Shown: positions 1-64,000 of the stretch, one piece after another
Layout: every line of letters begins with the position of its first letter
Numbering within the stretch: the first letter of the stretch is position 1
Assembly: GCA_030247885.1 (NCBI GenBank)
Contig: JAPDRO010000003.1
Span: 124,001-188,000, forward strand
Direction of reading: 5' to 3'
Origin: Taxawa tesnikishii (nom. ined.)
Lineage: Eukaryota; Ascomycota; Dothideomycetes; Dothideales
Length of the DNA: 64,000 bases
Position numbers and translations under genes: made by a program
The notes under the pieces: model-generated
What the model was told of the DNA's origin: nothing
The model's database searches: none
The model's input: the letters and a program-made list of their open reading frames with translations, nothing else

Positions 1-782
1 TGACCGGAAATAGTGGCGTTGGGAGAAGCAAAGTTGAGCGACATGCCAAGTTGAACTCCGTAAGGACGGAAGACATCGGCAATTCTGCCCAAGCCCTGGA
101 TGTTGTCTGGAGTCAGGATAGAGGCATTGGCGTTTACGTTGTTGACCACAACAGCATTGATGCGAATGGAAGCTAGAATACGAGCATATTCAGCGGCGCG
201 GGTCAGGTTGCTGATGACACCGCCGTTCGCAAAGAAGATAGAAAGGCCACCATAGCCACGCTCGATGCTTCCGTCTAGGTTGTCCCACTCGTTTGTCCAC
301 CGGATCGGTTGGTTCGGGTTGGTAGCGTAGGTGACCTGAGAGAAGTTTCCTTGACCGAGCATGGACAAGTACTCGAAAGCTCCGTAAAGAGCACCCCGCT
401 CGTTTTGTCCAAGGATCTGGACCGAGTTGCCCTTGATGCTGAGGTAGAAACCATCTTCCTCCAGTTTGGGAGCGTCAGCAAGGCTGCCGTAGGCCTTGGT
501 GTATTCGTCGATAGTGCCAACGATCACAGACGAGGAGGCTTTCTGGTTGTGATGGCCAACGTTGCACTGCTTGCCGAAGATCCCTTGGATACCCTTCTGT
601 AGTTCCTGGCCTGCAACATAGACGGGACTGGTCTCCGTAGTGTTAAGGGCGACAATGTTGGAGGGTAAAGAGTTGTGATAGCGACCGGCACCAGGAAGTG
701 GTGCGTAACGCAACCAGGCATTCAGACCATTCTCTGCGGCAGCAAGGCCGAGGGAGCCCAGCAACAAGAGACTGCGTAACAT
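1..782 (-). CDS. aguA: Alpha-glucuronidase, GH67 (3' part outside window)
   Basis: Extracellular enzyme that removes 4-O-methyl-glucuronic acid from the non-reducing ends of xylo-oligosaccharides. About 260 residues are present, from the start codon at 782 to the window edge. The start is followed by a signal peptide (MLRSLLLLGSLGLAAAENGL, cleavage near residue 16) and then an N-terminal alpha/beta domain (NIVALNTTETSPVY, YTKAYGSLADAPKLEEDGFY, GQNERGALYGAFEYLSML). The GH67 signature RWTNEWDNLDGSIERGYGG follows, leading into the catalytic barrel (ILASIRINAVVVNNVNAN). The catalytic acids lie beyond the edge. No intron or frameshift is visible in this part. It is transcribed away from the acetoacetyl-CoA synthetase gene across 1.2 kb of non-coding DNA. 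Family assignment is secure; the symbol follows Aspergillus usage. Confidence 0.93.
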   Translation of the reverse strand, partial: MLRSLLLLGSLGLAAAENGLNAWLRYAPLPGAGRYHNSLPSNIVALNTTETSPVYVAGQELQKGIQGIFGKQCNVGHHNQKASSSVIVGTIDEYTKAYGSLADAPKLEEDGFYLSIKGNSVQILGQNERGALYGAFEYLSMLGQGNFSQVTYATNPNQPIRWTNEWDNLDGSIERGYGGLSIFFANGGVISNLTRAAEYARILASIRINAVVVNNVNANASILTPDNIQGLGRIADVFRPYGVQLGMSLNFASPNATISG

Positions 783-1995
783 ACTGTGTTAAACAGTCGA
801 AGAGGAAGCGCCTGTCCTCTACCGCAGGGCTTCAGGCGTCATTTTATACTCCGGGAATCGCATTAACTGCGGCGCCCCCACCTTGAGGGTGACATGACCA
901 TCCTGACTTGAACAAGACCAGCAGACGAGGATAGACTGTGATTCTTTGTTGATGGAATTCAGGCTATACTTATGCCGCATTGTAGCGCGCGGGGTGATCG
1001 GCAGGGATATGCATCCCCTCTGCTGTGCTCACCGCCGCATACGGGCTTTGGCGTGCCTGAACAGGATGGCTGTAGCGGAGGCTGGAGATGCGGACAGGCA
1101 GATGCAACAGGGAAAGGAAAATCGGCAGGATAAATGATGTAGCGAGTGGTGCATAGCAGTACACCGTGTGCGGCAAACTGTGTCCCAACAGAACTTCCAT
1201 TCCGCACCTGCATACAAGAACCGAGCTCCTGGAAGATGCAACCCTGTGCCATAAAACATCGGGCCCGGGAAAGCAACTTTGGAATACGACTGCTCACCTG
1301 AGAGAGAGGTAGGGAGAGAGAAAGTCGAAGGGAAACTTGTTGTCGTTGTTTTTGCTGTTGGTTTTGCAACTGTCACTTCGCATAAAGCGCGCGACGCAAT
1401 CTCTACGCGCAGAATAATAAGCGGTGGTGCGATGTGAGGCTATAGAGATGCCAAGACGGCCCCGGATATCGGCTTTCCAGGTACAACTCTACCTCTTCCG
1501 TACCCGATCTTGCTGCACAAGGTCTTCTGCCAGCCGTTGTTCCCATGGTTTCACACAGAGTTGAGGCATCTTATGGATTTCGATTCGAGGAAGATATGTG
1601 CTGCTCCTTTGCCGAACTCTTATCTCAATGACCGTGGAAACATATAGTGAGTAAGACCTTCAGCGCCAACCTCGGCCTCCCCACTTTTCCTCCGCTCTCC
1701 GCTACTCTCCGCCTTTGCTACCGGTACCCGGTCGGCCTGGGGAAACTCTGACGGCGGTCTTCTTTCCGCGTCTGCGTTCTCGAGAGCTGAGCTCCTGCTT
1801 CAATTTACTTGACAGATCCCCATCTGATTGGTAGTTGTTGACTCTTCCCACAGTCTTGCATTTGTCTGTAATCTTCTTCACGTCCGACCATCAGAGCAAC
1901 GCCGGTAGAGCCCGGGTAGCAACAGAGCATCATCGCGGCCTTCTCTGCGTTGATCAGGAGATATACAGACGAGTGTGGTCAGATCAGCTGAGCAA
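783..1995. other. Intergenic region between divergent genes
   Basis: Holds the promoters of the GH67 gene (leftward) and acetoacetyl-CoA synthetase (rightward). Pyrimidine-rich stretches around 1670-1770 lie upstream of the synthetase start. The open frames here (up to 136 codons) overlap on one strand, show no family motif and are not credible genes. Confidence 0.6.
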
Positions 1996-4632
1996 ATGGC
2001 GTCTGCGAACACCATGCCGCGCAAGCTGTGGGAGCACCCGAATCCGGAGAAAACGGAGATGTACCGGTTCATGCGGAAGCTTAACGAGAGGAAGGGACTG
2101 AAGATGAAGGTGTGTGATTTCATCATCTGGTGTTCCTCGTATGCGGCAGAGACATTCCTTTCATGGAAGGGGCCAAAGAAAACACAAAGGTGTTGAAGTT
2201 GCAGCAATTCTATCCGAGGAGCAAAGCCAGAGCATCAAGAAGAAAACAATGTCGAAGATCGATGCTGCCATCTCTGTTTCTCAAACCCAAAGTAAAGCGA
2301 ATTTCGGGTCTGAAGCGCACAAACAGAATTGCCGAGAACGTATGCAGAGAGATATCACGAGTCTGACCATCACAGACCTTCCAGGACCTCTACGCTTATT
2401 CCATAACCCAGCGCCTCCCCTTCTGGTCCGATGTCTTCGACCTTCTGCCCCTGATCCACACTGGCAGCTACACGGAACCCGTTGATCCCAACGCACGCAT
2501 GGATTCCGTACCGCAATGGTTTGCTGGTGTCAAGCTCAACTTCGCCGAGAACATACTCTTCTCGCCGGACCCGAGCGACCCGTCCAAACTCGCCAAAACT
2601 GGCAAAGAGGACACGAAAATTGCATGCACAGAGGTGCGCGAGGGCTGCACCGAGATCCGGGATGTGAGCTGGGCGGAGCTGCGTCAGCGCGTCGGGCGGC
2701 TGGCGAATGCCATGCGAGCGCACGGTGTCGGAAAGGGTGATAGGGTGGCGGTCGTGGCGTCGAATTCGCTGGATACACTGACCGTTTTCTTCGCTATCAC
2801 TTCGCTGGGTGGACTGTTCAGCAGCTCGTCGACGGATATGGGATCAAAGGGAATCCTGGACAGGCTGACGCAGATCAAACCGAAGTACGTTTTTGTGGAC
2901 GATCGGGCGGTTTACAATGGAAAGACGATCGACTTGCGCCCCAAGATGGAGGAAGTCGTTACCGGCATGCGGGATGTGATCGAGTTTGAAAGGTTGGTCA
3001 GTCTGCCAAGGTTCCAGGACAAACCGGAAGATGTGAGCAGGGTACCAAAGACCATCACGTTAGCGGAGTACCTGAACAAGGGAAATGGGAATGCCGAGCT
3101 GGTATTTGAAAAGATTGAGTTTAAGGATCCGTTTTTGGTGGTGTATTCGAGCGGAACCACGGGCACGCCGAAGTGTATTGTGCACTCGGCCGGTGGTGTG
3201 CTGATTAACAGCGTCAAGGAGGGAAAGCTGCACAGAGACATTGGTCCGGAAACGGTTGCGTTACAGTATACCACGGTAAGCCTTCGTAGAGGTGGCCAAG
3301 TCCTGAGTCTAACGAGTGCGATCTGCAGACGGGCTGGATCATGTACCTCAGCTCGATCCTGGGACTGCATCATGGGGCTCGGGTGGTTCTGTATGACGGT
3401 TCGCCATTCCAGCCAGATCTGAAGACCTTTGTCCGGCTAGTTGGGGAGCAAAAGTAAGAGGCCCACGTTCTAACATTTTTCTCTTGCAATTGCTGACGTA
3501 CCTCTCACAGAGTTACTGACCTCGGAATCTCTCCCCGGTATCTCCAAACACTTGCATCTGCCTCCCCACCCGTCATACCAAAGCAGACGACCGACCTTAG
3601 CCATCTGCGCAGAGTATCTTCAACCGGCATGGTGCTCTCCGAAAACCTCTTCGAGTGGGTATACGACGAAGCGTTTCCACCGCATATTCAACTGGCAAAT
3701 ATCAGTGGCGGGACTGATCTGGCCGGTTGCTTCGGTCTTGAAAACCCACTGACCCCAGTGTATGTCGGTGGCACACAAGGTCCCAGCTTGGGGCTCAAAG
3801 TTGAGGTGTTCGATCAGACTGTTGAAGGTGGGAAAGGAGTCAAGGGAGAAGCATTACCGATCGGCGAAGCGGGCGAACTTGTCGCGTAAGTGCCATGGCT
3901 GCTTCGCTCGAAAAGAACGTTGGCTGATGAACGAGCTTTAGGACAGAAGCCTTTCCTAACATGCCAGTCATGTTTTGGGGTGATGAAACAGGCCAGAAGT
4001 ATTTTGATGCCTACTTTGGGCGCTTCGACGGTAGGATCATCCCTTCAATATCTGCAACCACATCGCAGCTGACAACTCAGATGTCTGGACGCATGGCGAT
4101 TTCATTCACATCCACCCTCAGACTGGCGGCATCTACTTCCTTGGGCGCGCAGATGGAGTCCTCAATCCGTCCGGCGTACGTTTCGGATCCGCAGAGATAT
4201 ATTCGGTCATCGAGACGTTCTTCGGCGATGAAATCCAAGACAGCATCTGCGTGGGTCAGAGGCGACCGACCGATCCCGACGAAAGCGTGATGATGTTCTT
4301 GCTGATGAAACCCGGGCAGAAGTTCAGTCAGGACCTGGTCAAGAGGGTCAAAGATAGGATAGCGAAGGAATGCTCGAGGAGGCATGTGCCCAAGTTCGTC
4401 TTCGAGACACCAGAGATACCGGTGAGTTTCGCTGCATATCTGATAGATCCGTGAGCAGAGCTGACAGAGACAGACGACTGTCAACCTGAAGAAGGTGGAG
4501 TTGCCGGTCAAGCAAATTGTCTCCGGAAAGGTTGTGAAGCCTTCGGGCACCCTGTTGAATCCGGAAAGCTTGAACTACTACTACCAATTCGCGAAGGTTG
4601 AGGATCTCCTGCCACCTAGGAGCAAGTTGTAG
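1996..4632 (+). CDS. Acetoacetyl-CoA synthetase
   Basis: ANL-superfamily (AMP-forming) ligase that activates acetoacetate to acetoacetyl-CoA in the cytosol, linking ketone bodies or leucine breakdown to sterol and fatty acid synthesis. Seven exons can be drawn with all phases matching: 1996-2109, 2376-3275, 3329-3453, 3511-3885, 3942-4030, 4081-4421, 4474-4632, giving 700 residues, normal for the family. The N-terminus (LWEHPNPEKTEMYRFMRKLN) and YSITQRLPFWSDVFDL are typical of AACS. The adenylation P-loop SSGTTGTPK lies near residue 297. Later motifs include ISGGTDLAGCFG, WTHGDFIHIHPQTGGIYFLG and the C-terminal lysine region VELPVKQIVSGK. Intron 1 (266 nt) is unusually long for this locus; the others are 50-57 nt. 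No frame disruption. Confidence 0.95.
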
Positions 4633-5800
4633 ATACTATAGACGGGGAACGGACAGCTTCGATTCGCGAGTTACGGTCCATGTCGGAGAAAGACCACTAG
4701 ACTGTTCTATCAATGACTGGAGGCGAACAGTCGAGCAAAGCTGAAGTGGCGCTGAACTGAATTGTAGGCATCTGCCTACTTGGGTCTGGTCTATGAACGA
4801 AAGGTGATAAGAATGTTTTAATGATGATCGCAAGTGAATAGTTGCCAGCAATAGACAAATCTACTTCACTTGGCTATTGAAGCCTCACATGAGCCTCGCT
4901 GAAGCTTGACCAACCGTCGTCTCAACATTGTTTTAACTTCGCTTGTCCGGGCTGTCGGGAGCGTCGTGTGGTTCGTTTGGTTCTGTTCGTACAAGATAAG
5001 GTTGTGATGTGCAATGCAATCTTTGCCCGTCTCCTCGGCCCTCCAACGGGCTGGACCGTCATGGTAGCGTTGTGGGCATGAACGTTACGAAGGTTCAGTT
5101 TCACGGTGTCACTTCCGCTTGTACATTTGTTCACAACCACAGCCCCACGATTAGTGCATGTGATGCCATCTTCAACTACGAAGTCCTTCCCCAAACAGTT
5201 ACCCGTCAGTAGCCGGGCACTGCTGCCGTTCCGGATCCCATCAGCTGAGGTGGGATGACTTGCGGAGCAAACGCGGCCCCACATCCCCCAGCCAACACCA
5301 CCTTTACCAAGCAATGACAGCCATTCTTCTCCAACCACTGCGAGAGTTATGACCCAGCTAAGTTGAGACATTGGGCGCGCGGGCAGCGGGTGCCGTTTCG
5401 GGAGATCTGGTGCGGAATGCTTGAGTTGTCGGTGTTACAATCGGCTTTGGGTTCTGCCTTGGTTGCTTGGGGCATATGGCGTGCTTTGGTGCTTTGCGAG
5501 ATTCATAATGGTGTGATGGCCCACCCTGATGCCTGATGACCAGCCTGCTTTGTGTTCAAGGAGAGTAGGTTCCTCTTTTTATCTGCTTCGTCTCTCTTCC
5601 TCCATGATACAGTCACAAACACGTCTCCATCGAACAAATCAAAGTCTATATAGGACATATCAGCTCTCCCTTCTACATTGCTGCTTCCGGTACCACTAGA
5701 GCGTCGATACGTGCAAGAAAGACCACCCCCACCTCTCTCCAAAGCCCCCAGTTACTTCCGGAGTGCGGCCACGAGCTCAGACTCGCCCACAACAATCACA
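4633..5800. other. Intergenic, no gene recognised
   Basis: About 1.2 kb between the synthetase stop and a small downstream gene. Open frames are at most 149 codons, lack motifs and overlap on both strands. It presumably holds the synthetase 3' UTR and the promoter of the next gene. Confidence 0.5.
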
Positions 5801-6131
5801 ATGACGCACCCGACTCCTTCGCTCCTCCTCCAAACCCTCCGTCACTACTCCTACTCCGCTCGCAGCGTGCAGACAACGAGCCGCGACAGACTCAAGACGA
5901 TTGCGGTTATGGGATACTGCCTGATCGCATTCAGCGCGCCGTTCGCGGGAGCGGCCGAGATGAGCAGACGAACGGCAAAGGATGGTACCTACGCTAAGCT
6001 GTAAGTGACGCTTCAAATGAGGAAGAAGGTGGGTGCTGATGATTTGTTTCAGGCGGCCACTGAGCTTCAGGGATTGCTTGCGGTGCTCACCTCTGGAGGA
6101 TTACGCTGGCGTCGGGGCTTTGAGGCGATGA
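5801..6131 (+). CDS. Small hypothetical membrane protein
   Basis: Predicted 92-residue protein from two exons, 5801-6000 and 6053-6131. The 52-nt intron has a good GTAAGT donor and a TTTCAG acceptor, and the joined frame stays open to TGA at 6129. The N-terminus is basic and Ser/Thr-rich (LRHYSYSARSVQTTSRDRLK), which would suit a mitochondrial presequence. One hydrophobic stretch follows (IAVMGYCLIAFSAPFAGAA) and then a short polar tail. I do not recognise the family. The intron and the context (AACAATCACA just before ATG) support a real gene, but the length keeps confidence low. Confidence 0.4.
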
Positions 6132-6546
6132 ACGAGAAGAGCGTTGCGCGTAGTTCAGATATGTGATTTGGCGTTTGGGAGGGCTCAGAGGCATCGAGCG
6201 GCGTTTTGGCAGCATATGGAGATTCCCTATGAGACGGATCGGAGTTTGGAGATGCTTTTCTTCCACTATTTCGGTCGTATTTCGGGGTTTCATTTTCCAG
6301 CATCCAGTGCTATCCCGATAGTAAGAGATATTTTACAAATCGTACAAATCCCCTTGAGATTCTTCAGATGTCTCTCGTTGCAGCAGAACAACAGACAGCC
6401 AGAGACCTGATTCCGTGCAAACAACGCAGACAGCAAGCACGCTTCCAGTTTTGATCAGCGCACTGAAAGTCATCTCCCACGGTCCCTCTGGCAGACGGTG
6501 TCACCAAGAGCCAGATGCTGCCCTCCATCCGTCCCGCCCCACCAAC

Positions 6547-7036
6547 CTAGCTGAACCGATCGCCCTTTTTACTCCTGAACGGCTCACTGCTCTCGTACTT
6601 GGGCTGTCCGTGACTACTCCTCGTAACCAAGCTCCCTCCCTCATCACCTCCTTCGCTCCTGCCAGCATGGCCCTCAGCCGGACTGACCGGGTCCGACGCC
6701 GCCTCTTTGCTCGGATTCGGGTGTGCGTCGGCCTTTCTCGGCGGTGGTGGTTGTGTGTATTGGGACGATTGGATACGGTGCATGGCTTGTCGTCGTCGCT
6801 CTTCAGTTGCTGCGCGCTCGGCGCGGTCAGCGTTGATTTCCCGCTTCGCAAAGTAGTAGGCGCCGCCGCCGGCGACTATCAGGACGCCCCAGCCGTAGCT
6901 GTGGAGGTGGGGTTAGTGACTGGAGGACAAGGCATTGCGACGAAGGTAGTGGGAGACGTGCCCGACTGATCTGATCTGAAGAGAGGTCAGTTGAATGAAG
7001 GTTAGGTGAAGAAGCGGCTGCTCGTACTGTGTTCAT
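6547..7036 (-). CDS. DUF4748-type fungal protein, single membrane segment
   Basis: Conserved small fungal protein of unknown function. The exon at about 6905-6547 encodes a short N-terminal membrane segment followed by basic residues (YGWGVLIVAGGGAYYFAK, then REINADRAERAATEERRRQA). A disordered middle follows, ending in the family's characteristic tail (PKYESSEPFRSKKGDRFS). The TCCACAG acceptor preceding the domain is clear at about 6906. The first coding exon is not resolved: an ATG at 7036 with a GTACGA donor immediately after is the best candidate, but its phase does not match the downstream frame, so either another start is used or a base is missing. The gene is divergent from XPB. Assignment rests on the membrane motif plus the C-terminal motif recalled from DUF4748 members. 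Confidence 0.6.
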
Positions 7037-7334
7037 GATTGCGGTAGCTAGCAGCTAGCTGAGTTTCTTTATTACGGTAGAAGAGGTAAAATCAATTGCT
7101 GGTGAAGGAAAAGGTATCAGAGGAATGCAAGCGGATGCTTCCCCGAGCAATTGTTTTAAGTTTTCGGGGGTATATGTACGACGGTGTAGGTACGCTAAGG
7201 CAATTGGAAGAGTGAGTGAAGCTCGGAAACTGAATGAAAGCCTAATGACAGCGCCAAGACCTGGCTGCCACATGAAACCCCCGATGGCTCCGCCGCCGCT
7301 TATGCATTGCCTGCCTAAAGTCAGTAGGTATTGA

Positions 7335-7364
7335 CTCTCTCTCTCTCTACTCTTCTTCTTCCCC
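7335..7364 (+). promoter_or_regulatory. CT-rich pyrimidine tract upstream of XPB
   Basis: A run of CT dinucleotides followed by TTCTTCTTCCCC lies about 70-100 bases before the XPB start codon. Such tracts are common just upstream of transcription starts in filamentous fungi. Its role here is inferred from position only. Confidence 0.4.
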
Positions 7365-7435
7365 TACAATAAAGGGCGGAAGTCCCCTCTGTATCACTAC
7401 AACTGCCACCTCTACTCGAAACACCGTTAGGAAGG

Positions 7436-10006
7436 ATGCCGGTCAAACGCAAAGCAGCTGCCGCAACAGGCCGGCCAGCGAAGAGGGTCGCCTCTGGCGT
7501 GAACACGCCCGTCAGCATGGGCAGCAGTGATGATGAGTACTCGTATCAAGAAGACGAAGACTACGACGATACTCCTGCTGTCCCAGACGGTCTTGATGGT
7601 CAGTGATCGTTATCCTTCTGCTATCCAACAAGTCTTGACAATCCGTATGCAGAGGTAGTAAAGAAGTTTGATATTCAAACATACAGTCGTAAAACCCATG
7701 GCCAGCACGACGCTGCCAGCCGTTTGGTTCACCGTGATCTGTCTGATCTAGAATTGAAGCCTGACCACGCATCTCGCCCGCTGTGGCTCGATCCTGACAG
7801 GGGAAGAGTCGTGTTGGAAACCTTCTCTCCTACTTTCAAGCAGGCTCAAACCTTCCTTATCAATATCGCTGAACCACAATCAAGGACCACAAACGTACAT
7901 GAATACACAATCACCACCCACAGTCTGTTCGCCGCCGTGTCTGTAGGCTTGACTACAGAGGACATTATCAGACAGCTCGAGTTCTTCTCAAAGACTAAGG
8001 TACCAGAGGAGCTGAAACAATTCATCAGGAAATCTACCTCGTCTTTTGGGAAAGTCAGACTGGTCCTCAAACACAACAAGTACTATCTCGAAAGTGAAGA
8101 TGCAAAGGTTTTGGAACAGCTTTTGAAGGACCCGGTCATTAGGGAATGTCGAGTGGAAGAGACGGATGACCTCATCAAGGAGAGCGCACCACAAATGGGA
8201 GGACTTGTCATTCCAGGAACTAGAGATGCAGCAGGGAACAGGCAAGCTGAGGCGCAAGCGCAACAAGCTCAGACAAGAGACGATGATGAGGACGAATCGG
8301 ACGATGAATACGGCGGCAAGCAAGTGGAGAAGGATATGACAGAATACCTACGAGAAGAGGATGACGACGATGATTTGGACCAAGTGCACTCGTTCCAGAT
8401 CGATGGTAATATGATCCAACAGGTCCAGGAGCAATGCAATGTCAAACTTGGACTGCCTCTTACAGAAGAGTATGATTTCCGGAACGACGATGTCAATGCC
8501 AATCTGGATATTGATTTGCGACCTATGGCACAGATCCGATACTACCAAGAGCATGCCCTGAGTAAGATGTTCGGTAATGGACGCGCCAGAAGCGGGATCA
8601 TCGTGTTGCCGTGCGGCGCTGGCAAGACGCTCGTCGGCATAACTGCAGCTTGCACAGTCAAGAAATCAGCCATCGTGTTTGCAACTTCAGCGATGAGTGT
8701 GGTGCAGTGGAAGAAGGAGTTCTTGAAGTGGTCCAACATCAACCCCGATGATATTGCCGTCTTCACCTCGAGTGAGAAGGAGCGTCTGAATCAGAAGGCC
8801 GGCATCATCATCTGCACGTACAGCATGGTCACTCAAAACACCCGACGCGCGCACGACAGTCAGCAAGTCATGGACTTCATCACATCTCGAGAGTGGGGTC
8901 TTATGGTTCTGGACGAAGTACACGTCGTTCCCGCCGAGATGTTCCGCCGTGTAACCAGCAAGATCAAAACGCACTCAAAGCTCGGTCTGACCGCTACGCT
9001 CCTACGTGAAGATGACAAGATCAAAGATTTGAACTTCCTCATCGGTCCCAAATTGTACGAGGCAAACTGGCTCCAGCTCTCGGAAGAAGGCCATATTGCA
9101 CGTGTGCAGTGCGCCGAGGTCTGGTGTCCTATGACTACAGAGTTCTACTCAGAGTACCTTCAAGCCAAGACGACGAACAAGAAGTCCCTCCTGTCCACGA
9201 TGAACCCACGAAAATTTCAGGCATGCCAGTTCTTGATTGACTACCATGAAAGACGAGGCGACAAAGTCATTGTCTTCAGTGACAACGTCTTTGCGCTCGA
9301 CCGCATAGCCAAAAAGATGCGAAAGCCCTACATCTACGGTGACACGCCGCAAAAGGAGCGCGAGAACGTGCTACAGAATTTCCAGCAAAATGAAGCCGTC
9401 AAAACCATTTTCCTCTCCAAGATCGGCGACACCTCTCTCGATCTGCCGGAGGCGACCTGTCTGATCCAGATCTCCTCGCATTACGGTTCGCGTAGGCAGG
9501 AAGCGCAGCGTCTGGGGAGAATTTTGAGGGCGAAGAGAAGGAATGACGAAGGATTTAATGCGTTCTTTTACTCCCTCGTCAGCAAGGATACGAACGAAAT
9601 GTTCTACTCCTCAAAACGGCAGGCCTTCCTCGTCGACCAAGGGTATGCTTTCAAGGTCATCACGCACCTCAACGGCATTGACAAAATGCCTGGACTGGCC
9701 TACACGACGCAGCAGGAGCGCGTCGAGCTGCTCGGTGACGTGCTGCTGCAGGGCGATAGCGAGGGCGGTGTCGAGGAGATCAAAGACGATCTCTTCAGTG
9801 ATCGCCAGTTTGCGAAGGGGAAGAAGAAGCAGGCCAAGAGGATGGCGGGCACCTTGGCGGAATTGGCGGGTGGAAGAGATATGGCCTATATTGAGTACAA
9901 CAAGAGTAAAAACAAGGAGCTGGCGAAGGGTCCGAAGAGCAAGTTCTTCAAAGATGTCGCGAGGCAGAACGAACGCAGGAGGAAGGCGGCAAAAGAGGAG
10001 TCGTAG
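7436..10006 (+). CDS. SSL2: TFIIH DNA helicase/translocase XPB (Ssl2/Rad25)
   Basis: 3'-5' ATP-dependent DNA translocase of TFIIH, needed for promoter opening by RNA polymerase II and for nucleotide excision repair. Two exons, 7436-7598 and 7653-10006, give 838 residues (yeast Ssl2 has 843). The N-terminus is basic, then acidic ([16 protein letters not shown]). Next come the XPB N-terminal domain ([19 protein letters not shown]) and an acidic linker. The helicase core follows: Walker A GCGAGKT near residue 373, DEVH near 474, the RED motif ([10 protein letters not shown]) near 504, and motif [22 protein letters not shown] near 673. The C-terminus is Lys-rich. The start is chosen because the splice (GATG/AG) joins cleanly to [20 protein letters not shown]. 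No frame disruption in 2.5 kb. Confidence 0.97.
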
Positions 10007-11615
10007 AGCGACGACAAGCTTTGGCATGTGGTAGCGAGAGGGTGGGACACACTCTTATGACTTGACGAGACCTGAGTAACCAAGCTTTACTTGAACTTGA
10101 CTTTGATTGTTCGCTTCCAACCATCTCTAGAGCAGGCCAGCATCATGAGCCTTCCTGCGTCTCCTGAGTCCAACTTGAGAATGTCGAGCGGCGACGTTTG
10201 CCTTGCTGTAGAGATATATCATCTCTCCGACACAGACTTGGGAGCCCTGGGACGCATTGAAGCTTGCCGTTCGCGCGCCTCTCTGCCCGCACAGTCTACA
10301 ATTTCCAGTTCGTGGTTTCGACTAGAGACGACCTCACTGTCGCGTTTGAAGCATACCACGCAGAAAATGACTCCCATTTGAAGAGCAAACACCTAGACGT
10401 ACCAGCAAGCGCATCAGTGGACTCCGGACATCCTCCAATATCAACTTTGCTCACAAAGAGCCGGCCTTGGGCGTGGGCATGGCTGCCATCTTTACTGCAA
10501 GTTCTGTTGATATCAGCTGGAATCACCGTGGGTGCGCCCCTCGATAACACCACATCTAGCGTTTAGTAGACTTGTAGTGTTTGTTAGGACACATGTTGCT
10601 AGGAACTGCGGTCGTTGTGCTGGCCTTGAGCGTGAAATTCCCGGATGTTGGATTCGAACGAGTCTACCTATCCTGCATCATCTGACCGTTCATTGACAAG
10701 ATGGGATGTATATATACATGATATGTGATTGTGTCGCTGTTCGTCCGGAGGAATGCGGCATCAACCCTCTTCAAAACAAGCCTCGGGGTCGGATCAGTGC
10801 CAAACGAGGGCCGAAGATAGCGTTCTTTGCGCCAATGCAAGGACGACGATCCTTCCAGCGCTTGTTCTTGACACGCAAACCGCTTGTTTCCAATCCCTCC
10901 TCGGCGCCGTCTTGGCAGATCCGGCTCGCAACAAGATGAGTGTCCTGTCCTACACCGATATCTCTGCGCGCTGTGAGATGAGATAGCCATCTATGAGTTC
11001 TTCCGTTGGTCGCGAAGCTGACGACTGGCATGCGATTTGGTCACTCGTGATTGTTCTCGCGTGAACAGGAGGATGCAAGGCCTCCGCAGTCTTGCAGGAT
11101 GTGCTGTCTACCGCCGATCAGAATGCAACCTTCAACGCCGCGCAGGAAGCAAGCGTTACAAGCTCATAAGCCACCTCCATCACAGTATTCTACCGCGTTT
11201 CCCCACACGACAGCATGCATCATTCTGCCGCGCGGATTTTCCCCGATCTGCGTGCTCGTGTGCTCGCGCAATGTCGCAGCACCACTTGGCTTATCATACC
11301 GCTTTCCGCGTCTGAATGGCTGCCTCTCACATCCGAGAGGGTTTGTTTTTTGGGGATGCCCTGCATGTCCGGCTAGATATCATAGCCATGCCACACGAGT
11401 TCGGACCGGATGCTTACTTATGCGTCCTAGTTTATCTCACGACCGGCCCTTTCACAGCATGTGTTGCAGTGTTTATCACCTGAACATATATACACTTTTC
11501 CTATGTGACGTGCGCCTCCCACCTATTTCGTCTTCTTCCTTTCCATCATCTTCCGGACTGTTGGGCCATACTCTGACCTCTACCCACAAACCAAGAGCTT
11601 AAGAGCGATTGAACA
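10007..11615. other. Intergenic, no gene recognised
   Basis: About 1.6 kb holding the 3' flank of XPB and the promoter of the permease. Several open frames of 77-183 codons overlap each other in different frames and show no recognisable domain. A pyrimidine-rich stretch (11515-11560) lies just before the permease start. Confidence 0.5.
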
Positions 11616-13764
11616 ATGGCCGACGCAGATCTCGTCTGGCGAGACGATGTCGAGAAGCATGCCGACGACGAAAAGAGGGATCCGGACCTGGAGTCCTCGC
11701 TCCCTCCGCGATACGACAGGGAAGAGCAACTCCGCAGAGGCAGTATTACTACCCACCACGACAGCTTCTGGTCTGCCTTCACAGCAGACAGCTTCAAACG
11801 CAACCCGAACGCTCGCGTCGTCACTGAAGCCACCGATGCCGAGGGTCGTCCACTGCCCGACCAGCCTCCTGCCGAGCCGGCGCTGGCGATGAAGCTCAAG
11901 CAAAGGCACCTGCAGATGATCGCTATCGGCGGCTCTATCGGTATGGGTTCATCATGCAACACGCTTACGCATCCGTACTGACAGTTCCAAGGCACCGGCC
12001 TCTTCGTCGGTTCAGGCTCTGCACTTGCCGGTGGCGGACCAGCCTCGCTCGTGTTAGCATACGGTCTGATCGGTATCATGCTGTACTGCACAGTCCATGC
12101 CCTTGGAGAGTTGGCTGTTGCGTACCCTGTCGCAGGAGCCTTCTCCGTCTATTCGAGTAGATTCATAGACCCGGCGTGGGGCTTTGCCATGGGCTGGAAG
12201 TGAGATCCGATTCATCCGTAACAGCCCTTTGAGGACCCCTCCTGACCGTACTCCCAGCTACGCACTGAATTGGCTCGTGACGCTTCCGCTTGAGATCACG
12301 GCTGCCTCGATCACACTGTCCTTCTGGCCAGGGGCAGGCGACGTCAACCCGGCGGCCTTCGTCGTCATCTTCTGGGCCGTCATCGTGCTAATCAATCTCT
12401 TCGGAGTCAAGGGTTACGGCGAAGCAGAATTTGTGTTCTCGATCATCAGTGAGTTGCCCTCTTTCCGTTCCTTTGGCCCCCGCTGCTTTGTGTCTACGGA
12501 AATCCAGCGTAATCTTCCATGCTTGCGGACACGTATTGGACGACAGCCGCAACCCCCGAGTGGCTGCCTTTGTTTTCCAAAACACCAACGCTGACTTGTT
12601 TGTCGTGCAGAGGTCGTCGCCGTGATAGGTTTCATCATTCTGGGAATTATCATCGCTGCAGGCGGTGGTCCGGACCACAGATATCTGGGTGCACATTACT
12701 GGTACGATCCCGGAGCTTTCAACCACGGGTTCAAAGGGCTTTGCTCGGTGTTTGTGACCGCAGCCTTTTCCTTCGGTGGCACAGAGCTTGTAGGTTTAAC
12801 GGCAGCTGAGACGGAGAACCCAAGAATCTCTCTTCCTACAGCTGTCAAGCAAGTCTTCTGGCGAATCACTCTTGTAGGTCCATTTACCCAACGGAGTCCG
12901 ACTCCAAGTTCAGCACGTCTGACATGCGCTACAGTTCTACATGGTCAGTCTCACCATTGTCGGCTGCTTAGTTCCCTACAACGACCCTTCCCTGCTTAAC
13001 GGCAGCGGGAGTACGGACGCCAACGCCTCGCCCTTCGTTATCGCAGTCAGGAATGCCGGCATCTCCGTCGTGCCATCGATCATGAACGTGGTCATCCTGA
13101 TCTCTGTCCTGAGTGTGGGCAACAGCTCCATCTACGGCTCTTCTCGAACCCTGGCCGCTCTCGCCGACCGCGGTCAAGCACCCGCCATCCTCGGCTACAT
13201 TGACCGCGACGGGCGACCACTCATGTCCATCATCCTCGCCTCTGTGGTCGGGTTGTTATGCTTCATCTGCGCCGCCGGCTCCGACATACGCACGCAAGCG
13301 TTCAATTGGATGCTCGCGATATCCGGACTTGCCAGCATCATGACATGGTTCAGCATCTGCGTCTGCCATATTCGATTCCGAGCCGCATGGAAGAAAGCTG
13401 GCCACACCCTCGACGAGCTCGCGTTCCGCTCACAGCCAGGCGTCTACGGTTCCTGGGTCGGAGCCATCTTCAACGTGCTCATCCTGATAGCACAATTCTG
13501 GACCGGCTTCGCGCCCGTCGGATACGCCGACATGACCGCCGGCGAACGCGTCGAGTCTTGGTTCCAAGCCTACCTTTCGGGCATCATCATCGCAATCTGC
13601 TTCATCGGCTTCAAGGTGATCAAAAGACCCGCTTCCACCGCCTGAACGAGATCGACCTCACCAGCGGTCGACGCGAGGTGAACCTCAAGGAGATCCTGGA
13701 GGAGGAAAGGGCCATCCAGGCCCAGTGGCCCCGGTGGAAGAAGATCTACAAGATGTTCTGCTAG
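11616..13764 (+). CDS. Amino acid permease (YAT/GAP1-type), frame break near the C-terminus
   Basis: Plasma-membrane proton-coupled amino acid importer of the fungal YAT family; substrate not predictable. Five exons: 11616-11940, 11992-12199, 12258-12448, 12611-12873, 12935 onward. A soluble N-terminal tail precedes the first membrane segment (LKQRHLQMIAIGGSIG, then TGLFVGSGSALAGGGPASLV, the substrate-binding TM1 motif). Further hallmarks are GELAVAYPVAGAFSVYSSRF, FSFGGTELVGLTAAETENPR and SRTLAALADRGQAP. As written the frame ends at 13645 (565 residues) right after GFKVIK. The expected cytosolic tail resumes one base out of frame (TRFHRLNEIDL...WPRWKKIYKMFC) to a stop at 13764. The break coincides with an AAAA run at 13622-13625, so a lost A is the likely cause. 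Confidence 0.9.
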
Positions 13765-14713
13765 CCGGGGCTTCGTCTCCTGATCGTTACCACCCGTAAA
13801 CAGAACGTTGCAAAAGGAGATGTCACTTGGCCATCGCTCATGTAATATTAGAAAGATTCACAAGGAAGCCTCTGCTTTCCGTAAAGGAGCCGAGTTCCTC
13901 ATCGCTCGTTCTCCAGTCTGTTGCAGTCAAACAGTGGCTGAAGGGCCGCTTACGTGAGTGAGAAAGCCTGGTGCAGCCAAGAGCGTTCGTGTTGCAGCCA
14001 TTGAGCTGAACAGGAGCATCAAGATCCTCGAAGTTGGGTTTAAAAGGAAACGATTTCTCATCCATGACAGGTTTGTGGAGAGAAGATGAGATGTGGAGCA
14101 CCCACTGGGTCACGGGCTGTATGGATGGCGTGAACATCCTGACCGCCCCTGCGATTTCCGCCAACCGCTGAAACCTAGCCGGTAATTGTCCCTCCGTGTC
14201 TCTGCTTAGTTGGGTTTCACTATCTGGTGTGCCTTCGGTCATTCTTTCAAGATGATCAGCCAGGTTGTTTTTCGTTCTCCATCCTCTATTCCCTGTTCTC
14301 TGTTCTCTGTTCCCTGTCCTCCATCATTCATTGTGCGTTCTCTGGGATGGAGATGCTGGATGCGTCGAGGGAGGAGAGGGGGCGAAGGACAGTGCACATG
14401 CCCGCCAGAATTGGCCTGCTCCAACAAACTTCTGGATCTCAGTGCAAGATAAGATTTAATACCACGAACCCCGCGCCCAAACTCCTGCCAGGGGGAGTAT
14501 AAGATGCTGCAAGCCACGATGCAAACTTAGGAAAAAACAGCTAGCTTCATGATGCATCGAAGGCGGCCCGCGCCCTCCACTTGCACAAATCTCCGTCTCG
14601 GCTCTCTCCTCCGGTTCCGCCTCTCTCGCTGTCGCGTCCGCTGCCGCTTGAATCCCCATACCTTGCCACACTGACAGCCCTACCTCCCCAGGTCTCATTG
14701 CAATGGCCGTCTC
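13765..14713. other. Intergenic region between converging genes
   Basis: 3' flanks of the permease (+) and the following minus-strand gene. No supported gene. Contains a short 7-base tandem repeat (listed separately). Confidence 0.5.
14287..14321 (+). repeat. Short 7-nt tandem repeat, unit TGTTCYC
   Basis: About five imperfect copies of a 7-base pyrimidine-rich unit (TATTCCC, TGTTCTC, TGTTCTC, TGTTCCC, TGTCCTC) in an intergenic region. A simple minisatellite-like tract with no visible function. Confidence 0.7.
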
Positions 14714-16568
14714 CTAGTGCCCCCACACGCTTGGTGCTAACGGTGGCAGGGAGGTGCATTGACTGGACACCGACGCCGGGCTTCTGACGTCCTCGGCGCT
14801 CTTGTCCATGAGCCCCAACACAACGGCAGCCTTACGTGGTGTCGGATGCTGCATCGGTGGCGGCGTGGAGGCCGCTTGACGTCGGGCCGTCTCGTCACCT
14901 GCAAGGTCGTGCGAGCGCGCTGCTAGCTCCGCCGACGGGTGCGGTTGCTGTTGCGGAGTGGCTTGGTCATTCGGGGTCGTCGCCCGTTCCGGCTGAGTGC
15001 GGATAGACGGGGTTGGGAACCAGTTTGGTGTTCTCTGCGGTTGCTGTTCGTCGGCCATGCGATAATGGTGACCGCCTGGGTGGTCGTTGAAGAGAGGGCT
15101 GGCGGGACCGGGATTGCTGGCCAAGGGGTTCGGATGGTTCGTACGTCCATATGTCATTGGTGGTAGGCCGACGCTCTGCGATAAGACGATGCTCTTTGAT
15201 GAGGCGATGCTCTGTGGTAGTTGTATGCCTACATTGGCTGCTTGGCGTAAAAGGTCTTCTTTCTCGGCCAGTAGATGGGCTATTTCATCTTCTTCCGTGG
15301 CCTGCTCGTCAGTTCTGATATCTGGAGACGGCGGGTCGGACTGCTCTTGCCAGCAAGGAGCCGAGTTTGGAACATCGTCCCGCTGTGGCAATGAGGCGGC
15401 TGGTGAACTAAAAAGGTGCTACCCGCATCGCAATCCTCCTCAATGGCCTCGAGCTTCCTAGCTTTGCCTTTTCTGTCGGTTCGACCGCGAGAGCCAACGG
15501 AACTCGATCTCTGCTGCGTCGGAGTGTACCGAGATCGCCGAGCTGCTCTGGATTGCTGGCTCTGGAGAGCCTGTTTCGTGATGAATGAGTCAGTCAACCT
15601 CTGGCCTTCCACCGTGCTCATCACATTAAAGAAGCCTTGTGCTTGTGAGGATGCTCGACTGGAATGAAAGTTTTCAACGTTTGGTGAGCGGTAGTTGCTC
15701 GTGTGTGGTCTGTGTCCAGGCACCGAGAACTGTTCGTAAGGATGCTCTAGTCTGGCCGCGACAGGTGAGAGCGGTGACTTTGGTGCTGTGGGAGGTAGGA
15801 TGATGGTAGGCACCGGACTCAGTGGGTGTGGAGTGATAGAGTGATGAGGCGGCCCGATCGCAGCGATTGCATGTCCTCTTGGGGTTCCCCACGACGGCGA
15901 GCGTGCCTGCTGGGGCTGGCTTGGTGCATAGGCCTCTGGCTTCGCAAGTGACGAGGGAGTGGACTGTTGTAGCCAGGGTATCGGCTTCCAATATTCGGAT
16001 AGAGGTTCCAGGTAAGGTCTGTGTCTGGACGGAAAGTCGGAGGCTGAGTGAGAAGTGAAGGGACTCGGGTGGCCGCGTGCTTGAAGGGGTGAGCTGGCTC
16101 ACTTGGCTTTTCGGGTGAGAACTTCTGCCACGCCCTATCGAAATGCCGGCCAGCGATGCCGTTCTCCCGTGCAGTAACGGCGGCAGCGGCAGGCGGCTTA
16201 GCAGTGACGGCGGCCCTGGGCGTAGAGGACGCGCTCCCGGCGGCGGCTGATGTCTTCTCGACCGGCGGGCTTGGGTCGACATAGGTGATATTACCATTCT
16301 TGCCCTTGATTGTGAACTGGCGCAGTCGTGACATCTTCGGGAGGGAGAAGGTTCTCGGTGTTGGCGCACCAGCAGTCCGCCCCTCCACCACCGCCTCCCC
16401 CTCGGCCTCTTGCTTCAAGGCGGCCTCTTGCGAGGAGGCTTTGGCCTTCCTCTCCGCTTCCGCGGAGTGAACCCTCCTGAGGAGGCCGAGAGAGATCTTG
16501 CGAACAAGACCGCGGTCGGTGGCGGGCAGTGAAGGGGCATCGACGTACGAGCTCTCCTCGTCCGCCAT
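14714..16568 (-). CDS. Large disordered hypothetical protein
   Basis: Probable protein of roughly 590 residues, start at 16568 (MADEESSYVDAPSLPATDRG). It is rich in Ser, Pro, Ala, Arg and Gln and mostly looks disordered. The best-ordered piece is near residues 85-105 (SLPKMSRLRQFTIKGKNGNI). A short helical acidic segment follows later (EEDEIAHLLAEKEDLLRQAA). Coding appears in three frames. From start to about 15.95 kb it is frame 1; then the frame carrying PHPLSPVPTIILPPTAPKSP; then, after a likely intron 15422-15346, the frame ending at 14714. The first change has no obvious intron and equals a missing base somewhere between 15.9 and 16.0 kb. I do not recognise a family. Confidence 0.5.
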
Positions 16569-17071
16569 CCTGTGCTCGTCAGTATACTGTTTGAACACAG
16601 CGGTGTGGCAATGGCAGTGGCGGCAACAGCAACAGCAGGTGAGGTTGGTCCGAGGGCGTGGTCGTCGTCAAGCGGGACAGTGAAGAAGAGAAGCAGGCAG
16701 ACATTCCATAAGGTGACAAACCTGAGTTGAGTTTTGTGTCGTCATTCCCATGTTGGATTTTACTACTGAAACATAAATGACAGGGGTAGATCTGATGAGG
16801 CCTTCTGGCCCGTAACTTAGCTGGTCACCAAAGACTAAGGCTGCCACTTTCCCTAACGAGCCTCCAGTTATCACATGAAGGATGGGCTCTCGACGAAGTC
16901 AACCCTATGTAGAGCGACCACCGGAATTATGGACGCAAAGGCGCATGTACGGAAGTGACTACCGCATCATCTGTTGACCTGATTTGCAGTCATTCAGTAG
17001 CATTCGTCAATCACTCGTAAAACGTACTAAGACAACGCTGACCACACAATTCGATGGCGCGTTTACCCTCC
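16569..17071. other. Intergenic, no gene recognised
   Basis: 5' flank of the disordered-protein gene and 3' flank of dephospho-CoA kinase. A CAG/CAA-rich stretch (16620-16640) lies just upstream of the former. No coding feature supported. Confidence 0.5.
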
Positions 17072-17892
17072 TCAAAGCTTCGCCCTCTCCCTCTGCTTCT
17101 CCTTCTCCCACGTCCTCTTGACCCACCATCCCCTCACATAACTCCAGGTTCCCATCACGGCCGCCAATGGCGGACACAGCAGCAGTACCCAAGCCCACCA
17201 CTGGGGACTTCCCTCTTCACCACCTTCATAACCCTATCAACCTCCCTCCTCAGATCCTCCTTGTCGCCATCATTCCACACCACAACCCCGCTCTTCTCCC
17301 CTCTCCTTAGACACCTCTCCGCTTTGTCCCTCACGTCCCACTGCGCCGCGACCCTGTTCTTCGCATCTTCAGCGCTGAGGTGCGGATCCCTATCCCTAAG
17401 CCTCCGCATCTGCACCGCAGCATCCTTGACTGCAACCACCATGATCGTGCCGCACAACGGCTCCCATCCACTCTCGAACAGCAGCGGGATATCCAACACC
17501 ACGGCCCAGTGTCCCCTCAGGTACGCCCACAGCATCTGCTTGTACATCTCCCGCCGCACCGCCGGATGCACGATGCCGTTCAGCACTTTGCGATCGCTCT
17601 CCAGGCCCTCGCCGAAGACTCGTCTGCCCAGTGCCGGCCGGTTGAGCGGCCGTCCCTTTCCATTGTGCCCTTTCTCGCCGCCGTTCTCTGGCGTTGCGGG
17701 GACAAGCAGGTCGGGTGTTGAGGGTCCGAAGCGGGAGACGATTTTGGCGTATCCGGCGGTGCCGGGTTCGACAACCTGACGCGCGATCTTGTCGGCGTCG
17801 ACCACGGGGAGGGAGTAGGGTGGTGAGGCTAGGAGGGAGGAGACGGTAGATTTGCCGGTCGCGATGCTGCCGGTTAGCCCGAGGAGGAGCAT
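17072..17892 (-). CDS. CAB5: Dephospho-CoA kinase, with a frame break before the membrane tail
   Basis: Phosphorylates the ribose 3'-OH of dephospho-CoA, the last step of coenzyme A synthesis. The N-terminus carries the P-loop (GLTGSIATGKST), followed by VVDADKIARQVVEPGTAGY, the substrate motif NGIVHPAVRREM, DIPLLFESG, and the lid RRLRDRDPHLSAEDAKNRVA. As written the frame runs to 17155 and ends in an uncharacteristic tail (SGGLGYCCCVRHWRP). Shifting by one base at the CCCC run on the coding strand (+ strand G run 17202-17205) gives the tryptophan-rich membrane segment and basic end that I recall from fungal orthologues (WWAWVLLLCPPLAAVMGTW ... WEKEKQRERAKL), stop at 17072. I therefore extend the gene to 17072. 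Confidence 0.93.
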
Positions 17893-18344
17893 GGTGGATG
17901 CTTGGAAGTCCCTGCGTGCTCCCGGAGGTTGTTGCTCTATGTGTGGAGGCTATTCAGTCTGGTTGTTGCTTTCACGTGCTTGCGATGGGATGAAGTGGAG
18001 TTGGAGCTTGGGTGTTGGACAGTTGGAGAGCCTCGGCAGTGGTGAGGCGGGCTTGGCAATGATGAAGGCCAGACATTCACCACTACCACTCGGACACCCA
18101 CGAAAAATAAATGGGCGCATCATCCTAACTGATGGAACTTCGCTTCATGCTAAGTCTTGAATCTATCAGCGCATTGTTAATCAGGATGCTTCCTCTGCAG
18201 AAGTCATAGCCAAAAGAATCCGAGCGTGGCACAAGCCTCATGCTTGTCGATGACACGGCTGTCCCCAGAGCCTCCGATGAAGAGGAATCAGCAACCAACC
18301 GCCTGACCAACCTGCCGACTGCAATGTGCAGTTAGATCTACAAC
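17893..18344. other. Intergenic, no gene recognised
   Basis: 5' flank of dephospho-CoA kinase. No supported coding feature or obvious regulatory element. Confidence 0.45.
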
Positions 18345-18671
18345 ATGGTGATTTGGAAGGATGAGAAATTCTGGGTCGGCGAGTACACCGTCTACTGGAC
18401 TATCAGGAACAGCATTCCCGCTATCTGCTGCGTCAACCGTCAGATGCGCCACGAAGCACTCCCTATATTCTACTCCCGCAACAACTTGCATCTGTGCTGT
18501 ACTACGGAACCATGCTCCGAGTCTTGGGTTAGAGACGTGAGCGACGAACTTGCCGGACCTGTTCCTCAAATCAGTTTCGTTGACGATTACAGCCATATGC
18601 TGAGGTTCTCCGGCGTCACGACCTCCTGCAAGACCGGATGGTCAAGTCGATGCATCAAGCATGACCAATAG
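18345..18671 (+). pseudogene. 2EXR/F-box-like protein fragment
   Basis: An open stretch of 108 codons contains a motif typical of the large fungal 2EXR/F-box-like family (CCVNRQMRHEALPIFYSRNN). That family usually continues from an N-terminal LPxEIRNxIY box. No such box is seen upstream, and the reading frame degenerates after about residue 80 (SGVTTSCKTGWSSRCIKHDQ). It is probably a remnant, or an exon of a gene I cannot assemble. A full relative starts at 63019 in this window. Confidence 0.4.
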
Positions 18672-19278
18672 GCTGATGGTCAGGAATCGAGATCATGGGT
18701 GCAGACTGGGTGCGATGCGGATACGGAAAGGGTCTTGGAACGATCCGGGATGTATCGAACCGAAAGAAAGGAAGGGAACTGGAATTGCTGTACCTCATTG
18801 TCGGCTTGCAATAGCAATGATGACACGGTTGTATCCGTTCGCAGAATCGCTTCCTGCACAACTGCTTCCACGAGGTTAAAATGGTAGTTGCGGTCTCTAC
18901 GTACTAGAGGGCCGATGCATGCTTGTACGCAGAGCAGACCCAACATGATGATTGATACCAGGCCTCTATCACTCGCAGAGCGAAATTTGAAGGAAGATAC
19001 AAGCAGGAAGGAGTAAAAGGTAGAGTGAAACATGAGCTTGGAAAAACAACGCGGCAAGCGGCTACGAAAACCCGGATTCGTCGCCAAGACGTCATCCTCA
19101 TCCCGCGTGCTCTCCTCCCCCATGGAAATTGCTCCATTTGTGTACACCTCTACTATATAAGAACGTAAACAAACGAAACGCCCTTCTGTAAGTCTGCCAA
19201 GTCCATCAACAGCTTTCTTGCCCAATTTCCTTGTGATCCTGCACTCTCTCCTCTCCCACCACTAGCATCTCCCTTACG
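18672..19278. other. Intergenic, promoter region of the Dug3-like gene
   Basis: About 600 bases with no supported gene; contains the TATA-like element listed separately. Confidence 0.45.
19151..19160 (+). promoter_or_regulatory. TATA-like element upstream of the Dug3-like gene
   Basis: TACTATATAA lies about 120 bases before the start codon at 19279, a plausible core-promoter position. Assignment is by sequence and position only. Confidence 0.45.
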
Positions 19279-20405
19279 ATGTGTCGGTAAGTACTCATGA
19301 TCGTCTCTTCAAACATATCAGAGCCATATACCAACGGGATTCCTGCAGCTGGTTTGCCTACATCTCTCCGAGCGAGCCGTGTCTGCTCTCCGACGTTCTC
19401 ATCACCCCAGCTCACTCCCTTACACATCAAGTACATGAGCATTACCTTCCCAAACTGTTCGCGCACTCGCCACGCAACATCACCACCGAGCACGAGGTCT
19501 CAGCCCGCAACCGCCTCTTCAACGTCGACGGCCTCGGCGTCTCCTGGTACACGACCTCCTTCTCCGATTTCGAGCTCGGCAGCACCGGCCAATCCGCCGA
19601 CGGCGGCCAGCGCGAGGGTCTACGTCCCGCGGTCTACAAAACCGTGCAGCCGCCCTCTGGCGATCTGAACTTCCGCAGCTTGGCCCAGAATACGGAAACG
19701 AGATGTTGTTTCGCGCACATCCGTGCCGCGAGCGCCACGCCTATCGTCCAGGTCAACAACCACCCGTTCCTCTTCGGACGCTTCTGCTTCATGCACAACG
19801 GCGTCGTCTCCGACTTCAGCAAGATCAGACGCGAGGTCTGTCAGTTGCTGGACGAAGATGCGTACTCCAACGTGCTCGGAAGCACAGACAGCGAGCACGT
19901 CGCCGCCCTTTCCATCCACTACCTAAGTTCCGGCCGGGGCCGTGAAAGCTGGGAGGATGAGTACGAAGTCCGGTCCATGGCCACCGCCTTACACAAAGCC
20001 GTCGAGACTGTCATATCCTTGCAAAAGAAAGTGCTTGGTGACAAAGCCCGACCGAACTCACTTAACCTCTGCGTCACGGACGGCACGAAACTAGTCGCGT
20101 ACCGCTTCAGAAACCACGCTGTCGAGCAGCCACCCAGTTTGTACTACTCAAACAAGGCGGGCGTCACGCTGAACAGAAAGTACCCCGATCACCCGGATGG
20201 TATCGAGCTCTCGCGGGGCAGTGGTAGCAGAAAGAAAGCGGAGGAGCATGGCGCGCATGTTATTGTGGCGAGCGAGCCAAGCACGTACAGGGAGCAGGAC
20301 TGGGACCTGATCGGGAAGAACCAGTGCCTAACTGTCGATATATCTGGAGCACTCGTTTTAGAGGATGTGCCGTACGACAAGACGTGGGATGCGGAGGAAC
20401 CCTGA
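19279..20405 (+). CDS. DUG3: Glutamine amidotransferase class II, Dug3-like
   Basis: Ntn-type amidotransferase subunit of the Dug2-Dug3 glutathione-degrading complex in the cytosol. Coding exon 1 is only 8 nt (19279-19286: ATG TGT CG). Intron 19287-19348 has a GTAAGT donor, and exon 2 runs 19349-20405, giving 354 residues (yeast Dug3: 357). The splice restores MCRWFAYISPSEPCLLSDVL, placing the catalytic cysteine at position 2 as the family requires. Other motifs are FNVDGLGVSWY, CCFAHIRAASATPIVQVNNH, FCFMHNGVVSDFSKIRR and GSTDSEHVAAL. The start is well supported because the Met-Cys N-terminus is essential for activity once Met is removed. Confidence 0.95.
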
Positions 20406-21022
20406 AGCCTTTAGGAATGGAAATAGATTGCGTGGTCTCTCGAACACTATGTTGTAAGCATGGCCATGTTCAGGGCTGCAAACCCTTGAACAGATGTTCA
20501 GGCATTGCACATCGCCCTTGTTCGATTCCTTGGTATGACCTCCAATTCGCGAACCGTTTTCTGCAAAGACTCTCCACAGCAGAACCGCACTCAGGAGTGC
20601 CTGTTGCGTTGATCAGTGATGAATTGAGGGACGATCTTTGAAAGAGATTAGGAATTCAAGACATTGAGCAGGCAATTTCGAAGTGTGAAACTTTTCGATC
20701 CGAGGACGTCGCAAGAAGCACTACCTATTCACAGGCCAATCCCGCATAGTCTGATCTTCCACTAAATTCGTCTCTGGCGAGTCGACCGAGCATCTTTTCA
20801 CCCAGACGCCGCAACCTCACGTATTGTGCTGGTGTTGACTGACTTGTTAATTTGTAGCTTGCGTAGGCTGAACAGTCGACTTTTGATCGGCAGCGAAGGG
20901 TTTCTCTTGAGCTTGTTCCGGGCATATCAGGTGGAGGTTAAGGCGGCAGACAGTGACGCCTGCAAAGCAACCTTGATCGCGTCAAATTAGGTCAAAAGTC
21001 TCCAGGTCGATGCCGATACGTC
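20406..21022. other. Intergenic region between converging genes
   Basis: 3' flanks of the Dug3-like gene (+) and the HET gene (-). No supported feature. Confidence 0.5.
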
Positions 21023-23795
21023 TCAATACCGGAGCAGAAACCCGTGGATCGTAGGGGTTGTGCCCCCAGTCACCTTGTGACGAAACTTCTGATCTGAATA
21101 AGCGGTTCTGTAACTGATGCGCTCACATATGGCCGGTAGGGGACCTAGTCTCGGGTCTTCGTAAGTGAGCGAGCCTGTGGATATATCTTGGAATGCCTCG
21201 AAAGGCTCGCCGTCTTCGTTCACTGGTCGAACTACTTTGTGTGTAACTGGCATTGGGCCGAGAAAAGCTTCTCCGTTCATGAAGCCATGGAAGTAGCAGG
21301 GGCCTGCGACCTCATAACCACTGACGCCAGCCTTTCGCAAGATCATGGGCACCGAACAACCCACGATCATACAGACAAAATCCCCTGGATGAAGTGAGTT
21401 CACGGACCTCGAACACTCGGACAAACCAGTGATCTCAACGATCAGATTGTGTGAACAGCTGGCTGCTATTGCAAAGCGACGAACAAATCAACATAGCTAC
21501 GTAGCTATGCAAGGCATTGCAGTAGCAGTCAGTCAGTCCCAACGTCTGGCCATAAAGAGCATGGATCAGATAGTGGCCTACCTTCTTGAATGGCGGGTGG
21601 GCCCAAGCCGATACCTCCTCCGTGTGTCTTGAAGAATGAGCGACCTGAACAAGCCTGTCGTACGCGTCCCATGAAATTATCCGCCTCAAAGTCCACTTCT
21701 GTCTCAATGTCGCCAGAGCGAACATTTCGAAGGTACGAGTCCTTGCACTGGCGAAGTGACGGGATGTCGAGATCCGGTCGATGCTCTTTCGTACGGTTCA
21801 AGCAAAGGACAGTTATGTATGCCTCCAGTAGTGACTCTCCTGTAAAATACAAGGCAGTGTCGAGGTTCTGCGGTTCCCATTGTCGAAAGATAGCTCTCGC
21901 TTCTCGAGATGATGAGACCAGATCCGTGGGTAAAGCCTCGTGTGCCACCGTCAGAGTTGCGAAATGCACCGCTTCCACACGTAGAATATTGGGCTCGACG
22001 AAGTGGTCTTCCACTTCCACAGTGGCTTCAACAGTAACGGTAGGATAGATCATCAGGGCTCCGTGCCTCAATCCAACCGGTTCCGCAGACCAATCCGGTA
22101 CCCATGTTGGGGCGTTAACTCTGCGCCTGCTTAGATTGCAGTGTGTGAGAAGTATTAGGGAGCCAGTACAGTCGACGTATTCGAAGAAGAACTTCTGATA
22201 AGCTTGACCGTCTGACAATGAGTAATCCGCGTGTATGCCGTCCGTAAACCATTTTTGTGCGAAGCCTAGGAGGCCATATATTCTGTCTTTAGGTTCGGAG
22301 CATAGACAGTATCTCGTTATATCCAGCAAATGGATGAACGGCCGCAGTTGTTGGTCCTTACAGAGTGGACCGAGCGATATCAGTGAGTCTCGAGTCTCGG
22401 AGCTCGGCAAACTCTCCAAATCGAGGAGCATCAGGATTGTTCGTCGAAAGATAGACCAAAGCATGTAGTCGTTGCCACACTGCACCACTGTGCGAGAATT
22501 CGCAAGTTGTATCTCCTGCCAAATCCACACTCTTTGAAACCAAGACCGGCTCGTGAGGTTCATGATCGCATGCCACGTCTCTTCATTCATTGTTTGCAGT
22601 TTCACGTCAGTGACTTCAGGCGACCTAAACCCTTTCCCGTTCCGGGCAAATTCGATTTGAGAACCGAAGCGCTCCAGCATATCCAGCGCAAGTCCGCTAT
22701 CAGAGGTAGCTGGACCCAGCCACACAACAACCCGGTATGCTTGCCTGTAGATTATATCCATGCGGACCACCTGCTTGCTACGTTCGACGCGATCTTCTTG
22801 ATTGATGCCTAGTAGGTATTAGCGCAATTTGAGAAGCTCTCGCTTAGCTCACGAACTGAGGATGTGTTACTGCTCAGCTGGCCGACGCATGTTCCGAATA
22901 CCCTTCTGGTGGCCACCGCATCTAGAGAGATGCAGCATCGGGCAAGTGTCGGCTACATGCCCAAGACGCTACTACAACGAAATATCGCAGCAAGCGGTCG
23001 GGATTCAACCGATAGTCTTTTAAGGCTCGTTCATCATATTGAAAAATACTTACAGAGAGCATCAATCCACAACGTGCGGGGTCGATTCACGTGTCTCAAA
23101 TGGCGAAGGGCCGCTAACAGGTTCCCTTGTGCTTGAAGTATGGTTGTTCCAGATTCAGTCAGTACATGGACTACTCCAGGAGGTTCAGCGGATGCCCACG
23201 TGTACGACAATGCTTCATACACTGGGTCATAATCGGGAATCAGGTTCCACGACGTGAGTGCGTAGCGGGCCGGATCGAAGCCTGGAACCGGGTGCGTCCA
23301 TGTCGACACCTGAGATATCGTTAGCATTCTTGACATCGCTCACAGATTCAGCACGCCGGAACGCTCGATACAGCCATTCACTCAATCACGGTGTCTTGAG
23401 AGAGCGGTCTCTATGATACTGGTCCGTCGAGCATACGTTGACTACATGCTCAGGAGACCTATCGAAAGGAGGCCTTCTGGCAAGCAGTCGATCTTGTAGG
23501 AACGGCTTGTCAAATCAATATGACTATTAGCCTATCGGTCAACACGTACCATCGCATCTCTGTTGATGAAAGCAAAGCGTCCGTCGATAGTTTCGTATAC
23601 TTCCCAACCACGAGGCAGGGTCTTCTGCAGCTCTTGTACGGTGACTTTCGGTAGCTGCTCAGAATTCGCAGGTTCACGCAAAGGAGCATGGAACATTTCG
23701 CAACGGATGTCATCATCGAACGTGCCAGGAAGCAGCTTGAGAAGGCGGATCTCCTGTAACTCAACGTCGAGCGGGCAGTACTTGTAGGCTGTCAT
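21023..23795 (-). CDS. Heterokaryon incompatibility (HET) domain protein with WW-like insert
   Basis: HET proteins trigger or modulate regulated cell death after non-self recognition in filamentous fungi. Four exons with matching phases: 23795-23550, 23309-23054, 22808-21582, 21384-21023 (introns of 240, 245 and 197 nt), 696 residues. Exon 1 holds the entry motif (YKYCPLDVELQEIRLLKLLP) and half of a WW-like module (LPRGWEVYETIDGRFAFIN). Exon 2 completes it (STWTHPVPG) and continues with HET blocks YEALSYTWAS and RPRTLWIDALC. Exon 3 begins INQEDRVERSKQV, then the IYRQAYRVVVWLGPA, SRSWFQRVWIWQEIQLA and PKDRIYGLLGFA blocks. Exon 4 gives DFVCMIVGCSVPMILRK and CYFHGFMNGEAF. The start (ATG ACA GCC TAC) is the first Met before the conserved motif. 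Partner or allele specificity cannot be inferred. Confidence 0.88.
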
Positions 23796-24255
23796 CGTTA
23801 CGCAGCAGAGATGAGGTGGATGATGTTGCATTGACAGCAAGACAAAGCGATACGGTGATGAGAAGACGGGACCGAACCAATTCACATAGGTGCAGAAGGG
23901 ATCGTGTTGCAAGACAGTTGTGAACAAGAACAAGAGCAAGAACAAGGCTGCAGCCTTGCATACCATGCTGAGCGGGGCTGACAACACATACCTTGCACGG
24001 CACCGCAACAGTGGAATACAGTCGGTCCAGCACCGAGGCCATGGACGGCTTGGTCTTTGGCAACCATGAAGACGAGCGAGTGGGCCTACAAAGTTGACAT
24101 ACGTATGTTTACGCAGTGGAGAGGGACGGGCGAGCGAAAGTAGAGTGAGAGCATGTCTTGGCAGGCGCGGAGAGACTCCGCGTCGCGCGATCGAGCAGTG
24201 AATGGATGGACTCTCCTCTCCATTCACTCCACTTCACAGACATCCAGAGCGCAAC
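23796..24255. other. Intergenic region between divergent genes
   Basis: Shared 5' region of the HET gene (-) and CFIm25 (+). An open frame continues upstream of the HET start on the minus strand but carries no recognisable motif. A short AAGAACAAGAGC-type purine repeat lies at about 23925-23945. Confidence 0.5.
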
Positions 24256-25281
<1,026 letters not shown>

Positions 25282-26358
25282 ATGCCGCGTCAAGCGACTT
25301 CTGGGCATCAGGTGAGGGTTTGGTCATGCGTTCAAGCGGGCGTTTATGGATGAATAGCACGGAGGGCCGTAAACGGCAATGCAGCTATTGCCATCACGTG
25401 CAAGGAACGGGGCGGGCAGACCGGGACGGTTATCGCAATGCATAGGTGGAAAATCTATCAGATGTATATCACCTACAACAGTCGGCAGTTCGCCACTCAT
25501 GTGAGCACTCCTACTGGGGGCAGCAAGAAGTCTCTGCGAGCTTCATGGTGTAGAGCCGTGTCACACGTGTGCTACCTATCATCAAAACCTTACAATCTAT
25601 ACGGTTTCGACCTAGCAACTCGACGCGATATACCATGCATTTGTACAGTTCCCGTCCGGCATTACTGAACCCACTTTGTCTGTGACCATGACCTGGGAGC
25701 AATTCTATCTAGTTCCGGGAATTGCAAGACTTGAGTTGTTCTCGTGTGAGTCTAGAAGGGTTAGGAGTGTGGAGGATGTACGTGAACGCAATCTCGCTTC
25801 TCCGCAAAAAGGCTTCCCGTCGATCAAACTTGAGTGACACTCGTCAGTTTCAGGCTATCTATTCACAGCCGAGCTACACAACCCGCTGTAAGCTGTACAA
25901 GCTCTTTCTGGCACACCTGCGTGCTTGAACGATAGGAACAAGAAGAAGATTGTCGCAGAGCAAGAAGCTTGACGGGACGTTACACAACGAGCCCTGTGCG
26001 GAGCCTCAGATTCCGCTTCCGAAAAAGGAAATGTATGATGATTCTCTAGGTTTACCCCTCAGAGAAATGCACGTTGTACGTGGGTGGAACACAAATTTCT
26101 CCGTGTCAAATCGTGTCCGTCCATCGAATCCTATGCCTGCGTTTCACCACTTCGCGACGATATTGCGCCGACCCCTTGCCCTAGACGACATGTCTTGGCG
26201 GCGATCTGCTAGCCGACTATGAATGGTGGTGGTACCTCTACAGATGCTGTTTTCCTTCCTTCAGTATTTCCCTTTTCATTGTATCCTATTTGTACCCTCC
26301 CGGCCGTCGTCTGTCGTTTTCGCTTTCCGCATTCATTTCTTTCGAGGTTACCTTCAAC
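25282..26358. other. Intergenic, no gene recognised
   Basis: 1.1 kb between CFIm25 and the rhamnogalacturonan hydrolase. No supported gene. It contains the hydrolase promoter; the last 120 bases are T/C-rich. Confidence 0.5.
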
Positions 26359-27805
26359 ATGCGCTTCCTTTCTTCCGTCCTGGCTCTCGCGGCCGTTGTC
26401 CCTACGCTGGTCGTAGGTCAGCTCTCTGGTTCTGTCGGCCCTCTTACTACACACGCCACAAAGGCCGCCAAGAAGACTTGCAACGTCCTCGACTACGGTG
26501 CCAAGGCAGATGGCAAGACTGACATCGGTCCCGCCATAACCAGCGCCTTCTCCGCCTGCAAGACTGGCGGCGTCGTCATCATTCCCTCCGGTAACTATGC
26601 CATGGCTACCTGGGTCACCCTCAGCGGCGGAAGCGCTTGGGCCATCCAGCTCGACGGTATCCTCTCGCGTACTGGTACCGCTGGCGGCAATATGTTCATG
26701 ATCGAGCACAGCACCGACTTCGAGCTGTTCTCCAGCACCTCCAAGGGTGCCATCCAGGGCAACGGCTACGTCTTCCACGCTCAGGGCAGCATCTCCGGTC
26801 CTCGTATCCTGCGTCTGTACGAGGTCACCAGCTTCTCCGTTCATGACGTCGCGCTTGTTGACTCCCCGGCCTTCCACTTCACCATGGACACCTGCACCAA
26901 CGGTGAGGTTTACAACATGGCTATCCGCGGTGGTAACGAGGGTGGTCTTGATGGTGCTGACATCTGGAGCACCAACATCTGGGTTCACGATGTCATGGTA
27001 ACCAACAAGGACGAGTGTGTTACTGTCAAGGTATGGGGTGTTCTGGTGCACGAATCATGTACTCGATCTGACCGGATGCAGTCTCCCGCCAAGAACATCC
27101 TAATCGAGAACATCTACTGCAATTGGAGCGGAGGTACATCTCTTCTCTCGTCTCTCCCAACTCCATCATTGCTAACACTCCCCGTCCAGGTTGCGCACTC
27201 GGCTCCCTCGGCGCCGGCACCTCCATCTCCAACGTCGTGTACAAGAACGTCTACACCTGGTCCTCGAACCAAATGATGATGATCAAGTCCAACGGGGTTC
27301 TGGTACCGTCTCCGACGTCACCTTTGAGAACTTCATCGGCCACGGCAACGCCTACTCCCTCGATATCGACCAATACTGGTCCTCCATGTCCGCCGTCTCT
27401 GGCTCCGGTGTCCAGCTCACCAACATCAACTTCAGCAACTGGACCGGCACCGAGGCCAATGGCGCCCAGCGCGGTCCAATCAAGGTCGTTTGCGCAGACG
27501 GTGCGCCATGCCACGGCATCACCATCGAGGACTTCAGCATGTGGACCGAGACCGGAAGCAGCCAGTGGTACTCGTGCCGCAGCGCTTACGGTAGCGGCTT
27601 CTGCCTCAAGTCTGGTTCGAGCTACAGTAGCTACGCCGCCACTACCACCACTGTTAAGACTGCGCCAACGGGCTATACTGCCCCAACCATGGCGGCCGAC
27701 CTGAAGAGCGCTTTCGGTACCACCGCCAGTATCCCCATTCCGGCCATCCCGACTTCTTTCTTCCCAGGTGCTAAGCCCTACACCAAGTTGGCCGGAAGCA
27801 GCTAG
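26359..27805 (+). CDS. rhgA: Rhamnogalacturonan hydrolase, GH28, one frame break
   Basis: Secreted endo-enzyme that cuts the galacturonic acid-rhamnose backbone of pectin rhamnogalacturonan I. Signal peptide [20 protein letters not shown], then [20 protein letters not shown] as in Aspergillus RhgA. Exons 26359-27030, 27082-27133 and 27190-27805. The right-handed beta-helix motifs are clear: [44 protein letters not shown] (catalytic Asp pair region), [49 protein letters not shown]. As written the frame is lost at the GGGG run 27294-27297 ([12 protein letters not shown]). One extra G would restore the family sequence through to TAG at 27803. The Ser/Thr-rich end ([17 protein letters not shown]) is also as in RhgA. 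Confidence 0.95.
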
Positions 27806-28861
27806 ATGGTATCACCAAGGAGAGATGAGAGGTTGGCGAGTGAATGATAGCGGAGTAAGCGAGGGAAAACGCTATACCGCATGTATCGAGGTAGCCTCAT
27901 CCCTAATGCAGTTATTTGCACCAAACAGTCGGTTGTCAAGAACTACATGATATCGCAGTCATCTACATGTTGCGCTTCACAGAAGTCCGTTCTATACTCT
28001 TTTGAACACCGCCGCTCTCGTTTGCGGACAACAGCAAGACGAGAACGGCCCGTTACCTGTAACTCAACGTTGATGACGTGGACGCTGGAGATTTCCAGAG
28101 TGGGTGTCACAGTCATTGCGTGGATGCGAAGATCCCCTCATGAACGTAGAACACGACCAACTATCCCGCTCATTCCCATTTGTACAAATAAAGGAACACC
28201 CCGGTACATATGGCAGCACGAACTGACTAGCTCCCTCCTCGAACGCTCTCAAAGGTTTTCCTTCATTCCCAATAGAAACACACAACAACGCCAGTCTCCA
28301 ACACAACATCCACTATCGCTGAAGTCATCACCAGACCCGCGATCATCACGACCGTGAAAACCGGGCCTTGAAGGTCGGCCGGCCGGCCGGCCGCATATCG
28401 AAGGTCATGACTCAGCCATAGGTGTTGAGGGGTACGGTTTAAGACCTCCAGAGGGTGTCCTGGAGCGATCTTGATTGGACTTACCGCAAGCCTGTCGATC
28501 CACTGCCAATCCCTGTGGGAAGGCGGGCCCCGTACCCACCGTCAAACGAACCCCAGTGAGAGAGTAACCCCGAATAGCCACCGCCCGCAAATGCCCAGGA
28601 GACGGCCTCATCCCTAGATCTAGATTCCTTCTCGATGCGGCAGGGCGGAACCTGACGATCCGATCGGATGTGTGGATGACGAAAAGCGGCCCAGGGCCAC
28701 ATTTCCGTGGAGGATGATAACTGGCGTGGTCAACTGGCGTTGACTCGGAATCGTGTTGTGATTTTTGCGAAAGCCTCATTGCAGCCCTCACACGGCGGCC
28801 TGTCCCTTCCGCCTCGCGAAAAAGACTCGCATCGTAGCGCATCCTTCTTCTCCATCCATCA
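27806..28861. other. Intergenic region between converging genes
   Basis: About 1 kb of 3' flank of the hydrolase (+) and GCP5 (-). Includes a GGCC x4 run (listed separately). Open frames of up to 165 codons show no motif. Confidence 0.5.
28377..28392. repeat. GGCC tetranucleotide repeat (x4), palindromic
   Basis: Four perfect copies of GGCC in an intergenic region; self-complementary. Possibly a simple repeat only. Confidence 0.7.
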
Positions 28862-31533
28862 TCAGCTCGCGAACCGTAACCCCCACTCCAATCTCTCGGC
28901 AAGCACGCTTAATGCACCTTCCCCACCCGCTCTACTCACACCGCGCAGACCAGCAATGGCAAAGCTGAGATTACGGTCATAGTCTGCGCGTAGCTCTGGA
29001 ACACTACGCTTGGGTCCGGCACTGGCGTGGGCTTTCGTCGGAGTGCCGGGTTCGGAATCGACGGTATCTTCCAGACCATCATCCGCCCTGCCGCGTGGAC
29101 ACGAACTTGCCGAGATTGCGGGAATGAAGTGTTGTGTGGTGATGGACCAAAGAGCGGCCGCGTCTTCGCAGACGTCGAGCAGGAAGATCAGGGATTCCTT
29201 TATCGGCTTCAGGTTCTCGGCCAGCAGCAGCTTATCGGCCAATGCCACGCTGAAAGCCGTATACGTCGTTGCCATGGCGTCGATATCCGCGGCTCTGTCT
29301 AATCCGTGTCTGAGGTTCGAGGTGCAGAGTGCGGACATCTCGACGATATATGCATGCAGTGCGAATACGAACCAGAGCAGCCGTTGCCGGAGCGCCAAGT
29401 GATGGACTGCTTCCACGCTCCGAAGGAAACGCGTGTCGAGAGCACGCATTGGGAGCTGTCGGTTGAGTACGTATTGCGCGCGGTAGACCTGCAAGAGGAA
29501 CGTGAAAGCACTCTGACATGCAGCGGCGGATGCCTCGCGGGTAATGTTTTGAAGCGTCCAGTGGAGAGGATAATTCACGATGATCCCTGATAGAAGATCT
29601 GAGACAGTCTGATTGTCTGATGGCAAAGTTGTGCGGAAGCGGACAGCGAGGCGGTCAGTCTCGACGCCGGGCAACGCCCCGAATGCGTTCTGCGCAAGTT
29701 CAGTGAGAATGAAGCGGTCGTCCCAGTGGGTGGTTCTTCTGTCCATACGCTCGAACAGCGCGTTAGCAAAAATTTGGAATGCAGAACCGTTCTTCGAGAG
29801 GTAGAGGTGATCAAGCGCGTCTAGCACCTTGCCTAGACCGCAGCTTGAGAACATAAGGTTGCGGAGGGCGACTGAACCGCTAGTCTGGCTTCGCTGGATC
29901 CAGTCGTCCAGTGAGATGTAGAACAGTTCGGAGAATGGCATCAAGCCATCCGCCGAAGATTGCTCGCGGATTGACGAGGTGTCGAAAGAGACACGGTCTG
30001 GGGTAGCGATTTCCGGGTTGCTGTGGCCCAGAGCGTGGAGGAACATGATGCTTTTGCCGGTAGCAAAGATACGATTCGCTGCTCTTTGGACGAACGAGGG
30101 AGCGTCCGAAGCACCGGTTGCTGTTTTGCGGACACTGTACCGATCATGCCACAAGGCGCCGAGCTCGACGTCTTCCTTGGCGGAGGTGATGAAGAACGTG
30201 CAGTCTTTGTCTTGGACCTCGCCTTCTGCCATCCACAACTGTACGGGTCGAAGGTAGACGTCCAGGCAGTCGAAGAACAGTGTATTTATGTATCTGAACA
30301 TAGTCTCGTCTCCAACTAATTGTTGTGCGCAAGCTTCTTTGAACAACAGATCAAGCAAAGTCCACGGTCGACGATTGGCTTGCCGTGAAGAGGAGTACAG
30401 AAGCTCCCAGACGCGGATCAGCGGCTTTGTGAGTGCGGTAACTTCGGTCAAGACAGCAACAATGCTAACGACTGTGTTGTTCAGGGGCGAGATGAACCGT
30501 GCTTCTATAGCGGAAACCTCCTTGGTCAGACTGTGAAGGCGCTGCTGCACTGCTGCTTGACACCTCTGCATGAGTGCTGAGGTTTGGCGTTCACTCAACC
30601 ATCGCCTGAGCGCAGCGACTCGCGAGCCGAGCATTGCGGAAGCATGAAGGGTCTCCTGGAATGTGCTTGCAGCGATGGTTGTGGTCGAGTATGCAGGGTT
30701 TGGTTGGATTAGACCACTGTCACGGCTGAAAAATAGCTGGGTCGGAACACCAAGGAGCATGAGAAGAACTTCTCGAACGGCCTGCAACTCTGTAACAGCG
30801 ATGAAGCCTGGATGAACTTGTTTGTCTTTTCTTGGTCGCGTTCGTAGACCTGTCCTGAGCTGCTGCTGAGCGTCCTTCAGCTCATTCAGTACCTCGTCAT
30901 CGACCGGTAGGACGAATGACTGGGCGACTGCACCCAAGTCCTCCTCCAACACCGAGGACGCCTGCGTAGAAACCGTGGGCTCATGGACAGAATCTTCAGT
31001 GAGGTAGCCATCCTCATCCGAAGAATGACCTGTGAAGTCAACGTCATCCCAGATTTCTTCATCCGTCAAGGGATCCTCGGCGAGAATCTCAGCCCAAGTC
31101 AGAGCAGGTTGCGCTTCCTGCACCAGCGGCTGGTCGAGATCTTCTAATCGCGTCTTCTCCAGCGGCCTATCCGACAGTTGAAGTAAGAGAGAAAGGTACT
31201 CCGGCTTCCATTTGTCTTGCACTTCGGCCAGTTCATCCAGACGGGAGCGAAGAGCGTCGGCCAAGGGTTCGTTGTTCAGGATTCTGAACTTCTCCTCCAG
31301 GCCGTCGAGACGCGAGTGCACTTCGAACTGGTTGGTTCTGGCATACTGCTGACTCTTGAGGCCCCTTACGGCGACGTCTCTAGACGTTCTGAAGCGGCGG
31401 CCATCTCTCTGATTCATGGTAAGCGACGGTGCTCGACGGCAGTACATGAATCGGATCTTACGTCTGCTGTCAACCCGGTGATGCTTGTAATCAGTCCCTC
31501 AGCAAGGGCATTGATTTTGGCAGAATGGGCCAT
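28862..31533 (-). CDS. Gamma-tubulin complex component 5 (GCP5-like, Spc97/Spc98 family)
   Basis: Subunit of the gamma-tubulin ring complex that nucleates microtubules at spindle pole bodies. Exon 1 31533-31462 encodes MAHSAKINALAEGLITSITG. Intron 31461-31409 (53 nt) precedes exon 2, 31408-28862, giving 872 residues. N-terminal motifs typical of fungal GCP5 (Mod21-type) are QYARTNQFEVHSRLDGLEEK, KWKPEYLSLLLQLSDRPLEK and LTWAEILAEDPLTDEEIWDD. Then come the GRIP1-like part (ELQAVREVLLMLLGVPTQLF) and the GRIP2 part (YPLHWTLQNITREASAAACQ, FTFLLQVYRAQYVLNRQLPM, RQRLLWFVFALHAYI). The long reading frame is intact over 2.5 kb. GCP5 versus GCP4/6 is a judgement from the N-terminal motifs. Confidence 0.9.
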
Positions 31534-32111
31534 TTGTGCGTCAGTGACAGCATCTTACAGCACCCATATCACGCTTCCTCCTTGCATGTGATACTGGACG
31601 TCCTCAGTCGCGTTCAGAAACAACGCGCTATCCCAATTTGGAAAGGCTCGACTTTCGAGACCCTGATTTGCGGGATAGCGTTTATAATGATGACAAGTTA
31701 CCATTGCAGGTCGAGGTCGTTGCTGCGTGGGATTTCTAGCTTACAATATCGTCGATGCTGCAAGAGTACTAACGGCACTCCCAACGTGGAGTCTAATGGG
31801 GGACTGTACTTTTTGTCCTACAGTTGGTTCTAATAGCCTTTTAAGAATCTCGTTGCCTACAATGAACAATTATTCGGCTCGGAGATTCCATCATTCGAAA
31901 CCGGCCCGTTTGCGAACGGCGTTGCCAAGAAAAAGCTTGTCAGCCCCTTCGGGCGGCATCATCCGTCATGCCATTGCGTACACGGATAACTAGCCGGCGA
32001 CGTGGTCCCATAATCGGATCAACACTCGCGTGCGCTTTTGTTCCATCGATGAAGATTCACTGAGCAAGCCGCACAGCTGATGCTTGTGCGCATATTATAC
32101 AAAACACCAAT
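31534..32111. other. Intergenic region between divergent genes
   Basis: About 580 bases shared by the GCP5 (-) and mannosyltransferase (+) promoters. No supported gene. Confidence 0.5.
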
Positions 32112-33499
32112 ATGGCACTGCCCAAGGCAGCGCGGCTCCTGGCCGGCCTTACAATGGCCATCTTCTTCTGGCTATGCATCCAGATATACCGGGCACCATC
32201 GCGGATAGATGCTCCATCCGAGAACGACGGGAAGATGGAGGATATACAACGGGATCCCAATCTAGACCGTACATCACTCCGTTCCCACATCCACCATCCT
32301 CTTTCCCCTTCACTTCGAAAATTTCCTTAAGGAGGGTCTGCAGCTAGATATTATTACTGACACCAACACGCAGCTACTGGCGAACCTCCCGAGCCCCTCT
32401 GGCGAGTAGCCGGCAACAACTACGCGCCAGACAACCCCAACTCCGATCGCATCAACGCGACGCTCCTCTCACTCGTGCGCAACGAAGAGTTGGAAGGAAT
32501 CCTTCAATCCATGCGTGACCTCGAGCGTACCTGGAACCACAAGTTCAACTACCCCTGGACATTCTTCAACGACGTTCCATTCACTGAGGAGTTTAAGAAG
32601 CAGACTTCCGCGCTTACAAAAGCCGAAGTGCGATACGAGGTCGTGCCCAAGGAGCACTGGGAAGTGCCATCCTGGATAAACCACGACTTGTTCGTGGAGA
32701 GCGCGAATATATTGCAAGAACAGGACGTGCAATACGCGCACATGTTGAGCTACCACCAGATGTGTCGATGGAACAGCGGCTTGTTCTACAAACACCCCGC
32801 CCTCGCCGACTACCAATACTACTGGCGCGTGGAGCCCAAAGTGCATTTCTTCTGCGATGTCGACTACGACGTTTTCCGCTTCATGCAGGACCACAACAAG
32901 ACCTACGGCTTCACCATCAATCTCTACGACAGTCCGCAATCGATCGCAACGCTCTGGCCCGAGACCATCAACTTTCTCGCGAGTCATAGCCATCATGTGG
33001 CTGAGAACAATGCCATGGGTTGGCTGACGGATAAGGAGCGACGTCCGGAGCATAATCTCAAGGCAAATGGCTACTCAACGTGTCACTTCTGGAGCAACTT
33101 CGAGATTGCGGATATGAGTTTCTGGAGGGGCAGGGCGTACGAGGAATACTTTGACCACTTAGACCGCGCGGGCGGGTTCTTCTATGAGAGGTGGGGTGAT
33201 GCGCCAGTGCATTCCATCGCGCTGGGACTGTTCGAGGACAAGAATAAGATTCATTGGTGAGCGATGGCTCCTTCCCTTACAGGGTGATGGAAATGGGAAA
33301 CGGCGAACAAGGATTGATTGACTGACCTAACTAAATCTTCCAGGTTTCGTGACATCGGATACCAACATATCCCCTTCTTCAACTGCCCGAACTCCCCAAG
33401 TGCAGAGGATGCGTCACGGGCAGGTTCACGGATGGAGAAGCTTGGCTCAACAAAGAGGATTGTCGGCCCAACTGGTTCAAGTACGCGCATATGGATTGA
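32112..33499 (+). CDS. Alpha-1,2-mannosyltransferase, GT15 (Kre2/Mnt1/Ktr family), one frame break
   Basis: Golgi type II membrane enzyme that extends O-linked and N-linked mannose chains using GDP-mannose. Exons 32112-32268, 32374-33256, 33344-33499. A signal anchor (AARLLAGLTMAIFFWLCIQI) follows a short N-terminus. The catalytic domain shows TLLSLVRNEELEGILQSMRD, KFNYPWTFFNDVPFTEEFK, the GT15 signature YYWRVEPKVHFFCDVDYDVF, TYGFTINLYDS and FWSNFEIADMSFWRGRAYEE. As written the frame would end at 33527 with an alien tail. At the CCCC run 33393-33396 one missing base separates FFNCPNSP from the conserved Cys-rich end (KCRGCVTGRFTDGEAW ... NWFKYAHMD, stop at 33497). About 398 residues after allowing for it. 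Confidence 0.94.
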
Positions 33500-34099
33500 T
33501 CTGTCATCTCGGCTTGGAGAGGAATAAAATCTGGATGAACATGGGCCATGGACGATGGGCTGTGTTTGAGACTGATTCAAGCTGTGGGGAACCCACCAGT
33601 CCTCGACCATCTGACGCAGGATGACAGGGTTTAGGCTCATGGCGAGGCGGCGTTCAAAGGGGGCGCATGTAAAGACATATCTATTTCGAATGATACCAAC
33701 AACGTTCAGGCCTATCTACTGCCTTCTTCGCGGATCGTTCCCATGAAATGCTGTAGGATGCTGGCATATGCATTTATCTCGGTTCGCAAATGTTATAGGG
33801 AGGAATGTCAAGTGCACTCTATGAACCGAAGAAGAGCCACGGGGATGGCCGAGACGTATGCGGGACCGCCAAAGTAGCGTCGACTAGTTTTACTTTCAAG
33901 TTGTTGTAGGACTGCAAGGAAATGGTTTTATACAAAGGCATGAATTTCGTGGCGTGTGATATATACGACTAGGGATCACCAGATCGCTGCACCTCTCGCC
34001 GCCCTGAACGTGAGCCAGTCGTCAAGACTTCGTCAAGTTATAATACAAGAGTCCCATGGCCGCCGCAGCCATGATGATATGCGGTGTGTGGCCGGCTAG
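33500..34099. other. Intergenic region between converging genes
   Basis: 3' flanks of the mannosyltransferase (+) and the NTF2-like gene (-). No supported feature. Confidence 0.5.
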
Positions 34100-34864
34100 T
34101 CACCCACTGACGGACTTCTCATCCGGTGCCTTTAGGCTGTCCGGTGGTTGCGTGATCTTCGTCAAGTGGTCTCCGTTCAAGTTCTTCATAATCTTCCCCA
34201 AGCCCTCGTGGCTGTAGTCCTTGTCGTTCCACATGTCCTTGTGGTATTTCACCTTTCCGTTCTCGTCGAGCGTCAGGGTGACGAGGGAGTTTACTGTTTT
34301 TGTGAAGCGCAGAAGTCGTGGTGTGTAGGATTGTTGCAGCTTGAAGGTGATGCGGTCCTTATCGTTTGACGTAACCTCGGTCGCGATGGTTTTGGAAGGG
34401 TTGAAAAGCTTGGGAATGCCTGAAACGGGGGTATTAGCAGTGTAAGGGGCTAGGTGACGGCTACACAACTGGCGCAGGCGGGGGATGGGTTGGGAGGCAG
34501 CACGAGCAAGCTGTGTGCCTTCCTATCATTCTCCGTTCCTTCTCGTTGGAAATCTCTAAGGAACAACACTACGTACCGTACCACTGTCCAGCGATCTTGT
34601 ATCTCGTGTCGCAGAAGCTCCACGGATCGTCGTAAACCGACTTCTCGGCGTAGACCTGCATGTCCTCCTCGCTCGCGCTCCCAGAATACAAATTGCATAT
34701 CGAGTCCACGATCTTCTGTCTCTCCGGGGAAGCTTTATCGAATTCTCTGGGTGTGGCTCGTAGTCGACTCCGGTAGAGCTGTTCATGCTGGGGTCAGCAT
34801 TTTGGGTCTCATCCCGTGGATCGGGACGGATTTCGTATTGTTTGGGATCGTCGTTCTCGGGCAT
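34100..34864 (-). CDS. NTF2-like/SnoaL-like fold protein, one frame break
   Basis: Conserved fungal protein of about 203 residues, no known reaction. Exon 1 34864-34577, intron 34576-34420, exon 2 34419-34100. A polar N-terminus (MPENDDPKQYEIRPDPRDET) is followed by the folded part: RQKIVDSICNLYSGSASEED, SVYDDPWSFCDTRYKIAGQW, YGIPKLFNPSKTIATEV, FTKTVNSLVTLTLDENGKVK, YHKDMWNDKDYSHEGLGK. This helix-then-beta pattern resembles NTF2-like domains. The N-terminal part and the domain lie one base out of frame, switching at the CCC run (+ strand GGG 34750-34752, between EPHP and EFDKASPE). No intron explains it. Divergent from PMP3 across 398 bases. Confidence 0.65.
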
Positions 34865-35262
34865 TGTAATGTTCGATGATTTGTTTGCCGTAGTTGGAGT
34901 GGTATGGGGTTGCTCTAGAAGGAGTATGCAGAGGATAGAGTGTATCTGAGATCTAATCGTGGGGTTGACGATGAGATCTCTCTACCCTGCGTCAGTGAAC
35001 GTCATAGAAAGTGAACTGACCTTTTCCCATTTTCACGTGAACGTTGCACTGCCACAGCCAAGCCACAGCTGCGGACGTCATGCGCGACGTATTCCTTGGC
35101 AGGAACCATGCAGGGCTGTTTGAGGGCAAACTGCAGGAACAGAATATAATCGTCTGAATTCTCCTGTCCTCCTTTCCTCGCCACGACAAATCAAACTCAG
35201 AGACCCATCGCAAACGACTGCTGTAAATCCAACAGAACAGCAGCACATATCCCACAATCAAC
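34865..35262. other. Divergent promoter region (NTF2-like / PMP3)
   Basis: 398 bases between two divergent start codons. No coding feature supported. Confidence 0.45.
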
Positions 35263-35613
35263 ATGATCTCCGCAATCCTCCTCATCATCATCACCGTTCT
35301 GTGTACGTCTGACCTCAGTCTCACGACAAATGAACCAAGCTAACATCTCCCAGTCCCACCAGTGGGTGCTTACATCGTCGCCGGCTGCGGTGCCGACCTC
35401 CTCATCAACATCTGCCTGACTCTTCTCGGATATTTCCCTGGCCACATCCACGCCTTCTACCTCGAGTACGTGTACTACCACCGCAAAGATCAAGCCCGCG
35501 TCGGCGTTTTCGAGAACCGTCGCGCTCCGGGCGTCTACAGCGACAACGTCAACACCGGTGGTCAAGGATATGGTACCATCAGCGCCAACACTGCACCTGC
35601 TGGCACCTACTGA
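35263..35613 (+). CDS. PMP3: Plasma membrane proteolipid 3 (PMP3/UPF0057 family)
   Basis: Tiny two-span plasma membrane proteolipid; yeast Pmp3 modulates membrane potential and cation tolerance. Exons 35263-35302 and 35354-35613 (50-nt intron) give 99 residues. Exon 1 encodes MISAILLIIITVL, and exon 2 continues with the family signature (FPPVGAYIVAGCGADLLINI) and the second span (CLTLLGYFPGHIHAFYLEY). Compared with the 55-residue yeast protein there is a hydrophilic tail of about 40 residues (from YYHRKDQARVGVFENRRAPG onward), as in several filamentous fungi and the longer plant paralogues. Confidence 0.93.
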
Positions 35614-36044
35614 GCGCGTCGATGCGCGATGATGAGATCAACGATTGAGGGGAGACACTATGGGAATGAATGACGAGCGAGAGAATGAGGAGTGGCAGAA
35701 CAAGGAGTGAGGAATGCCGGCATAGCGGGTTATTGGGTTTGCCATTTCGAGATACCAATTTGCGATTACTATGATTATCAGGATTCTAAGAGAAACGCAA
35801 AGTGCAGGTCATTTTGAATAGCCATGTGGCATAGTCCCGTTGCATGTCAGACATTACTTTCTCGGGGTGATCTAGAAGTTCTCCAAATAACATACAATAC
35901 AACCACCTACTTTATCCCTACGCACCTTTTGGCGAAACTCGCCGAAAGTCTTCGGCGCAAGGGCCAAGTGACCTTGCTGGACAACGCCCATGCCTTCCAA
36001 GACTGTGGGACAGATGCGGTTCCCCTTTCGCTCCGCCTCTGACA
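35614..36044. other. Intergenic region between converging genes
   Basis: 3' flanks of PMP3 (+) and the HeLo-like/pseudokinase gene (-). No supported feature. Confidence 0.5.
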
Positions 36045-37546
36045 TCACCTTGTTGCAGCAGCGAGATGTTCCAACTCCAGCACGGCATGTCGAATCGGAG
36101 ATCCAAGTGAGATATGCGAGCTAGAGGTGCTGTCCAGAACGCGCAGACACTGAAGCGTCACGTCCACATAACGCTGGCCCAGGGTAATTGCAAGCGAGTC
36201 TGCCAAACTCTCAAGATTTGTTTTCCGTTTCGCAGCCTGGACGTTCTTAAACATCGTATCATATGAAGTCACAGGCTTCCAGCGGCCCAACTCTACCAGA
36301 ACCACTCCCAGGCTGTAGATGTCGTACTCAGCTCGGTACGGCGCGGCGGTACAGTCGCTCGCCTCTGCTTCTGATGCGCGTTCTGGATGTTGATATATCG
36401 TCCTCCGCCAGCTTTCACCGGTTTCGTCACCTGTAGACGTGGCTTGACCGCGTCGCGAGTAGTCAAGACCAGCAAGGAACGCCGTGCCCAGACACTGTGG
36501 AAAGCATCTACCGGAGGAATCCTTTTGAGCGAGCCATATATTGGACGATCGGATACCTTTATGGAACCAGCCGACCGAATGAATGAACAGTACAGCAGTC
36601 GATATTTGCCTGGCAAGTTCGAAGCGTTCGTTGAGAGGATGCTTCACCTTTGTTCCGTCTACCATCTCCCACAACTGCGTCAGCTGTTTTGGTTTGCAGT
36701 AGCCCTTAGGCAAATCGTAAGCGATGCCAAAAGGAACCGCTGGGATGGGTTCTTGAGTTCTCGGATCGCAAGACTCGACATAACATGCGGCTCGAAGCAG
36801 GAACATCTCATCCGGTACTACAGATCCGAGTACGGTGGCAAGTTTCATGGCCTCTTCTTCGGTCTCCTCCTGAAAGTCGACGTTGCTAGCCATACTTGCA
36901 GGAATCCGTCGGAGTTCGACTAAGCGCATGCGATGATCCACTTCCGTTATATGCGGCGTTCGAGACACATCGATTTTTCTGGCCTTCACCAAAGGGAGCT
37001 TAAGTGTAGTGTTCCATGTGCTCATTTGGCGCGCACCAAGCTCCCGAAAAAGCGGATCTTGTCTTCCATCTGTTGTTGGGCTGTCACTGCTCTCATGGCT
37101 CCGATCGAAGGATCGACCGCAGAAACCAACTGCCTCCTCGTTTGATGCGGGAACCATACGAAGCATGTCTGCAGTCTCTGGATCCACTGGAAGATCTTCT
37201 CTTCGGAAGACTTCAGGTCCTTGCCCAATACAGCCCATTGCACTTCGTTCCAGACAGTTACTCTCTGATATTTGAGCGCTCGCACATAGGCATCTTGCGC
37301 GATCAGTGACAAGTACGAAAAGACTCTTGTCAAATGCTCAACGTTGTCTTGGTCCAAGACTCGAAGCTTTTCTTCGGTGAAGAATCCGTGAAGACTAGAG
37401 AGAAGATTGAAATCGTTCTCGAAGCGAAGCAAGATTTCTGGAATGTTTGTTTTGGCATCATGGATGTCTTTCAGGAAAGCAGCAAGGTCCTTTAGAAATC
37501 CCCAAGAAGCAGATATGGCACCGAGCACGGCAAATCCGGAAGGCAT
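36045..37546 (-). CDS. HeLo-like N-terminus plus degenerate protein-kinase-like domain
   Basis: Probable cell-death or incompatibility-related protein, about 500 residues. The N-terminal ~130 residues look like the HeLo/prion-inhibition-propagation class (MPSGFAVLGAISASWGFLKD, VSYLSLIAQDAYVRALKYQR-like helices, VWNEVQWAVLGKDLKSSEEK). The C-terminal part is a kinase fold lacking catalytic residues: the HRD-loop position reads FHKGIRSSNIWLA instead of HRDLKxxN, the DFG position reads AGLDYSR, and YDIYSLGVVLVELG keeps the structural Asp-Gly block. It is therefore likely a pseudokinase. The N-terminal frame stops at 37022 right after IRFFGSLVRAK, and the downstream frame continues from MSTWNTTLKLP; one A added to the AAA run there (about 37027-37030) would join them. 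It lies head to head with the kinase-ankyrin gene. Confidence 0.72.
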
Positions 37547-37739
37547 TTTTTCTTATCTGAAACGCGCCCAAGCAGGAGCAGAAGTTGCTTTGCAGTTTAC
37601 GGAGCCATGTAGAGCAATTTCTCAGCCTCGTGCGGGGCTTGTGTGACCACTGCATGGTATGCTAATAATAGACATGAACAGGGTGCTACATTTCAGTCTA
37701 CTGCTGATTCTGTACGCATCAACAAACAGCAAAGACAAC
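37547..37739. promoter_or_regulatory. Short bidirectional promoter of the HeLo/kinase-ANK pair
   Basis: Only 193 bases separate the divergent start codons (127 if the kinase gene uses the upstream ATG at 37674). Such spacing implies shared control; no specific site is recognised. Confidence 0.5.
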
Positions 37740-40700
37740 ATGTTTTCGAAATCTGATCAAGCCGGTGATAGTGATGCAAGCAAAGTACCACAAAGCAATA
37801 ATGACATCTCTTCTCTATGGCCTTCGTCTGTTGCCCATGATTTACTCTCACAGTCTAACAAAGCCATAGCCTCATTCACACGTTCACTCCGAGAAACGCA
37901 GATCGCACTCAACCCTGTTGGATTCACGCGTTCCATAGCGGATACTCCTGTGCCGCTCGTCCCCATCGATGAGATCACTGTAGGAAGATGGCTTGGAAGC
38001 GGATGGACAATGAGCGTCTTCGAAGGCGAGTGGAGAAGGCCAACAGCATCACGCGCGATCGCAGTGAAGTAAGATCACACTACTTCTGAATCGTAGCGCT
38101 GTCATACTCACGAAGAAGGACAATAAATCTGGATATTGCCCTTGGTCTCACTTCGGAGGAAGAACATAGTAAAGACTTCCGGTTGAAGATGGCTTCTGTG
38201 CTCCTCGGTATTTGTCAACACACTATTTACCAACTGTGCTTGAACTGACTGTTTGTGCCTTTTATAGAGATACGGCTGATGTCTCACGAGCTTCTTCGAA
38301 ACCACCGAAACATCGTAAGTTTACTGGGGATCACCTGGACGGATCAACAACGTGTCCTGGACAGAAGGCCGACTCCTACCCCGACGCTGCTAGTGGAGCG
38401 CGCCGCTATCATGCATGGGCGACCTCTGACCCTTCAGTATTGGGTTGAAGGTACTCTTCCAGCCGACAAGGAGGTAAGAACCAAAACCAAGCTTCTTACT
38501 GATGTAGCTTCAGGCCTAGCAGCCCTGCATGCTCTTGGCGTGGTGCATGGTGATATCAAGCCAGAGAACATCCTTCTATTCTGTGATGATACCAACCTTG
38601 TTGCTAAAATCTCCGATTTTGGCTTCTGCCTTCCTGGGGATGACGAACTCCAGGCAGCGAAAGGAGGGACGCCCTTGTGGAACGCACCAGAGTGTATGGA
38701 AGATGCGGAAGAAGACTTACTGGAGCACAAATCGGACAGAGGTCGAGATATCTACTCTTATGGCCTTCTTATCTGGTTAGTTCAAAGCCCGTTATCTAGA
38801 GTTACGTCTCCGTTGCCGATGCTGATGGCCGTCTCAAGGTATGTACTATTCGAAGAGCTGCCATTCGAAGCAAGCGTATCAGTGGCGAAAGCATCCAAAC
38901 GTCTAGAGTCAATGAAGGACAAGATTGATGTCGCGTTCGCGCAACTTTACCGACCGAGTTTGAAGGCGAACCAAGGAAGCCAGGAACAATTTGATGTACG
39001 GTCACGATCGTGGATTGTGTGTGAGGAGAGCCATCAGCACATTTTACGATTCCTCATGCAGTGGATTCTCGTCCGTGATCCCGCCTTGAGAAGACTGACT
39101 CTCGATATCTATCGAGGAATCTTCGATGATAGCACCTGCCATGAGCGGGCAAAACTGAGCTTCATCACTCCAGGACGTTGGGATTACGAATGGAACGCAT
39201 TTGGACATCCAGCTGTACGAAGAGGCCGGCTTGATCTTGGTGGACTTCAAAGGTAGGTCGACATCATGCAATGCTACCCATGTGCTCACGAATCTGGTAG
39301 GGAGTGGGAGAACTCGCTTTACTGTATTCGCCCACGCACATATCCTGAGGATTGGGGCAAGTTACACGATTTTGAGCCTAGCTCGAAAGCCCGAAAGGTT
39401 GATGCTCTTTCTGACAGATATGGAGCCGGATGCTGATCTGTCATAGGTATACGAGTTAAAGGACCGATATATTCCCTTCGAACTGCAGCAGGCAATGTTT
39501 GAAGAAGCATTGGAAGCCACCCATTACGGCCACCCCGGAAAACGCAATACACACGAAAGATTTGTCGCAGACTGCTTTGCTCTAGGATTCGGGGTCCCTG
39601 TAGACATGGGGAAAGCTATTGACTGGTACGAGAAAGCTGCGAATGATGGAGATGACGAAGCAGTGGAGAATTTCCTACTTACGACAGGGTTACACTCCGC
39701 TCTTGCACGCCTCGGTGAGGAAAAATACTGCCACTATCTCTGCCGAGTTTTGCTTCTGGCCTTTAGAGGTACATCTCAATTCTCACCAGAGGACGGTTAT
39801 GGACCTCAACTGAGCAGACTGGAACATCTACTGTGTCACGACACGAGATTGGCCCGCAAACCGCTCGAGTATGTTTTCGAGCGCCATGTCACAAGTGTGG
39901 CCCGGCAGTCGCAAAACAGCCCGGACTACCTGGAAAGTGGCCGTTCAATACCCGCCTGGACAGACGCTGTCACCGCAATCATATTCGATGACCTCGAAAC
40001 TTTGCGGGAGATTCTCAAGAGTAACCCGCATTTGACAAGCCATGATGGGGACCCTCCGAGCTTAGTATATATTGCTGCTCAAGAGAATCGCGCTGGTATC
40101 CTGCGTGTTCTCTTGAAAGAGTTTGGCATGAATCCAAAAGGACGCAATAGCGAAGGCACCAACGCTCTTTCGCGGGCCGTACAACTGGGCCACACGGCGG
40201 CAGCGCGAGTATTGACGTTCTCGGATCGAGGATCTTCTATCGAGAAACTGACTATAATGGAGAATGCTTCTGCGGGTAGAAGTGGTGGGCTATGTTGTTG
40301 ATTCTGTAGGTTTTCATTACTGACAACATCTAGACTTCACCAAGTTCATATACGAGAGGTTCCTTGGTGCCAGGCGAGATGAAACAAGCGAGAACCGTGA
40401 CGATACAGCTGTTCACCAGCTTCGCCGCATTTCGATGACCTCTCTTGGGACTGCCATTCTCAATGACAATTGGAGTGTGTTTGCAGCTCTTCTTGCCATG
40501 GGTGTTGACGCGAGTATGATACCGCTTCCCAGCGACCTTGGCCCTGACAAGCTTGACTTGCCAGATACCTGGTTCGCAGCTCCCCTGCTGGCAGCAACCA
40601 TGTACAATGCGCCAATACTTGCCGCTACTCTTGCATTCGGTGCTTCCACAGGCATGCGCACTCCATCGCCAGATGGACGCACCTCCTTACACTTGGCCGC

Positions 40701-42012
40701 TGGACGATACGGAAGTCCAGCTTCAAGCTTCGAAGACTCACCCTTACCGGATTATGCCAAAGATTGGCCTCTTGATCGTGCAGTTCTGCCAAAGGAGACG
40801 TTGCACGAATTCCAGCATTTGTGTATCTCAATCCTGGTAGCCGCAGGAGCAGACGTTGACGTGCGTGACTACCGCGGAGATACGCCTCTGATGTACGCGC
40901 TCGAGAATGAGTTGGACATGATTACCGCAGATTTGTTGCTCAACATGTCACCCACACCAGCCAACATCGATGCTCAGGAATTCACCGGAAACACTTCGTT
41001 GCACAAAGCCGTGGGAGACGGGCACCACGAGCGCTTGAAATTCTGTCTCTCCAGGGGTGCACGGACTGAAATACGGAATCTCACCGGATTGACTCCTCTT
41101 GGTCTTGCTGTCAAGGAAGGTAACCTTCGCGCATGCGAAGAGCTCCTAAGACATGGCGCGCATATTGATGCTCAAGACGCAAATGGGCAGAACAGCATTG
41201 GTCTAGCAGTCCAGTGGGCACAACTCGAGATATTGCACTTCTTGACCGCCAGTCTTTCGGAAGATATACTTCGGCGTCTGGTGCTTACGCCGGATTGTCG
41301 CGGATGGAATGCGTTGCGTCTCTGCATAGCCACAAGCGCGACGAACGAAGCATTCACGAATGTCTTTCGACAATGGATCGAGGACTTGCCTGATCTTGAC
41401 TTGGACCAAAGAGATCTTTGTGGACTGACACTCCTGCACATGGCTGTTATCTGCAACCCGGTCTGTTTGGAGATCCTGCTGAAGAACGGAGCCTCGGTAG
41501 ACATCAAAGACAGCATTTGCGGCTGGACACCGCTTCACCATGCCTGCAATCAGGCCCACTCTGAAGTGCTCAACTACTTGCTTGCGTTTGGCGCCGACTT
41601 TTACATGAAAGACGACCTGATGGGCTGGACGCCATGGACGATGCTCGAGCAATCCACAGATAAATACAGAACAGACAAGGGCGAGATGGATTCCGAAAGG
41701 CGAAAGCGCAAGCGACAAGCACGGAGGCGGATAAAGCTTTGGGAACGGACAGGGCGATTCTTTGCCGAGGAGTCCGCGAGACGGCTGACGGTGGTCGTCA
41801 ACCAGAAGCAGATAGACAGGGAAACCGAGAACGCTCGTGCAAAGGTGTTCCCAGAGTGTCGGCCTGCAGAAGAACGATCTCCAGAAACTGGGGAGCCACT
41901 GCGCATATGGAATTGTAGGAACTTAAGGAGATGTTTCATGATGAACGCGGATGGGCAAAGTGCGGCACAGTTTTGGATTGATCCTAGTGGGGGTCGGATT
42001 CCCTGTGAGTGA
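37740..42012 (+). CDS. Protein kinase - Sel1-like - ankyrin repeat protein
   Basis: Seven exons with matching phases: 37740-38068, 38119-38207, 38268-38775, 38839-39252, 39301-39397, 39447-40275, 40334-42012; 1,314 residues (22 more if the ATG at 37674 is used). The kinase domain has a Gly-rich loop GRWLGSGWTMSVFEGEW (about 82-98), the Lys in AIAVK near 110, VVHGDIKPENILL near 231 (catalytic Asp present), KISDFGFCLPG near 254, and GGTPLWNAPECMED for APE. All catalytic residues are present, so it should be active. A Sel1-like repeat follows (FVADCFALGFGVPVDMGKAI, near 515). About eight ankyrin repeats span 710-1200 (GNTSLHKAVGDGHHERLK, GLTPLGLAVKEGNLRACEEL, GWTPLHHACNQAHSEVLNYL). The exon 5 donor (GTTGAT) is weak. 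It resembles fungal ankyrin receptors with an effector domain; function inferred. Confidence 0.85.
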
Positions 42013-42688
42013 TGCCTCTACTGATCTTGGCGCTCATGCAATTCGATACCTTACTGTTCTATGAGAACTCCAAAGTATCCACACCGTCCCCACCAGCTCT
42101 ACTCACACCGCGGTGACAAGCCGAGGTACACCTATGTTGACGAACTACACTGATCGTTCACGACGGCGACCGGTATACGGCGATATCCGTTGGCGTAAAT
42201 CGTCAACTTGACTCGTTTCGTGCTTTACTGGTCCGGCCGTCACGACCGATCAGCAATCTGGTATCCCAGTCGTGAAACACAGCCTGCATTCGTCCACATG
42301 TTCTTCTTCAACCCGGATCCCGAATCGTGCCTTCTGTAGGTGTCCAGCTTCTCCACCCTGTCGCTCGGGGTGGGGGTTGTCACTTCATCCATACAGCCGT
42401 GACTCAGTATCCTACGCAACCGAAATACTCACACCGACACATCGAAATCCGCGTCCGCGTTGCTATATGCAACTATCCGGGCTGGCAGTGGGTATGATTG
42501 GGAATGCGACGCATTAGTACCTTCGTGGCCAGATAACCGCTCCAGCAGTGATGCTGCTGCACGATCGGTGTATATATAAATCGCTGTCCACATCACTGGC
42601 AACGCTCTGAATTCCGATGAGCCGTCATATACTAATTTTGACGGATATCACGAGAAGACACTCGTCCATCGTCGTTCAGTGTGCTCGA
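42013..42688. other. Intergenic region between converging genes
   Basis: 3' flanks of the kinase-ankyrin gene (+) and the POT1-type OB-fold gene (-). No supported feature. Confidence 0.5.
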
Positions 42689-45600
42689 CTATCCTTGTCC
42701 AGCAGATCCCATCACACTCTCCCACCAACCTCTCAAATCAACCACCTTCTCCCTCTCCTCCGGCCCGACCTCCACCGCCGGGCCCTTGGTTTCCTCTTTC
42801 GCGCCCGCAACACCTCCGCCGCTGGTCCTCCTTCTTCTAGCCGACTTCTCGGCAGTCCCGTTGTCCCTGGCAGCGAATCGCCAAACGCACCACGCGCTAG
42901 CCTCACTACTGAGTAAATAAGGCCTATGATCGCGGCTGCGGACGACGAAATTGCGAAGCAGCACGACATCGCCGGGGCTCGCGATCGGCAGCGAAGCCTT
43001 CAAGGCCGGAAGACTTCCACACGGACGTCCTTTCTCAACGCTGCCTCGTCCCCGTTGGCGTTCTGTTGCTCGTAGATGGCTGCATCGGTGATGTGAAAGA
43101 GGGTGTAGAAGTCTCTCGGACCGGCTTTTGCACGCGTGGGCTCGACTGAGGCGGATGTAACGACGGCGAGGATGTCGATGGTGGATGTAGGAGTGTTGAG
43201 CTGCGATTCGAGATCGGTAAGGGGGTAGAAGTAGGAAAGTGATGTCGAAATGCCCTGTGAAGCACCGCGGGAAAGTGGCGGTGGTGAGGCGCTGCGGGTG
43301 ATGGACGACTTGCGATGAATGTTAGCAGGGTTGGGAGGGCTAACGTGGGATACAAAGGAAAAGCGAACGCCTTTGCTCGGAGATTGTTGGCCGCCTTTGC
43401 CAGCCGGCGTGGTCATGGTTGCGCCCTCTTGTGTTTGCGCAGACCTCACACTGGATCGGCGCGGCGTGAACCAGGCGCTGATGACTTCTGGCACTTCGGT
43501 CAACCGTGCGGTGAGCGATTTCCTCGCTACGAGCCTAGGTTGCCGCTGAGGCGTTTGAGCGGACACTGCACTGGCTTGCTCCACGACTGGCTGTTCAGAG
43601 GGTTGGGTGCCAGCAGGCGGATGCTGTGCCTCCACCTCCATCTGGCTGTCCTCTATAGGTTCGTCCGCTTCTGGCAGGGGAAAGGCAGCCTGTGTCTCGA
43701 GCTTCAACTGACTCTCATCCGGGCTCTGACTCTTGGCAAGATCCGGATAGCTGACAGTCTGCTCGTCCACGTCTATGTTGTGAGATCGAACATCGCCTAG
43801 CCGCTCTACGTCTGCGCCTTGCTCGGTGGCCATTGCAGTTTGCGGAGTAGATGAGGGTGGACCAAAATCGTTTTGTTCGGTTTCGATACCTTCCAGTGTC
43901 AATTGCTGTGTGGAAGTGAAGACTAGAGGTGAACGAGATCCGTTCAGTTCACTTATCAGAGCTGAGTCATGTGCGACTGCAATTTGACTGACGCTACGAG
44001 GTACGACTCCAACACCAGCGGTTTCTGTTATACCGGTGTCTTCCACCTTGCGTTCCGGACTCGCGGCGACCTCAAGCAGATCATCGTCCACCTGCATATC
44101 TTCATTTATCATCTCCATCTGCTCGACCTGAGGCGGCGCCGTATCCGAGAATGGGGTCCCCAATTCCTGCGACGGCATCGTCAGTTGCGAAGGCTGGTCC
44201 AGCCCCGAGAATTGTCCATGAAATCGCGACAATGGCTCCTGAGTGACCTCTTCGCGCTGGATGTCCTCTTCCTGCGCAGAGACCGGCACCGCAGCGTGGT
44301 CAGGCCCACCCTCACGACTGGCCGGCCGGCTGCTGCCAGGAACCAGAGTCGTTATGGGTGAATCCACACTGTCCGCTATGACGGCTTCGGGGAGAATTGT
44401 CTGATGACAGGTGGTTCCCAATGTTGAGATGGCTCGACCTGAGACAGATCTATTTCCTCGATCGGACGCACACTCTGGGGGCTTCTGGCGGGCGTGGAGC
44501 TCAGACGATGAAAGTTCGCATTCGCGTCATCGTGAGATGGAGGCGCCAGACGGTCGGTGGTATGGGATACCGGGTCGAGAAGTCGAGCGTCGTTCGTCTC
44601 GGGTGGCCTTGGTTGCACTAAATCCAGGATTCGGGATCCCATCGCAACACTTGCCTCAGCATCGCCCATCTCCACATCGTGCCCGGCTATCTGGGCGGTC
44701 TTTATGGGAGAAATGGGTGAAGTCGGCTCGGATGGCTCCGGAATTGCCGATGGCAGGGGCCTGGCAGTCTCCGTCGAAGGGAAGTGTTCTTCAACTATAT
44801 CTCTCGAGTTGGCATCCGGCACCCCGTATGGGAATACTTTGCGCATATTCTCTGCGTGCCGCCCTTGAGTGTTTGGACCGTTCTCTAACGCAGGTGACGT
44901 GTCATCCCTAGTCTGCGCGGGTGGCGTGGCTGGTGTACTCGTAACGGTATCTCTATCCAATGCATCATCAATTATGCCGGCCAGGGGACTTCTGGTATCT
45001 AGTGGCGTGGCATCTCCGGAGAAGGTGGTCTCTTTACGTTGGGAAGGAGGACTGGGCTGCAGCGTATCCAGAATAGCAGATCCAGCATTGACGGCCTCCA
45101 CATCTGGCGTTTCTGGTCCACCCATAGTGACACCTGCAGTAATTTCCGGCACGTCAAGTTCGTGGACATCATCAGCAGCCTTACCCCGGGCCCAGTTGTG
45201 ACAGGTTCGGTTTCTTCACCCTCGTCTTCATCTTCAGAATCTAACCCGAGATCGACGTTTTCGCTCCGTCTGTTGGAGGAAGACGGAACGACAGGCCTTT
45301 GCGTAGGCGGTAGAACAGCCGGATGGCGGACAGTTTCCGTCGGCGAGGAAGCTGGAACCACAGGCATTGGCCTTTGAGCACTGTAGTCCACCGAAGCAGG
45401 TGATGGAGCAGAAAGGCGACGAGCAGACACTGGCGAGCTTTTACCGACTTCTACGAGTGCAGCGTCCATGACATCCCAGGCCACCTCGCTGGATGTGGGC
45501 GACACTTCACCAGCAGCTGCGGCTGCATCTGGTCGGGCGGTGACAGATTCGGAGAATGCTTGAGCGCGTTTAGAACCCATTGCACCGTCAAGCCCGAGAG

Positions 45601-47870
45601 GATGTCCCGATGAAGGCCAATAACTAGGCGATCCCGTTTCTGGATCGTACGTTGGCGAATCCATGCTACCCAATTCAGGGTCCGGATCGTCTTCTTCCAC
45701 GTAGTCTGCCCTGGCATCTCCGGTGAGCATATAATCATGGACATCCATGTCGCCTTCGACATCACCTCCATCATCATCACTGATTTCTTTCATCATATCC
45801 TCCACTTCAGCCATCTCTTCATCGGAGTCGTCGCTCTCATGGGCGACTTTGTCTGTGTCGTCTTGGTCCGACACAGTCGCAGAATTGTAATACTCAAATT
45901 CGCCTTCGGCAACCTCATCTTTCAAGCTCTCCGTCAATAGACCAAGGAGCTCATCATCGCGTTCTTCGTCCTCAGGAATCGTGTCTTCTTGCTGTAGCCG
46001 GGCAATCTCATCCTCATCGTACATCGTATCAGACACATCAGCTTCGGAGCCTGCACTGGGGCTGGGTTCCACTGCACCAGCTTCTAGAGAGTCTCCCAGC
46101 GGCTGAAGCGTAGCCTCACCGGTTTCAGAGGGTTGTTTATGTGCGCGAGATCCCGAAGCTTGATCAGACGCGGCAGGATCAGTAAATCGGATACCCATCT
46201 CAGGATTCCATACGCCTGGTCTGTGCGAGACAGCAGGTTGCTGAACAGCGTCATCAGCCTGTTCCGGTCTTGTAACTTCTTTGGCAACGGCTGCCGGACT
46301 GCTATGACGCTTTTCATGAAAATAAGTATCCGGGATCTCTTGTCCGCCCTCGAAGCCAGGGAAAGGTGATGGCAGTGGCAGCTTTGCAGATGATACCGGT
46401 TCCAACACAGGCGTCGTAGGTTGATCGCTTTGCAATCGCGGTAATGGCGGAGGCAGCATTGCAAAACCATGATTGTTCGGACGCTCTCCCTCCTCTTGAT
46501 CCTGCGCGGCATGTGTCTCCTTCCCTAGCATCCTTTCGACTTCTGCCGCGTGGTCGCGGTACTTTTCGTGTGTGGCTCAATGTTGTTTGGATCAGGGACA
46601 GGCGATTCCTCTCTTGCTGGTGAACGCGCCGGTTGCTCTTGGATCTGCTGTTGTGCTGCGCGGGTCTCCTGAAATATTTGAGACGCCTCCCCTTCAGACA
46701 CTGGGAGCGCTCTCCGCGGTTCGCTCGCATGAGTCGGTATGGGCTCTTCCTCGGGTACTGTAGCCGGCCTTGCGGATGATTCTTCCGGATTTGCCGGCTC
46801 AGCAGATAAGAGTGCCTCATCCAGTGTCTCTCCCGAAGAAACCGGTTTTTCGCCTTGTGCTTCGGGTTCGGTGGTAACGGCCTGCTCCTCTTCCACAACC
46901 TGAGTGACGGGAACTGCATCTTGCGAGAGGACTGTAGAATCAGGCTCAGGCTCGAGTTGGGGCTCGGGGTCTGCGACTGCCTCAGCCTGCACCGCCGTCC
47001 GATCGACGTCGGTTTCTGCATCTTCCATCTGGAGAGCTTGTTCCACCTCGGGAAACCCCTCTTCCTGGGTGTTCGGTACTGCAACCTGAATATCCTGCTC
47101 CTCCTGAGTATTCGGCACCGTGCTTGCCTCATCTTGCTGCTCCTTCTCCGGCGAGACCTCCTGCTCACTAAACCTCCATTCTCCAACATTCTTGTACGAA
47201 ACCCTCCTTCTCTTCCTCACCTTCTCCGCATCAAGATCCTCATCTCCCGCTTCGTCCACAAATCTCGCATACGGACTCTCAAACTCTTCCGGCCCAAAAC
47301 TCGACCGTAGACTCGACCCAAAACTCGATCGCAAGCTCTGCGAAAGCCGCAGTCGCTTGCTGAAGGCCGGGGAGGAGTATATCGCCACGCCTCCCAGATC
47401 GAGCCCCGCCCTGGGCCGCTGTACGGGTTCCGGCGTGCGGGACACGTCTTCTGTCGGCGTCTCGTCCACTTGCTCGTCCACGTGCAGCGTCTTAACCTCT
47501 CCTTCCTTGCTAAGCCTCAACCCCAACTTCAGCTTGAAGACCAACTCGCCGTCCACACTCCTCCCCGGCGTTCTCACGACCTGACTCCCCAGGTCTTGCG
47601 CCCATTGTGCGCCAGTCAGGTCCAGGGTGACCTCATCCCCAATGCCGATGCCGGATTGTGCGATTGCCTGCGCGCTGGGTCCCGAGAAGCGCGCGCGGAC
47701 CTGGCCTTTGCGGTATCGTTGTCGGAAATCCGGATCGGCCAGAAGGAGGGCGCATTGCTGCGTCGAGGACGAATAGGGCCAGAGAAGCGTTACCAGAGCT
47801 TTGATGGAGGAAGTTGAAGGGACGGGGAGGAAGGGTCGAGAGAAGAGATCTGAATGATGTCTCGGGTCAT
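42689..47870 (-). CDS. Large acidic protein with POT1-type OB fold, several frame breaks
   Basis: Predicted protein of about 1,700 residues. The N-terminus (start 47870, MTRDIIQISSLDPSSPS) leads to a conserved block (KALVTLLWPYSSSTQQCALL, ADPDFRQRYRKGQVRARFSG, GIGIGDEVTLDLTGAQW). A very long acidic Ser/Pro/Glu-rich region follows, with no fold visible. The C-terminus has an OB fold like the telomeric POT1/Cdc13 ssDNA-binding domain (LNTPTSTIDILAVVTSASVE, GPRDFYTLFHITDAA, ASPGDVVLLRNFVVRSRDH, LSSEASAWCVWRF). Fungal proteins of this plan are annotated as POT1/Cdc13-domain proteins; a telomere or other ssDNA role is inferred. The frame changes five times, each equal to a missing base: about 47818, 46565-46575, 45184-45187, 44389-44392 and 43001. 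No introns explain these. Confidence 0.75.
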
Positions 47871-48201
47871 GGCGGAGACTACATTTCCAGTTGTCCAGAA
47901 CGTGCTTATCACTCTACTCGAATGATGTGGAATCGAAGTGAAAGAAGATCGCGAATTGATCGTCGTTGCAATCGCGCTTGTTCGAGACGGAAGCTGCGCG
48001 GCTGGGACTCCGCTTGCCGATTGTGGAGAAAGCGGGACGGTACGGCCAAGCTACCCAGAACGGGTAACTGTCTGATCACGGCTACCATACAATCTGTCTC
48101 AGAGTCTGGATGGCTGGACAGGTGACTGGATCGTATCCTTCGGTCACTACATAACACCCTATCATGCCGTCCTCGCCGCCCTCGCCAGCAGAGCAACCTT
48201 C
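47871..48201. other. Intergenic, no gene recognised
   Basis: About 330 bases: 5' flank of the OB-fold gene and 3' flank of the DUF4188 gene. No supported feature. Confidence 0.45.
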
Positions 48202-49305
48202 TCACGCCGCGTTCTCGACATCCAGCATCTCCTGATAAGCAACCCACTCCTTGTCACTCGGAGCTTTGCCCATCCTACCCTTACTATACGTCAACTGCCC
48301 CTTCCCTTTCACCAGCGGGCTCATCCAAACCTTCCTCTCTCCCCTCTCATCCTTGACTGTGCCCTCCGAGAAAGCAGCACCAAGCCCCGTCGGGTGGTAA
48401 TTGATATAGATACCCTCCCAACTCCTTTTCGGCGCGGCAAAAACCTCGTGCATGATAGCGAGATGATCGTGTTCCTTGACCGTTCTCTGCCACCACGCCG
48501 TCGCCTCCGTATGCAGGGGCCCGTGCGCGTACTCGTGCAACTTCTCGGCGCTCTCAAAGTACACGACCGACATGAACTCGGAGCTCACGCCGCGATCGGC
48601 CGCACTGACCCAACAGGATTGGCCCAGGTATCCGTACCGCGTCGCCTCGGCGTCGAGTTGTCGTGACATGTCCCGGAAGTAGTCTCCGATCTCCTTGAAG
48701 CCGGGTGCGAGGATTCCTAGCGGAGAGTTGCTGCGCGTGGCGAGCACGATGGCGCAGATCTCGCGGTCCGCTTGCCTGTCTTGGTTCCCGGTGGCGTCGG
48801 CGAACACGGGTACGGTGCGTCCCTTGATGACGCCGTCCATGTATGGGTTGTGGATGAGGCCGAAGGACATGGCAATGGGTTGGACGATACGCCAGAGCAG
48901 CAGGAGAAAGGCGGGAGCCACGAGTGTCAGGTTCTTGTACGGGAGGAAGCAGAGCGAGCCTTGGATGATGGCGCCGATCAGGATCCAGGTAGAAATGTAG
49001 AAGTTGTCGCGGATTACCTATCCATACTTTCAGTGACGGTTTGCTCGATTGAGGCCTGCTCTGTCTGAATACGAACTTACGGCAAGCTGCAGAGGCCCAG
49101 TAAAACTGCTAAAGTACTGCCCCTTTGGTTTAGTGGCGAAAGGCTTGTAGATTGGTTCGAAAGCCATTTTATCTCCTTCTTGTTCCGCAAAGGGGCTGGA
49201 GCCTGGATCTGACTGGAGAGCTCTCGGGCTTGAGTCGTCAATGTCGTGGAAATGCGGCACGGTATACGATTCTCGACGTAGAAACGAAGGAAGCCTGTCT
49301 GTCAC
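48202..49305 (-). CDS. DUF4188-family monooxygenase-like membrane protein
   Basis: Two exons, 49305-49081 and 49017-48202 (63-nt intron), 346 residues, frame intact. The N-terminus is polar. Membrane-associated hydrophobic segments follow (FYISTWILIGAIIQGSLCFL, LVAPAFLLLLWRIVQPIA). Then comes a ferredoxin-like domain of the antibiotic-monooxygenase type, with ICAIVLATRSNSPLGILAPG, EFMSVVYFESAEKLHEYAHG, PLHTEATAWWQRTVKEHDHL and EVFAAPKRSWEGIYINYHPT. This is the DUF4188 pattern, to which the fumagillin-pathway monooxygenase af470 also belongs as I recall it. Substrate unknown. It is followed on the same strand, 1 kb upstream, by a short-chain dehydrogenase. The two could be functionally linked, but nothing else suggests a biosynthetic cluster. 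Confidence 0.8.
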
Positions 49306-50286
49306 TCATATACTAAGTCAAAATGCCTATCAAACGCCCAGACGCAGAAGGCATCCCTGTTTGAAGCTGGCGGGAGACGAGTCGTCAGCCCGGCTGGATG
49401 GATGTGAGACCTTGGGCAGATAAGAGCCAATCGGATAGCCTCTTGTGTTTTAGGGAGACCAGTTCAGCGCCGCCAGAGCTCGTGTTCAATATAGTCAGCT
49501 CGGGCCGGTCAAACTACTTCAGCCTCAGGAACTCACACCGTTCGAAGGCTCGATTAACACAGCCAATTGCATTTGTTCTGATGCGGGGTCAGATGAGTCT
49601 TGGTGCTGAAAAGCACTTGGCGGGTGGCCTAATCATCGTTTCAGAGATAAGGTGCCTACATGAAGTGAGCACGTGGGCTGCAAGTCAGGGATTCTCTTGT
49701 CGCCACACATGTCACGCGGTGTTCATAACACTCAAACCTACAGACCAGATCAGACAGAGCGGACATATCACTGTTGTGTAGTGTATGAGAGACCGCACAT
49801 ATTGTCTTAGCAAGATGCTGCATAGGTCCTTCGGGCGGAGAGCTTGTGTTTCTCTCATCCACCAGTGGCTTTGGAGACCTTGGCATGTAGATGACCAATA
49901 AACTCGTCACTGGCAAGGCTTTTATCGAAGGGGTAAACATAACAACGGACTGCAGCTTACCCAAAGGCAAGAACTTACCGAGTAGCTGCAGAGCTCTTCC
50001 TAACTGCATCGAATGCCACAATCCATTACCGGCTGTCAAGAACGGAGGCAGCGCTAGGCAAGGGGAGGGCTCTCACCCATCCACCTCTCCAACTGTCCGT
50101 GCAAACGTTGCGCATTTGGATAGCACATTATGCCTTTCTTTTCTCCTGACCATATCTGTTTACATCTTCATCAAGATTATATCCTCCACCGACGCGGACC
50201 CCGCCCAGGGTATACGGAGAACGCCATCCATCCTTTGCTTTGCACCTATAGCGCCTCATGTGTTTTCAGACCCAAGCATGTAAGGA
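49306..50286. other. Intergenic, no gene recognised
   Basis: About 1 kb between two minus-strand genes: promoter of the DUF4188 gene and 3' flank of the dehydrogenase. Open frames of up to 130 codons carry no motif. Confidence 0.5.
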
Positions 50287-51657
50287 TCAGTAGCTCCGCC
50301 ATCCCGTCGGGTTAGGTACAGGTGGTGCTGGCCGTCTCGAAGCCTCTGCCTCGCCCTCCGCTGGCCGCTTCCCACCGACGGCCCTTTTGAATACAGCGTG
50401 AGTGTGATCCCAGACCGTCTGACCAAAATTCTGATCCCGATATTTCTTCAGGAGGCTCTCGTCGCCCGCCGCCTTGCCGTCCCAGTCCAGGAGGTACGAA
50501 CCGCTGCCTTGCTCACCGTCTGAACCTTGCGTAACCTCCAGCCCTTCTGGTACTGGGATCCCGACGCCGCCGTTTCTCGCAGGGTACATCTTGTTCGTGA
50601 TCTGGAAGAGGTGACGTTCACCGCTCTCTCGGACGTTGAGGATCCAGGGTGTCATGACTGCGTACAGGACTTTGACAGCTAGTCTCACCGGGCCTGTGAG
50701 TTCGTTTGCGATCCCCGTCTTGACGGTGCCAGGATAGGAATGGCTGAAGGAGGTGTTGGGGAAGCGTTTGCCCAGTTCTTCCATGAAGAAGTCGGTCATC
50801 ATGACGCAATGCGCGAGACAGGCGTGAAGGGTAAAGTTGTGCTTGAGCTCCAGGTCGTCCATCCGAATGTCGCCTTCGCTACCGGCGGCGAGAACGCTGA
50901 GGACGCGGGAAAGTTGGTTGGCGCGAGCGGCTGCCGTTAGCTGAGGCATTAGGTTCACGATGAATCGCATGCGACTGTAGTAGTTGACACACATCTTCCT
51001 ATCGATGCCTTCGGGTGTCTCTGTACTGGCGTCAGCACCAGAATGTCGCTTGGAAGCTTGCGCATGCCCATCCATCAGGGGTGGGGGCGGAACTTTGGAG
51101 GACCAGACGAAAGTGGCTCACCATTCCGGCCTTGAAGCGACATGTACCCTGCCGTAAGGAAGAGGATGTTGATGGATTTTTCCCTGCGCTGGATCTCCTC
51201 GCATGCCTGGTCGACGTTTTTGAGCAGACTGACGTCGCATCTCATGAAGAAGGCATCAGAGCCTTCATTGTTAGCCTTGAGCTCCTCCACGAGCTGGTTT
51301 GCCTTCCTCTCATCTCTGCAACGAAGTTAGCCGGAGCCGGCTCCGGACGTGTTGTGAATCCTCTCACCTCCCGAGAATGTAAACGCGTGGCGCGGTAGTA
51401 TTATTGAAGAGTTCTTTGAGCGTACTTTCACCGATACCGCCAGTGCCACCGACTGTACATTGTAGATGCCGTCAGCACGTGTCCCGAACGTGGTCCGATA
51501 CGGGACGGGGAGAGGAAACAAGACGGGCCAATGATAATTGCTGACCAAACGAAACGAAACATGTACACATGTGCAGCAACCTACCAAAAATGCCGACAAG
51601 GCCGCTCAGACTCTTGGCGTGCTGATTGGACTCGCGAATGGTCTCGATGCGCACCAT
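50287..51657 (-). CDS. Short-chain dehydrogenase/reductase
   Basis: NAD(P)-dependent oxidoreductase of the SDR superfamily, substrate unknown. Four exons with matching phases: 51657-51585, 51452-51368, 51315-51122, 51020-50287; 361 residues. The nucleotide-binding motif spans the first splice (F/VGGTGGIGESTLKEL). Then come VYILGGRDERKANQLVEELK, the acidic block FFMRCDVSLLKNVDQACEEI and NILFLTAGYMSLQGRNETPE. The catalytic region reads KMCVNYYSRMRFIVNLMPQL, then RVLSVLAAGSEG and TLHACLAHCVMMTDFFMEEL. The canonical YxxxK is not conserved: the equivalent helix has HACLAHCVM. This places it in an atypical fungal SDR group, and activity is uncertain. No frame disruption. Confidence 0.88.
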
Positions 51658-52880
51658 CTCTTTTGATGCGCCGTAGAGGAGGGACGCAATCGTGTTTGGA
51701 GCTGGACTGGGCCAACAGCCAGTCCTCTGATTCGGCGAAAGCCTTAAGAGTAAGAGTTGAGGGTACGATGCGGTACCCGGCTTGACCGAGGGTGCCTTAC
51801 GGTGATTGGTTTCGGAAGTTTTGTTAGTCGACACGCTAATACATCACAATTATGGTGTTGGCTGAATAGGGAAGAGTTTGTTTCGTGGCTCTCTGGAGCA
51901 AAGGTGCAACACTTGAGCACAGCAAGACAAGGCGTCGGATCCTGCTACGAAAGTCGCGGAAGGGTTCTCGGCAGACATCAATATGTATCTCTCGCGCCGG
52001 GGAAACGGCCGCCGTCTCAGCCTTAAGCAATGAGCGATTGGCTTCAAATAGGCGTTTGGCAGTAGCGCAACCAGGCGCACCAAGTGCCACTGTACGAGGT
52101 AGTGGCCATCGAGCTATGGGGATGACGCACCACGACTGCGCACCTCTCGCCAACGTTGATGCCGCAAGACCAGCCAACTACCCTATATACGCTGAGAGAG
52201 TCGATACAGTGCGGACGTGACAACTTGGCAACTATTCTTGTCCCTTTCGAGCATCAAGACCAGAACGGAGTGGTCCCCAGCTGATGTGTTGTCGAGTGCC
52301 CCAATCGAGCGATTCTGTGTCGCTGCGATCCGAGCACAGGCATGCGGAGTGGATGCCCGCTGCCCGCTGCCCGCTGCCCGCTGCCCGCCGTACCCACCGC
52401 AAGCGTTCGCCAAGGTCGTCAACCCTGCATACGTACGAGTGTCCGTCGTCCAACAACCCCGGTCTTCCAACAAGCTCTTCACGCCAAAAACTAATAACAT
52501 ATCATGAGACATCTTCACGGCAGCCCATCGTCCAACAATCCAGTGATCTCCCGATTCCAACACTATGATATCACGTCTAGCTAATCAATGTAACACGAGA
52601 CGGTCCAAGATTCTTGTCAGCGTCCGACCGATTGACTGACTGACTGCTGTCACAAGGCAGTGGCACCGCTACCTGACGACGTGGAGAGCTAGATGCAGGT
52701 TCCTCAAGCTTCGGACAGCATAGAACGCCTTCGATCTGAACACATTACGGGAATACAGATGAGGGCAGATCGCTGCTGCTATGCGACAAGCGCTAGTCAG
52801 TTGAGCTAACCGATGAGACCACTGACGAGGCCTTTGACAGCACCAAGCGTGTTCCATCCAAACTAGCAGTATTGCACAAT
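51658..52880. other. Intergenic, no gene recognised
   Basis: 1.2 kb between the dehydrogenase start and the Rtt109 stop (both minus strand). Contains a 7-nt tandem repeat (listed separately). Open frames here overlap on both strands and show no motif. Confidence 0.5.
52354..52388 (+). repeat. Perfect 7-nt tandem repeat, TGCCCGC x5
   Basis: Five exact copies of TGCCCGC in a row in intergenic DNA. A GC-rich microsatellite-like array likely to vary in copy number between strains. Confidence 0.85.
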
Positions 52881-54566
52881 TCAAACCACCTTTGGCCTCT
52901 TCCTTATCAAGCCGGTGTTTAGAACGTTCGCGGTAGAGACTGCATGTGCATCATCTGCACTGCTCTGGATCGCTTCCGCATCGGGTTTCCGCTTTCTCTT
53001 GACTGAGAGAACGTTTACTTGTCTGTGGACGTCAGCACAGGTCTGATGCAGCGGCGATTGTTGTACTGACTGTCCACTCGAAGCGCCACTAGAAGCACCA
53101 CTGGGCGTTTCGAGCTCCCGATACTGTCCTTCCACCGTCCTACCCCAGTCATTGGTCGCGCCAGTGGTCATGGAGACCTCTTCCGTCCACTTCTGCGTGC
53201 TCTCGATCGCGGCGTTGAGATCCCTGAACTCTAACCGCAGTAGAAGATCGTGGACGCGCTGATATGCAGTGGAGTCCAGCACGACCTGACCACGGCTGGC
53301 TGCGGGCCACTTGTAATATGGAGAGGACTCCTGATTTGATGTGACGGAGATATTTGAGAAAGAAGCTTTGATCTTTGGTTGCCGTGGTTTGATTGGCCCC
53401 GTGAGCTTAGTCCTCCGATGGCGTTTCCTCGGGCTCGCTGGTAGCTCTGAGAGGGCTGACAGGTTTTCGTTGATGGAAGGCATCTCTTGAGATGCAGGCG
53501 GTGTTGCAAAAGATAGCTGGCTGTCTGCGCCATCGTCTTCTGCAGCTGTGTGCAAGTCTGGAGGTGTGAAGACTATCCAGATGAAGCCGACTGAGCGTCC
53601 TGACGAGCACTCTTGTCTGAACGCCATTGTCTCCCAAAAGTGTTCCAGCGTCTTGACACTCCTCCATATCCCGCTCCCTCTCTTAGAGGGGCTGGAGAAA
53701 GCCTGAGAGCGCGCAGCATCTGGTATCTCTTCATCCAACTCGTCAAGGAAACGCGCCTTTGGGTCGTCGGGGAAATGTGGCACAAGACATCTGGGTGGTG
53801 CAGCAGGAGTCCTCGAGATCTCTTTGAACGGATGGCCATACTGCCACCGTCTCCTCCTTGGTGGATCGGACCGCCATGATGGAGGAAAGAAGGAAGTGGT
53901 CTCGTGTTTGTCAAAGCCAGGGACAATCACATACCCCTGTGATGTTGTCTTGTCCGTCTGCTCTTCCACTGCGTTGGTTTCAGTGCTTTTGCCTGGCGTC
54001 CGCCTCATGACCGGATCCAGCGTTCTACACCACCATCTTATCAATTGTCGGTCATCGAGGACATGTTTTCCTGTGTTTTCAACACTGCCAGGGAACAAGT
54101 ACTGATTTTGCGCTCTTGCGAACAACGACACCACCAGACGCACTCCTGGCCTCTGTCTGTTCTCTACAAGCCATGATATGAAGGTGGAAGTGATGGAGCG
54201 TAGTGGAGAGGTACGCGAAGATTGTGGAATTCCGAGACGTCCCAGATACCCTGTTGAGTCTGCTTTGGCGACGAAGATGGTGGTAAGATACTTTGTAGAA
54301 TACACCAAGACCTCAATGGCATAAACTAGGGTTTTGCGGTTCCCGCTGTCGTGCGGCGGCGTTATAGACACGGTAAGGAATTGGTTCTCGCAATACGTTC
54401 GGTCTGGCTTCCTGCCGGGCGGAGGGGCAAACAAAGGGTCCGACTTAGTCGGCGGGGTTGATACATGGTGGAAGTGGAACTCGAAGCCGGCCGGCAGCTC
54501 TGCAGTGAGGCGTTCATGCAGCGATTGAGTATCAGAATATTGTGTTGTTGAAGCCATCGGCAGCAA
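52881..54566 (-). CDS. RTT109: Histone H3 lysine-56 acetyltransferase Rtt109
   Basis: Fungal-specific p300-like acetyltransferase (KAT11 domain) that acetylates newly made histone H3 at K56 with Asf1/Vps75, acting in replication-coupled nucleosome assembly and DNA-damage tolerance. Single exon, 561 residues; the second Met at 54557 is an equally good start. Hallmarks are FEFHFHHVSTPPTKSDPLFA, LVYAIEVLVYSTKYLTTIFV, KADSTGYLGRLG, RPGVRLVVSLFARAQNQYLF and KHVLDDRQLIRWWCRTLDPV near residue 165-185. The last includes the paired Asp residues essential in yeast Rtt109. The C-terminus is basic (VKRKRKPDAEA, IRKRPKVV), consistent with nuclear import. Divergent from mL57 across 176 bases. Frame intact. 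Confidence 0.94.
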   Translation of the reverse strand: MLPMASTTQYSDTQSLHERLTAELPAGFEFHFHHVSTPPTKSDPLFAPPPGRKPDRTYCENQFLTVSITPPHDSGNRKTLVYAIEVLVYSTKYLTTIFVAKADSTGYLGRLGIPQSSRTSPLRSITSTFISWLVENRQRPGVRLVVSLFARAQNQYLFPGSVENTGKHVLDDRQLIRWWCRTLDPVMRRTPGKSTETNAVEEQTDKTTSQGYVIVPGFDKHETTSFFPPSWRSDPPRRRRWQYGHPFKEISRTPAAPPRCLVPHFPDDPKARFLDELDEEIPDAARSQAFSSPSKRGSGIWRSVKTLEHFWETMAFRQECSSGRSVGFIWIVFTPPDLHTAAEDDGADSQLSFATPPASQEMPSINENLSALSELPASPRKRHRRTKLTGPIKPRQPKIKASFSNISVTSNQESSPYYKWPAASRGQVVLDSTAYQRVHDLLLRLEFRDLNAAIESTQKWTEEVSMTTGATNDWGRTVEGQYRELETPSGASSGASSGQSVQQSPLHQTCADVHRQVNVLSVKRKRKPDAEAIQSSADDAHAVSTANVLNTGLIRKRPKVV

Positions 54567-54742
54567 GACAAGATGGGAAGCTGTTCGAGTACTGGTGGAC
54601 GCGTTCCGAACGCGACCCTGACGATCAGACGGAGATGGAAATTGAACTTCTCGCTTGCAAAACAGCTTGGACTAAATGTATCCTGTCTCTGACGAGAGTG
54701 AACTTTCCGTACAGCATCTAGAGACCCGCACCAGCATCAACC
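54567..54742. promoter_or_regulatory. Bidirectional promoter, RTT109 / mL57
   Basis: 176 bases between divergent start codons must hold both core promoters. No specific motif recognised. Confidence 0.5.
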
Positions 54743-55611
54743 ATGTCTTCTCCCGCCCCATTCAACGCGCTACAAAGCGTCGCAAAGGCCTGTACTCGCC
54801 AGACACTGCGCGCTTGCAGGCTTCAACCGACCCACCGATCGCCCTTTTCCACTTCCTCAGCAGCCCTTCAAGAAGCCGATGTATATCGGGCGGACCGACC
54901 GCGATGGCAACATGCACCGAAAGGAATGGCCATGCCTGTACGCACACGACCTGCGCCAACACAGCCCGTCTTCGAGGTCAACGATAAGCCGGAGGTTCTG
55001 AACGACGCATACAACCGCATTCTAGGGAAGGGCGGAGACAAGATATTGCCAGAGGAGATCAAGTGGTTGGCTGTCACACATAAGAGCTTCGATCATGGAC
55101 GGAGAGGGTTCAACGATAGGCTGGCGTTTCTGGGTGGGTTCACCATTGGGGCAAAGAAAAGATGAGACTGTTTCTGACACGCTCGCTGCAGGGAAGAGGA
55201 TCGTGGATTTACAATGTTCGTTGGCTCTGCTGTCTGCGTCTGGGTCTGCACCGTCTGCTGGCTACGCTACAGCTTCGCATCCGGCGCTAAAGGGGTTGCA
55301 CAACGTGACTGCTTCTGCTAAGCAGCGGACACTGGACAAGCAAAGGCTCGCGCAGCTGGCCCAGAGTTATGGGCTGGGAAAGGTGATCAGGTGGAAGCCG
55401 AGGAAGGTGAGAAAGACCGTCCTGGCAGAGCTACAAACAGATTACTGATGTTGTCATGCTCCAGACGGACCGTCTACAAAGCTCTGGAGAAGGGGTTGTT
55501 TTGGCACACACCATGTACTCGATCGTTGGAGCGCTTGCACTGCAGAAAGGAGGCGATTTCACCAACAACTTCGTTCAGGAAAGGATACTCAGTCCATTGG
55601 GTCTGCGGTAA
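54743..55611 (+). CDS. MRPL15: Mitochondrial large-subunit ribosomal protein mL57 (MRPL15)
   Basis: RNase III-fold protein of the mitochondrial 54S subunit; the fold is structural, without endonuclease residues. Three exons with matching phases: 54743-55133, 55192-55406, 55465-55611; 250 residues. The N-terminus is a plausible mitochondrial presequence (ALQSVAKACTRQTLRACRLQ). The core has KILPEEIKWLAVTHKSFDHG, RRGFNDRLAFLGKRIVDLQC, YGLGKVIRWKPRK and, after the last intron, GEGVVLAHTMYSIVGALALQ, KGGDFTNNFVQERILSPLGL. The last exon is needed for the conserved end, which supports the splice at 55407-55464. Confidence 0.9.
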
Positions 55612-56393
55612 CTGAACAACATTTGATCGCCGGTCATCTGCCGATTGCGGAGCTACGGAAGGCAGATGCTTCAGTCACCGGTTCAGAAATATATTGCAAG
55701 TCAGAGGTTGCCTTGGTCTTCTCTTCGTCGCCACGGCATTTAGCTCATAGTGAAGACGACTCATTCCCGGGCAGGCATCCACATGCCAAGCTCACGAAAG
55801 CATAAGGCTTGGGCATGACTGTGGGATTTTAAGATCTCGAATCGCTGTAAGATATTGTATATATCCTGTACTTCTATCGGGAGCAGGCACGCCAGGGAGG
55901 CCCGCTCAAATTGATGGTAACTTATTCTCCTAGAATGGTTTTCTAGCTAAACAATCGTCTACTACAAGGCAACAATAATATTGCAAGGCCACCAGACGTG
56001 TTGAAGATCTAGACATCGGGTTCACTCTGCTGCTCTTCGTTTCAGAGGTGCCCCAACTTCCGGATGGGATTAGCGGCGAAGCAAGCCCAGGGCCCTACGC
56101 AGGAACAACTTCGATTTGTTACAGCAACTCAGCACCATTATAGACGCTGGCCGGCAGGCGAACCCCTGGTCGCTGTCCAACACCTCTTCGCTCAGGCGCC
56201 AGCCTAAATCCACTTCCAATGGTGAAACTTGCATTGTGATGAACAGCGAGAAAGAACCCGTGGTAGTTCTGGGAGCTATGTTACGACAAGCTGCCCTACA
56301 TTGTAACGCCTTTCCATATATTGTTCCAGCAATTACGCGCAATTCTTCTTCAGCAAAGCCATGATACGATTACTTAAGCAGCTCCGTCCTCCA
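55612..56393. other. Intergenic region between converging genes
   Basis: 3' flanks of mL57 (+) and the Ubl-vWA-E2 gene (-). No supported feature. Confidence 0.5.
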
Positions 56394-58670
56394 CTACGCG
56401 CGGTTCTTCTTTGCATGCTTAGACACATGCTCCCGAACCTCCTCAGCAAATTCAACCTCATCATGGTGGTGGCGGAGGGTAGCTGTGGTGTCGCTACAAC
56501 CAGGTCAGCGGATATTCATTGGGAAAGATCTATATGTCATGCACTTACACAGGGTCACTGTACTCTGCTTGGAACAAGAGGCCGAACACGGTGTCCAAGA
56601 CACTGCGCAGGCTGGTGTCGGCAGTCCAGTCACCTGTGCCACGTCAGTAAGAAATCTCATGATGCTAAGGCATGCAAATCTTACGGTCAAAGATGGAATG
56701 GCAGATGCGGCCGTGTCGGTTGATGTTGGGATGCAGAATTGGGGTGCTAAAGCGGCCCTTTGGCGGAAAAGCAGGGAAGTTACCGGGGATGTCGAGATAC
56801 AGCAGGAACGTGCCGCTTTCGTACGGGCTCTCAGGGGCCTTCCATGACGATCTTCCAGAACGCCATGTTGGTTTCAGAGATGTAGCAGTCATAATGGACA
56901 TGAGGGTTGAGCACGATGCTGCGCATGTCCTGCATCAGGCGCATAGTGCGCAGATTCATTCCGCCACGAGCGTTGTTGGTCGGCGGGCGTCCGCCCCGCC
57001 TAGCGTTGACACCGCGAACGGAGTCAGCCAACAGGATGAAGCTGTCATTGAAATTCGGGTGGGCCTTGCGCTCCGGGTATGCGTCGCGCGTCATGATGGT
57101 TGGAGATGCATAAGGTCGCGAGTTGATGAAACGAGACCAGAACGCAGCAACATTCCGAGCGGTTCCCGTCGTAGGCATCTTGACTGGAGGACGCTCGAGC
57201 TGTGTCAGCATGTGCTCCATCTCGCAGATAGCCAGTGCAGTGGTAAGGTCATGGGGTTGGAATCTGTAGGATCCCAGAAAGTACGAGATTGTGCGCAGAT
57301 CCCAGTTGTCGACGTTTCCCAGGCAGATAGAATCCACTACCACTTGGTTCTGTCTCAATTGCCAACAGACCTCATGAGCTGATTTGGTGGACCTGGTATC
57401 CTTTCCGTCGGAAATCACAATGATTCTCTTCTTGGCCTCGGGATATTTGGCGGCATAGGCTGTGATCTGATCGTTGGCTAGACTAAGAGCATCCCACAGC
57501 GGCGCCGTGTCTCCTGCCGCTATCATCTGCTCGGCTTTGCGTTAGAAGTTCTCAATGACGTGAGACAAGGGCTCAGCTACTCTCGCGGTAGTCTCGAAAC
57601 TGATTAGGCCGATGTGCGACTGGTAGGAGTACGCGAGAATGCGGTTCACCAGGGCCTCGAACATCTGCTTCAAAACATCTAGACGGCTGAGTCTGGAGCG
57701 TTCCTTTTGCTTGCTGTAACTCGCGACTCGGACCTTGAGAACTAGCGGTCGGTTGTTTTGAACATCACGTTCTTCGTCAACAGATCCTTCATCTGTGGAG
57801 TCATCGTCATTGAATGCGGTTGTTTGCGTGCGGTAGACGCCTTCGTGATCCAGCTTTCCAGTCGCGTGCCAGGAATTGAGGAACTCGGCCATGTTGGCCC
57901 ACGGCTCTTGGGGATTACCGACGCCGTGGCCGTCACCATTGTCTCTAAGGTCTGTCCTTACATGGAACATGCACGACGATGATGCTGTTTGACGCAGTAC
58001 CAGTTTGCTTGTTGGGAAAGTTGTTAGCGATTTGCTTCGCAAATGTGCAGTTGCATGTTTGCTGGTCGGTCTCGAACGGTGCTGTGAGGTTCGTGATCTG
58101 AAGGTGCTTGACGATCTCGTCGTGAAGTTGCTGAATTGTGCGGGAGGCGGGGACAGTCAATGATGGCACTGGCACTGGCTGACCGCCGTGATTCCTGCAT
58201 GATCTGGCACTTTCCGGGGTGAGCACCCTGATCGGGATGACGCGGGTGCTGTCTTGACCGGGCCCGGTTGGATGACGCGTAGAAGAAGCGGTATTTCCAG
58301 GTTGCACGCGGTCAGTCTTGCGTGTAAAGCAGGCGAAGATTTTCTCAGAACGAGGGTCCAGTACCACGTCGGATAGAATGTCGTTGACATCCAGGATCGG
58401 CCCTTCTGGTTCATCTAGGTGCAGTGTAACATGGTGAGTTGTTAAGTCGATTTGGCAACTCTGTCGCGCGCTTCGAGTAACGATTTCCGTGATAAACGAA
58501 TCTACTTTTGCAGTAGGACGGAAAGGGATGAGAAGGTGCACGTCGTGCTGCTGTTCTGAGCCTTCTTGTCGGACGGTTACAGTGTATCGCTCCATCTGAG
58601 AGGGTTTTAGTACGAAAGGAATATTGGTTTTAGGCCTTTTGAGAGAGGTGTGCCTCATGTCCGCAATCAT
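56394..58670 (-). CDS. Ubiquitin-like - vWA - E2 (UBC) fusion protein, interrupted as written
   Basis: Probable single protein of about 700 residues. The N-terminal third has ubiquitin-like stretches (VIPIRVLTPESA, VPSLTVPASRTIQQLHDEIV). The middle is a vWA-type domain (LDVLKQMFEALVNRILAYSY, HIGLISFETTARVAEPLSHV, GDTAPLWDALSLANDQI, RIIVISDGKDTRSTKSAHEV); a clear DxSxS motif is not seen. The end is an E2: YDCYISETNMAFWKIVMEGP, ESPYESGTFLLYLDIPGNFP, ILHPNINRHGRICHSIFD (HPN motif and catalytic-position Cys present), then DWTADTSLRSVLDTVFGLLF. The last two introns are clear (56684-56634, 56548-56494; stop at 56396-56394). Interruptions: a frame change near 57960, an in-frame TAA at 57544-57542, and a frame change at the C run 56834-56837. 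Start chosen at the first ATG, 58670. Substrate and partners unknown. Confidence 0.7.
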
Positions 58671-61228
58671 CCGACAGCGTCGACTTGTCACACGCTGTGA
58701 AAAAGCAGAATGCCCAGGGGCAGTAAAGGACGTATGCGATGTAGATGGACGACTAGTAGATTGCTAACCTTGCTGCTTCCTCTGGTTTCTCTTCCTGCTG
58801 GTAGAGGAAAAGCGTTGTCCAAAATCTTCAAACGATGTATTCCATATTCTGGAAGCGCCCCACAAGCGAGCAAAAGGACTGACGCGTGGATGCGCGAAGG
58901 TGTTGCGTGATGAAAGCGAACGACGCGAGAAGCTTGGATAAGATTGCTGCCTTCTTGTCACGTGCAAGGTCCCGATAAGTCTGGAACATAGATGATACGA
59001 TAGGTTGGATCAATCTGTTTTCTCGCGGTCAATCGAACGAATGGTTGCTTTTCCATGAGAAGGCGACGGTCTCATAGCGTGAGTTGTACTAAAGCTGGAG
59101 GGCGGGTTGCTTACAATCCTTTAGCGTCGGCTTACAGAAACGATATCCAAACGTGTTGAGCATATGCGAATGTCGTCGCCTTATCATCGCATCGCGACAG
59201 CGGTCGGTTAGGAGTTGATCTGGCTCGAGGCTTGAGCGAGAGATCTCAGCTACAAGTTGCTGACTTGAATCATGCAAAAGCAGTTCAAATCGAACCGACT
59301 TAGATCAAAAAGCTGATTTGGATTAGGGAAAGCTGAGCCTCATAAAGCAGGGCGCAGCTGTTGCCTTGGTGCCTTGACGCCTGAATTCTCAATCCTCCGC
59401 CTACTGTGGTCATCTTGAAATTGATCCGATCGCATTATGGAGGAGAAATATCAGCCTATCCTAGGACCAAGGGGATCTCTGACCGCTATCTCTCATAGCC
59501 AGCACAATCCAGGCTTAAAGCCATCGATTGAGTTATGTCTTGACTCTTCTTCTCTTCATGGACAGCTTCGGGATCCCTCAACAGCACAAGCCTGAGACGC
59601 TCATGCCTCAAGAATTGGGCCTTAGTTATGCCTTACAGTTTGCACGGGTGTCGGGCTCCCGTCAAGCAGGCGTGCGTTTGCGCCATCCGTCTGCAGGGAG
59701 CCGTCTGCGACGGCTTGTTTCGAGAACAAGCGGAAGGGTGCCACAATCAACGCTGACAGAATCAGATTGCCCTCGGAAAGATAGACATGTTCAAAATCAG
59801 TAGCCTCAAGCATTCACACTGCTGCTCGACGGATGCTGGAGGAGAGTCGATGAGATGAAGTCCGGGGCGCTGGATGGCTTGTTCAACATTGGAAATCTCC
59901 GTGCTTGGCGTTTGCGGTCTGGCTTTCGAACCTCCAACATGTGCCGTCGACTGCGAACTGCTGTTGCTGTCTTTGTCGCAAGCTGTCAAGCACGTCGATC
60001 TGGCGCTCTTCCTCTACGCGTTGTGGACCGAACTTTTGTGGTTAGCCCTTCTTGCTCTCGGGGCTTCCAAACCACCTTTGCATACAAACAGCTTCAAGCC
60101 GCAAACCAATTCTGGGAACAATCGAGCAAGAGATGGATATGAGCCGGGAACCTGCGTAGCCGTCCAGACAATCGTGTTGTTTGACCGTCAATGTGCGACT
60201 TTTGAAAACAAATGGAGAGACTGGGGCGGCGGACTGGGCTACGTGATGATGGGTTCGGTAGAGATACCACTGGATACATTCGTTCAGTAACTATAGAAAT
60301 CACTCTCTCTTCACTGTTGCCCACCCCGCAAAGGGCGCACTACACTGATGTCTCAACAGTCTGTTGAAGTTGACTAACTCAGTGCTATCGCAATGCGACA
60401 GCTTTACGGCGCACGCATCAGGAGATCTGACTGGTGGGCTCTTCATGTCTCTACGGCTGCCCCAAAGCATTCGGACCAGGCACGCCATTGTTAACGTTTT
60501 CTCATGCTAGGTGCATGCAAACGTGATGGCGTTAGTGCTTAGTTGTGATAGCAATTAGTCAGCCAGTTTAGCAGCTTGTCGAGAGCAACAGAGCCTCTCC
60601 GGCCATACGGACTGCGAGCATAGGAGGTCACTTCAACGACCTTCAGTTGGATTTTGGGTACGGACGTAGACAACAGCATGAATGTGCTACGCGTCGGGAT
60701 AGCGCCTCATACGGCAAACTCACTGATTGCTGAGAATAATTAGGTGTATGCCTCAGATGCTGGTCGTCTGCACTGTACCTCAAGGGCGCAAATAGACTGA
60801 ACCCCCAATTTGGTACTCTCAACTCAACCATTGCAACCTGGTTTGATACTACCGAAAGGCAGCAATCTGACAGTGTGGGTAGAAATGAGACTCAACTGCC
60901 CAATTTCTGGTATCTCTGTCAGTGTCGCTGCCGCTGACCGCGAGGGACAATCGTGGGTACGACTTTCGTCTACTTTATCGTACTTAAGTAGACGGCCGAA
61001 AGCCGCTACCATATTACTACAGCACTGTTTTTGTTGAGAGAGGCTCACTGGTGTCTCGGATACTTACCTCGCAGTCGCTCCGCCAACCCCTCCACGCAAT
61101 TCCGTATTCTCCGTTGCACTTTGCCCTTCATACGTTGCTTCACTTAACTTCGTTCAAAGGAATCAAAGATCTTTCGTTCTTCCTGGATCTGGACAACAAT
61201 CAACCGTCTTTCACGCTCTTCTTCTATC
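58671..61228. other. Gene-poor 2.5-kb stretch
   Basis: No credible gene. The longest open frame (59874-60290 +) has a Leu-rich composition but no motif, no introns and a poor context. No tandem repeat, transposon terminal repeat or tRNA was recognised. The last 200 bases are the promoter of the next gene. Confidence 0.5.
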
Positions 61229-62777
61229 ATGGGCGGCAACGCGTTCCTCGAGCGCGGCCCGAAGGGCAATCCCGCTCTTGCCCTAAAAGTCCCGCGCATG
61301 TCCCCAGCTGTTTACGCATACATGAAGGCCAAGCATTGGGAAATCCTCGAGCGCTTCTTCAACAAGATATCCGTCTCTGCTGAGGGTCCTGGCAAGACCA
61401 ATCACGGCGACGTGGACTATCTGGTTGCTGGACAGAAATTGGACGATCCATGGCCGCAAATCGCCGCGTCTTTCGAAGCAACGAGATGGTATTACAATGG
61501 GAAAACAGAGAAGCGAACCTGGTATTTCGGAGTGAAGCTGCCGTGGGATGAGATGCGCAACGAGATCACAGTGCCTGAGGACGTTGATCCAGACGCTCAT
61601 GCGCAGCTCGATGTCTACATGTGCGAGGAAACCAAGTTTGACTGGGTGAACGCGCGCAATTCACACGGCGATCTTTGGTGGATCCTGTCACAGATTCTGC
61701 ACCCTTTCGGATTCTACCTGAACGACGTCGGCTTCTTGGTTGAGATTGCCGAAATCTATCCATTCAACCACAAAGACGCTACAATCCTCCTGTCATCTGA
61801 ACCTTTAGACATTCTGCGATTTGCAGGTCTGGACATTGAGCGATACGAAGAAGGCTTCTCTACCGAGGAAGCGGCATTCAGATGGTTGGCGCAGTGCCGC
61901 GGCTGTGACGCTTCTACCATCATCAGCCCTAGAGACATTCCAGATTCCAATAAGTACAGTCTGGAGCGTGGCATGTAAGTGGTGTTCAACAACAATGTTC
62001 TCAGCAGGCCGTTAATGCCACACATCGACTGCTGCCGCAACGCTCAGCTGCAATAACGTTTCAGGCATGTTGCAAGTATTAGTGCCTGAAAGCGTGCTCT
62101 TGCGGACCGCCTCTCTAGAGATTCTTCTCCTCGCGTAGATTTCTCTCCTCGCGGAGCTCTGCATTGTGATCATACCTTATGCTGACTCCTGTCAGGTACT
62201 GCAGATTCTTCGATGAATTCGTGCCATCCCTGTGCGCCAACAAAGCCGACTTACAGACACAATCGGTACCACAGGACCTTCGAGATACCTTCCTACACCA
62301 AGCACTGGATCACTTCGATAAGCGCAAAGTCTACGAGACACGCATCGAGCCCTGGCGCACCAAATGGCAACGAGAAGCCTTCGGGACCGCTTTCTCCCAG
62401 CTCATCCCTCCCGGAACGAAGGGTGATCTAAAGAAGGCGATGAACGCGCTTAAAAGATGGATCATCTACGAAAAGGATACCTCTGCGCTGCAAGTCACGA
62501 CCGTTGAGCAGGAGATTGGGGAGCTGTTTGAGTGGGCGATGCAAGCCATGAAGTTCGACTACATGACGAAGCAGCCAGGCAAGGGAGGCATGTCTGAGCG
62601 AGAGATCGCAAGATGGGTGCGAGATCATGCAGAAGAGGCGTATAAGCTGGAGGGGCGCGCGATAGGAAGAGATTCCTGGAGGAGAAGGAAAAGCAGAAGG
62701 CCAGGAAAGCTAAGAAGGCAACGGAGGTCGCGGCGGAGGTCCGTATGAAGGACAATTCGGTGAAGGATGAGGGTTAG
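61229..62777 (+). CDS. Conserved fungal protein with nucleotidyltransferase-like motif
   Basis: Two exons, 61229-61974 and 62196 onward (221-nt intron, GTAAGT donor). The N-terminus MGGNAFLERGPKGNPALAL is followed by AEGPGKTNHGDVDYLVAGQK, whose HGDVD resembles the metal-binding motif of nucleotidyltransferase-fold proteins. Then come RWYYNGKTEKRTWYFGVKLP, DLWWILSQILHPFGFYLNDV and GLDIERYEEGFSTEEAAFRW. After the intron come YCRFFDEFVPSLCANKADL and PWRTKWQREAFGTAFSQLIP. As written the frame ends at 62748 in an Arg-rich tail (SWRRRKSRRPGKLRRQRRSR). A one-base shift near 62665-62672 would instead give a Lys/Glu-rich helical tail (RFLEEKEKQKARKAKKATEV) ending at 62777, which I judge more natural. 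Function unknown; the NTase idea rests on one motif. Confidence 0.75.
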
Positions 62778-63018
62778 GTAGTAGAAGTGCAGGATCTCTT
62801 GGCATTCACAGTCGTCTAGATTCGGGGATGTTTGGCAAATCAGATATCTTATCTGCTTTCTCTGTAGTTCTGATTACGGCTTTGCACGTGGCGCGTGACG
62901 TATTAGGTAAAGTCAGGTGAATTGCGAGCTTGCACTGAACAATTTCACATCTCACGCCTTCTCTCAACCTTCCACTTTCTGGCTAACAAGTCCACCGACA
63001 CTTGTCCGTCTTGCAGGA

Positions 63019-64000
63019 ATGGCTCCACCAGGACGAAAGAGACCGGCTCAAAAGGTGAGTACGAGATTATGGTAGTATGTAGGAGCAACCATTGATTCGT
63101 CCTAGAGCAAAGTGAAGCCCACCACGGCTACAAAGGAACAACCACCAGAGAAGAAGCTTCAAACAAAACCAGCGGCAAAGAAACCAAAGACAAGCGGTCA
63201 TTTCAAATGTGTTATCTTCACTTCACGTGGCTGTTGGCAAGCTATCTATTCACACCTTGCAGGCTCGAAGCTGTTGCCGCGCCTGTGCAGTTCCGCCGGT
63301 CTTTCCTAGACCTCCCACCAGAGATACGCAACAAAATCTACCTTCTCACGGTCCGTCAATCTCGCAGACAGGTCAATGGAGTGGGAGTTACCGATCGGGT
63401 CATCATTGGATACGGGACGCAGGTTAGGCCGTATAAACCGGCCATTCTTCAGACTTGCAGACAAATCCGCGCGGAAGCGATCAGGATGTTCTACCAGATC
63501 AACCGTTTCATGTACATCGTCTGGGCGGAATGGCACATCATTTACCGTTCTGGTCATCTTACGATGACTCGATGGCTCACTAGCCTGCCAGAGGATATCG
63601 CTGCCGAGATCCCGTATCTCGACATCCACTTCGGCTATTACGATCGCCTCCCCTCTCTACTGGGGAGCCAGGCCATCTCGCTAGTCAAGGCTATGCGGGA
63701 CATGCAGCTCGCACCCGAAAAGCTTCGCATCTCTTCTTCGGGGTTGATCTACGATTATAGTGGCAATCGCCACTTCAGGACTTTAGGCAAGCTGCTTGAG
63801 CCATACCTAGACCTGGGCATCGAGGCTCGAGCAAAGAAGCTGTCTGACACTATGATCGAACGCAGAACGGAGGAGTTGCTCAGGAATGACTTCCGCCACC
63901 GTTATTGGCAATTCGAAAGGTTTTCTTCGACGCATCTTCAGGAGCATCTTTGGAGGAAGGGAATCGTGCAAGGAAAATACGACTCGGAGGAATACCTTGA
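63019..64000 (+). CDS. 2EXR/F-box-like protein (3' end outside window)
   Basis: Exon 1 63019-63054 (MAPPGRKRPAQK), intron 63055-63105, then a Lys/Pro-rich low-complexity linker from 63106 (KVKPTTATKEQPPEKKLQTK). A second intron starts near 63200 and ends near 63270; the best-phased version uses a CGAAG acceptor. The main exon starts with the family box RRSFLDLPPEIRNKIYLLTV, followed by YKPAILQTCRQIRAEAIRMF, the second conserved block. The frame then stays open to the window edge (LLEPYLDLGIEARAKKLSDT). These proteins form one of the most expanded uncharacterised families in Dothideomycetes; the F-box relationship is distant and the function unknown. Confidence 0.82.

What the first reader, a model, noticed from the sequence alone, without database searches (positions are those of the whole stretch)
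36045..42012. Head-to-head HeLo-like/pseudokinase gene and active kinase-Sel1-ankyrin gene
Two multi-domain genes share a promoter of under 200 bases. One has a HeLo-like N-terminus plus a kinase fold without catalytic residues (HKGIRSSN, GLDYSR). The other has an intact kinase (HGDIKPEN, SDFGF) followed by a Sel1-like repeat and about eight ankyrin repeats. Established systems such as HET-S/NWD2 place a HeLo cell-death effector next to its repeat-bearing receptor. This pair may be an analogous receptor-effector module in which a kinase replaces the nucleotide-binding switch. It is the best candidate here for an undescribed system.
Basis: partly seen in the sequence, partly recalled or inferred. 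Interest (0 to 1): 0.7.

Follow-up and report, generated by a model that had tools for sequence, protein, structure and literature searches.

The report
Fungal kinase beside MLKL-like pseudokinase gene
Two back-to-back fungal genes encode an active-looking protein kinase with ankyrin repeats and an MLKL-shaped dead-kinase protein, a possible fungal counterpart of the mammalian necroptosis kinase-executioner pair, but the link is unproven and the second gene appears frame-broken in this assembly.

Summary
K (37740-42012, 7 exons, 1315 aa) is an intact-looking Ser/Thr kinase + one weak Sel1 repeat + ankyrin repeats. H (minus strand, ATG 37546) is a helical N-terminus followed by a kinase fold lacking catalytic residues. 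The 'HeLo' label is unproven: no Pfam hit, no PDB sequence hit beyond chance, no match to a profile of seven genomic HeLo-like proteins, and low-confidence models show only a generic four-helix layout. It stays plausible because one of the pseudokinase's two relatives in this genome appears to continue from a frame with a Pfam HeLo domain. HELL-pseudokinase proteins are already mentioned in a 2025 review. A HET-S/NWD2-type pair in the same genome (head-to-head, 241 bp) shares an amyloid-type motif; K and H share none. Coupling, if any, would be kinase to pseudokinase (RIPK3-MLKL-like). Conserved synteny could not be tested. Each gene is a known kind; the pairing is an attractive, thinly supported hypothesis.

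The parts
37025..37546 (-). gene H, frame A: helical N-terminus, 174 codons from ATG 37546; in-frame stop at the third codon upstream of the ATG
   Evidence: predicted helices 4-29, 35-55, 66-93, short 101-105, 111-129 at low confidence
36048..37337 (-). gene H, frame B: open frame holding the pseudokinase; this frame has the better codon bias from about 37.07 kb on
   Evidence: Pkinase 6.7e-6; codon bias
37022..37130 (-). stretch in which gene H most likely changes from frame A to frame B, with no plausible intron
36540..36563 (-). HKGIRSSN, degenerate catalytic loop (no catalytic Asp)
36381..36473 (-). AGLDYSR in place of DFG, then a loop to QHPE; GLDYSR-to-QHPE has 9 S/T/Y in 30 residues; equivalent in place to the MLKL loop that RIPK3 phosphorylates
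   Evidence: functional parallel is inference
37547..37739 (.). 193-bp region between the two start codons
37740..42012 (+). gene K: exons 37740-38068, 38116-38207, 38268-38775, 38839-39252, 39301-39397, 39447-40275, 40334-42012; 1315 aa
37977..39091 (+). K Ser/Thr kinase domain (residues about 80-394, introns included); HGDIKPEN at 38546-38569 (non-RD type)
39564..39653 (+). K Sel1-like repeat (residues 520-549)
   Evidence: 27.0 bits, below curated cut-off 30.7
40155..41625 (+). K ankyrin-repeat region, approximate (cores at residues 717, 870, 938, 975, 1008, 1120, 1153)
   Evidence: own-genome Ank hits at C23:165086-165178, 165422-165511, 165518-165613

Best explanation
H belongs to a fungal family of MLKL-shaped proteins (N-terminal helical bundle, C-terminal pseudokinase) and K is an active non-RD Ser/Thr kinase whose Sel1/ankyrin part senses or scaffolds something. 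Most likely mechanism if the two work together: a cue bound by K's repeats brings K molecules together or frees its kinase; K phosphorylates the loop after H's degenerate DFG; the pseudokinase stops restraining the helical bundle; the bundle inserts in the plasma membrane and kills or arrests the hyphal cell. Shown: adjacency, domain content of K, loss of catalytic motifs in H, no shared terminal motif. Inferred: HeLo nature of the bundle, kinase activity of K, phosphorylation of H by K, membrane activity, cell death. In this assembly H is frame-broken, so here the module may be inactive, or the break is an assembly error.
For: K kinase motifs and Pfam scores. H pseudokinase. H's pseudokinase has relatives in the same genome: H2 on C6, E 9.5e-11, reciprocal 1.3e-10, and a C-lobe frame on C33 (H3), E 2.0e-5 from H and 2.7e-5 from H2. 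The frame just upstream of that C-lobe frame carries Pfam HeLo PF14479, 28.9 bits against a cut-off of 23.2, and ends in a kinase-like HGN stretch; that the two frames are one gene is inference. K and H are head-to-head at 193 bp, like the HeLo/NACHT-type pair at 241 bp. No terminal motif is shared by K and H, while the control pair scores 76 against a shuffle mean of 22.9 (0 of 1000), so a non-amyloid route is what remains. PMC12881547 (passages, and sections 18 and 20 read; [quoted passage not shown]
Against: H N-terminus unrecognised by Pfam, PDB sequence search and the genomic HeLo-like profile; no relative of it found in the genome; structure models inconclusive. H frame-broken as assembled. 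H2's frame has no HeLo hit, and H3's HeLo-bearing frame alone finds nothing but itself. Neither H2 nor H3 has a kinase-ankyrin neighbour among the ORFs inspected. One genome only.
Confidence: 0.34

Rival explanations
1. Coincidental neighbours: K is a stand-alone kinase-ankyrin signalling protein and H an unrelated pseudokinase family member; the short gap only reflects a compact fungal genome.
For: H2 and H3 are not next to kinase-ankyrin genes among the ORFs inspected; no shared motif; a further HeLo gene (L060) shows no NACHT or kinase by eye among its largest neighbouring ORFs, one of which was scanned (AMP-binding), so adjacency is not a rule.
Against: One other HeLo gene of the genome sits head-to-head with a NACHT-type gene, and a broken one faces what looks by eye like a NACHT remnant, so adjacency carries some weight for this class.
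Confidence: 0.38
2. H is a decaying pseudogene; K is the only working gene and may have lost its partner or act on another target.
For: Frame change without a usable intron; another HeLo gene in the genome carries six stops within the match, so decay of this class happens here.
Against: Outside the frame change both parts stay open over 174 and over 330 codons and keep mostly positive, in frame B weak, codon bias, which fits a recent event or an assembly error.
Confidence: 0.2
3. A HET-S/NWD2-type amyloid-signalling pair in which K's N-terminus templates H.
For: Head-to-head layout and a large repeat-bearing neighbour.
Against: No NACHT/NB-ARC hit in K; no shared terminal motif and no match to three RHIM/HRAM-like patterns in K or H, with a working positive control for the alignment test.
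Confidence: 0.03

Closest known systems
RIPK3-MLKL necroptosis module (animals) and plant MLKLs
   Same: helical N-terminus plus pseudokinase in H; a separate kinase with intact motifs in K
   Different: no RHIM-like pattern in K or H; ankyrin/Sel1 on the kinase; H bundle not shown to be a 4HB; phosphorylation untested; genes adjacent and divergent
Fungal HELL-kinase/pseudokinase proteins (mentioned in PMC12881547, figure 6 legend)
   Same: architecture proposed for H; a related pseudokinase in this genome appears joined to a Pfam HeLo frame (H3)
   Different: H's N-terminus is not recognised as HeLo; frame-broken
[quoted passage not shown]
   Same: head-to-head effector-like gene and repeat-bearing partner
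   Different: no NLR, no shared motif; an example lies elsewhere in this genome (L059)
Gasdermin-protease two-gene clusters of fungi (PMC12881547, PMC10197012)
   Same: an enzyme fused to ANK/TPR/WD repeats encoded beside a putative membrane executioner
   Different: kinase instead of protease; putative helical bundle instead of gasdermin
RIPK4/ANKK1 (kinase plus ankyrin; architecture recalled; only a listing seen)
   Same: kinase followed by ankyrin repeats
   Different: K has a Sel1 repeat and a long linker; relatedness beyond the kinase fold not shown

Membership tests
HeLo/HELL-pseudokinase (MLKL-architecture) proteins | C-terminal kinase fold without catalytic residues | tested here: met
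   Pkinase 6.7e-6 (below curated cut-off); HKGIRSSN and AGLDYSR; relatives H2 (reciprocal) and H3 C-lobe frame
HeLo/HELL-pseudokinase (MLKL-architecture) proteins | N-terminal HeLo/4HB bundle | tested here: inconclusive
   no Pfam hit; seven-sequence HeLo-like profile gives H E 4.2, 14th behind 13 decoys, while left-out members score 2e-6 to 5e-15; with two of seven leave-one-out profiles H came 3rd or 4th at E 0.04-0.08; low-confidence four-helix models
HeLo/HELL-pseudokinase (MLKL-architecture) proteins | both domains in one protein | tested here: inconclusive
   domains in different frames, no plausible intron
HET-S/NWD2 amyloid pair | partner is an NLR (NACHT or NB-ARC) | tested here: not met
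   K: kinase, Sel1 and ankyrin hits, no NACHT/NB-ARC hit at E<=1
HET-S/NWD2 amyloid pair | amyloid motif shared by receptor N-terminus and effector C-terminus | tested here: not met
   K 1-55 against H C-terminus: 633 of 1000 shuffles score as high; control pair 0 of 1000
HET-S/NWD2 amyloid pair | adjacent effector and receptor genes | tested here: met
   193 bp apart, divergent
active protein kinase (K) | G-loop, VAIK Lys, HxD Asp, DFG, APE | tested here: met
   activity itself not testable
RIPK3-MLKL-like module | kinase phosphorylates the pseudokinase and triggers membrane rupture | not testable with these tools
   needs biochemistry
conserved two-gene module | conserved synteny across species | not testable with these tools
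   no relatives of this genome held; single copy in own genome. H frame B in viral contigs and K 1-639 in prokaryote contigs gave no relatives; the other combinations were not run

The most novel reading that the evidence does not exclude
A fungal necroptosis-like module with a dedicated activating kinase: an ankyrin/Sel1 sensor kinase (K) directly switches an MLKL-shaped executioner (H) encoded head-to-head with it, so that kinase-to-pseudokinase signalling, and not only amyloid templating, drives regulated cell death in fungi.
Probability: 0.2. Interest if true: 0.82.

Novelty: new variant of a known kind. Interest (0 to 1): 0.44.

Why it matters
[quoted passage not shown] the passages and sections I saw describe amyloid-templated activation and name no kinase acting on fungal HELL-pseudokinases. 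A divergently transcribed kinase with intact motifs beside such a gene is a concrete candidate for that upstream kinase and makes the question testable.

Full report
Setting. The window is positions 124001-188000 of contig C23 of an unnamed 29.4-Mb genome of 34 contigs, for which the tool holds no relatives. Short GT-AG introns, a HET-domain gene (window 21532-22818, PF06985 E 1.2e-15) and HeLo genes point to a filamentous ascomycete; that is inference. Comparative tests were limited to this genome.

Gene K. From ATG 37740, seven exons joined by six GT-AG introns of 47-63 bp, chosen by eye, give 1315 residues. Pfam finds Pkinase (9.9e-22), one weak Sel1 repeat (27.0 bits, cut-off 30.7) and ankyrin repeats (Ank_2 4.9e-40). 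The catalytic set is complete: GSGWTMSV, IAVK, Glu in LLEIR, HGDIKPEN, SDFGF, WNAPE. The Arg of HRD is Gly, i.e. a non-RD kinase. Best PDB matches are phosphorylase kinase, IRE1, B-Raf and other kinases at 4e-11 and weaker. In its own genome K residues 1-639 have kinase-domain matches only; residues 372-639 match nothing but K at E<=1e-3 (39 candidates scored, counts are lower bounds).

Gene H. From ATG 37546, with an in-frame stop at the third codon upstream, frame A runs 174 codons. The pseudokinase lies in another frame (B, 36048-37337). Pfam gives Pkinase at 26.1 bits, under the cut-off, for B and nothing for A at E<=1. HKGIRSSN and AGLDYSR replace HRD and DFG. The two frames overlap at 37337-37022. 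Of 134 possible joining introns the best scores 13.1 with an unrealistic branch site, below every K intron; 60% of 300 coding stretches of the window do as well. Codon bias, trained on 4618 codons of eleven window ORFs, is better in frame A than in frame B in each 60-base window down to the one starting at 37096 except that at 37186 (2.3 against 3.9); from 37066 to 36826 frame B is the better, with mostly weak scores, and further down a few windows favour other frames. So the assembled gene is frame-broken around 37.1-37.0 kb. Because both sides stay open, a recent loss and an assembly error are both possible.

Is the N-terminus HeLo-like? Against: no Pfam hit, no PDB sequence hit beyond chance, no relative found in the genome, and a profile from seven HeLo-like/PigL_N-type proteins of this genome gives it E 4.2, behind 13 decoys, while each left-out member is found at 2e-6 to 5e-15. 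With two of the seven leave-one-out profiles H came third or fourth at E 0.04-0.08, a hint at most. For: two single-sequence AlphaFold2 runs (best models pLDDT 50.8 and 58.6, pTM 0.47 and 0.48, the other models 38-47) show helices 4-29, 35-55, 66-93/96, a short helix 101-105/106 and 111-127/129; PMC9815663 (passages) describes a short helix between the third and fourth helices as common to MLKLs and HeLo-likes. At this confidence, and with fold searches that return generic bundles, this is only suggestive. Indirect support: the H pseudokinase has two relatives in the genome, H2 (C6:21712-22074, E 9.5e-11, reciprocal 1.3e-10) and H3 (C33:983826-984113, E 2.0e-5). The H3 match lies in a 251-aa frame; the 449-aa frame just upstream carries HeLo PF14479 above the cut-off (28.9 bits) and ends in a kinase-like stretch. 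That both frames are one gene is inference, and the 449-aa frame alone matched only itself. H2's frame has no HeLo hit. An alignment keeps D-[IV]-YSLG and an HK/HG loop in H, H2 and H3.

Does the pairing mean anything? A positive control was found in the same genome: on C33 (L059) a HeLo gene (PF14479 1.9e-22) is head-to-head, 241 bp between presumed ATGs, with a NACHT-type gene (NPHP3_N 1.7e-8; P-loop seen by eye), and the N-terminus of the latter and the C-terminus of the HeLo protein share a motif (local score 76, shuffle mean 22.9, 0 of 1000). I did not model the exons of this pair; its pieces are parted by stops or frame changes that may be introns. The layout is that of HET-S/NWD2. A second HeLo copy, with six stops in the match, faces a frame that I read by eye as a NACHT-end remnant, although Pfam finds nothing in it. 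A third HeLo gene (L060) shows neither by eye among its largest neighbouring ORFs; one was scanned. K and H copy the layout (193 bp) but share no motif: 633 of 1000 shuffles match K 1-55 against H's C-terminus, and the best of five comparisons is reached by 64 of 1000. H2 and H3 have no kinase-ankyrin gene among the ORFs inspected in their 10-kb stretches (Pfam was run on 1 neighbour ORF of H2 and 3 of H3, the others were read by eye). So a kinase-ankyrin neighbour is not a rule for this pseudokinase family here.

Reading. What H works like: MLKL (bundle plus pseudokinase). What K works like: an upstream kinase with a repeat sensor. If coupled, phosphorylation of H's loop after AGLDYSR (9 of 30 residues are S/T/Y) is the simplest switch. 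Every functional step is inference. About equal weight goes to plain neighbourhood by chance, and a fair share to H being a pseudogene.

Literature. PMC12881547 (passages; sections 18 and 20 read in full) already notes HELL domains that are part of kinase/pseudokinase proteins and the two- or three-gene clustering of fungal death pathways. PMC10197012 (passages) describes two-gene clusters and MLKL/RIPK3. PMC12258605 (passages) finds PKinase in 12 Sordariales NLRs and calls it rare; PMC4986451 (one passage) lists it as an NLR domain; PMC5485727 (passages) names kinases only for RIP1/RIP3 and MLKL. The rows seen show no kinase-ankyrin gene paired with a HeLo-pseudokinase gene; lists were capped and most subscription papers are not held.

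Verdict. Real genes of known kinds, an unproven pairing, one damaged member. Interesting mainly as a sharp hypothesis for a fungal RIPK-MLKL-like axis.

Noticed in passing
L059 (G000:C33:1067001-1077000), 4336-6813: A HET-S/NWD2-type pair: HeLo gene head-to-head (241 bp between presumed ATGs) with a NACHT-type gene; N-terminus of the latter and C-terminus of the HeLo protein share an amyloid-type motif. Exons not modelled.
   Followed up: partly
L061 (G000:C23:236001-246000), about 3372-4990: A HeLo gene with six stops in the match lies head-to-head with a frame resembling the end of a NACHT module by eye (Pfam: no hit); looks like a decayed pair.
   Followed up: partly
L035 (G000:C33:979001-989000), 2105-3600 against 4400-6464: H3 (HeLo frame plus pseudokinase frame) is followed on the same strand by frames, one with a GDSG motif of serine-protease type (2105-2485, read by eye, not scanned); Pfam found nothing in the frames 2446-2841 and 2845-3600.
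   Followed up: partly
window 21532-22818 (-): HET-domain gene (PF06985 E 1.2e-15) about 13 kb from the pair.
   Followed up: no
window 26185-27276 (+): Glycoside hydrolase 28/pectinase-type frame.
   Followed up: no
G000:C15:80251: A kinase-like frame with HGDLKPEN and DFDGS in place of DFG.
   Followed up: no
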